Positions 1 to 37,734 of a stretch of 37,734 bases of DNA are shown piece by piece. How positions within the stretch are numbered: position 1 is the first letter of the stretch; each line of letters starts with the position of its first letter. This DNA is from Thermoflexales bacterium (lineage in GTDB: Bacteria > Chloroflexota > Anaerolineae > J036 > Brachytrichaceae): contig JANWVF010000027.1 in the NCBI GenBank assembly GCA_025056965.1, forward strand, positions 1 to 37,734. Direction: 5' to 3'. The notes beneath the pieces were generated by a model. It had not been told where the DNA came from. It did no database searches and saw only the letters and a program-made list of their open reading frames with translations. A program made the translations under genes and the position numbers.

Positions 1-1259
1 GCCTTCATTGCCTCCCACAGCGGCGTCGGCGTGAAGTCCGGCTCGAGCATGCGGAAGTAGTACCACGACTGATTCTTCTCGGCGTCGCTGGGCCGCTTGA
101 AGAACCACACGCTCATCACGCCGACCCACGGCCACTCTGCCCGCGCGCGCTCGAAGAGCATCGGCACGTAGCGCGCCTGCTGCTCCGGCGTCACCATGCC
201 GAAGCGGCTGAGATCGGCGATGGTGGGGTCGTTGGGCACCGCGTTCCAATTCACCTCGCTCAGCCAGATCGGCTTGTGGGCGTCGCCGTTGCGCACCATG
301 ATGTCGCGCATCAACACGTGGCGCGCGACGTTAGTCTGCAGCGGGTTCAACCGCCGGTCGTAGGGGCCGCTGAACAAGCCGTAGCCCTGAGCCGCGGCCA
401 CGTCGAAGCAGCGTCCGGCGCCGGCTTGGTACATGCGCTGAAGGAAGATCAGGTCGTCGAGGCCGCCACCCGGATGACCGCCGCCGTCTTGAGCGATCGT
501 CGGCGCCAGCGCCGCGGCGATCACCACGTTGCCCGCATCCACGCGCTTTAGGCGCTCGTGTGCCAGGCACAGCAGCCGCGCGTAATCCTCAGGATTGGCG
601 CGCTGGTTGCCCCATTCCGGGAAGATGTTCGGCTCGTTCCAGATCTGCCAGTAGCGCACTCGGCCTTTGTAGCGACGCGCGACGATCTCGACGAAGTCGG
701 CGAAGTCCTCAAAACGCGCCGGTGGACCGAACTCGCCCAAATCGGCATAGCCGGCGTGCGCCCAGGCCGGCGGCGCGCCCAGTCGAGCGATGATCTTGAG
801 GCCATAGCGCTCGGCCAGCGCGACAATGTGGTCATACTTGTCCCAGGCGCTGCGATAGGGCTGGTTGCGCCGATCCTCGAAGTCGCCTTTCCCGTGAATC
901 TCGATGTCCGACCAGGTGAACGACTGGCGGATCCACCCGAAGCCAGCGTCGCGGATCATCTGCAAGCTGCGCTCACGCTTGGCTTCCTCGACTTCTAATT
1001 CCAAAAAGGTGTTCACGCCGAGCGGATTGGCAGGAAGGTGCTGAATGTCTGCGTCGGGCGCGAGCCGCAACGGCGGGCGCGTCTGCTCAAGCGCCAGGTT
1101 CCACACTGCGCGCATCTGGGCGAAGCGCGTCTCCTCGCCGGTCAGGTAGAAAAGCGGCTCGTCGGCGGCAGGCGAGGCCAGCCAGGCGATCGCGCCGATG
1201 ATCGGCGCAGCAATCAGCAGCGATAAAGCGCGGCGCAGCCGATGTCGGTCATGATTCAT
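1..1259 (-). CDS. Clan GH-A glycoside hydrolase (GH39/GH5-like), 3' end cut by window edge
   Basis: The reading frame is open from an ATG at 1259 to the window edge, giving 419 residues without a stop. The N-terminus has basic residues followed by one hydrophobic segment (about residues 11-28), which looks like an uncleaved signal anchor or signal peptide. A TIM-barrel glycosidase follows: WNEP at about 207-210, with E209 as the predicted acid/base, and WLSEVNW at about 332-338, with E335 as the predicted nucleophile. These are the paired Glu motifs of clan GH-A. Typical barrel phrases occur between them, such as RYKGRVRYWQIWNEPN. The substrate cannot be read from sequence; a secreted or membrane-anchored beta-glycosidase acting on plant or microbial polysaccharide is the family expectation. 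The start overlaps the end of the upstream HNH gene by 11 bp, so the two are probably co-transcribed. The C-terminus is missing only because the window ends. Confidence 0.88.
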   Translation of the reverse strand, partial: MNHDRHRLRRALSLLIAAPIIGAIAWLASPAADEPLFYLTGEETRFAQMRAVWNLALEQTRPPLRLAPDADIQHLPANPLGVNTFLELEVEEAKRERSLQMIRDAGFGWIRQSFTWSDIEIHGKGDFEDRRNQPYRSAWDKYDHIVALAERYGLKIIARLGAPPAWAHAGYADLGEFGPPARFEDFADFVEIVARRYKGRVRYWQIWNEPNIFPEWGNQRANPEDYARLLCLAHERLKRVDAGNVVIAAALAPTIAQDGGGHPGGGLDDLIFLQRMYQAGAGRCFDVAAAQGYGLFSGPYDRRLNPLQTNVARHVLMRDIMVRNGDAHKPIWLSEVNWNAVPNDPTIADLSRFGMVTPEQQARYVPMLFERARAEWPWVGVMSVWFFKRPSDAEKNQSWYYFRMLEPDFTPTPLWEAMK

Positions 1260-1755
1260 CCGATCCATTGATGTTGAGGTACTTGCGCCACACGTCGTTG
1301 GTCGCCATCGTCAGCAGCGCCATAGCCCAGAAGCGCGGGCGATGGGGCTTACGCAGCAGCGTCATGCCGGCTTCCTCCGGGGTGCGGTTGCCCTTCTTTC
1401 GGTTACACGCACCGCAGGCAGTGACCACGTTCTCCCACTCGGTGCGTCCGCCGCGCGAGCGAGGCACGACGTGGTCAATCGTCAGGTTTTCCCGGCCGGG
1501 CTGTGCGCCGCAGTATTGGCATGTGTAGTCGTCGCGCAGCAGTAGCGCGCGGCGCGAGAGCGGCAGCGGCAGGTTGTGCGGTACGCGTACGTAGTGAAGC
1601 AGCCGGATGACCTGAGGCACCGGCAGCTGCACCCGTTCGCTGCGGATCACGGCGTCGGACGCCTCGATCAACTCCGCTCGCTGCACCATCAGCAGATGGA
1701 TGGCGCGAGGTACGGGAACGACGCTGAGCGGCTCATACGTGACGTTGAGCACCAA
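1249..1755 (-). CDS. HNH endonuclease family protein
   Basis: This encodes about 168 residues with a C-terminal HNH domain: a first CxxC knuckle (CQYC), the DHVVPRSRGG core with the metal-binding and catalytic His, a second knuckle (CGACN), then KKGNRTPEEAGM. The N-terminus (LNVTYEPLSVV) matches the widespread stand-alone HNH proteins found in many bacteria. Those are not obviously phage- or restriction-linked, and their biological role is unclear. No ATG exists at the 5' end. TTG at 1755 or GTG at 1752 are the available starts, and the frame stays open upstream, so the true start is uncertain. The gene overlaps the following glycosidase by 11 bp. The 190 bp between this gene and the rightward glycosidase at 1948 is comparatively AT-rich and should hold divergent promoters. 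Confidence 0.85.
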   Translation of the reverse strand: MVLNVTYEPLSVVPVPRAIHLLMVQRAELIEASDAVIRSERVQLPVPQVIRLLHYVRVPHNLPLPLSRRALLLRDDYTCQYCGAQPGRENLTIDHVVPRSRGGRTEWENVVTACGACNRKKGNRTPEEAGMTLLRKPHRPRFWAMALLTMATNDVWRKYLNINGSDES

Positions 1756-1947
1756 GACCCGCCGCAGCGACGGCGCTGTGCTGTGGTAAACGGTTACGCT
1801 GTCTGGTTTCTCGTCCCCTTACTACACAGAATTAATGCTTAACCCCTGCATTGTAGCTTCACAAGATTAAGCTCTTTTAAGGTTGCGCGCCTCGCATCGG
1901 CTTGGCTCGATCTGAGGCGCGTGCTGAATCAAGGCTAAACTACTATC

Positions 1948-4053
1948 ATGCCTAGATGGCCGATGACATGCGCCGTCGCAGCCGTGCTCGTCGCCTCGCT
2001 CGCATGGCCGCAGCGCGCCGGCGCGAGCAACGATGGCTTCGCAGGCACGGCGTATACCTTTTATCCTCTACCCGGCGACAGCTCATCGCGACCTCTGTTG
2101 CCGCTCATGCATGCAGCGGGTTCGCGCTGGGATCGCTTCGACTTCCCCTGGCCGCAGATCGAGCTGACGCCCGGTCAGTGGGCCTGGGCGACCCATGATG
2201 CGCTGGTGAACGACGTGCGCCAGGCCAGGATGAATATCCTCGGCATCTTGCTCTGGACGCCGCCCTGGGCCAGCACAGGTCCTTGTGTCGCTGTCCAGCA
2301 ATATCAAGTTCGGCCGAGCATCCTGCGCCTCTACGCGCCACCGCCGTCCACCCAGTCGGCCCTGTCCACACCCTGCGCCACTCGCCCGCCTCAGGGCCTG
2401 TATGAGCCTTGGAACGACTGGACTACGACCGACGGTGACCCCGTAAATTACTGGGGGCGCTTTGCCTATCAGCTGGCGACGCGCTATCGCGGCGCGGTGC
2501 GACACTGGGAAGTGTGGAACGAGCCAGACCTCGTTTGGTTTTGGAGCGGTTCACCGAGCGAATATGCGCGCCTGCTCAAGGTAGCGCATCAGGCGATCAA
2601 AGCGGCCTGTCCGGAGTGCACCGTGCTGTTCGGCGGGCTGGCGTTCTATGCCGCGCCGAGTTTCTACACCGACGTGCTCAACGTCATCCGCAACGATCCG
2701 GAAGCCCCGGCGCACGGCTACTTCTTCGACGCGCTCGGGTTGCACCTATATAGTCGCTCGTCGAGCATCGCCGACGTAGCCAACACAGTGCGCGCCAAGC
2801 TAAGCGAGCTCATCCCCGTCGAACGCGCCATCTGGTTGACGGAGACCGGCGTGCCGGTGTGGGACGACCTCACGGTCAATCCGGCGGCTGCGCCCTACAT
2901 CTGGTCAGCGCGACAGCACGAGGCCGCCGCTTTCACGCTGCAATCGTATGCGAACGCCCGCCTGGCGGGCATCCAGCGCTACATCTTCTTCCGCGCCCAC
3001 GACGATTGGTGCGACAAGAATCGCAACGGCACCTGCGCCGATGATGGATCGTATGCCGGGATGCAGGAGATGTATGGCCTGGCGCGCGACAACCTCACGC
3101 TGCGTCCGGCCTACACGGCCTACCAACTGGCGACGCAGTACCTCATCTCGCCCACCTGGGTGAGCTACTGGAACTACACTGATGGCGGTCGGCGGGTCTC
3201 TTTCTGGGGCACGCCGCGCGGCAAGGTCAGCGTGTTCTGGAACACATCGCCCACTACGACCGCCGTGGGCTATCCAATCGCCGTGCCGTCGGCCACCCTG
3301 ATCACTCAGGAAGGCCAATTTCAGACGGTGACACCTACAGCGGGGGTCTACACGCTCACCCTGCCCGGCGCTACGGCTAATAACGGCCTCTCCAGCACCG
3401 ATTACATCATCGGCGGCCGCACTTTCTTACTCGTTGAGCATGACACCGATGCGCCTACCGCGCAGTTGCTGGACGTGCGGCCGGCGAACGCGACGGCCTT
3501 CACCGTCACCTGGACGGGCGCCGACCCGACCTCGGGCGTGTGGCGTTACGACGTGCAGCAGCGCCCTCAGAGCGATGCTGCCTGGACGAGCTGGCTGACG
3601 CGCACCGGCGCGACCGTCGCCGTGTTCAACGCGCCTCAGCCGAGCGTCAGATGTTTTCGCGCCCGCGCTTGGGATCGGGTGGGCCAGATCAGCGAGTGGA
3701 CGCCGGAGCGCTGCGCCGCGCCGTTGATCAACGTGCGCTTGAACGTGCTTGCCGTCTTCGGCGACGCCAACACCAACGGCGCTCAGGACGTAGATGAATC
3801 GCCCGTCCTCTCGCTGTTGCGGCTGCGTGACTCGACCGGCGCCGACGTCGTGTCGCCTACGGTCACTGTCCCATGGCTGCTCTCCACGACCTTACCGCTT
3901 GGCGAATACCGACTTGAGGTCTGGCCGGAGCAGGTGTCGTGGCTGCCCGAGCTGCGGACGTTGAGCTTCACCTGGAGCGCGCCGAACGTGGATTTGACGA
4001 TCGGCCTGCGGCCACGGCGCAACGACGTCTTCATCCCGACGGTGCTGCGCTGA
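1948..4053 (+). CDS. Secreted clan GH-A glycoside hydrolase with FN3-like and SdrD-B-like C-terminal domains
   Basis: This is a 701-residue protein. It starts with a signal peptide (basic MPRW, hydrophobic stretch to about residue 20, probable cleavage near AGA-SN at about 26). The catalytic TIM barrel spans roughly residues 30-410, with WNEPD at 190-194 (E192, predicted acid/base) and WLTETG at 296-301 (E299, predicted nucleophile), placing it in clan GH-A near GH39. A beta-rich domain and a fibronectin-III-like domain (about 505-590) follow. A final domain contains DANTNGAQDVDESP, which resembles the calcium-binding motif of SdrD B-like domains. The protein ends in VFIPTVLR, a short hydrophobic-Pro tail. 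The product is therefore an extracellular or surface enzyme of unknown substrate. It shares only fold and motifs with the partial glycosidase at 1-1259. A -10-like TAAACT lies 6 nt before ATG with no visible ribosome-binding site. Confidence 0.9.
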   Translation: MPRWPMTCAVAAVLVASLAWPQRAGASNDGFAGTAYTFYPLPGDSSSRPLLPLMHAAGSRWDRFDFPWPQIELTPGQWAWATHDALVNDVRQARMNILGILLWTPPWASTGPCVAVQQYQVRPSILRLYAPPPSTQSALSTPCATRPPQGLYEPWNDWTTTDGDPVNYWGRFAYQLATRYRGAVRHWEVWNEPDLVWFWSGSPSEYARLLKVAHQAIKAACPECTVLFGGLAFYAAPSFYTDVLNVIRNDPEAPAHGYFFDALGLHLYSRSSSIADVANTVRAKLSELIPVERAIWLTETGVPVWDDLTVNPAAAPYIWSARQHEAAAFTLQSYANARLAGIQRYIFFRAHDDWCDKNRNGTCADDGSYAGMQEMYGLARDNLTLRPAYTAYQLATQYLISPTWVSYWNYTDGGRRVSFWGTPRGKVSVFWNTSPTTTAVGYPIAVPSATLITQEGQFQTVTPTAGVYTLTLPGATANNGLSSTDYIIGGRTFLLVEHDTDAPTAQLLDVRPANATAFTVTWTGADPTSGVWRYDVQQRPQSDAAWTSWLTRTGATVAVFNAPQPSVRCFRARAWDRVGQISEWTPERCAAPLINVRLNVLAVFGDANTNGAQDVDESPVLSLLRLRDSTGADVVSPTVTVPWLLSTTLPLGEYRLEVWPEQVSWLPELRTLSFTWSAPNVDLTIGLRPRRNDVFIPTVLR

Positions 4054-4085
4054 TCGAGGCGTCGTGCGGCCATCGCCGGACAAGC

Positions 4086-5129
4086 TCAAAATTGCTCTAG
4101 GAAGCGCAGGTCGTTCTGCCAGAAATAGCGGATATCGCTGATGCCCAGCAGTCGCATGGCCTGCCGCTCCGGCCCCATGCCGAAGGCGAAGCCCGACCAC
4201 TCGGTCGGGTCGTAGCCGCCGTTGCGCAGCACGGTGGGATGGACCATGCCTGCCCCAGCGATCTCTAGCCAACCGGTGCCTTTCGTGATCATCCGGTCAC
4301 GCTCGGTAGCCAGGCCCCAATACACGTCCACTTCCACGCTCGGTTCGGTGAACGGGAAGTACGAGCAGCGAAAGCGGATGCGCGCGCTGCCGCCGAACAT
4401 GTGGCGAGCGAACTCGGCCATCACCCCTTTCAAGTCGGCGAAGGTGATGTTGCGACCGATGGCCAGCCCCTCGACTTGGTTGAACTGCATCTCGCTGCGC
4501 GCGGTGACCTGCTCGTAGCGATAGACCATGCCGGGCAGGATGACGCGGATGGGTTGCGTGCCATTCGCGCCGCGTTCGCGCATCACGCGGATCTGGCCGG
4601 GCGAAGTATGCGTGCGCAGCAGCACGCCGGGCTGCGTGGTGTAGAAGGTGTCCCACATGTCGCGGGCTGGGTGCTCCGGCGGCATATTGAGCAACCCGAA
4701 GTTCATCTCGTCGGTCTCCACCTCCGGCGAGCGATACACCTCAAAGCCCATGTGCGCGAAGATTTTGATGATCCGCCGCAGCGTGAGGGTGCTGGGATGC
4801 AGCCGCCCGCGCGGGATCGGTGCGCCGGGCAGGGTCACGTCGAGCGCGCCAGCTTTCATCGCCGCTTCGAGTTCGGTCGCCTTGACCTCGGCCTGCTTGG
4901 CCTCGAACGCAGCGGTGAGCGCTTGTTTCACCTCGTTGGCGCGCTTGCCGAAGGCCGGTCGCTCCGCGGGGCTGAGCGTGGCAATCGCTGCCATCGCGCG
5001 TTCCAACTCTCCCTTGGCGCGCTTGGTGCCGAAGTACTTGCCGTGCCAGGCTTGCAGCGCTTCGCTCGTGTCGGCCTGCGCCAGCGCTGCCAGCGCTTCG
5101 CGCTCGAGTGCGTCGAGTGATGCGTCCAT
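4086..5129 (-). CDS. pheS: Phenylalanine--tRNA ligase alpha subunit
   Basis: This 347-residue protein has the normal length for PheS, the catalytic half of the alpha2beta2 enzyme that charges tRNA-Phe in the cytoplasm. The N-terminal ~90 residues form the expected tRNA-binding coiled coil. The class II core follows, with HPARDMWDTFY, LLRTHTSPGQIR, a motif-2 region (FRCSYFPFTEPSVEVDV) and motif 3 (FAFGMGPERQAM). ATG at 5129 is preceded at 13 nt by a perfect TATAAT on this strand. The gene is unusual in standing alone: pheT normally follows immediately, but here the next gene downstream (1948-4053) runs the other way and ends 32 bp from the pheS stop. No pheT occurs elsewhere in the window. Confidence 0.97.
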   Translation of the reverse strand: MDASLDALEREALAALAQADTSEALQAWHGKYFGTKRAKGELERAMAAIATLSPAERPAFGKRANEVKQALTAAFEAKQAEVKATELEAAMKAGALDVTLPGAPIPRGRLHPSTLTLRRIIKIFAHMGFEVYRSPEVETDEMNFGLLNMPPEHPARDMWDTFYTTQPGVLLRTHTSPGQIRVMRERGANGTQPIRVILPGMVYRYEQVTARSEMQFNQVEGLAIGRNITFADLKGVMAEFARHMFGGSARIRFRCSYFPFTEPSVEVDVYWGLATERDRMITKGTGWLEIAGAGMVHPTVLRNGGYDPTEWSGFAFGMGPERQAMRLLGISDIRYFWQNDLRFLEQF

Positions 5130-5142
5130 GTGCGTGCTGCGG

Positions 5143-5164
5143 ATTATACGGGTTGCACTAGAAT
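5143..5164. promoter_or_regulatory. Divergent -10 elements between pheS and the export permease
   Basis: On the minus strand TATAAT (5148-5143) sits 13 nt before the pheS ATG. On the plus strand TAGAAT (5159-5164) sits 12 nt before the permease ATG at 5177. No convincing -35 hexamer is seen at 16-18 bp for either. If used, both transcripts would have leaders of only about 5-7 nt. Confidence 0.5.
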
Positions 5165-5176
5165 TCCAGGACCTGA

Positions 5177-8083
5177 ATGGGCATCCTCGCGCCGCTCACG
5201 CGCCTTTACGGCCTGGTGCGATTGTCGCTGCAACGCCTCTTCAACCAGTTCAGCCTCGCTGCGCCTCTTGCCCTGGGCATTGCGATCGCCGTCATGCTCG
5301 CCTCGGCCATCCCGATGTTTAGCGACGCCGTGCAGCTGCGCGTGTTGCAGGAGCGCGTCGCATCGAATGATCAGGTTCGTCGTCGCCCCCCTTTCGCCTT
5401 CCTCATCACCTACTATGGTTCGATTAATGGCCCGATTGAATACGAGGAGTATTTGCAAGACGACGCGATGGTGCGACGACGCGCGCCGGCTGCCATCGGA
5501 CTGCCGATCTCGCAGACGGTGCGTTACCTGCACACCCCGAAGTTTCGCTTGTTCCCCGCCGACAAAGCCATGCAATACGCCGACGCCAACACACAGCTGG
5601 AATGGTTGAGCATCGGGGCGCTATCCGACTTTGAGCCGCGCATCCAAGTGTTCGGCGCGCTGCCGCGCCCGCGCGACGATGGCGCGATCGAGGTGCTGGT
5701 TTACAGCGAGATGGCCAACCGCATCGGCGTGCAAGCCGGCGAAGATTACATCCTCTACGGCCCTCCGGTGCGCGGCATGCCGCCGATCCAGCAGCGCGTT
5801 CACATCAGCGGCATCTGGGCCGAGGAGAATCCGGATGACCCATACTGGTTCTACCGTCCGGATGCGCTCAGCGACATCCTGCTGGTCAGCGAAGCAATCT
5901 ACGCGCGCCAGGTCGCGCCGGCCATTCCGTTGGACGCCGAGCTGAGCTTGTGGTACTTTCTGGCCGACGGCAGCGGCCTGGACACCGACGGCGTGATGCC
6001 GTTGCTCGGCCGCTTGGGGCGTTTGAGCGCGGAGCTGACGGCGCAGCGCAACGGCCTAGCCGTGCGCGTCTCGCCGGTGGCCTCGCTCCAACGCTATGTG
6101 CAGGCCACCAATGAGCTGACGCTGCTGTTGGTGATCTTCAGTGTGCCGCTGCTGGCCGTGGTCTTGTACTTCGTCATCATGGTGTCGAGCATGGTGGTGC
6201 GCGAACAGGAAGGCGAAATCGCTGTCCTGCGCAGCCGTGGCGCCTCGAAGGTCGGCATCGCCTTGCTCTACGTGATCGAGGCGCTGATCATCGGCCTAGT
6301 CGCGCTGGGAGCCGGACTGGCGGCCGGCCACGGGCTGGCGTCGCTCATGACGCAGCTCTCATCATTTTTGGTTTTCTCAGGCGAGCCGGCGCTGCCCGTG
6401 CGCCTGAACAGCCAGGCCGTGCGTTTTGCGATTGCGGCGGCCGTAGTCGCCTTTCTGGCAGCCTTGATCCCGGCGCTGGGCGCGGCACACCGCACCATCG
6501 TATCCTATCGCGCGTCGCAGGCGCGCTCGCTGCGCCCACCGTTCTGGCAGCGCGCCTATCTGGATGTGCTGCTGATGGCCGCAGCCGTCTACGTGTACTT
6601 TCAGCTGCGATGGTCGGGTGGCATCTTGTTGGCCGGCGATCCGCAGCGCGCCGATGACCCATTCACCGACCCGGTGCGCTTCCTTGCGCCGGCCTTCATG
6701 CTGGCAGCGGCGGCGCTGCTGCTAGTGCGCTTCTTCCCGCTGGCCATGCGCGGGTTGTCTGCCCTGGCGGCGCGGTTGCCTGTGGATACGGCGCTGCTTC
6801 TGACGCTGCGCAGCCTGGCGCGCGCGCCAGCCAACTACATCGGCCCGCTGCTCTTGCTCATCTTCACCATGGGCTTGGCCGTGTTCAGCTCGTCCATCGC
6901 GCTCACGCTCGACCGGCATCTGCACGATGCGACTTACTTCCGCGTCGGGGCCGACATTCGCCTAGTGGAAACGGGCGATCTGAGCGTGCGCATGTCGCCG
7001 TTCGGCATCGTATCGGGTGGTGAGGCCGGGCAGCCACCTCCCACCTCGGATCCCGAAGATCAAGCCGAGCCGGTGTATTACACGTTCGTGCCCGTGCAAG
7101 AACATCTGCGCATTCCGGGGGTGCGCTCGGCAGCGCGGGTGGGGACATTCGGCGCGCAGCTCAACGTGCCCAACGCGCCGGAGCGCGCCCAGTTCATCGG
7201 CGTAGATCGGGTGGACTTTCAGCTCACGGCCTACTTCCGCGACGACTTCGCACCGCAACCGCTGGGGGCGCTGATGAATCAGCTGGCGCTCAATTCGGAT
7301 GCGCTGCTCGTCGGGCGCGACTTCTTACGGCGCACAAACTTACGCATCGGCGAGCCTCTGGTGCTAACCGTCGAGACCGCCGGCTTCGGCAGCCGGCCAA
7401 TCACTTTTACGATCGTCGGCGCGTTTGACCTCTTCCCACACGAAGGGCGCGAACCGCAAACAATCTTCGTGGGCAACCTAGACTACCTGTTCGAGCACGT
7501 CGGCAGCGCGTTGCCCTATGACGTGCTGCTGGCGGTCGAACCTGAGGTGACGCTGGATCAGGTCGTAGACGCCGCCGGCAGCCTCGGCTTTCTGGTGCTC
7601 AACGGCACCGATGCCCGGCAGGTCATTCGCGAGGCGCAGGCGAGGCCGGAGCGCCGCGGCGTGTTTGGACTGCTGTCGGCAGGCTTCATCGCTGCTGCGC
7701 TGCTTACCGTGGTTGGATTCGTGCTCTCGGCAGTGATCACCTTCCGAGAGCGGCGCATTCAGCTCGGCATGTTGCGCACCATTGGCCTATCGGCGCGACA
7801 AATGGCGGCGTTCGTCGCGCTCGAGCAGATTCTGCTGATCGGCTTGGGCGCCCTAGCCGGCAGCGCGCTCGGCGTCATCGTCAGTCGCCTGTATATCCCG
7901 TTCATGCAGGTCGGCGGCGCGATGGCGGCGAGCATCCCACCCTTCATCGTGCGCATCGCTTGGCAGGACCTGATGCTGATCTACGCTTCGCTCGGCCTTG
8001 CTCTGGCCATGGCCGTCGGCATCATGCTGATCTCGCTGCGCCGCTTGAAGGCGTTCGAGGCAATCAAGTTAGGGGCGACGTAG
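5177..8083 (+). CDS. ABC-type export permease with duplicated FtsX domains (MacB/LolC-like)
   Basis: This 968-residue membrane protein is built as two FtsX-type halves. A first TM lies at about residues 28-46, a large extracytoplasmic domain at about 50-310, and three TMs at about 312-340, 360-390 and 413-436. Then come linker TMs at about 455-472 and 494-516, a TM at about 548-575, a second extracytoplasmic domain at about 576-824, and three final TMs at about 825-855, 872-900 and 935-955. Both halves carry the EGEIAVLRSRGAS / RRIQLGMLRTIGLS coupling-helix-like segment that follows the first TM of each FtsX bundle. Such permeases form mechanotransmission exporters for lipoproteins, peptides or drugs with an ATPase and a MacA-like adaptor. 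The adaptor follows 10 bp downstream, but no ATPase gene is present nearby. The substrate is unknown. Confidence 0.88.
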   Translation: MGILAPLTRLYGLVRLSLQRLFNQFSLAAPLALGIAIAVMLASAIPMFSDAVQLRVLQERVASNDQVRRRPPFAFLITYYGSINGPIEYEEYLQDDAMVRRRAPAAIGLPISQTVRYLHTPKFRLFPADKAMQYADANTQLEWLSIGALSDFEPRIQVFGALPRPRDDGAIEVLVYSEMANRIGVQAGEDYILYGPPVRGMPPIQQRVHISGIWAEENPDDPYWFYRPDALSDILLVSEAIYARQVAPAIPLDAELSLWYFLADGSGLDTDGVMPLLGRLGRLSAELTAQRNGLAVRVSPVASLQRYVQATNELTLLLVIFSVPLLAVVLYFVIMVSSMVVREQEGEIAVLRSRGASKVGIALLYVIEALIIGLVALGAGLAAGHGLASLMTQLSSFLVFSGEPALPVRLNSQAVRFAIAAAVVAFLAALIPALGAAHRTIVSYRASQARSLRPPFWQRAYLDVLLMAAAVYVYFQLRWSGGILLAGDPQRADDPFTDPVRFLAPAFMLAAAALLLVRFFPLAMRGLSALAARLPVDTALLLTLRSLARAPANYIGPLLLLIFTMGLAVFSSSIALTLDRHLHDATYFRVGADIRLVETGDLSVRMSPFGIVSGGEAGQPPPTSDPEDQAEPVYYTFVPVQEHLRIPGVRSAARVGTFGAQLNVPNAPERAQFIGVDRVDFQLTAYFRDDFAPQPLGALMNQLALNSDALLVGRDFLRRTNLRIGEPLVLTVETAGFGSRPITFTIVGAFDLFPHEGREPQTIFVGNLDYLFEHVGSALPYDVLLAVEPEVTLDQVVDAAGSLGFLVLNGTDARQVIREAQARPERRGVFGLLSAGFIAAALLTVVGFVLSAVITFRERRIQLGMLRTIGLSARQMAAFVALEQILLIGLGALAGSALGVIVSRLYIPFMQVGGAMAASIPPFIVRIAWQDLMLIYASLGLALAMAVGIMLISLRRLKAFEAIKLGAT

Positions 8084-8093
8084 GCATCACAAA

Positions 8094-9422
8094 ATGAAAC
8101 GCATCCTGTCTGGATCTATCGCGCTGTTACTTTCGGCGTGTGGCTTGGTCAACCCGCAGCCGCCGGCCACGCCCACCGCCATCCCGACCGCAGCCGTGCC
8201 GCGCCAACCCACCTACACCGTGCAGCGCGGCTCTGTGGAGCGCCGGATCGAATTCCTGGCCCGCATCCAGCCCATCGAAGATCAGCCGCTGGCCTTCGAG
8301 ATCGAGGGGCGCGTCGCCCGCCTCAACGTCAGCATCGGCGATGAGGTCGTAGCAGGCCAAGTATTGGCCGAACTGGATACCTCTGACCTGAAGAATCAGA
8401 TCGAGCAGGCGCGCGTGGAATTCCTCACCGCGCAATTGGTGCTGTCGCGCACGCTGGCCACATTCACCGAGACGCTCCGAGCGGCCGAGATTGATCTAGA
8501 TGTGGCCCGGCTGCGCTTGGCTCAGGCACGCGCGCGCGACTTCGGCCCATCCCTCGAGTTGGCCAAAGCCGAAATCGCGCGTGCCGAGCGTGCCTTGGCC
8601 GACGCCAATGCCGGCCTGAACTCGGCGCGTAACAACGAGGCCGACCGCGACATGATCCCCGGCTTTGAGCGCATGGTGCTGGATGCGCAGATCGCCTTGG
8701 CCCGTGCGCGCGCCGAATACGAGCGCCTGTTGCAAGAACAAACCGCGCATCAATTCAACATCAGCATCCTGGCCAAAGAGGTCGAGCGGGCCGAGCTGGC
8801 CCTATCGCGCATCCGGTCGTCGGTTGACCCAAACCTCGAACGCGCCGTGGAAGTCGGTCGGTTGACGCTTGAGCGGTTGGAGGCGCAGCTCAGCCGCGCC
8901 CAAATCGTCGCGCCGTTCGACGGGCGAGTGAGCAGCCACAGCCTGGCCGTGGGCAAGACCGTGCGCGCGTTCGACCCGGTCATCATCGTCTCGAAGCCGG
9001 GAGGGCTAGAGGCCGCCGCGGAACTCACCCAGAATCGCCTGGTCGAGATCGCTGTTGGCCAGCCGGTGTCGGTCACGCTGAACAGCGTGCCGGGCAAGGT
9101 GTATCGCGGCGTCGTGCGCCGCCTGCCGCAGACCGGCGCGGCGACGACGGCGACCGACCGTTCGGTGCGGGTGACGATCGAGGACGCCGACGCCGACTTG
9201 AAAGAAGGTGACCTGGCGCGCGTGACGATCGTCACGGCGCGCAAGGACTCGACTCTATGGCTGCCACCACAAGCCATCCGCAACTTCCAGGGCCGGCGCT
9301 TTGTCGTCGTGCGCGATGCGGAAGGGGAACGGCGCGCCGACGTCAAGCTTGGCTTGCAGAGCGATGATCGCGTCGAGATCCTGGGCGGCCTGTTAGAAGG
9401 CCAAGTGGTAGTCGCGCCCTAA
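8094..9422 (+). CDS. HlyD/MacA-family periplasmic-adaptor-like lipoprotein
   Basis: This is a 442-residue efflux adaptor. It starts with a lipoprotein signal whose lipobox is LLLSAC (Cys16), followed by a Pro/Thr/Ala-rich linker. The protein should thus be a lipid-anchored extracytoplasmic protein. Residues about 45-95 and 280-310 form the split lipoyl/barrel-sandwich domain (FEIEGRVARLNVSIGDEVVAGQVLAELD and its partner AQIVAPFDGRVSSHSLAVGKTV). Between them lies a long Ala/Glu/Arg-rich coiled-coil hairpin of about 95-275. A beta-barrel and membrane-proximal domain complete the C-terminus. It lies 10 bp after the permease gene and presumably partners with it in a MacAB-like exporter. If the cell is a monoderm, as many Chloroflexota are, it would act without an outer-membrane channel. 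No ATPase gene follows. Confidence 0.9.
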   Translation: MKRILSGSIALLLSACGLVNPQPPATPTAIPTAAVPRQPTYTVQRGSVERRIEFLARIQPIEDQPLAFEIEGRVARLNVSIGDEVVAGQVLAELDTSDLKNQIEQARVEFLTAQLVLSRTLATFTETLRAAEIDLDVARLRLAQARARDFGPSLELAKAEIARAERALADANAGLNSARNNEADRDMIPGFERMVLDAQIALARARAEYERLLQEQTAHQFNISILAKEVERAELALSRIRSSVDPNLERAVEVGRLTLERLEAQLSRAQIVAPFDGRVSSHSLAVGKTVRAFDPVIIVSKPGGLEAAAELTQNRLVEIAVGQPVSVTLNSVPGKVYRGVVRRLPQTGAATTATDRSVRVTIEDADADLKEGDLARVTIVTARKDSTLWLPPQAIRNFQGRRFVVVRDAEGERRADVKLGLQSDDRVEILGGLLEGQVVVAP

Positions 9423-9425
9423 CGC

Positions 9426-9998
9426 CTACAGCTTGGCGTAGAGGAACCAGAACTTGTCGGCGGGCGCGGCTGCGGCCAGCTCCGGCTCCCAGAGAAACGC
9501 GCCCGGCTTGAAGCGCGCGCGCAGCCGGCCGTCTAGGGTGCGCAGCCGCGCGAGCTGATCGCTGAGTTGGGCGACGTCATCCTTCAACAACTCCAGCCGA
9601 AAGCGCGTGTGCACGCGCTCGGCATAACCGGAGCGCGGCGCGTTATACGGTTCGGCCTGCGCCGTGGCGTCATGGCGATCGTTCAGGAACATCTCCCAAC
9701 TATCCAGCCGACTCTTGAACTCGCGCCTGGCCTTAGTCTGATAGAGGTCGGGGATGCGGTGGCGCACCTTGCGCACCTCTGCCTGGGCTGCGTTCAGGAC
9801 ATCTGCGATTTGGTCGGCGTAAAGCTCGCGCAGCGCGTTGAGCCGCCATGCAGTCTCCAGCCACGCGCCAATAGTGAGCTGCGGCATCTGCATCCCGTTG
9901 ATGCTGCCGACGGGATAGAAGAGCACCTCGGCGTGCAGGTAATCATCCATCTGCTCCGCTGCCACGCGCGCAAAGGTCAGGTCTAGCTTCAAGTTCAT
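9426..9998 (-). CDS. Conserved hypothetical protein, helical, coupled to ResB-like gene
   Basis: I chose the ATG at 9998, giving 190 residues, because it overlaps the stop of the upstream ResB-like gene in an ATGA arrangement typical of translational coupling. A longer frame begins at 10034. The protein has no signal peptide, TM segment or cysteine. It begins with a region containing LFYPVGSINGMQMPQLTIGAW and is then mostly charged and helical, with an Arg-rich stretch and a possible coiled coil at about residues 130-160. It ends in FWFLYAKL. I do not recognise a named family or catalytic motif. The coupling suggests a function linked to the ResB-like protein, but the sequence does not show what that is. 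It ends 3 bp from the stop of the convergent adaptor gene. Confidence 0.7.
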   Translation of the reverse strand: MNLKLDLTFARVAAEQMDDYLHAEVLFYPVGSINGMQMPQLTIGAWLETAWRLNALRELYADQIADVLNAAQAEVRKVRHRIPDLYQTKARREFKSRLDSWEMFLNDRHDATAQAEPYNAPRSGYAERVHTRFRLELLKDDVAQLSDQLARLRTLDGRLRARFKPGAFLWEPELAAAAPADKFWFLYAKL

Positions 9999-11287
9999 GA
10001 CGGACTCGCCTGGGAAGGAGGTTCGATCAGCCAAGCCACCTCGCGCCGACCGTTGCGACCGCTAACGTAGAACTCCGTCCACTCGCCTTGACGGCGAATC
10101 AACAGGCGCCGCATGGGATAGATCAAACTGGCCACCGCGCCGAGCAGACCGATCACCAAGCCGAGCTGCCACAGCGCCTCCCCAGGTGCATGGCGCACAT
10201 CCACCATTGCGCTTTGCGCCGGTTTGAAGCGGAATTCGACATCGCCGATGAACAGCGTTGGCTGAACCGTCGTCTCGGTGATGACCTTGCCCGAGGGCAA
10301 AGCGAAGGCGACCAGCCGCACCGGCCGATCCGTCGCGTCCGCGGCGGCCAGCGCCAGCGCCAGGTGCGCCTCCGGCACGGCGACGTAGCGCTCGGGTTCA
10401 TCGGCGCTGAGTGTGACCAGCAATTCAGCCGTGGGTGAAACGAAGTTGGATCCGCGAATGAGGAGCGGTCGAGCATCGCGGGTCGTCGCGCTTAGGCGAT
10501 AGCCGGGCATGATCTGACGCAGCGCGATGTCCAGACCGGCGATGGAGGCGCGCTCGCCTTCTCCCAGCACCACGGATGCGTCGTCCGGCTGCACCACGGC
10601 CGTGACGCGCCCCGGGTCGTCATCCGAGTCGGCCAGCGTGACCGCGCGCCCCTCGCGGAGGGGTGTAGCTGCGCCAGCCACAACTAACTTGCTCAGCGCT
10701 TCCCACCCGGCGATCAGGTTGAGCAGCAGGCCGGCAGCCGTCAGCATTACGCCCATGTGCAGCCCGGCCGACGCCAATTCGGCCCATGGGGCGCGATCGG
10801 CCACCAACACCTCCTCCTCCGGCCGGACGACGCGATAGCGCCGAGCGCGCAACCGCTCGGCGAGATCATCCAGCGACGGCGCCGCCGAGGTCACGCGCGC
10901 GCGCCGCTCGTCGCGCAGCGCGCCCTCGCGCCCGCTGCGCCGCGCGTCGGCCAGTCGCACGAGGCGATCGGCGAGGCGTAGGCCGGCCACCGGGATCAGC
11001 GCGGCCAGCGCTATCCGCCACCAGGCGGCCTGAGCGACGTTGTTGAAGCCGAGGCCGTTCAGCACTTCGTAGAGCGCGCCCTCGCGCCGCTTGGCTTCGA
11101 CCTCCCAGCGGCTATAGGCGACCGGGTCTGATGTGCCCGCGGATGGCTGCTGGGGCAGGATGACCGTCGCGATGAGGCCGGCGACGGCGACGCTACACAG
11201 TGCAATCATCAGCGCATCGCCGGTGAGGAATCGCCACAGCGCACGCCACGCATCACGCTCTTCGGCAGGATCAACCGCGACAGGCAT
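9995..11287 (-). CDS. ResB-like cytochrome c biogenesis family protein
   Basis: This 430-residue protein has the ResB layout. TM1 is at about residues 27-47 and ends in ILPQQP, the short motif usual after the first TM of ResB. TM2 is at about 88-106, preceded by LNGLGFNNVAQAAWWR. TM3 is at about 175-197. A large beta-rich extracytoplasmic domain covers about 200-370, and TM4 is at about 375-395. ResB with CcsA/ResC delivers and ligates heme to apocytochrome c in system II. Here no ccsA, thioredoxin or cytochrome c gene is adjacent, and the extracytoplasmic domain is only loosely like canonical ResB. I therefore treat it as a family member whose role in cytochrome maturation is unproven. The stop overlaps the start of the next gene (ATGA). 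Confidence 0.65.
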   Translation of the reverse strand: MPVAVDPAEERDAWRALWRFLTGDALMIALCSVAVAGLIATVILPQQPSAGTSDPVAYSRWEVEAKRREGALYEVLNGLGFNNVAQAAWWRIALAALIPVAGLRLADRLVRLADARRSGREGALRDERRARVTSAAPSLDDLAERLRARRYRVVRPEEEVLVADRAPWAELASAGLHMGVMLTAAGLLLNLIAGWEALSKLVVAGAATPLREGRAVTLADSDDDPGRVTAVVQPDDASVVLGEGERASIAGLDIALRQIMPGYRLSATTRDARPLLIRGSNFVSPTAELLVTLSADEPERYVAVPEAHLALALAAADATDRPVRLVAFALPSGKVITETTVQPTLFIGDVEFRFKPAQSAMVDVRHAPGEALWQLGLVIGLLGAVASLIYPMRRLLIRRQGEWTEFYVSGRNGRREVAWLIEPPSQASPS

Positions 11288-11440
11288 GCTTGAGGTTACG
11301 ATATGTTAACCTTCCTAGTGCTTGAACTTTCACACCTACTTCAGCCGCGTCTAACATCGTCGGCGATCATAAAGGGTGTGAACCGAGCGTCAGCCGACGA
11401 CGCTTCGGAGCTTGATTATAGATATGAGTGCTATCCAGCT

Positions 11441-12673
11441 ATGAGAAACAAGGCACTGCTTTCCGTCATCGCAGCGACGGCGCTCCTGCTGTCGGGCTGC
11501 GGCTCGATCTCATCCTTCATGCGCTCGCTGGCCGAGGAAGTCGAGGTGCGCGCCGTGGAGGCTACGGCGCGCAGCGAAACCGAGACGATCACACCGGTGA
11601 TCAACGCGCCGGTCGTCGTTCGACCTACGCCGACTGCTATCCCTGATTCCGCGCGCGCCAAATTCGACGAGGAAGAGGCCGTGCTGATCAACCTGTATGA
11701 GCGCGTCAACCCGGCCGTGGTCTCTATTTCGGTCAGCCGCAGCGCCGGCGGCCGATTCACCGCTGCGGGGTCGGGATCCGGCTTCGTCATTGACACGGCC
11801 GGCTATATCGTCACGAACAACCACGTCGTGGACGGCGCGGATCGGATCAACGTTATCTTCTCCGACGGCACGCGCGCGCGCGCCGAGTTGGTCGGCGCAG
11901 ACTCGTATAGCGACCTCGCCCTGCTCAAGGTGAACCGCCCGCCCGAGCGGCTGACGGCGGTTGAACTGGCCGACTCGGACGAGGTCAAGGTAGGCCAGCG
12001 CGTGATCGCCATCGGCAACCCCTTCGGCCTGGCTGGCACAATGACGCTGGGCATCGTTAGCGCGCGCGGGCGCGTGCTGCCCGAAGCGTCCTCCACCGGG
12101 CAAGGCTCATTCTCCAACCCGGACATCATCCAGACCGATGCCGCCATCAACCCGGGCAACTCCGGCGGGCCGCTGCTCGACATGCGCGGTCGGGTGATCG
12201 GCGTGAACACGGCTATTCGCACGACTAATCAGACCATCTTCGGCCAACCGGCGAATAGCGGCGTGGGCTTTGCCGTGCCGTCCAACACCGTCAAGCGCGT
12301 GGTGCAAGCGTTGCTCAGTGAGGGGCGCGTGCGCTATCCTTATCTCGGCATTCAAGGCGCGTTCAGCCTGGCCGAAGTCGGCGACCAGTTTGAACTGCCG
12401 ATCGAGCGCGGCGTTGTGGTGGGCGGCGTCGTGGAGGGCGGTCCGGTCGCCCGCGCCGGCTTGCGCGGCTCGGTCATCAGCCGCGCCACGGGCCAGATCA
12501 CCCGGCTAGGCGACGTCATCCTGGCATTCAACGGCCAACCGATCAGCAACTACGAGGAGCTGATCGCGCTGCTGGTGAAGAATCATCGCCCCGGCGACCG
12601 CGTGACGCTGACCGTCTGGCGCGATGGCCGCCAGCTCGACCTAACCGTGACGCTGGGCGAGCGACCGCGATAA
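11441..12673 (+). CDS. HtrA/DegP-like trypsin-family serine protease with PDZ domain, lipoprotein
   Basis: I start the protein at the ATG at 11441 (410 residues) because it begins with MRNKALLSV and a clear lipobox LLLSGC (Cys20). The frame is open back to 11303, but that extension has no signal-like content. A Thr/Pro linker leads to a chymotrypsin-fold protease with a complete triad: H128 in TNNHVV, D158 in SDLALLKV and S241 in GNSGGPLL. A PDZ domain follows at about residues 320-405 (GVVVGGVVEGGPVARAGL, GDVILAFNGQPI, TLTVWRDG). Such proteins degrade or refold damaged extracytoplasmic proteins. The lipid anchor places it on the outer face of the cytoplasmic membrane. A small gene follows after 10 bp and is probably co-transcribed. 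Confidence 0.95.
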   Translation: MRNKALLSVIAATALLLSGCGSISSFMRSLAEEVEVRAVEATARSETETITPVINAPVVVRPTPTAIPDSARAKFDEEEAVLINLYERVNPAVVSISVSRSAGGRFTAAGSGSGFVIDTAGYIVTNNHVVDGADRINVIFSDGTRARAELVGADSYSDLALLKVNRPPERLTAVELADSDEVKVGQRVIAIGNPFGLAGTMTLGIVSARGRVLPEASSTGQGSFSNPDIIQTDAAINPGNSGGPLLDMRGRVIGVNTAIRTTNQTIFGQPANSGVGFAVPSNTVKRVVQALLSEGRVRYPYLGIQGAFSLAEVGDQFELPIERGVVVGGVVEGGPVARAGLRGSVISRATGQITRLGDVILAFNGQPISNYEELIALLVKNHRPGDRVTLTVWRDGRQLDLTVTLGERPR

Positions 12674-12683
12674 GAGCCGCGCG

Positions 12684-12968
12684 ATGGACTACGCCGAATT
12701 CACCGCCTCGCTCGCCGCGAGCGAACCACCGGCCGGGTTGAGCCTGGCGCTGCAGGCGCTATGGTGGGATGCCAAAGGCGACTGGCACCGAGCGCATGCT
12801 TGTGCCCAGGCACAGGATGACGCCGACGGCGCGTGGGTGCATGCCTATTTGCATCGCAAGGAAGGGGATGCCTCTAACGCCGGCTACTGGTATCGCCGAG
12901 CCTGCCGGCCCGCCTTCGCCGGATCGCTTGAGGCAGAGTGGGAGTCGCTGGTCAAAGCACTCCTGTAA
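12684..12968 (+). CDS. Small conserved hypothetical protein with WWDAKGDW and WVHAYLHRKEGD motifs
   Basis: This is a 94-residue soluble protein with no signal or TM. The central block (ALQALWWDAKGDWHRAHA, then WVHAYLHRKEGDASNAGYWYRRA) is one I recognise as a small uncharacterised family found across several phyla. It is very rich in Trp, Tyr, His and Arg. The two helix-turn-helix-like halves, with spacing near 35 residues, resemble a degenerate TPR/Sel1-like pair, but that is only a structural guess. It starts 10 bp after the protease stop, so it is probably in the same transcript. No function is known to me. Confidence 0.8.
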   Translation: MDYAEFTASLAASEPPAGLSLALQALWWDAKGDWHRAHACAQAQDDADGAWVHAYLHRKEGDASNAGYWYRRACRPAFAGSLEAEWESLVKALL

Positions 12969-12972
12969 GCCC

Positions 12973-12989
12973 CCACGCGCAGGGCGTGG
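12973..12989. terminator. Small hairpin after the protease/small-protein operon
   Basis: CCACGC (12973-12978) pairs with GCGTGG (12984-12989) over a 5-nt loop, just after the stop at 12968. There is no T-run. It precedes a stronger hairpin and may be part of the same bidirectional termination region. Confidence 0.4.
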
Positions 12990-12998
12990 TCGGGAATC

Positions 12999-13031
12999 GC
13001 GACACGGCTGCCGCGACATCAGCCGTGTCGC
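12999..13031. terminator. Bidirectional terminator hairpin between convergent genes
   Basis: A perfect 12-bp stem (GCGACACGGCTG, 12999-13010, with 13020-13031) and a 9-nt loop lie between the convergent small-protein gene and the aminotransferase gene. The right arm includes the end of the aminotransferase gene. Neither side has a T tract, so it may act as an RNA-stabilising or U-tract-independent terminator. Confidence 0.6.
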
Positions 13032-14179
13032 TGCATGAAGCGGTGGATGCGCTCGAGCGCCTGCTCGATCTTCTCGTAGGATTGAGCATACGCCATGCGC
13101 ACATAGCCCGCGCCGCCTGCGCCGAACGCGCTGCCCGGCACCACGGCGACTTGTTCCTCGATCAGCAGCTTCTCGGCGAATTCCTCGTCGCTCATCCCCG
13201 TCTTGGCGATGGACGGGAAGGCATAAAACGCCCCGCGCGGCTCGAAGCAGTCCAGCCCAAGTGCATTGCAGCCACTGACGATCAGGCGGCGCCTTCGGTC
13301 ATACTCGGCCACCATCCGCTGGACGTGCTCTTCGCCCTCCTGCAGCGCGACCAGCGCGGCGTGCTGACCGGTGGTCGGCGCGGACATGATGGTGTATTGG
13401 TGCACCTTGCGCATCGCTGAGAGGATCTCCGCCGGCGCTGCCGCGTAGCCAATGCGCCAGCCGGTCATCGCGTAGTCCTTGCTGAAGCCGCCCAGCAGGA
13501 TGGTGCGCGCTTGCATGCCCGGCAGGGAGGCGAAACAGACATGCTCGACGCCGTATACCAGCCGGTCGTAGATCTCGTCGCTGATCACGATGAGGTCGTG
13601 CTGCTCGGCCAGGCGGGCGATCTCCATCAACCGCGCGCGGCTCATCACTGCGCCGGTGGGGTTGCTGGGATAGCCGATCAGGATGGCTTTGGTGCGCGGC
13701 GTGATGTGTGCCGCGATCTCCTCGCCCGTCACCTGGAACTCGTGCTGCACGCAGGTAGGGATGACGACGGCGACGCCGCCGGCCAGAGCCACCTCTGGCG
13801 CGTAGGACACGAAGCACGGCTGGGGCACAATCACTTCATCGCCGGGATCAACGATCGCCGTCAGGGCCAGATACATTGCCTCGCTCACGCCCACGGTGAT
13901 GAGCAGCTCCGCCTCGGGGTCATATTCCACACCGTAGAGGCGGGCCAGGTGTGCGCTGAGCGCGCGGCGCAGTTCGATCATGCCGGAGTTGCTGGTGTAG
14001 GCCGTCTCGCCGCGCCGGAGCGATGCGATGCCGGCGTTTAGGATCGGCTCCGGCGTCACGAAGTCCGGCTCGCCGATGCCGAGCGAGATTACGTCCGGCA
14101 TGGTGGCGGCGATGTCGAAGAAGCGCCGGATGCCGGATGGGGGAATTGAGGCAACGCGCTGAGAGATGAAGCTACGCAT
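13019..14179 (-). CDS. Class I/II PLP-dependent aminotransferase (aspartate/aromatic type)
   Basis: This 386-residue protein is a fold-type I aminotransferase. Visible landmarks are GIGEPDF (35-40), YPSNPTG (170-176, Asn173 contacting the PLP ring), SDEIY (200-204, Asp201 and Tyr204), and FSKDYAMTGWRIGY with the Schiff-base lysine K234 and the phosphate-binding Arg242. The subgroup (AspC/PatA-like) commonly transaminates aspartate, alanine, or prephenate/aromatic keto acids. It is the last gene of the leftward run that carries shikimate genes, so aromatic amino acid or prephenate transamination is an attractive inference. The 126-bp gap upstream, after the anti-sigma gene, leaves room for its own promoter. 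Confidence 0.93.
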   Translation of the reverse strand: MRSFISQRVASIPPSGIRRFFDIAATMPDVISLGIGEPDFVTPEPILNAGIASLRRGETAYTSNSGMIELRRALSAHLARLYGVEYDPEAELLITVGVSEAMYLALTAIVDPGDEVIVPQPCFVSYAPEVALAGGVAVVIPTCVQHEFQVTGEEIAAHITPRTKAILIGYPSNPTGAVMSRARLMEIARLAEQHDLIVISDEIYDRLVYGVEHVCFASLPGMQARTILLGGFSKDYAMTGWRIGYAAAPAEILSAMRKVHQYTIMSAPTTGQHAALVALQEGEEHVQRMVAEYDRRRRLIVSGCNALGLDCFEPRGAFYAFPSIAKTGMSDEEFAEKLLIEEQVAVVPGSAFGAGGAGYVRMAYAQSYEKIEQALERIHRFMQRHG

Positions 14180-14306
14180 GATGAGACTCTGTGGATTTCA
14201 CAGGTGAGACCACTCCGCCGGACGCTGTCCGCAGAATGGTCAGCTGGATTTCAACTGGATTATAGAAGCGCTGGCGCGCGAAGAAGCCGGCATCCGCCAA
14301 CATCCC

Positions 14307-14936
14307 TCATCGCCTCGCCCAGCCCAGTAAGGCCAGAGCGATGGCTGCAAGCAGCGCCATCGCGGCCACCAGGCGCGTTGGTGTAAGCAGCGTGACGCGC
14401 GGCGCGTCAAGTGGTTGCGGCTCCGGCGCAGCGGCCATCGGCTCGCGCAGCGCCTGTGCCTTGGGTTGCGCTGCATCCGCGCCGCCGGACTCAGCGTCAG
14501 GCGAGGGAGCGACGGCAGCCTGCATGGGTTCGGCCGGCGCGGCCTCGCCCTGCACCGACATCTCCGCGGCAGGCGCCGCAGGGACGGCCGCCGGTGCCGC
14601 TGCGAAGGGAGCGAGCGCCGGGCGAGATAACTCAAACGCTACCAGCGCGGCGAAGATCGTCGCTGCGGCCAGCGAACCGAGCCGGAAGATCCAGGGGGAG
14701 AACGAAGACCGGCGCGAGTGAGGTAGCGCCTGTTTCAGGCCGCCGTCGCGCGACAGGAGGAAGTTGCGCGGCGGTTGCAGCGCCGGCAGCGCGCGCGCCT
14801 CGCGGATCAGCAGGCGCGTCACTGCAACGCGACGGCGCAGCAGGGTGTCCTGCGCCATCCGCACGTCCAACGCGGCACGCTCGGCCTCGCTCAACCTGTC
14901 GTCTACGTAAGCAGAGATCAACTCGTCTTCGGTCAT
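14307..14936 (-). CDS. Membrane anti-sigma factor (probable)
   Basis: I start this at the ATG at 14936 (209 residues); TTG at 14942 is the only nearby alternative, 6 bp earlier. The N-terminal ~60 residues (MTEDELISAYVDDRLSEAER, then QDTLLRRRVAVTRLLIREAR) have the acidic helical look of an anti-sigma domain. The zinc-binding HxxxCxxC motif of ZAS proteins is absent. A TM segment is at about residues 90-108. A long Ala/Pro/Glu-rich linker, probably extracytoplasmic, follows, and a second TM at the C-terminus ends in GWARR. The gene lies 17 bp after the ECF sigma gene, the normal position for its cognate regulator. The two-TM topology would put both ends in the cytoplasm and the linker outside as a possible sensing or cleavage region. 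The assignment rests mainly on position and architecture. Confidence 0.75.
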   Translation of the reverse strand: MTEDELISAYVDDRLSEAERAALDVRMAQDTLLRRRVAVTRLLIREARALPALQPPRNFLLSRDGGLKQALPHSRRSSFSPWIFRLGSLAAATIFAALVAFELSRPALAPFAAAPAAVPAAPAAEMSVQGEAAPAEPMQAAVAPSPDAESGGADAAQPKAQALREPMAAAPEPQPLDAPRVTLLTPTRLVAAMALLAAIALALLGWARR

Positions 14937-14953
14937 CGCCAATGCGTTAATAA

Positions 14954-15544
14954 TTACTGACGAAACTCCTCGGGCAGCAGTTCCTGATGGGCCAGCAGCG
15001 CGTCGCGCAGTTTGGCGCGCGCGCGGCTCAGCCGGCTCTTCACCGTGCCAAGCGATACCTGCATTACCTCAGCGATCTCCTCGTAGCTCAGGTCGTGAAC
15101 GTCCGACAGCACAAAGGTGATGCGTTGGTCGGGGGGCAGTTGCAACACGGCGCGCGCGATGAACCGGCGCAGGTCGCTGCGCTCGGCAGCGTCGGAAGGA
15201 TCGGCATCGTCGGCGGGCAGCACGTCGGCCAGGCTGCGCCCGGCGTCGGCGTCGTCATTTCCCTCGAGCGAAGCCGTCGGCCGCCGCCGTTTGTAGCGCA
15301 GCGCGTCGTAGCAGGCGTTGGTCACCGTGCGCAACAGCCAGCTCTTAAACGAGCCGCCGCGATAGTCGCCGATGTGGGTAAATGCCGAGAGAAACGCATC
15401 CTGCGTCGCGTCGGCTGCTGCGGCCGGCTCGCCCAAGATGCGATAGGCGACGTTGTAGACCAGCGATTGATAAGCCAGCACGAGCTGGTTGAACGAGGCT
15501 ACGTCGCCACGCTGCGCTGCCCCAATCAGCGCCGCTTCATCCAT
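14954..15544 (-). CDS. ECF-type RNA polymerase sigma factor
   Basis: This 196-residue protein has the two ECF domains. Region 2 is at about residues 15-85 ([38 protein letters not shown], then [23 protein letters not shown]). Region 4 is at about 125-185 ([47 protein letters not shown]). It directs RNA polymerase to a dedicated promoter set, usually when an anti-sigma factor releases it. The start codon overlaps the aroQ stop by 8 bp (ATGGATGA), so it is translationally coupled to a shikimate gene. Its probable anti-sigma partner follows 17 bp downstream. I see no obvious autoregulated ECF promoter inside aroQ. Confidence 0.96.
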
Positions 15545-15998
15545 CGCTCGGATTGTGACGCTGCTCGGCCAGGATGTCCAGCAGCGCCGTCAAGCCCAGC
15601 GTGTAGCTGCGCCAGCCAAAGCCGGCGATCACGCCAACCGCGATCGGTGAGATGAACGAGTGATGCCGAAAAGGCTCGCGCTTGTGGATATTGGAGAGAT
15701 GCACCTCGACGCAGGGCAGCGCGACCGCGCTGAGGGCATCGCGCAAGGCGACACTGGTGTGCGTCAGGCCGCCCGGGTTGATCACGATGCCGTGCGCCCA
15801 GCCAGGCGCCTCGTGAATGGCGTCAATCAGCACCCCCTCGTGGTTCGACTGCGTGATGCGCAGCGCGGCGCCGCGCTGCGCGGCCAACTCGCGCAAGCGA
15901 TGGTTGATGTCTTCCAGCGTCACGCGGCCATACACATCCGGCTCGCGCAGGCCGAGCAGGTTCAGGTTCGGTCCGTGCAGGATCAGGACGTTCGTCAT
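15537..15998 (-). CDS. aroQ: 3-dehydroquinate dehydratase, type II
   Basis: This 153-residue protein is of normal length for the dodecameric type II enzyme that converts 3-dehydroquinate to 3-dehydroshikimate. Landmarks are [17 protein letters not shown] at the N-terminus (with the conserved Asn and the catalytic loop Arg/Tyr), [31 protein letters not shown] and [17 protein letters not shown] with the catalytic His in the [12 protein letters not shown] region. It lies 36 bp after the aroK-aroB fusion in the shikimate run. Its stop overlaps the ECF sigma start. Confidence 0.97.
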
Positions 15999-16034
15999 GG
16001 TGATCGCGGATTGGCGTAGCAGGGCTGCGAATCG

Positions 16035-17717
16035 TTAATCGTCCACGTGCGCCAGCTGCCCAAGCGTTTGTCTGGCTAAATGCTCGTCCACATCATCGCA
16101 CACGAAGGCGTCGCCCGGCGCGCGCAGCAAGACGAAGCGAAGCTTGCCGGCGCGCTTCTTCTTGTCGCTCATCATGTAGCTCCAGACCGCATCCGGAGTG
16201 AAGGTCACCCCCTCCAGCGCGCTGCGCACGTCGTCGAGCGTCGTGGGCAGGCCGACGTTGCGCAGCAGGCCGATCACCTCCCGCGCCAACTCGCCGTCGC
16301 AGAAGCCCATCGCGCGCGAGAGCCGAATCGCGCACACCATGCCCAGCGAGACCGCTTCGCCGTGCTTGAGCCGGAAGCCGCTCCATGCCTCGATGCCATG
16401 GCCGAAAGTGTGGCCCAGGTTCAGCAAGGCGCGCCGGCCGCGCTCGAACGGATCCTCCTGCACGATGGCCCGCTTGAGCAGGATCGCGTCCATCAGCGCG
16501 GCGAAGAGCGCCGGGCTGCGCTCGTCGCTCAGCGTGCGGCGGGCTGCGGCGTCGCGCAACCGAACGTATGCTTGGCCGCCGCTCAGCAGCGCCGCCTTGA
16601 TGATCTCGGCCAGGCCACAGCGCCGCTCGCGGTCCGGCAGTGATGCCAGCGTGCTCAGGTCGGCCACCACGAGGTCGGGCTGCTTGAACGCGCCGACGAG
16701 ATTTTTGCCGAAGTCGGTATCCACGCCGACTTTGCCGCCAATGCTTGAGTCGGCCATTGCCAACAGCGACGTAGGTACTTGGACGAGCGGCACACCGCGC
16801 AAGAAGGTCGCCGCAGCGAAGCCGGCCGTGTCGCCCACTACGCCGCCGCCCAGCGCGATCACCGCGCTGGCGCGCTCCATGCCGTGCGCGCTGAAAGCGC
16901 GATACATCGCCTCGACGCTGGCGAGTGTCTTATGCGCCTCCCCGGCGGGCATGGCGTGCAGGAAGCCGTGTAACCCGGCGCGGTCCAGCGCGCGCAGCGC
17001 GCGCTCGCCGTAGCGCGGCGCGACGACCTCATCGCTCACCACGGCGAACGGCGGCGTCCAGCCGCGCCCCGCCAGCATGAAGCCTAACTCGTCCAGCACG
17101 TCATCGCCGAGAACGATGTCGTAGCGCGCGCCGGCCGCCGGGATGTCTACTGCAATGCGCGCATGCTCGCGCCGGTAGATCTCGCACACCAGCGCGGCCA
17201 CTTCGTCGGGCACACGCCGCGATGTGTCCACGCAGTAGTGCATCTGAGCGTACTTGGGCGCGCGCTCGCGCAGCAGCAGGGCAATGCGCGCGGCGACGTC
17301 GCCCCCGCGCAGCATCGGGCGCTCCGCGGCAGCTGCTTCGCCGCCTACGCGCTTCAAGATGACCTCTGGCGTCGCGGTCAAGCACACCCCTACGCCGCTG
17401 CTCAGCAATGCCGTGCGGTTGTCGTCGTCCACGATCATGCCGCCGCCGGTAGCGATGACGCAGCCACGGCGGTCGGCCAGCTCGGCGACGAGCGCGCGCT
17501 CGCGTTGGCGGAAGTAGCCCTCGCCATACGTCGCAAAGATCGCCGGGATCGGCATGCCCTCGCGCCGGCTGATCTCCTCGTCGGCGTCCACGAAGTCCAG
17601 CCCCAAGCGCCGGGCGCACAGTCGCCCGACCGTGGTCTTGCCCGTGCCCATGAAGCCGGCCAGGATCAGGTTGCGATGAGGGGCAATGATGGCGTTGGTC
17701 ATCCGTGCCGCACTCAC
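16035..17717 (-). CDS. aroKB: Fused shikimate kinase / 3-dehydroquinate synthase
   Basis: This 560-residue fusion has two domains. Residues about 14-185 are shikimate kinase: Walker A GFMGTGKTT (21-29), FVDADEEI with substrate-binding Asp, TYGEGYFRQRE, ATGGGM, and an ERPMLRG lid. Residues about 195-550 are 3-dehydroquinate synthase: ALGGGVVGDTAGFAAATFLRG, VPTSLLAMADSSIGGKVGVD, GLAEIIKAAL and NLGHTFGHGIE with metal-binding His residues. The fusion supplies steps 2 and 5 of the pathway in one polypeptide. The start is either GTG at 17717, which overlaps the aroC stop as GTGA, or ATG at 17702, giving MTNAIIAPHRN. The homologous region begins after the ATG, so either is possible. Confidence 0.96.
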   Translation of the reverse strand: MSAARMTNAIIAPHRNLILAGFMGTGKTTVGRLCARRLGLDFVDADEEISRREGMPIPAIFATYGEGYFRQRERALVAELADRRGCVIATGGGMIVDDDNRTALLSSGVGVCLTATPEVILKRVGGEAAAAERPMLRGGDVAARIALLLRERAPKYAQMHYCVDTSRRVPDEVAALVCEIYRREHARIAVDIPAAGARYDIVLGDDVLDELGFMLAGRGWTPPFAVVSDEVVAPRYGERALRALDRAGLHGFLHAMPAGEAHKTLASVEAMYRAFSAHGMERASAVIALGGGVVGDTAGFAAATFLRGVPLVQVPTSLLAMADSSIGGKVGVDTDFGKNLVGAFKQPDLVVADLSTLASLPDRERRCGLAEIIKAALLSGGQAYVRLRDAAARRTLSDERSPALFAALMDAILLKRAIVQEDPFERGRRALLNLGHTFGHGIEAWSGFRLKHGEAVSLGMVCAIRLSRAMGFCDGELAREVIGLLRNVGLPTTLDDVRSALEGVTFTPDAVWSYMMSDKKKRAGKLRFVLLRAPGDAFVCDDVDEHLARQTLGQLAHVDD

Positions 17718-18901
17718 TCATAGCCGAAGCGCCATGGGATGGCGTCCATCGGGAGGTCTTCCAGTCGTAACCGGCGTAGCGCGTCGAAGCGCGGGCGCAT
17801 CTCGTCCAGCGAGTCGCCGCCCAGCTTCTCGATCAGCGCGTCGGCTAGCACGAAGCACACCATGGCTTCGATGATAGGCACGGCGCGCGGCACTTGGCAG
17901 AAGTCGCTGCGCTCGTAGCGCGTCTTCACCGCCTGGCCGGTGGCCAAGTCCACCGAGTCGAGCGGGTTGAGGGTCGTAGCGATGGGCTTGAGCGCGGCGC
18001 GCAGCACGATCGGCGCGCCGTTGGTAATGCCGCCTTCCAGGCCACCGGCGCGATTAGTGCGCTGTCGAATCGCGCCGTCGGCGACGTAGAGCTGATCCTG
18101 CGCCTGCGTGCCCGGGCGACGCGCCTCGGCGAAGCCATCGCCGATCTCGACGCCTTTGACCGCATGCACGCTCATCACCGCTTGGGCCAGTCGCCCGCTT
18201 AGTCGGCGGTCCCAATGCACATGGCTGCCGAGGCCAGGAGGGACGTTGAGCGCGACGACCTCGATGACGCCGCCTAGCGTGTCTTTGGCTTCGATGATCT
18301 CGCGGATGCGCGCGCGCATGCGCTCGGCGGTGAAGGGATCGTAGCAGCGCACATCGCTGGCTTCGGCTTGCGCGAAGCGCCGGAGGTAGGTTTCGGCGTC
18401 AACGCTTGAGCCGTGCTGTGGCACGTCAATCTCGCCGATGCTGAGCACATAGCCACCGACGACGATGCCGAACTGCCGGAGCAGCGCCCGGCAGGCCGCG
18501 CCGACGGCGACGCGCATGGTGGTCTCGCGCGCCGAGGCGCGTTCCAGCGCCAGCCGCAGCTCGCGGTAGCCGTATTTCACTGCGCCGGTTAGATCGGCGT
18601 GCCCGGGGCGCGGAATGGTCATCGGCTCGATCTCGCGGTCTTTCCACTTGGCGTAATCCAGATTCTCGACGATGAAGGCGATCGGACCACCGGTGGTCTT
18701 GCCGTTCATCACGCCGGCGGTGATGCGCGCGTGATCGCGCTCGATCTTCATGCGCCCACCACTGCCATAGCCTTGTTGCCGACGGATGAGATCGCGATCA
18801 ATGTCCTCGGCACACAGCGGCAGGCCGGCGGGCATGCCTTCGAGGATGGCGGTGAGCGATGGGCCGTGCGATTCGCCGGCGGTGAGGAACCTGAGCATCA
18901 T
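17714..18901 (-). CDS. aroC: Chorismate synthase
   Basis: This 395-residue protein makes chorismate from 5-enolpyruvylshikimate 3-phosphate using reduced FMN. Signatures are FLTAGESHGPSLTAILEGMPAG at the N-terminus, RRQQGYGSGGRMKIE, RPGHADLTGAVKYGYRELRLALERASARETTMRVAVGA, and the C-terminal region around QVPRAVPIIEAMVCFVLADAL. The length is usual for the family. Two ATGs lie in tandem at 18901 and 18898. Its stop overlaps the start of the aroK-aroB fusion. The 146 bp between the aroE stop and this start shows no gene and no clear hairpin, and may carry an internal promoter. Confidence 0.97.
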   Translation of the reverse strand: MMLRFLTAGESHGPSLTAILEGMPAGLPLCAEDIDRDLIRRQQGYGSGGRMKIERDHARITAGVMNGKTTGGPIAFIVENLDYAKWKDREIEPMTIPRPGHADLTGAVKYGYRELRLALERASARETTMRVAVGAACRALLRQFGIVVGGYVLSIGEIDVPQHGSSVDAETYLRRFAQAEASDVRCYDPFTAERMRARIREIIEAKDTLGGVIEVVALNVPPGLGSHVHWDRRLSGRLAQAVMSVHAVKGVEIGDGFAEARRPGTQAQDQLYVADGAIRQRTNRAGGLEGGITNGAPIVLRAALKPIATTLNPLDSVDLATGQAVKTRYERSDFCQVPRAVPIIEAMVCFVLADALIEKLGGDSLDEMRPRFDALRRLRLEDLPMDAIPWRFGYE

Positions 18902-19047
18902 CTACTTCCCCGGATGTCTCTCTTGTGTGCGGCGCTTCGTGCTAAGCGTCCGGCCGATGTGATCGGCGTGGCGCTCAGCCTGATCCGGCATGCCGCGCCG
19001 GATGGTGGCGATGAACGGCACAACCACATAGCCGGCTTCTCAAGTTT

Positions 19048-19896
19048 TTATAGCTGCGCGATTACCTCTCGCATGATAGCCGAAACGCGCGCTGCTGGAA
19101 CGCCCGTCCATTGCTCGAACGCCGCCGCGCCCTGCTCCGCCAGCATGCCCAGCCCGCCGATGGCGCGTGTCCCGGCTGCCTCGGCCTGCCGCATCAGCTT
19201 CGTCACGCGCGGCTTGTACACCAGGTCGTAGAGCACCGCGCGCGCCGGGAAGGGAGCGGCGTCCGGCCAAGGGGAGTCGTCTTCGTGCGGCCACATGCCG
19301 GCCGAGGTGCAGTTGACGATCAAGTTCACCGCGTGGCACACCGAATCTACCGTCGGCGCGACGGCGCATCGCTCGCCCATCTCGCGCCAGTGGGAAGCAC
19401 GCACCAGGTCGTCCAGCAGATGCTGCGCGCGGGCAGGCGTGCGATTGTGCACCCACACGCGTGCGCCGCGCGACGCCAGGGCGTAAACCACCGCTCGTGC
19501 GGAGCCGCCGGCGCCCAGCACCAGCGCCTGTGTGGTTGGGCCGACTTCCACGCCGTGAAAGTCTAGGTCGGCCAAGAAGCCGATCCAGTCGGTGTTGTCG
19601 CCCAGCAGACCTTGACCGCGCTTGACGATGGTGTTCACCGCGCCGATGGCGCGCGCGTGCGCGCTAACGGCGCTTAGGTAGGGCAGGACCGCCTGCTTGT
19701 GTGGGATAGTTACGTTGCAGCCGACGACGTCCTCGCGCTCGCTCAATTCGGCCATGCGCGACGGCAGGGTTTCATGCGGCGTATCCCACAGCTCGTAACG
19801 CCAATCAGCCAGCCCGACGTGCGCGAACGCCGCGTTCTGCATCTGCGGGCTCTTGCTATGGGCGACCGGGTGACCGATCAGACCAATGATAGGCAT
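19048..19896 (-). CDS. aroE: Shikimate dehydrogenase
   Basis: I start this at the ATG at 19896 (282 residues, MPIIGLIGHPVAHSKSP) because AroE proteins begin this way. The frame extends in-frame to 20124, but that extension lies inside the upstream glycosidase gene and is compositionally a shadow. It reduces 3-dehydroshikimate to shikimate with NADPH. Visible motifs are SKSPQMQNAAF for shikimate binding, NVTIPHK with the catalytic Lys, GDNTDWIGF with the catalytic Asp, and a Rossmann segment LGAGGSARAVVYAL, followed by NRTPARA. The gene lies 8 bp after the GH4 glycosidase stop, so it is in the same transcript. Confidence 0.96.
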   Translation of the reverse strand: MPIIGLIGHPVAHSKSPQMQNAAFAHVGLADWRYELWDTPHETLPSRMAELSEREDVVGCNVTIPHKQAVLPYLSAVSAHARAIGAVNTIVKRGQGLLGDNTDWIGFLADLDFHGVEVGPTTQALVLGAGGSARAVVYALASRGARVWVHNRTPARAQHLLDDLVRASHWREMGERCAVAPTVDSVCHAVNLIVNCTSAGMWPHEDDSPWPDAAPFPARAVLYDLVYKPRVTKLMRQAEAAGTRAIGGLGMLAEQGAAAFEQWTGVPAARVSAIMREVIAQL

Positions 19897-19904
19897 CGGT
19901 GATG

Positions 19905-21242
19905 TTATGCGCTCGCAAACTGCGGCAGGTATTTGGCGTGTGCTTTGAGCAGATCGTCGAGCAGGTGCGTGGCCTGCGCGTAGCTGTGGATGTGCGGATC
20001 CAGCAGCAGCGCTTGGAGCGCGGCGTTGCGATCGCCCTTGACGGCAGCTTCCACCACCAGCTCTTGGATCTCGATCTCGCGGCGCATGATGGCGGCCAAG
20101 CCCTTCGGCAGTGGGCCGACGCAAATGCCTTGCACGCCGCGCGCGTTCACGATCGCCGGCACCTCGACGATGGCATCATCCGGCAGGTTGCCGATGCAGC
20201 CGTCGTTGCGGATGTTGACCGACAGCTCATACTGATTCAAGTCGCGCAACATGGCGCGGATGATCGGCGCGGCGCGCTCGCGAGGGGCGCACACGGACGC
20301 CCTCAGCGCGCCCAGGTCCGCCGGATCGGTTGAATCGGCGATGCGGCGGATGCGCTCCCACTGTTCGCGCCCGAGCTTCTCGTAGCGGCGAAAGTCGTAG
20401 CCGGTCAACGCCATCGTCTCCGCCGCGAAGCCGATATATTCGCCGGCGTGGGCGTCGCCTGTCGCGCAGAACAGGCCGAAGACGTCCATCAGCCGACGCG
20501 ACATCAGCTCGAAGTCCATCGGCATCTTCGCCAGCTGCCGGCGCAACAGCGGATATAGGTCTTCGCCCGTCTGAGCGTCGCGCAGGTCGAGGATGAACGT
20601 GAAGTGATTCAGACCGGCCGCCGTGATGTGAATGCGCTGCTGAATCGCATGCACGTCGCTCCACCAGTCCCCGGTCTCGGCCACCAGGCCGAGGGCGCGG
20701 TTGACGATGCGATACCCTTCGCCGATCTGATGGCAGAGCCCGACGAAGCGCACGCGCGCGTAGCGGTCCAGCGCCATACACACCCGGCTCAGCGGGTTGG
20801 TGAAGTTGAGCAGGGTCGCCTGCGGCGCCAACCGCTCCACGTCGCGAGCAATCTCCAACAGCAGCGGGATATTGCGCAGCGCGTGGCTCAACCCGCCCGG
20901 CCCGCCGTTCTCGCCCAGGATGTGGCGCACGCCGTGTTTGAGGGGGATCTGCCAGTCCAGCTTCCAAGTCGCCAGCCGGTCCACGGCAACTGAAACGATG
21001 ACGAAGCGGGCGCCAGGCAACGCTTCACGGCGATCGGTCGTCGCATGTAGGGTGAAAGGCTGCTCGAAGGCTGCGTTCAACCGATCCGCATAGCGCGCCA
21101 TGACGTCGAGCGCCTCAGCGTTGATATCCACGAGCCAGACTTCGCTGCCACGCAAGTCGTCGGCGCAGGCCAAGAGGTCGTTGAGAGTCACCGGCCCGAA
21201 GCTGACGCTGCCGGCGCCGATGACGACGATCTTCGTGCTCAT
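19905..21242 (-). CDS. Glycoside hydrolase family 4 (NAD+/Mn2+-dependent alpha-glycosidase)
   Basis: The start is the ATG at 21242, giving 445 residues; it overlaps the Uma2 stop as ATGA. GH4 enzymes use NAD+ and a divalent metal in an unusual redox-elimination mechanism. The sequence shows the N-terminal NAD motif KIVVIGAGSVSFG (4-16), EVWLVDI with the adenosine-binding Asp39, the FTNP motif (147-150), GLCHQ with metal ligand Cys170 and adjacent His171, and GLNHF with His213. The order and spacing resemble alpha-galactosidase or alpha-glucosidase/glucuronidase members of GH4 more than the 6-phospho-glycosidases, but substrate choice cannot be fixed by eye. There is no signal peptide, so it acts on imported sugar. 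Its place between a nuclease-like gene and aroE is not explained by pathway logic. Confidence 0.9.
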   Translation of the reverse strand: MSTKIVVIGAGSVSFGPVTLNDLLACADDLRGSEVWLVDINAEALDVMARYADRLNAAFEQPFTLHATTDRREALPGARFVIVSVAVDRLATWKLDWQIPLKHGVRHILGENGGPGGLSHALRNIPLLLEIARDVERLAPQATLLNFTNPLSRVCMALDRYARVRFVGLCHQIGEGYRIVNRALGLVAETGDWWSDVHAIQQRIHITAAGLNHFTFILDLRDAQTGEDLYPLLRRQLAKMPMDFELMSRRLMDVFGLFCATGDAHAGEYIGFAAETMALTGYDFRRYEKLGREQWERIRRIADSTDPADLGALRASVCAPRERAAPIIRAMLRDLNQYELSVNIRNDGCIGNLPDDAIVEVPAIVNARGVQGICVGPLPKGLAAIMRREIEIQELVVEAAVKGDRNAALQALLLDPHIHSYAQATHLLDDLLKAHAKYLPQFASA

Positions 21243-21964
21243 GCGTGTGACGCTGCGTTGCTGTTGCATCGGCGAAGCTGCTCGACGAAGCGCGCGTGGG
21301 AGTCGCCGCGCAAACCGTCCTGCAGTGCCGCCAGGACTTCTGCCAAGTCGTTGCCCAGCAGCGCCGCCAGGTCCAAGGTCAAGCCGGGGAAGACGCGGCT
21401 GACGATCCGGCTGCCTTCGCGTGGCAAAGGCAGATAGTCCCCTTCGCGCATTTCCCACCAATCCACGGCCGCGTCGCGCGTGCGCCAGACCAGCAGTTCT
21501 TGTATGCCGTTGCGCCGATAGACTTTCAGCTTGTCATGCACATCTATCGAGGTGCTGCTGGCGGCGATCTCGACGATCAGCTCCGGCGCGCCGGCCACGT
21601 AGTCATCGTCCGTGATGCGCGCCAGACCACCTAGCGCCGGGTCAATGAACAGCATAGCGTCGGGCTGGAACTCATTGTCCATGTCCAGCCGCAGCGTGGC
21701 GTTGTCGGCCAAGCGCACACCTGGGGTAGCAGATTTATAGACGCCCAGCCAGGTCACGATGAGCGCATGCGGCTCGGCGTGTGTGCGGACGCGCAGAGGA
21801 GAGGACATATACACGATCCCTTCGATCAGTTCCGCCTTTTTGACGTGCGGCATGGCGGCATAGCGCCGCTCGAATTCCCGGCGCGTCAAGCGGTCGCCGT
21901 TTTCGAGCGGAGGCACGCGCTCGGCCATTCCGGTCATCCCGGAGACCCCCATCGCCTCGCTCAT
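21239..21964 (-). CDS. Uma2 family (DUF820) PD-(D/E)XK-like protein
   Basis: I start this at the ATG at 21964 (241 residues); further ATG/GTG codons lie upstream to 22003 but overlap the divergent gene. The core matches Uma2/DUF820: MPHVKKAELIEGIVYMSSP, then NATLRLDMDNEFQPDAMLF with the conserved Asp, ELIVEIAASSTSIDVHDKLKVYRRNGIQELLVW with Glu and Lys, and a C-terminal FPGLTLDLAALL. The fold is a restriction-endonuclease-like PD-(D/E)XK domain. These proteins are numerous in Chloroflexota and cyanobacteria, and their biological role is unknown. It is translationally coupled to the GH4 gene by ATGA overlap and heads the leftward run. Confidence 0.88.
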   Translation of the reverse strand: MSEAMGVSGMTGMAERVPPLENGDRLTRREFERRYAAMPHVKKAELIEGIVYMSSPLRVRTHAEPHALIVTWLGVYKSATPGVRLADNATLRLDMDNEFQPDAMLFIDPALGGLARITDDDYVAGAPELIVEIAASSTSIDVHDKLKVYRRNGIQELLVWRTRDAAVDWWEMREGDYLPLPREGSRIVSRVFPGLTLDLAALLGNDLAEVLAALQDGLRGDSHARFVEQLRRCNSNAASHA

Positions 21965-21973
21965 AGCGCTCAC

Positions 21974-21983
21974 ATTGTAAACT
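21974..21983. promoter_or_regulatory. Overlapping divergent -10 elements (Uma2 / hydroxyacid dehydrogenase)
   Basis: Only 25 bp separate the two divergent ATGs at 21964 and 21990. On the minus strand TACAAT (21979-21974) is 9 nt from the Uma2 ATG. On the plus strand TAAACT (21978-21983) is 6 nt from the dehydrogenase ATG. The hexamers overlap, and no -35 box or ribosome-binding site is visible, so leaderless and mutually exclusive transcription is possible. Confidence 0.45.
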
Positions 21984-21989
21984 CGCCTC

Positions 21990-23027
21990 ATGTCTCGCTG
22001 CACTGTGTTCTACCTGTGTCCCCTGGGCAAACGACATCAGGCTTGGCGATTGGCCGCCGCGCCAGCCGAGTTCAAAGTGGTCATGCGGCGCAGCGGCGAA
22101 GTCTCGCGGGAGGAGCTGCTCACGCTGCTCCGCGAGGCCGACGCGCTGATCACCGAACGGGCAGGGGGCGTGGACCGCGCGATGATCGAGGCTGGCGCGC
22201 GCCTAAAGATCATTCAACGGATCGGCTCGCTCTATCACGATATAGACCTGGACGCCGCTCGCGAATTTCACGTGCCGGTGTGCGTGCGCCCGATTCGCGG
22301 CGCAATCGCCGTGGCCGAAAACCTCGTGTTGCAGATGTTAGCCGTGCTGCGCCGAGCGATGCCGCTACAGAAAGTGCTGCGCACCCCGCCGGAGGCCTTC
22401 CTGTCCACCGGCCCGCGCCGGACGACGGAAGACGTGTTCGCCTTCAACTGGAGCGGGCAGACGCGGGTGAGCCTGATCCACGGCAAAACCATCGGCATCC
22501 TCGGCTTCGGCGAGATCGGCGCGGAGCTGGCGCGCCGGCTGCGGCCGTGGGGGTGTCGGCTGCTCTACGCCAAGCGTCATCCGCTGCCGCGCTTCGTAGA
22601 GGACGAACTGGGCATTAGCCATCGTGACGCCGAGCAGGTGCTGCGCGAGAGCGACGTCGTCGTGTGCTTGCTCCCTTACTTCCAAGAGACCGATCTCTGG
22701 CTGAACGCGGGGCGGATCGCCATGATGAAGCCCGGCGCATGGTTGGTCGAAGCCGGCAGCGGCAGCGTGGTGGATGAGCAGGCCGTGGCCGATGCGGTGC
22801 GATCCGGCCATCTCGCCGGCGCATCGTTCGACACCTATGAGTGGGAGCCGATCCGCCCGGACAACCCGCTGCTGGTCTTGGCCGAGCACGACCCGGACGC
22901 GAACATCTTCCTGCTGCCGCACATCGGTAGTTGCTACGACGGCGGATCGGCCGATGAGTTCGCCGAGTTCTACGCCAACGTCCGGCGCGCGCTGAATGGC
23001 GAACCGCTCGAAGGTCGCGTGGCCTGA
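21990..23027 (+). CDS. D-2-hydroxyacid dehydrogenase-like protein with altered active site
   Basis: This 345-residue protein has the two-domain fold of NAD-dependent D-2-hydroxyacid dehydrogenases. An N-terminal substrate domain has LKIIQRIGSLYHDIDLDAA. The Rossmann domain begins GKTIGILGFGEIGAELARRL (166-184). The catalytic His is present (LLPHIGS, H311) and so is the Glu of the WEP motif (E286). The position normally held by the catalytic Arg in N-x-x-R-G-x-x-V-D reads EAGSGSVVD, so Ser257 replaces Arg. Normal oxidoreductase activity is therefore doubtful, and the protein may use a different substrate or have a binding role. The start at 21990 is only 25 bp from the divergent Uma2 start. 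Confidence 0.88.
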   Translation: MSRCTVFYLCPLGKRHQAWRLAAAPAEFKVVMRRSGEVSREELLTLLREADALITERAGGVDRAMIEAGARLKIIQRIGSLYHDIDLDAAREFHVPVCVRPIRGAIAVAENLVLQMLAVLRRAMPLQKVLRTPPEAFLSTGPRRTTEDVFAFNWSGQTRVSLIHGKTIGILGFGEIGAELARRLRPWGCRLLYAKRHPLPRFVEDELGISHRDAEQVLRESDVVVCLLPYFQETDLWLNAGRIAMMKPGAWLVEAGSGSVVDEQAVADAVRSGHLAGASFDTYEWEPIRPDNPLLVLAEHDPDANIFLLPHIGSCYDGGSADEFAEFYANVRRALNGEPLEGRVA

Positions 23028-23043
23028 GCGCTCGCTACTCGAC

Positions 23044-23071
23044 TTGTGAATTTGCCTAATGTCACTACAAT
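23044..23071 (+). promoter_or_regulatory. Promoter for the DUF4013 gene
   Basis: TTGTGA (23044-23049) and TACAAT (23066-23071) are separated by 16 bp in an AT-rich gap. The predicted transcript would begin near 23078, about 90 nt before the GTG start at 23168. Confidence 0.55.
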
Positions 23072-23167
23072 TCAGCGCAATTCAACCTAGCTACACAGGA
23101 TGCGCTTGCGACGGGGTACGATATGAGTCCTTGCGCGTCTGCCGTTCGCTTCTGAGGAGCTACAGAC

Positions 23168-23866
23168 GTGATTGACATCGGAAGAGCTGTGCAGCATCCA
23201 ACGCAAGACCAAGACTGGCCCAGCAAACTCGGCATCGGCGCGCTGATCACCCTCGTGCCCATCCTAAACTTCGCGCTCAACGGCTACGCCATCGAGCACC
23301 TCAAAAATACGTCGGCTGGCCTAGATGTGCCACTGCCCACCTGGGACAACCTCGGCGACAAGTTCACGAATGGCCTCAAACTGTTCGTCGTCACTTTCAT
23401 TCTCGCGCTGCCGCTCGTCTTGGTCGCCTGTGTGGTCACCCTCGCCGGCGGCGGCTTGGCGGCGTTGGCGAACAGCAATGAGGATATAGAAGGGGCAGCC
23501 GCGGCCGGCTTCAGCCTGCTTGCCCTAGCGCTCAGTTGTCTCGCGCTAATTTACACCCTGTTCCTCGTCTACGTTTCGCCGGCCGTCTACATCCAGTATG
23601 CCAAAACAAAGGAGATCGGCGCCTGTCTGCGCGTCGGCGAGTTGTTGAGCATCGCGCGCACGAACACCGGCGACTACCTGACGATCTTCGCCGTCCTGAT
23701 CGGCACCAGCATCATCCTAAGTTTGATCATCGGTGTGTTGAACTTCATCCCCTGTCTCGGCCAAATCCTCTCCATAGTCATCGCGCTCGTCGCCGCGCCA
23801 TACATTGCCGCGCTGCTGGCTCACCTGTGCGGCCAATATGCACGCAGCAACAACATTCTCATTTGA
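23168..23866 (+). CDS. DUF4013 domain membrane protein
   Basis: The start is GTG at 23168, preceded by GAGGAG at 8-nt spacing. The 232-residue protein has the DUF4013 look. An N-terminal segment (PSKLGIGALITLVPILNFALNGYAIEHLKNT) is followed by DVPLPTWDNLGDKFTNGLKLFVV. Further TMs lie at about residues 76-95, 115-145 and 170-220. The family is of unknown function and is common in archaea, Chloroflexota and Firmicutes. The polytopic architecture and the following Yip1-like gene suggest a membrane-organisation or transport-related role, but nothing more specific is supported. Confidence 0.85.
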   Translation: MIDIGRAVQHPTQDQDWPSKLGIGALITLVPILNFALNGYAIEHLKNTSAGLDVPLPTWDNLGDKFTNGLKLFVVTFILALPLVLVACVVTLAGGGLAALANSNEDIEGAAAAGFSLLALALSCLALIYTLFLVYVSPAVYIQYAKTKEIGACLRVGELLSIARTNTGDYLTIFAVLIGTSIILSLIIGVLNFIPCLGQILSIVIALVAAPYIAALLAHLCGQYARSNNILI

Positions 23867-23915
23867 CCGGCGAGTTGCCCAAGAGTCGAATGGTTCACAT
23901 TGGGAGAGTCGTATC

Positions 23916-23932
23916 AGGCGCGCCTTGCGCCT
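23916..23932. other. Small hairpin in the DUF4013-Yip1 gap
   Basis: AGGCGC (23916-23921) pairs with GCGCCT (23927-23932) over a 5-nt loop in the 129-bp gap between the two membrane-protein genes. It has no T tract. It could be a weak terminator or processing site. Confidence 0.3.
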
Positions 23933-23995
23933 CAGCATGTTCTTAACACAAGCCGAATATCCTAACGCACGCAACTTTAAAGGAGGTAGCACCCT

Positions 23996-24535
23996 ATGAC
24001 ATCGTCAGCTTCTCTAGTCGAACGCCTAATAGGCATCGTTACGTTCAAAGCCTCCGTCTATCGCGAGGTAGCGCACGACGCGAACGCGCTCCAGCCGGCG
24101 GCCATCATCGTCTTAGTTGTCACGCTGCTGATCGGCGTTGTGAACGGATTACTGAACAGCGCTCTAGGAATCGTCGGCGCGATCCTACTCGCAGTGTTCG
24201 GAGCGCTGATCGGTTGGCCATTGGGGAGCTGGCTGACGGCCTTCGTCGCATCGAAGTTCTTTCAAGGCCAGACGAACGCGACGGAAATGTTGCGCATCCT
24301 GGGTCATGCGTACGTCTTGCAGATTCCCGGCGTCATCCCCATGGTCGGCGGCCTCATTGCATTTGTGCTGAGCATCATCGCAACCGTCGTGGCGATTCGC
24401 GAGGCAGCTAGCTTGGACACCCAGAAAGCGGTTCTCACGGCCATCATCGCCAACGTAATCATCTTTGTGATCTCGCTGATCCTCGGCGGCATCATTGCCG
24501 GCATCACAGTCGCTGGCACGATTGTCGGCGGCTGA
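23996..24535 (+). CDS. Yip1 family membrane protein
   Basis: ATG at 23996 follows one of the strongest ribosome-binding sites in the window, AAAGGAGGT, at about 8 nt. The 179-residue protein has a short polar N-terminus (SLVERLIGIVTFKASVYREVAHDANALQPA), then about five hydrophobic segments rich in Ile, Val and Gly. A conserved-looking loop (FFQGQTNATEMLRILGHAYVLQIPGVIP) matches bacterial YIP1-domain proteins. The function of bacterial Yip1 proteins is not established. It is probably co-expressed with, or at least partnered to, the DUF4013 gene 129 bp upstream. Confidence 0.85.
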   Translation: MTSSASLVERLIGIVTFKASVYREVAHDANALQPAAIIVLVVTLLIGVVNGLLNSALGIVGAILLAVFGALIGWPLGSWLTAFVASKFFQGQTNATEMLRILGHAYVLQIPGVIPMVGGLIAFVLSIIATVVAIREAASLDTQKAVLTAIIANVIIFVISLILGGIIAGITVAGTIVGG

Positions 24536-24544
24536 CGTCTAGCA

Positions 24545-24578
24545 CCGGGTCGGATTGCGCGGGAGCAATCCGACCCGG
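24545..24578. terminator. Bidirectional terminator hairpin between convergent genes
   Basis: A perfect 14-bp inverted repeat (CCGGGTCGGATTGC, 24545-24558, with 24565-24578) and a 6-nt loop fill the gap between the convergent Yip1 and SDR genes. There is no T tract on either side. Confidence 0.75.
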
Positions 24579-24583
24579 CCTGG

Positions 24584-25297
24584 CTAGATGAACTGATGGC
24601 TTTCGGGTTGTAGCACGATCTCGTTCAATACGCCGTTCGGTGGCGCTTGCAGCGCGTAGAGGATAGCCTGGGCGGCGTCGTCCACGCTGAGCATCTTGTC
24701 GCGCTGCACCTTCATATCAATGCCATCCCAGAATGGGGAGTTCACGCCGCCGAGGTAGAGTAACGTCACGCCGATGCCGCTGCGCTGCCATTCGGTCGCC
24801 ATCGCCTTGAGCGCACCCACCGCGCCCCACTTGCTCGCGCTATAGGCAGCGCTGCCGCGCATCACGTAGCGCCCCATCGTGCCTACCGGCGTGACGATCC
24901 TGCCACCGCCGGTCTTGAGCATCGCCGCGCCCACCGCTTGCGAAACCAAGATGACGCCCTTGGTGTTCACGGCGTAGGTGCGATCAATGTCCTCTTCGGT
25001 CAGCTGCTCAATCGGCCGGATGACGCCGACGCCTGCGCAGTTGACCAGTCCATCAATTCGCTCGAAGGTCGCCAGCACCTCGCTCACCATGTCGGCCACC
25101 TGGTCTTTGCGCGTGACGTCGGTAGGCGCGACGATAGCCTGTGCGCCGAGCCGTCGGGCGGCGTCGGCCACTTCCATGAGCGCGTGAGCGTTGCGCGCGG
25201 CCAGCCCTAGCTTGGCGCCGGCCTTTGCCAACATCAGCGCAGTCGCGCGGCCAATGCCGCTGCTGGCGCCGGTGATCAATATGACTTTGTCCTTCAT
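24584..25297 (-). CDS. Short-chain dehydrogenase/reductase (SDR)
   Basis: This 237-residue classical SDR has the cofactor motif TGASSGIG (9-16), NCAG (86-89, a variant of NNAG) and the catalytic pair YSASK (Tyr152, Lys156). The catalytic Ser expected 13 residues before Tyr is replaced by Gly139, with Thr140 next to it (PVGTMG), so activity may be altered or rely on Thr. The substrate is unknown. The gene is last in a leftward group of three, 35 bp after the SRPBCC gene and downstream of the B12-dependent regulator. SDRs of this kind are frequent neighbours of LitR/CarH regulators. AGGATCGAGTTGGAGCAGGG precedes the ATG and includes a plausible GGAG site. Confidence 0.92.
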   Translation of the reverse strand: MKDKVILITGASSGIGRATALMLAKAGAKLGLAARNAHALMEVADAARRLGAQAIVAPTDVTRKDQVADMVSEVLATFERIDGLVNCAGVGVIRPIEQLTEEDIDRTYAVNTKGVILVSQAVGAAMLKTGGGRIVTPVGTMGRYVMRGSAAYSASKWGAVGALKAMATEWQRSGIGVTLLYLGGVNSPFWDGIDMKVQRDKMLSVDDAAQAILYALQAPPNGVLNEIVLQPESHQFI

Positions 25298-25332
25298 CCC
25301 TGCTCCAACTCGATCCCTTCACTCATCGCAAC

Positions 25333-25836
25333 TTACTTCGCCTGCGGCTCGGCGTCGGTCGGCAGCACAGCGTTCGGTGTCGTCGCCTCTAGCCAGCGCC
25401 GGGTCGCCCTGGCGCGCGAGGCGAACATTCCCCGCATGATGAGCGTGCCGAACAGCGCAGCGCCGATCTTGCCGATCACGCCGAACGGCAGTTCGTATTC
25501 CAGGCGGTCAATGACACGCGTGCACTGAGCGTCAATCGCTTCAAACAAGTGGGCGTGACGCCATCGGCGGAACGGTCCTTCCCCCTCGATCTGTTCGTCG
25601 GTGAAGAAGTGCGGCGCTTCGCGCTCGCGAAGCCGAACGTTCCAGCGGCGACGAATCGGCCCAATCTGCATCGTCATCAAGATGCGACTTCCCGGCCTCA
25701 GCGGACGATCTACGTGGTGGATGTGCATCTTCACCGGGCCAGTCATCACCTTTGGCAGCGCGGTGGGATCGTCGTGAAAAGCCCACACCCGATCGAGCGG
25801 GGCATTGACGATGAAGGCGTACTCAAAGCGGGGCAT
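25333..25836 (-). CDS. SRPBCC (START-like) superfamily protein
   Basis: This 167-residue protein has the SRPBCC pattern. It begins with a first beta strand and helix (FEYAFIVNAPLDRVWAFHDDPTALPKV), continues with alternating strands (GSRILMTMQIGPIRRRWNVRLRE, HAHLFEAIDAQCTRVIDRLEYELPFG), and ends in a long C-terminal helix with an IGAALFGTLIMRGMFASRARATRRWLE segment. The fold forms a hydrophobic ligand pocket used for lipids or polyketides. No catalytic residues can be assigned. It sits 40 bp after an NAD(P)-binding epimerase-like gene and 35 bp before the SDR. Members like this recur near CarH/LitR regulators with SDRs, consistent with light-linked lipid metabolism, which is inference. Confidence 0.85.
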   Translation of the reverse strand: MPRFEYAFIVNAPLDRVWAFHDDPTALPKVMTGPVKMHIHHVDRPLRPGSRILMTMQIGPIRRRWNVRLREREAPHFFTDEQIEGEGPFRRWRHAHLFEAIDAQCTRVIDRLEYELPFGVIGKIGAALFGTLIMRGMFASRARATRRWLEATTPNAVLPTDAEPQAK

Positions 25837-25876
25837 GCGCGGGTCGCACTACGTCCGGTGAGGTGCCTGCGCCGGC

Positions 25877-26827
25877 CTAGCGGTATTCGACGCGGCCAAG
25901 GGTGCGCGCTACGAGCTTGCCAAAAGACATTTCGCGCACGAACCCGATGCCATCGCGCAGCTTGATCGGCTCGATGCCGAACACCTTGGTTGTCGCGTTA
26001 TCGGTCGCCACGTTATCCACGCCGAGCTGCGCCAGCAAGCTCGGTGTCACCGGCGGCTTGGGCAGGAGCGCGTCCATGATCGCGACGGCCGGCTTCAACA
26101 AGAAGACCGGCATATGGAGCTTGATGCGCTTCACGCGCATCTCGGCCAGGATCGCGTCAATGATGCCCTCCAGCGTGATCACTTCGCTGCCGCAAATCTG
26201 CAAGCGGCGGTTGATCACCTCCGGCTTGGACAGCGATTGCACCAGGCACGCCGCCACGTCTTGCACGGCGATCGGTTGGAACTTCGTTTGGCCGTCGCCC
26301 GGCACGATCATGAACGGTGGGATGCGCGCCAGGCCGGCGAGCGTGTTGAGGAACTCATCGCCCGGGCCAAAGATCACCGAGGCTTCCAAAATCGTGTATG
26401 GAATGCCGCTGGCGATGATCGCCTCTACACCTCGGCCTTGCGTGTAGGCCAAGGGATACGGCCGTTTTGGATCCGCGCCCAGCCCGACCAAGTTAATGAT
26501 TCGCTTGACGCCGGCCCGCTTGGCTGCCTCGACCACGTTGATCGTGCCTTGCGCATTCACGCGCTCCATCGTGACCTCGCCGCGATCGCGGTTGACGGCG
26601 GCTAGATGAATCACCGTGTCCACGCCTTCCATGGCTCTAGCGAGCGAAGCCGGATCGGTAACGTCGCCGATGATCGGTTCGGCGCCCAGCGCGCGCACCT
26701 TATCGGCGCGTTGGGGATTACGAATCAACCCGCGAACGCGAAAGCCCGTCTCGGCATGCTTTTGGTTTAGTGCTTTCAGCGTGTGTCCACCTACGTAGCC
26801 ATTTGCGCCGGTAACTAGTAGGATCAT
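25877..26827 (-). CDS. NAD(P)-binding epimerase/dehydratase-like protein (NDUFA9/atypical extended SDR type)
   Basis: I start this at the ATG at 26827 (316 residues), where the Rossmann fold begins directly with MILLVTGANGYVGG. The longer frame to 26908 adds no domain. It has the atypical SDR features TGANGYVGGHT, VRGLIRNPQRADKVRALGAEPIIGDVTD, VIHLAAVN, and then an altered active-site region (NLVGLGADPKRPYPLAYTQGRGVEAII) in place of a clear YxxxK. A substrate domain follows, ending in EYR. Relatives include NDUFA9-like subunits and quinone or NAD(P)-sensing proteins; the true substrate is unknown. It is the first gene after the B12-dependent regulator, in the same orientation, with a 194-bp gap holding candidate regulator sites. 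Confidence 0.88.
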   Translation of the reverse strand: MILLVTGANGYVGGHTLKALNQKHAETGFRVRGLIRNPQRADKVRALGAEPIIGDVTDPASLARAMEGVDTVIHLAAVNRDRGEVTMERVNAQGTINVVEAAKRAGVKRIINLVGLGADPKRPYPLAYTQGRGVEAIIASGIPYTILEASVIFGPGDEFLNTLAGLARIPPFMIVPGDGQTKFQPIAVQDVAACLVQSLSKPEVINRRLQICGSEVITLEGIIDAILAEMRVKRIKLHMPVFLLKPAVAIMDALLPKPPVTPSLLAQLGVDNVATDNATTKVFGIEPIKLRDGIGFVREMSFGKLVARTLGRVEYR

Positions 26828-26909
26828 GTATGTTGCTCCAGTGATTGGGGTCTGTGTCCAACCTGCGCCCAAGACTGTGAGGCTCAGTCTTAGAACGCCT
26901 GCGCACAAT

Positions 26910-26928
26910 CATAAGTGTATTGCTTATG
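26910..26928. repeat. Inverted repeat upstream of the epimerase-like gene
   Basis: CATAAG (26910-26915) and CTTATG (26923-26928) form a perfect 6-bp inverted repeat with a 7-bp spacer, about 85 bp before the epimerase ATG. It may be an operator for a dimeric regulator. I see no good promoter overlapping it. Confidence 0.35.
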
Positions 26929-26960
26929 CTGAGATCCGGGTTAGCCGCGCTTGATAAATC

Positions 26961-26976
26961 GCACAAAGTTTGTCCA
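26961..26976 (-). promoter_or_regulatory. Candidate CarH-type box upstream of the epimerase-like gene
   Basis: Read on the minus strand this is TGGACAAACTTTGTGC, which matches 12 of 16 positions of the TTGACAAACATTGAAC segment in the carH promoter. It contains a perfect ACAAA-C-TTTGT palindrome. No -10 at a standard 16-18 bp spacing follows, so promoter use is uncertain. It may be a regulator site without the -35 function. Confidence 0.35.
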
Positions 26977-27021
26977 GTGTAAGGTCGCGTGGGGTGCACT
27001 ACTGGTTTAGGCAGCATGCGA

Positions 27022-28365
27022 CTAGTCGAACGCCTTTTGAATAGCCTGGAAGTAGGGTTGCAACCGATCGCGCTCTGGTGAGGGCAGGACGGATCCCATC
27101 GCTTCGGCTAGCGCCTGGGTGATTTGCCGCAGCTGCGCGCCGGAAATGCCGTCGGGCGGCAGCGCATCCCATGTCCAGTGCGTCCAGTTACTCAGAACGT
27201 CCGGTTCACCAAAGCGCAGCGCCGATGCTATCACCTGTAACACGTGCTCGACGGCCTGGAACAGTTGTTTGTGCAGCAGCCCGTGCTGTGCATGGCTTTC
27301 CAACAGACGCGCAGTAGCAGCGATGATCTCGTGCCGTAGCCGCTGCACCACGTCCACCGCAGCAAGCGTTTCTGCGTCCACCGGCGCATAGCTTGCCTGC
27401 GGCATGGATCGGGCGGCTTTGTCGGCCAGCAATTCGACGACCTGATGCGTGGCAGCCTGGGCGTCATCGCCGACGTATAGCCCGGGCACGCGCCGCCGCA
27501 GCTTCGGCAAGGCGTTGAACACGCGTCCACCAAACGCGATCGCCGTGCCGGGCTGGGCGAAGCGGCGGTGTAACCCTTCCGCCACATCTAGGAGGTTCGC
27601 CGCCGCGACCAGTCCGCTTGCCGAGAGCAGCAGCAGATCCGGCTGCGTCTTCAGCAGCATCTCCTCGAAGCGCAGCGCAGAGATGTTCTGCCCGAGGTAG
27701 ATCACCCCGTAGCCGCGACGACGCAAGAAGAGTGAGATGATCAAGATGCCCAGCTCATGATACTCGCCGGGTGCACACCCGCTCACAATGCGCTCTTCGC
27801 GGCTCACCGGCGGCGACGCCGCCATGAGCGCCAGCAGTTTGCGCCGCATGATGTTGGTCGCGAAATGCTCAACGCTGATGTTGATCTCGCCCAGACGCCA
27901 CTTGTCCCCCAGCGTCACCAGCACCGGTTGAATCAAGTTCAAGCACACGTCCTCTAATGGGAAGAGCGAGAAAGCTTCCGCCAGCACATACTCGATGTGC
28001 GCCTCATCAAAGTCGGTGGCGCCAGCGATGACCTCATCGTGTAGGCGCTGATACGAAGCAGGCGACTCCGACAAGAGCCGCTCGACTGCCGCCTCGCCGG
28101 TTTGCCCGTCAGTGGCGTGCGCCTCCAGTGAGCGCAGCAGATGCACGGCCTGGCTAATGCTCATGCCGTTCTCTATCTGCGACTTCAGCCAGCGGACGAT
28201 GGCTACGTCGCGTTCGGAATACAAGCGATAGCCACTGTCGGTGCGCGGCGGCGAAGGCACCCCATAACGCCTTTCCCAGGCGCGCAGCGTCGCCGGGGCA
28301 ATCCCGGTCTGATGTGCGACTGCTTTGACGTTGTAGACGGGTTCGTCACTGTAATGCTCAAACAT
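27022..28365 (-). CDS. CarH/LitR-type B12-binding MerR transcriptional regulator with extra C-terminal domain
   Basis: I start this at the ATG at 28365 (447 residues), which lies 13 nt after a good promoter; the frame runs on to 28500, but that part would precede the promoter. Residues about 9-75 are a MerR winged helix (YNVKAVAHQTGIAPATLRAWERRYG, GYRLYSERDVAIVRWL). Residues about 90-180 are the helical cap, with W156-x9-E166-H167. Residues about 190-320 are a cobalamin-binding Rossmann domain with E201-x-H203-x-x-G206, where H203 is the expected lower axial ligand, plus YLGQN, SASG and FGGRVF. The residue after W156 is Arg, where CarH of Thermus has His132. About 120 further residues (325-447) are helical and unassigned. 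The family represses genes in the dark with adenosylcobalamin and releases DNA in light. Confidence 0.9.
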   Translation of the reverse strand: MFEHYSDEPVYNVKAVAHQTGIAPATLRAWERRYGVPSPPRTDSGYRLYSERDVAIVRWLKSQIENGMSISQAVHLLRSLEAHATDGQTGEAAVERLLSESPASYQRLHDEVIAGATDFDEAHIEYVLAEAFSLFPLEDVCLNLIQPVLVTLGDKWRLGEINISVEHFATNIMRRKLLALMAASPPVSREERIVSGCAPGEYHELGILIISLFLRRRGYGVIYLGQNISALRFEEMLLKTQPDLLLLSASGLVAAANLLDVAEGLHRRFAQPGTAIAFGGRVFNALPKLRRRVPGLYVGDDAQAATHQVVELLADKAARSMPQASYAPVDAETLAAVDVVQRLRHEIIAATARLLESHAQHGLLHKQLFQAVEHVLQVIASALRFGEPDVLSNWTHWTWDALPPDGISGAQLRQITQALAEAMGSVLPSPERDRLQPYFQAIQKAFD

Positions 28366-28378
28366 CGAGCCAATCTTT

Positions 28379-28407
28379 AATCTAGCCCCTTGTTCAATGT
28401 TTGTCAA
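28379..28407 (-). promoter_or_regulatory. carH promoter, sigma-70 type
   Basis: The -35 box TTGACA (28407-28402) and the -10 box TAGATT (28384-28379) are separated by exactly 17 bp, and the ATG lies 13 nt after the -10. This is the best consensus promoter in the window and implies a leader of about 6 nt. Confidence 0.75.
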
Positions 28408-28428
28408 TCGAAAAGCTGAACATTGTGT
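28391..28428. promoter_or_regulatory. Probable autoregulatory operator over the carH -35 region
   Basis: CAATGTT (28395-28401) and AACATTG (28419-28425) form an inverted repeat flanking the -35 box. On the minus strand two T-x-x-ACAA elements lie 11 bp apart, the phase reported for CarH half-sites (TTGACAA then TGAACAA). The layout fits repression by occlusion of the -35 box. Confidence 0.5.
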
Positions 28429-28523
28429 AAGGTGAGGGGTGTTAGAACCGTCCTTGATCTTCGACGCATGTCCTCCAGCCTTCCTCGCCTGCCGGCCCAA
28501 GGATTAGTGAGACCGCTCCTCGG

Positions 28524-29726
28524 TTAGGCGATGGCGGAGATCACGCCGCCGCACACCCGCAGCACCACGGCCTCACGCACAAAGGCGTGGTCGAGTCGCT
28601 GCAGGTCGGTCGTGGTAATGATCGTCTGGTGGGCGCCGCCGATTTGTTGGAGCAGACATCTACGGCGGTGTGGATCCAGCTCAGCCAGCACTTCGTCCAG
28701 CAGCAGCACAGGTTCTTCGCCCGTTCGCCGACGCATCCAGGCCACCTGCGCCAGCTTAAGCGCCAACACTGCCGTGCGCTGTTGCCCTCGCGAGCCAAAA
28801 TCGCCCAGGTCCATGCCGTTAGCGACAAAGCGCACCTCGTCGCGGTGCGGGCCGACCAGCGTCATGCCACGGGCGATTTCTTCACGCCGTCGTTCGTCCA
28901 GCGCCCGGCGAAAGGCCATTTGCAAATCGCGCCGATCCACGCCATCCGGCGGTCGAGAATCATCTATGCTGACCTGATACGGCGCGTCCAGCGTGCCCGG
29001 TCGAGCCGGGTCGAAGTTCGGCTGATAGGTGATCTGCAAGTACTCCACCCCGCCGGACAGCTCACGATGGATCGGCGCGGCGAGGCGCGCCAATTCGGCA
29101 ACCGCCTGTCGCCGGCGCAGGGCAATCTCTACGCCCGATGGCACAAGCTGGTCGTCCCAGATGGCCAGTTCGTCGGGATCAAGCGCGCGCTCCTGAGCTT
29201 GCTTGAGCAGCGCGTTACGCTGCGCCAGCGCATGGGTATAGCGATCCAGCGCACGCACGTAGTCCGTGTCCACCTGCGACAGCGCAGCATCGAGGAAGCC
29301 TCGGCGCAGAGCCGGCGCGCCGGCCACCAGCTCCACATCGCCAGGTAAGAAAAGCACGACGTTGAGCTGACCGACCAGGTCTATGCCGCGCCGCGCGATG
29401 CGATCAATGCGGATCTCTTTGCGCAACCGGCCAGCTTCGCCGAGCTGTAGCACCATCTCGATCAAGCGCAAGCTATCGTCGCGCTCGACGCTGGCCCGCA
29501 GCGCGGCGTAGGGATACGGACCGTCTTCTTCGGCGCCCCAACGGATCACCTGCCGATCGGCATGGGTGTGCGGGGAGTGGCCGGTGGCCAGGAAGTAGAT
29601 CGCCTCGAGCAGCGACGTCTTGCCCTGAGCGTTGTCGCCTTGGACGATCACCAGCCCGCGAGGAAGATCCAGCTCCAACCGCGCATAGAGCCGAAAGTTA
29701 GTTAAGGACAGGTGCCGCACAAGCAT
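28524..29726 (-). CDS. recF: DNA replication and repair protein RecF
   Basis: This 400-residue SMC-like ATPase loads RecA at gaps with RecO and RecR. It begins MLVRHLSLTNFRLYARLELDLPRG, followed by Walker A GDNAQGKTS (30-38), LLEAIYFLATGHSPHT, the FLPGDVELVAGAPALRRGFLDAAL segment that is characteristic of RecF, a signature region (GSRGQQRTAVLALKLAQ) and Walker B LLLDEVLAELDPHRR. Length is normal for the family. The start abuts the ribF stop with no gap, so recF is the last gene of the nusA-infB operon here. In many bacteria recF instead lies near dnaA-dnaN at the origin, so its position is a rearrangement or a lineage trait. Confidence 0.97.
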   Translation of the reverse strand: MLVRHLSLTNFRLYARLELDLPRGLVIVQGDNAQGKTSLLEAIYFLATGHSPHTHADRQVIRWGAEEDGPYPYAALRASVERDDSLRLIEMVLQLGEAGRLRKEIRIDRIARRGIDLVGQLNVVLFLPGDVELVAGAPALRRGFLDAALSQVDTDYVRALDRYTHALAQRNALLKQAQERALDPDELAIWDDQLVPSGVEIALRRRQAVAELARLAAPIHRELSGGVEYLQITYQPNFDPARPGTLDAPYQVSIDDSRPPDGVDRRDLQMAFRRALDERRREEIARGMTLVGPHRDEVRFVANGMDLGDFGSRGQQRTAVLALKLAQVAWMRRRTGEEPVLLLDEVLAELDPHRRRCLLQQIGGAHQTIITTTDLQRLDHAFVREAVVLRVCGGVISAIA

Positions 29727-30479
29727 TTACACGAATTCCACCTTGACCAATCGCCGGCCATCCTTGAGCGGATGCTCCAGCGCGATACTGCACGGACGAT
29801 CGGTCGTTAGCGTTGCCTGGTTGATGCGCCCTTCGATCAATACCGGGTAGGTGCCCGGTGCGGGCAGCCATTGTCGCTCGTCCACGCACAGGGTGCGCTC
29901 GCCGTCGTAGCTCGCGGTCACCCGGAACGGGCGCCCGAGGCACAAACTGGCATCGCTCACATCGCCGCGCGCCAGCGCGTCGCGAATGCGCGTGCTGGAG
30001 ATGACGTTGGCGCCCATGTTCAACTCGGGGAGCACATTGACGGTGAATCCGAATCGTTGCCCGAGTTCACTCAGGTAAGCCGCATTCCCCTGGCGTCCCC
30101 GACCCAGCGCGAAATCCGGGCCGATCCACAGGCTGACCGGTGCAAGCGCTTCCACCATGCGCTCAACGAATTGACGCGCCGTGAGCTGCGCCATCTCGAG
30201 GGTGAACTCCAGAACGACCATCACGTCCACGCCCAGCTCGGCCATTTGTTCAGCCTTGTCATCCGGCAGGGTAAGGTAGCGGTTCGGCGCCCGACCCAGC
30301 ACGATGCGCGGATGAGGGAAGAACGTGACCACCGCCGACCGCACGCCGCGCGCGCGCGCGTCATTGACCATCGCGCGGATCAGTTGTTGGTGACCCAGGT
30401 GCACCCCGTCGAATGCGCCGATCGTGCAGGCAGATGGAGCAGCCGGGTAGATTTCATCGAACGAGTGGAGGCGTTGCAT
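29727..30479 (-). CDS. ribF: FAD synthetase domain protein (RibF) with degenerate riboflavin kinase part
   Basis: The start ATG at 30479 gives 250 residues beginning MQRLHSFDEIYPAAPSACTIGAFDGVHLGHQQL. The GxFDGVHLGH nucleotide-binding motif and SSTRIR near residue 165 identify the FMN adenylyltransferase domain of RibF. Normal RibF is about 300-320 residues with a C-terminal flavokinase domain. Here the C-terminus is short: LGRPFRVTASYDGERTLCVDERQWLPAPGTYPVLIEG is recognisable as the barrel start and its fold, but the GxPTAN motif that binds ATP and Mg is missing. Riboflavin kinase activity is therefore unlikely, and another enzyme would have to make FMN. The first 26 bp overlap the truB end, and recF follows without a gap. 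Confidence 0.88.
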   Translation of the reverse strand: MQRLHSFDEIYPAAPSACTIGAFDGVHLGHQQLIRAMVNDARARGVRSAVVTFFPHPRIVLGRAPNRYLTLPDDKAEQMAELGVDVMVVLEFTLEMAQLTARQFVERMVEALAPVSLWIGPDFALGRGRQGNAAYLSELGQRFGFTVNVLPELNMGANVISSTRIRDALARGDVSDASLCLGRPFRVTASYDGERTLCVDERQWLPAPGTYPVLIEGRINQATLTTDRPCSIALEHPLKDGRRLVKVEFV

Positions 30480-31440
30480 CGAAGACCTTGGCCGGTTTGA
30501 GTTGCGTTCCATCCCAGTGCGCGATGGCGACGAACGTGCGACGCGAATCATACACGCGCACCCCGGACGCGCTGACCGATTCGAGGGCAGCGATCGGCCC
30601 AGATGGCACGACTGCTTGGCCCATCCTCAATCGCCGCGCCTGGTCATCGCTCAGGTTCACTGCCGGCCAATCGGCCACCGCGCGGTCCATCGGCAACAGC
30701 AAGGCGGCGGCTGCGCCGCCTCGAGTCGCCGCCTCGATCTGATCCAGCGTGACCGCGTCGGCTAATGTGAAACGACCGGCCTGCGTGCGGCGCAGCGCGA
30801 CCAAATGACCGCCGCAGCCAAGTGCTTCGCCGATGTCGCGCGCTAGCGCGCGGATGTATGTCCCGGCCGAGCACCGCACAGCGATGCGCAGGTAGCCGGT
30901 CGGCGCAGCTGCGTCCGCAGCCCCGCGAGGAGAGGCAACATAGCCCTCATCCGTCTCTGTCCCTGGATCATCGCCTTCGCACTCGACCAGCTGCAGCTCG
31001 TAGACCGTCACCCGGCGCGGCGCCAGCTCGACCGGTCGGCCTTGGCGAGCCAGGGCATACGCCCGCTGGCCGCCCTTTTGTATGGCGGAGAACTGCGGTG
31101 GAATTTGCTCGATCGCGCCGGTGAATTGCGCCTCCAACCGACGCAGCGTCTCATCGGTTATTGTCGGCAAGGGGCGCGTCTCGATCACTTCGCCCTCTGC
31201 GTCGTCGGTCGTCGTGCGCTGGCCGAGTCGGATCACGCCTACGTAGGACTTATCCTCGCCCAACAAGTACTCGCTTAGGCGGGTGGCTTGCCCTACGCAC
31301 AGCACAAGCACGCCGGTTGCCAGCGGGTCGAGCGTGCCGGCATGGCCGATGCGCTTCTCGCGCAACATGCGGCGCACGCGGGCGACCACATCGTGAGACG
31401 ATAGCCCGCGCGGCTTGTCAACAACGAGCAGACCATCCAT
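30454..31440 (-). CDS. truB: tRNA pseudouridine(55) synthase
   Basis: This 328-residue protein makes the T-loop pseudouridine at position 55 of tRNAs. It begins MDGLLVVDKPRGLSSHDVVARVRRML and has the catalytic motif GHAGTLDPLATGVL, with Asp38 as the nucleophile. Later blocks are GEDKSYVGVIRLGQRTTTDDAEGEV, QIPPQFSAIQKGGQRAYALARQG and RIAVRCSAGTYIRALARDIGEALGCGGHL. The C-terminal ~80 residues include a PUA-like tail. An insertion of about 20 residues rich in Gly, Asp and Ala lies between ELQLVECEGD and GYLRIAV. It follows nrnA after 129 bp and overlaps ribF by 26 bp. Confidence 0.96.
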   Translation of the reverse strand: MDGLLVVDKPRGLSSHDVVARVRRMLREKRIGHAGTLDPLATGVLVLCVGQATRLSEYLLGEDKSYVGVIRLGQRTTTDDAEGEVIETRPLPTITDETLRRLEAQFTGAIEQIPPQFSAIQKGGQRAYALARQGRPVELAPRRVTVYELQLVECEGDDPGTETDEGYVASPRGAADAAAPTGYLRIAVRCSAGTYIRALARDIGEALGCGGHLVALRRTQAGRFTLADAVTLDQIEAATRGGAAAALLLPMDRAVADWPAVNLSDDQARRLRMGQAVVPSGPIAALESVSASGVRVYDSRRTFVAIAHWDGTQLKPAKVFDATPPLVR

Positions 31441-31569
31441 GACATCTGCGCAGTTGGCTCACTTGCTTGTCGCTAGGGACATCGCGATTGCCCGTCGCGC
31501 CGTCGTCACGCGCGAGGTCGCCGCGCGCTCACCTCCGGTCCATGCGTCGCGTCGAGATTCGGGCTGCGC

Positions 31570-32544
31570 CTACGCCTCGCGGATGACTTGCTTCAGCCGC
31601 GGCAGCACGCGATTGACTGCGTCGCGCATCGGGCCGGGCAACGTGCACCCGGCAGCGGCAGGGTGGCCGCCGCCGCCCAACTCCAGCGCCACCTGCGACA
31701 CATCGAAGCCCGGCTGCGCGCGAAAGCCGATCTCGATGTCGCCGTTCTGCAGTTCCACAAAGACCGCGGCCACGTCCACTTCGTAGGCCGTGATCAACAT
31801 GCCCACGAGGCCGGCGTCGCCGCGCTCTTCCTTCACCTCTAACTCCTTGCGCAGCTTGCGCGGCAGCGTCGCGTATGCCAGCCGGCCCTCTACGCGCGCG
31901 TTCATCAGCCCGGCGCCCAGCAAGCGCAGCGAATCGAACGATCGCATGATCAGTGCCTGCCGCGTGACCTCTTGCAGATTACCCCCGCAGCGCATCAGCT
32001 CCATCGCTACGGCCAGTGTGTCGGGCGTGGTGCTGGATGTGCGGAAGGCCAGCGTGTCGGTGATCACGCCGGTGAGCAGCGCATTGGCAATGTCAGGGCC
32101 GATCGTCACGTCCATCCGACGGAGCAGCAGATAGATGATCTCGGCCGTGGATGACGCGCTCGGCTCGACGACGTTCACCGTGCCGAAGTTCAGGTTCGTG
32201 ATGTGGTGGTCGAACACCACAATCGGTAGGCTGCCGTGCTGGGCTGGGATGAAGACCGTCCCTAAGCGGGCCAGGTCGCTCGAGTCGAGCGCGACGATCA
32301 AATCGAATTCCCCCTCGCCTGATTGGCGAATGTCGCGCACGCCCTTGAGGTAGTCGAAGCGCGGATGCGCTTGGTCCTGACAAGCCGGCGTGACCAGTTT
32401 GCCCAAGCCGCGCATCGCGTGCGTAAATCCAAGCAAGCTGCCGATAGCGTCGCCATCGGGTGAGACATGAGTGATGGCCAGGATGGACTGAGCGCGGCGA
32501 AGATAGCCTTCGGCCTCTGCCCAAGCGCGCGGGTTAGTCAGCAT
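31570..32544 (-). CDS. nrnA: DHH/DHHA1 phosphoesterase (NrnA-type oligoribonuclease/pAp phosphatase)
   Basis: The ATG at 32544 overlaps the rbfA stop by one base (TGATG), giving 324 residues. The DHH domain carries VSPDGDAIGS, ALDSSD and VFDHHITN with metal ligands. The DHHA1 domain carries GDIEIGFRAQPGFDVSQVALELGGGGHPAAAGCTL near the C-terminus. NrnA degrades short RNA oligonucleotides and dephosphorylates pAp. Its position between rbfA and truB is the usual one in Gram-positive-like operons. The 129 bp to truB show no gene and only weak secondary structure. Confidence 0.94.
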   Translation of the reverse strand: MLTNPRAWAEAEGYLRRAQSILAITHVSPDGDAIGSLLGFTHAMRGLGKLVTPACQDQAHPRFDYLKGVRDIRQSGEGEFDLIVALDSSDLARLGTVFIPAQHGSLPIVVFDHHITNLNFGTVNVVEPSASSTAEIIYLLLRRMDVTIGPDIANALLTGVITDTLAFRTSSTTPDTLAVAMELMRCGGNLQEVTRQALIMRSFDSLRLLGAGLMNARVEGRLAYATLPRKLRKELEVKEERGDAGLVGMLITAYEVDVAAVFVELQNGDIEIGFRAQPGFDVSQVALELGGGGHPAAAGCTLPGPMRDAVNRVLPRLKQVIREA

Positions 32545-32912
32545 CAAGCGGCCTTCGTCTCCTCATCGCCCCTCAGCTCGTCCAGCAGCCGCGACAGGCG
32601 ATCGCCGCGCTCAAACGATTCGTCGAACTCGAACGTCAATTGTGGCGTGTGGCGCGTGCGCAGGCGCTTGCCCAGCTCTCGGCTGAGCCAGCCGGCGGCG
32701 CTCTCCAAGCCGCGCGCTACCTCGGCTTTCTGTGCCTCGTCGCCGATCAGGCTGTAGAACACCTTTGCCTGTCGCACGTCGGGCGTGATCTCGACATCGC
32801 TGATCGTGACCTGCGCGCCGGTGACGCGGGGATCGTTCAGCTCGCGCTCCAGCAAGTCGGTCAGGTGCATGCGGATCAGTTCGTTAACGCGCTTCTCGTA
32901 TTTCTTGCTCAT
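32544..32912 (-). CDS. rbfA: Ribosome-binding factor A
   Basis: I start this at the ATG at 32912 (122 residues, MSKKYEKRVNELIRMHLTDLLEREL); an in-frame TTG lies 6 bp earlier at 32918. RbfA binds the 30S subunit and supports maturation of the 16S rRNA 5' region. The KH-type core is clear: NDPRVTGAQVTISDVEITPDVRQAKVFYSLIGDEAQKAEVARGLESAAGWLSRELGKRLRTRHTPQLTFEFDES, with the usual central GLESA kink. It follows infB by 80 bp and overlaps nrnA. Confidence 0.95.
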   Translation of the reverse strand: MSKKYEKRVNELIRMHLTDLLERELNDPRVTGAQVTISDVEITPDVRQAKVFYSLIGDEAQKAEVARGLESAAGWLSRELGKRLRTRHTPQLTFEFDESFERGDRLSRLLDELRGDEETKAA

Positions 32913-32992
32913 GGTCAAGCCGTGGAAATGAGTCCGCGGGGATGAAGGGTAGATGAACCGGCTGAGCGTTTCCTCCTTCCCTGACGCTTAGC

Positions 32993-35005
32993 CTATTTAG
33001 CGGCCTGCTCCTCCTGGACGATAAATTCGATCACGTCGCCCGGTTTGAAGCCCTCGAAGCCCTCGATGCCTATGCCGCACTCGAAGCCCTGGCGCACTTC
33101 CTTCACGTCCTCGGTCAACCGCTTGAGCGAGGCAACCGATCCAACGTGCAACACCTGGCCGTCGCGCAGGATGCGCACCTTGGCGTTGCGCATGGCCATG
33201 CCGCTCGTCACGCGTACGCCGGCAATCACGCCGACCTTGGAGATCTTGAAGGTTTGCTTGACTTCGGCGCTGCCGACGACCTTCTCCACGATCTTCGGCG
33301 CGAGCAGACCCTTCATGGCCATCTCCACATCCTCGAGCAGGTTGTAAATCACGTCGTATAGGCGGATGTCCACGTGGTTGCTCTCCGCTTTGCGCCGCGC
33401 GGCCGTGTCCACCTCGACCTCGTATCCCAGGATCACGGCGCCGGATGCAATGGCCAGGTTGACATCGCTCTCGGTCACGTCGCCGGTGCCTTGGTAGATG
33501 ACCTCGAGACGGATCTCCTCGCCCTTCTCGCTGCTGAGGGTGTTGTTGAGCTTTTGTAACTGCTCGACGATCGGCTGGAGCGAGCCTTGGTTGTCGGCCT
33601 TGATGATGAAGAACATCTTCTTGGCCTTGCTGGCCTTGGCCAGCGCGAAGTATTGCTCCAGGCTGGTCGTCCGTTGGGCGCTGCCCTCGCGCTCGCGCTT
33701 GGCTTGGTGCTGCGCGGCGAGCGCGCGCGCAGTGCGCTCGTCCTCGACCACTTCAAGGATATCCCCGGCGATCGGCACGTCCGACATGCCGGTGATGCTG
33801 ACCGGCACCGACGGACCGGCGCGCTTGACGCTTTGGCCGCGGAAGTCGAACATGGCGCGCACCCGGCCGTATACGCTGCCAGCCACGAATGCATCGCCGA
33901 CGTTCAGCGTGCCGTTCTGCACCAGCACCGTAGCCATCGCGCCCTTCGACTTGCTCAGCTGGCTCTCGATGATCGTGCCGACGGCGCGGCGGTTAGGGTT
34001 GGCCTTGATCGTATCGAGCGATTCCGCGACCAACAAGATGCCTTCGATCAGGTCCTCGATACCCTTGCGCTGTTTGGCCGAGACCGGGATGAAAAGGGTG
34101 TTGCCGCCCCATTCGTCGGGCACGAGGCCGAGCTCGCTCAATTCCTTCTTCACCAACTCCGGGTTGGCGTTTGGCTTGTCAATCTTGTTGATGGCGACGA
34201 TGATCGGCACTTGGGCCGCCCGGGCGTGAGCGATCGCTTCGCGCGTTTGGGGCATCACGCCGTCGTCGGCTGCGACCACCAACACTGCGATATCCGTCAC
34301 CTGAGCGCCGCGCGCGCGCATAGCCGTGAAGGCCTCGTGCCCCGGCGTGTCAATGAACGTCACCTTCTTCCCTTGGTGTTCCACCATGTAGGCGCCGATG
34401 TGCTGGGTGATGCCGCCGGCCTCTGCGCTGGCCACGTCCGTTTTACGGATGGCGTCCAGCAGGGACGTCTTGCCGTGGTCTACATGCCCCATCACGGTCA
34501 CGATCGGCGGACGCGGCTTCAGGGCGCTTTCGTTCTCGGCTTGCTCCTTGGCCAGCAGGCGCTGCTTGAGGGTCATCACCTTTCCACCGGCCGGGGCAGG
34601 CTTGCCGTCAGGGGTCGTGCCGATCTCGGCCGGCAGCTGGGATTCCACTACGGTCGGGGTGGGTCGCGCCTCCCAGCCGAATGCGCTCGCCACGATAGCC
34701 GCCGTGTCGAAATCGAGCTGCTGGTTGATCGTCGCCATCACTCCGTTCTGCATCAGTTCCCGAATGACGTTGATCGGGCTGACGTTGATCTTGGCGGCCA
34801 AGTCGCGCAGCGAGATGGACTCAGGCAGCTCGATCACCTTCGGTTCGGCCGGCTTGGTCGGCTTAGGCTCGGCCGGCCTGGCCGGCGGTCTAGTCTGGGA
34901 TGGGCCACCGGATCGCGGCGCGTCATGGCGCGGATCGCCGCCGCGTCCGCTGCCGCGATTGCCCTGGGTCGGGTTCTTAGCAGGAGTCTTCGTCTCTACC
35001 GCCAT
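32993..35005 (-). CDS. infB: Translation initiation factor IF-2
   Basis: I choose the ATG at 35005 (670 residues, [10 protein letters not shown]), because GAGAGGTGAT lies 5-6 nt before it; a GTG at 35014 is inside that site. IF-2 is the GTPase that brings fMet-tRNA to the 30S subunit and joins subunits. Residues about 55-110 are the IF2-N domain ([27 protein letters not shown]). The G domain begins about residue 165 with [12 protein letters not shown], then [15 protein letters not shown] and [11 protein letters not shown]. Domains II-IV follow, ending [26 protein letters not shown]. The N-terminal linker is short (about 55 Pro/Gly-rich residues), so this is a compact IF-2. The upstream leader is highly structured. 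Confidence 0.98.
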
Positions 35006-35022
35006 ACAGATCACCTCTCTTT

Positions 35023-35230
35023 GCTGCGCTCAGCAGCGATGCACCAGAGTGAGCAGGCATTCGAGCCAACCACCGTTCAACGGCGGCTGGCGCAGCGTTC
35101 ACTCTCATCTGTTCCTTGTCGGCGCATCGCCGGCGCCGATAATAGCAACGCAGGCTTACGAGAAGCCTGCGTTGCTTCGAGTCTGCTGAAATACTTCAGC
35201 GTTCGAGCTTATCGGTTGGCGCTGCCAACC
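35023..35230 (-). ncRNA. Structured leader of infB: six potential hairpins between ylxR and infB
   Basis: In infB-strand order the potential stems are: 35230-35214 (GGTTGGC/GCCAACC, 7 bp), 35200-35185 (GCTGAA/TTCAGC, 6 bp), 35175-35145 (GCAACGCAGGCTT stem, 13 bp, 5-nt loop), 35139-35119 (TCGGCGC/GCGCCGA, 7 bp), 35090-35066 (10 bp with two G-U pairs, TTGAA loop) and 35037-35023 (GCTGC/GCAGC, 5 bp). The G-U pairs in the fifth stem become A-C mismatches on the other strand, which favours an RNA role in the infB direction. The first stem follows the ylxR stop directly and the last ends 7 bases from the GAGAGGTGAT site. No ORF is evident in this gap. I do not recognise a known RNA family. Confidence 0.5.
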
Positions 35231-35512
35231 TTACTCGAACTGACTGAAGAACGCCAGAATGGCTTCCTCATCTTCCTTCAAAACCGGCTGGCCGAATTCG
35301 GCCTCCAGCCGCTTGAGCTTGATCGCCTGTTCCGCGGCAGCACGGCTTTTCGATAGATATGCGCCTCGGCTGCCCGGTCGCTTGCCCGTCAGATCAATCA
35401 CGATGTGACCGTCGTCCGTGCGGATCAAGCGAATCATATCCCGCTTTGGGTGCTGTGTGCGCGTGCCGATGCAAGTGCGCATGGGCACGTGCTTGCGCTT
35501 CGCTTTGCTCAC
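35231..35512 (-). CDS. ylxR: YlxR-family RNA-binding protein
   Basis: This 93-residue protein starts at GTG 35512, 15 bp after the nusA stop. It has the YlxR core: KHVPMRTCIGTRTQHPKRDMIRLIR, DLTGKRPGSRGAYLSKSRAAAEQAIKLKRLEAEFG. The first knuckle reads RTCIGTR where most members have RTCIGCR, so the second Cys is Thr. YlxR (RnpM) is a nucleoid/RNA-binding protein that in Bacillus modulates RNase P. The usual neighbour ylxQ (L7Ae-like) is absent, and the gap to infB instead holds a structured leader. Confidence 0.92.
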   Translation of the reverse strand: MSKAKRKHVPMRTCIGTRTQHPKRDMIRLIRTDDGHIVIDLTGKRPGSRGAYLSKSRAAAEQAIKLKRLEAEFGQPVLKEDEEAILAFFSQFE

Positions 35513-35527
35513 CGCTAGCCTGTAAGC

Positions 35528-37387
35528 TCAGAATTCCAGATCGTCCGGGTCTCCGTATCGCCTGGGTTTGCGCACATGATGGGTCACGACGCGGCCTAGC
35601 TCCTCGTCATAGACAAGCAAACGATCCTTAGGAGGCTTTTTGCCCTTCTTTTCTTTCTTGCGCGCCTTGGCTGCCGCGGCCTCGTCGGCGAGGTCTTCTT
35701 CGCCGTCGTCGCCTTCTTCGTCGCCCTCGCTCATGGCCTCGATGAAGTATTGTTGCGCTTCCTCGGTAGTCTCCTCTACCTTAGACGAGGGCGTCGCCGT
35801 TTCGCTTGGCGTGTCGCGGCCGTCATCGGCTCCGGCTGCGGGCGCCTGTGGGGCCGCCTTCCACTGGCCGACGACCTTTTCGAGGGCTTGCTTGATCTCG
35901 TTCAGCGCCTTTGGACCGATGCCCTCGATGGCCAGGAAGCCCTCATCGCCGCGCACGCCGTGCTCAAGCAGTTGTCCTACCGAGACGATGCCGGCGCCGA
36001 TGATGTGTTGGGCTACGCGAGGAGACAAACCTAGCTCCTCAATCGGCATGCCGTAGGCCGCTTGAGGGATGGCCGCGAGAGCAGCTCGGCGCGCCTGCTG
36101 ACGATCGTCGGCTTGCGCTTCGCGGGTGATCGGCTTGGCTTTATGGCTGTCCGATTGGCGCGCGACTTGGTAAGCGTGTACGCTATCCACTAAGCGCTTG
36201 ACGAGTATGAACTCATCAGGCGTCAGCGGCGTTGGCAGTGCGCGCTGGCGGACGAGCAGCTCACGCAGCGAAGGCAGCGCCTGCACGATGTCTTCGCCCA
36301 CCCAGGCTTGCAGGTCGGCGTCTGCTGACAGCTTATCGAGTGCTTCACCCAGCGCCTCGCTGCTGCTCTTGATGTCAATCCGCCAGCCGGTGAGCCGAGC
36401 AGCCAAGCGCGCATTTTGGCCCTCGCGCCCGATCGCCAAGGAGAGTTGATCGTTAGGCACGATGACGAGCGCGCTCTTCTCGCCGACAGGATGCACGGCC
36501 ATCACCTTAGCCGGGCCGAGCGCCTTGGCGATGTACACCGTTGGATCGGCGCTCCATTCGATTACGTCAATCTTCTCGCCGTGTAACTCGTTGCTGATGT
36601 TCTGGATACGCGCCCCGCGTTGTCCAATGCAGGCGCCTACGGGATCCACGTTGGGCTGTAACGCGGCGACGGCAATCTTCGACCGTGCGCCAGGCTCGCG
36701 GATGATGGACTTGATCTCGACCAAGCCATTGGCGATTTCGGGCACTTCAATCTCCAGCAAGCGACGCAGGAAGTTCTTGTGCGTGCGGGATAGCGTCACT
36801 TGAGGGCCGCGGCCGGTGCGCTTGACCTCGGTGATGTAGGCGCGTACGTATTGTTGAACTTCGTATTTCTCGCCCGGGATTTGCTCTTTGCGCGGCAAGG
36901 TTGCCTCGATGCGACCCAGGTTGACCACCACGCCCGCGCTGGTCACGCTTTGCACCATGCCCCGCACGATCTCGCCCTCGCGCTCGATGAACTGGTTATA
37001 TTGGAAGTCGCGCTCGGCTTCGCGCAGCTTCTGGACAATCAATTGTTTGGCATTCTGCGCGGCGATCCGCCCGAAGTCTTTGGGGGTGACGTCTACCATG
37101 ATGCAGTCGCCGAGTACGGCGTCTGGCTTTTGCTTCAAGGCGTCTGCCAGCGAGACTTCGGTGCGGTCGTCCTGAACCTCCTCGACGACTTCTTTTTCGA
37201 CGAAAATGCGCATATGGCCGCTGTCAATGTCCACGACAGCAGCCACGTTTTGGCTGTTCATCACGTTGGCGTATTTGCGATAGGACTGCACGATCGCGCT
37301 TTCGACCACCTTAGTGACGATTTCGCGCGGCAGACTTCGCTCGGCGCCGATTTGATTCAGAGCAAGAGCAAGTTCGCTTCTCTTCAT
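35528..37387 (-). CDS. nusA: Transcription termination/antitermination factor NusA with long C-terminal extension
   Basis: This 619-residue protein has the NusA N-terminal domain (about 1-130), S1 domain (about 135-200) and two KH domains with GQRG (255-258) and GREG (320-323). The normal short bacterial NusA ends near residue 345-370. Here a helical linker continues, then a helix-hairpin-helix/SAM-like repeat at about 445-505 (LSPRVAQHIIGAGIVSVGQLLEHG, FLAIEGIGPKALNEIKQAL), and a low-complexity tail. The tail has an acidic patch (about 554-569), a Lys-rich patch (about 572-590) and a conserved-looking end, DEELGRVVTHHVRKPRRYGDPDDLEF. The start ATG has GAGGAAA upstream. rimP, the usual first gene, is absent; an IS1-like transposase fragment lies upstream on the other strand. 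Confidence 0.97.
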   Translation of the reverse strand: MKRSELALALNQIGAERSLPREIVTKVVESAIVQSYRKYANVMNSQNVAAVVDIDSGHMRIFVEKEVVEEVQDDRTEVSLADALKQKPDAVLGDCIMVDVTPKDFGRIAAQNAKQLIVQKLREAERDFQYNQFIEREGEIVRGMVQSVTSAGVVVNLGRIEATLPRKEQIPGEKYEVQQYVRAYITEVKRTGRGPQVTLSRTHKNFLRRLLEIEVPEIANGLVEIKSIIREPGARSKIAVAALQPNVDPVGACIGQRGARIQNISNELHGEKIDVIEWSADPTVYIAKALGPAKVMAVHPVGEKSALVIVPNDQLSLAIGREGQNARLAARLTGWRIDIKSSSEALGEALDKLSADADLQAWVGEDIVQALPSLRELLVRQRALPTPLTPDEFILVKRLVDSVHAYQVARQSDSHKAKPITREAQADDRQQARRAALAAIPQAAYGMPIEELGLSPRVAQHIIGAGIVSVGQLLEHGVRGDEGFLAIEGIGPKALNEIKQALEKVVGQWKAAPQAPAAGADDGRDTPSETATPSSKVEETTEEAQQYFIEAMSEGDEEGDDGEEDLADEAAAAKARKKEKKGKKPPKDRLLVYDEELGRVVTHHVRKPRRYGDPDDLEF

Positions 37388-37419
37388 GCCCGATTTCCTC
37401 GCGCGTTATAGAAAAGAGA

Positions 37420-37441
37420 AAGTGGGCTTATTGACCCACTT
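37420..37441 (-). terminator. Terminator-like hairpin (possible attenuator) in the nusA leader
   Basis: On the minus strand AAGTGGG (37441-37435) pairs with CCCACTT (37426-37420) around an 8-nt loop, and the U-rich TTCTCTTTTC follows. It lies between the nusA promoter and the nusA start, 30-50 nt before the ATG. This is the arrangement of an intrinsic terminator used as an attenuator. Confidence 0.55.
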
Positions 37442-37475
37442 CCCGTCCCGCATCGCCTGAAGTTTTACTATTTCT

Positions 37476-37503
37476 AGTTTACCCGGATTTTTAAGGTTGT
37501 CAA
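37476..37503 (-). promoter_or_regulatory. Promoter of the nusA-infB operon
   Basis: TTGACA (37503-37498) and TAAACT (37481-37476) are 16 bp apart in an AT-rich stretch that contrasts with the coding sequence. The start would be near 37468, giving a leader of about 80 nt that includes the hairpin at 37420-37441. Confidence 0.65.
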
Positions 37504-37618
37504 CTTAAGGGCAAACGCACAAAAACGCATGACTAATTTAAGCTCACAAGTGCGCGGTGTTGAACTTGCTCAAGCTAGAGCAGACGACCAAAGACAGGGA
37601 GTAAATAAAATTGGATAC

Positions 37619-37734
37619 ATGAAGTGTCCAAGATGCCAAAGCGAATCGGTGGTCAAACGAGGCAAGAATCACAGCGGCAGCCAGCGCTACCTGTGCAAGG
37701 CCTGCAATCGTCATTTCACCCCTCAGCCCAACCC
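37619..37734 (+). mobile_element. IS1-like transposase, 5' part only
   Basis: From ATG 37619 the frame gives 38 residues to the window edge: MKCPRCQSESVVKRGKNHSG then a block ending YLCKACNRHFTPQPN. Cys3, Cys6, Cys26 and Cys29 form a zinc ribbon. This is the N-terminal zinc-binding domain seen in InsA-like/IS1-family transposases. The frame is also open to an ATG at 37529, but those 30 residues are not recognisable. The rest of the element is outside the window and I cannot see inverted repeats or target-site duplications. Base composition here is lower in GC than the neighbouring genes. The element lies upstream of nusA on the opposite strand. Confidence 0.75.

Follow-up and report, generated by a model that had tools for sequence, protein, structure and literature searches.

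A conserved terminator-like hairpin between ylxR and infB in a family of Anaerolineae, most likely a transcription attenuator

The minus-strand leader separating ylxR from infB in the window (the whole stretch of DNA analysed, 37,734 nt) contains a hairpin, hereafter the infB hairpin, that is found together with a T-rich tail in 26 of the 27 family genomes examined, always between these two genes. Judged from the sequences, it is a real, undescribed and family-wide regulatory element, most likely an attenuator. The reading that we favour, and consider probable, is that the hairpin and its tail form a leaky intrinsic terminator attenuating transcription of infB, with NusA as the best candidate for the factor involved.

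Results

The ylxR–infB leader

The genus of the window is Candidatus Roseilinea-like (Chloroflexota, class Anaerolineae; named Roseilinea below), and the genes nusA, ylxR, infB, rbfA and a DHH-family gene follow one another on the minus strand (Table 1). The ylxR–infB gap, given as ~215 bp in the initial annotation, measures 225 nt from the ylxR stop at 35231 to the infB ATG at 35005. The accompanying statement that the other gaps of the operon are short holds for nusA–ylxR (15 nt), but not for infB–rbfA (74 nt). All potential stems reported for the gap exist (minus strand, 35214–35230, 35185–35200, 35144–35176, 35119–35139, 35066–35090 within 35046–35105, and 35023–35037), and the last of them stops just short of the infB ribosome-binding site AGAGAGGTGAT, as had been claimed; this Shine–Dalgarno (SD) region is mostly unpaired in the predicted fold. 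The description of these stems as six consecutive hairpins needs revision, however, as there is no single fixed structure and, in the preferred fold, the last three merge into one long arm at ~35026–35136. Folding of the leader on the infB strand gave z = −5.2, with 0 of 200 shuffles equally good, and the opposite strand also folds well (z = −6.0). Since any set of inverted repeats folds on both strands, the folding score alone picks no strand.

A search of the leader against the Rfam 15 covariance models (gathering score; E ≤ 10), riboswitch, T-box and ribosomal-protein leader families included, returned no match, and neither did a search of 20 related loci. Likewise, no account of an infB leader element or uORF in Chloroflexota was found in the literature collection that was searched. 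The suggestion that the element is possibly previously undescribed thus withstood the Rfam check. The gene ylxQ, noted as missing, is absent not merely at this locus: L7Ae/YlxQ (PF01248) was not found in the entire genome, which is 99% complete. An RNA bound by YlxQ was rejected on the absence of this cognate protein, and no observation ties the leader to the loss of ylxQ.

Table 1. Features of the nusA–infB region in the window
Feature	Position	Strand	Sequence or remark
nusA, first gene of the operon	35528..37387	minus	
ylxR (PF04296)	35231..35512	minus	
infB (translation initiation factor IF-2)	32993..35005	minus	ATG 35003-35005
infB Shine–Dalgarno region	35010..35020	minus	AGAGAGGTGAT
Putative attenuator/terminator (infB) hairpin	35144..35176	minus	perfect 14-bp stem AGCAACGCAGGCTT / AAGCCTGCGTTGCT, 5-nt loop
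Family-wide core of the infB hairpin	35147-35173	minus	AACGCAGGC...GCCTGCGTT
T-rich, interrupted terminator tail	35136..35146	minus	GCTATTATCGG in the window; most of the genus has GTTGTTGTTG, others TTTTTT
Long stem-loop arm before the infB RBS	35026..35136	minus	genus level, weak covariation
Outer part of the arm	35121-35131 with 35035-35045	minus	
Middle part of the arm	35046-35105	minus	AGAGTGA/TCACTCT
Inner part of the arm	35066-35090	minus	10 bp
Small hairpin	35185..35200	minus	GCTGAAGTATTTCAGC; retained in modified form by most of the genus (by inspection)
Small hairpin directly after the ylxR stop	35214..35230	minus	GGTTGGCAGCGCCAACC; GGTC...GACC in several Roseilinea relatives (by inspection)
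nusA-leader terminator, rimP-leader type	37410..37441	minus	AAGTGGGTCAATAAGCCCACTT-TCTCTTTTCT (GGGY...RCCC + T stretch); conserved in the family
Promoter-like site upstream of the nusA leader	37476..37503	minus	TTGACA-16-TAAACT

Conservation and covariation of the infB hairpin

The gap was compared in the window and 26 relatives of its GTDB family, representing 8 genera. Between genera the full leader cannot be aligned, and what recurs in nearly all of them is the AACGCAGGC–loop–GCCTGCGTT hairpin followed by a T-rich tail. A covariance model located the hairpin in the window and in 25 of 26 relatives, only at the ylxR–infB place within 484 kb; the figure for the relatives holds by construction, as the model was built in part from these. 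This does not apply to the other Anaerolineae families, where the model did not find the hairpin at 87 infB loci (203 kb). The sole examined family genome without the hairpin (G022; L011, L150) has a ylxR–infB gap of just 42 nt.

The window's stem is perfect, as first described, although its length is 14 rather than 13 bp. Across 23 aligned sequences the core CGCAGG/CCTGCG is invariant and 6 of 12 pairs never vary, and the flanking pairs covary. Of the pair cells 95.3% are paired, compared with 28–51% when slid by 1–3 columns, and double-changed cells number 11 where 3.1 are expected (0 of 500 shuffles). In genus g6 one A-U pair of the core is replaced by G-C, and the one-sided core changes (G007, G010, G011, G012) are all A-to-G or C-to-T, so that a G-U pair is kept on the infB strand only. 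The comparison of homologous gaps that had been proposed as a check on the leader thus revealed both conservation and covarying flanking pairs in the family.

The hairpin also has the appearance of an intrinsic terminator. Its local minimum free energy is −16 to −27 kcal/mol in 25 members, in keeping with a stable GC-rich hairpin, and a U-rich tract is present in 25 of 25 (6–9 T per 10 nt counted from the last two stem bases), interrupted in the window. Counted over 12 nt from the stem end, T averages 7.3 against a background of 2.65 and is enriched in every family member. The window's own tail is weak (GCTATTATCGG), and a simple terminator-consensus scan left the hairpin in the window unflagged.

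The bare hairpin pattern is single-copy in most family genomes, and a repeated element was rejected on this basis; among the few second copies, those inspected have neither ylxR nor infB beside them. Outside the family the pattern occurs in 18 of 368 genomes of the class, and the six occurrences inspected are likewise not adjacent to either gene. As a control, the tmRNA terminators of the same genomes were compared, and no stem sequence was common to them, even among members of one genus. Ordinary terminators in these genomes thus keep no stem sequence, which argues that the stem of the infB hairpin is under a constraint that they do not feel. In combination, these comparisons give the initial idea of a cis-acting RNA controlling infB one hairpin that is conserved family-wide in position, stem sequence and covariation, from which control of infB itself would follow by interpretation. 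Of the alternative then offered, a processing or termination region, the termination variant fits best in view of the hairpin and its T-rich tail; the decisive stem had not been singled out.

The remaining stems appear, from the genomes compared, to be genus-level at best. The long arm is recognisable in most Roseilinea relatives, exists only in Roseilinea and closes just before the infB ribosome-binding site; double changes affect only 4 of its 33 pairs among 7 close relatives, and the arm is regarded as unproven. The reported 10-bp stem, whose two G-U pairs hold on the infB strand alone, was recovered as such (CCAGCCGCCG/CGGTGGTTGG, 35066–35090); it forms part of this arm and is restricted to the species of the window.

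The nusA leader and known systems

A related element is found at the head of the operon. The short nusA leader ends in AAGTGGGY...RCCCACTT and a T stretch in nearly all family genomes with a readable nusA start, genus g6 being the exception, and most relatives carry TTGACA...TAGACT/TAAACT at the place of the promoter-like site. This hairpin has the signature of the rimP-leader (GGGc...gCCC and a T stretch, <130 nt from the first gene), with GTGGGY...RCCCAC and TTTT located ~30 nt before nusA; in the window the c-g pair of the signature is U-G. An Rfam search of the nusA leader gave no match. RimP (PF02576) was found in none of the 28 family genomes, by a search that detected controls in 10 of 14, and no rimP gene therefore follows the nusA hairpin. 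Naville and Gautheret proposed that the conserved rimP-leader stem is read by NusA or RimP (PMC2965389). With RimP absent from 28 of 28 genomes, it cannot be the factor at these terminators, and by analogy the persistence of a rimP-leader-type element in such a lineage would favour feedback by NusA.

The rimP-leader (PMC2965389) shares with the infB hairpin a short intrinsic terminator within the nusA–infB operon, an unusually conserved stem, no visible antiterminator and suspected NusA feedback. Conversely, the two differ in position and stem: the rimP-leader precedes rimP/nusA and has a GGGc...gCCC stem, whereas the infB hairpin lies between ylxR and infB, not at the operon head, and reads CGCAGGc...gCCTGCG. 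Because the window has a rimP-leader-type element upstream of nusA as well, the infB hairpin is most readily taken as the operon's second conserved-stem terminator, with a stem sequence of its own. NusA-dependent intrinsic terminators of Bacillus subtilis, for which interrupted U-tracts are typical, likewise consist of a hairpin and such a tract (PMC8060035); they are experimentally defined and have no common stem sequence, and the infB hairpin may be likened to them by its U-tract alone. The Escherichia coli metY-(rimP)-nusA-infB operon offers the same genes and operon feedback (NusA autoregulation; cold-stress infB expression, PMC6511841), and the available part of this account describes no conserved terminator directly before infB, unlike the situation in the window's family.

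Mini-ORFs and terminator-like hairpins in the same gap across Anaerolineae

The ylxR–infB gap was also read in ~85 Anaerolineae genomes outside the family, gaps of 130 nt or more being counted as long. Unexpectedly, the majority of these other families have a mini-ORF with a strong SD there. It was present in 32 of 46 non-family long gaps; the antisense strand gave 3 of 46, and eight alternative start triplets gave 2–7 of 46. Overall, 37 of 70 long gaps contain one, whereas shuffled gaps averaged 5.8 and never exceeded 10. Of 43 mini-ORFs of up to seven codons, 23 from ten families consist of exactly three codons, with differing residues (MAN, MSN, MRN, MST, MNH...) and stop codons. Examples are found in L256 (G129), L257 (G106), L230 (G054), L259 (G227), L171 and L172, with MAN, MAD, MST or MSN directly followed by a stop and some start-stop cases (ATGTAA). 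In 33 of 37 leaders, the predicted fold pairs the SD region of the mini-ORF with sequence further downstream, often 35–60 nt past the start.

Within the window's family, a short ORF precedes the terminator in genera g7, g5 and g8, and Roseilinea has none. Genus g7 (L015, L016, L017, L012) has a conserved mini-ORF encoding MTETL or MSETL and a stop, with an SD segment GGAGCTTAAC complementary to a downstream GTTAAGCTC, ~60–80 nt before the terminator. In genus g2 (L024, L025, L026) an 11-codon ORF, MCLHRRVSLVN, is located upstream of the terminator and changes between species only synonymously, as judged by eye. A short ORF before the terminator or infB is reminiscent of leader-peptide/uORF attenuators, but here it has only 1–5, mostly 3, codons, its residues are not conserved and it is absent in the window's genus. 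Terminator-like hairpins of their own occur in the gap in family f10 (L239, L240, L242, L244, L248; CCGGCACGGT...ACCGTGCCGG-TTTT) and in part of f16 (L253, L264, L276; AACCGCCGCCGG-like), suggesting repeated evolution.

On these patterns the ylxR–infB gap looks like a class-wide regulatory leader. We put forward, tentatively and as something that may well prove wrong, that it acts for IF2 as a sensor of translation initiation: a mini-ORF, usually of three codons, with its SD hidden in a hairpin would report the efficiency of ribosome initiation and feed back on infB via structure or termination, and in the window's family this device would be coupled to, or replaced by, the conserved-stem terminator.

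Discussion

The conservation, pairing, tail, position and near-uniqueness of the infB hairpin, all visible in the sequences, point to termination in vivo, to control of read-through and, by analogy, to a role for NusA. Polymerases that have passed ylxR would partly stop at the hairpin, and the fraction reading through would set the expression of infB (and rbfA). No infB promoter was found when the infB strand of the ylxR–infB gap was scanned, and in genus g2 only ~40–50 nt separate the stem from the ATG; infB must thus be reached by read-through. Since the stem sequence, and not pairing alone, is unchanged throughout 8 genera, a factor is probably involved, which would read either the stem or the termination step. 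Being encoded just upstream, NusA could in this way act as a negative feedback factor at both conserved-stem terminators, that of the nusA leader and that ahead of infB.

A different trigger for the same attenuator would be translation, with a ribosome finishing ylxR (in the window) or a mini-ORF (in other genera and families) choosing between the terminator and another fold, and no part for NusA. The short ORFs upstream of the same terminator in g7, g5 and g8 (MTETL, MNRNR and MRT, each with a stop), the class-wide enrichment of mini-ORFs and the position of the window's ylxR stop, 57 nt before the stem core, agree with this. Still, pairing of the hairpin 5′ arm with upstream sequence as an antiterminator remained mostly within the shuffle range (best cases 2–3 of 100) and is unsupported, the window's genus lacks the mini-ORF and the fixed stem sequence is left unexplained, so we regard a translation-driven switch as rather unlikely. 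A role in RNA processing or mRNA stability also seems unlikely; the hairpin would then be, for example, a site for RNase III or RNase E/Y or a protector of the 3′ end after ylxR, separating the nusA–ylxR and infB messages, and its T-rich tail would be incidental. Processing inside the E. coli metY-nusA-infB operon is known, and the adjoining arm at 35026–35136 resembles a processing substrate; that arm is confined to Roseilinea, however, the T-rich tail is enriched throughout the family, and double-strand nucleases do not need the conserved stem sequence, as distinct from its length.

The hairpin might also be nothing other than the terminator of the nusA–ylxR transcript, unregulated and followed by a separate infB promoter, in line with its T tail and with the 150–200 nt that follow it in some members. 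The lack of a promoter-like site on the infB strand, the short stem–ATG distance in g2 and the failure of ordinary terminators in these genomes to keep a stem sequence make this quite improbable. We give least credence to a transcription factor binding this site as a DNA operator. The near-perfect palindrome with its invariant half-sites would suit an operator, but the loop, and hence the half-site spacer, varies widely in length across the family (including G013), which no rigid dimer tolerates; this favours an RNA element, and the operator was rejected on it. Moreover, every one-sided change leaves a possible G-U pair on one strand, and the T tail is always on the infB side. Attenuation at a conserved-stem terminator, with NusA as the candidate factor, is therefore the interpretation that we retain.

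IF2 and NusA are near-universal, and how their operon is balanced is hardly known outside E. coli and Bacillus. A conserved-stem terminator before infB, in combination with a rimP-leader-type element in a lineage without RimP, argues for NusA rather than RimP as the feedback protein, a question dating from 2010. The class-wide three-codon mini-ORF, in turn, points to a simple way of sensing translation initiation itself. Conserved-stem terminators were already known from the head of the nusA–infB operon, and the infB hairpin is new; its mechanism beyond being terminator-like is what we infer. The hairpin very probably serves as a switch controlling the amount of IF2 that is made.
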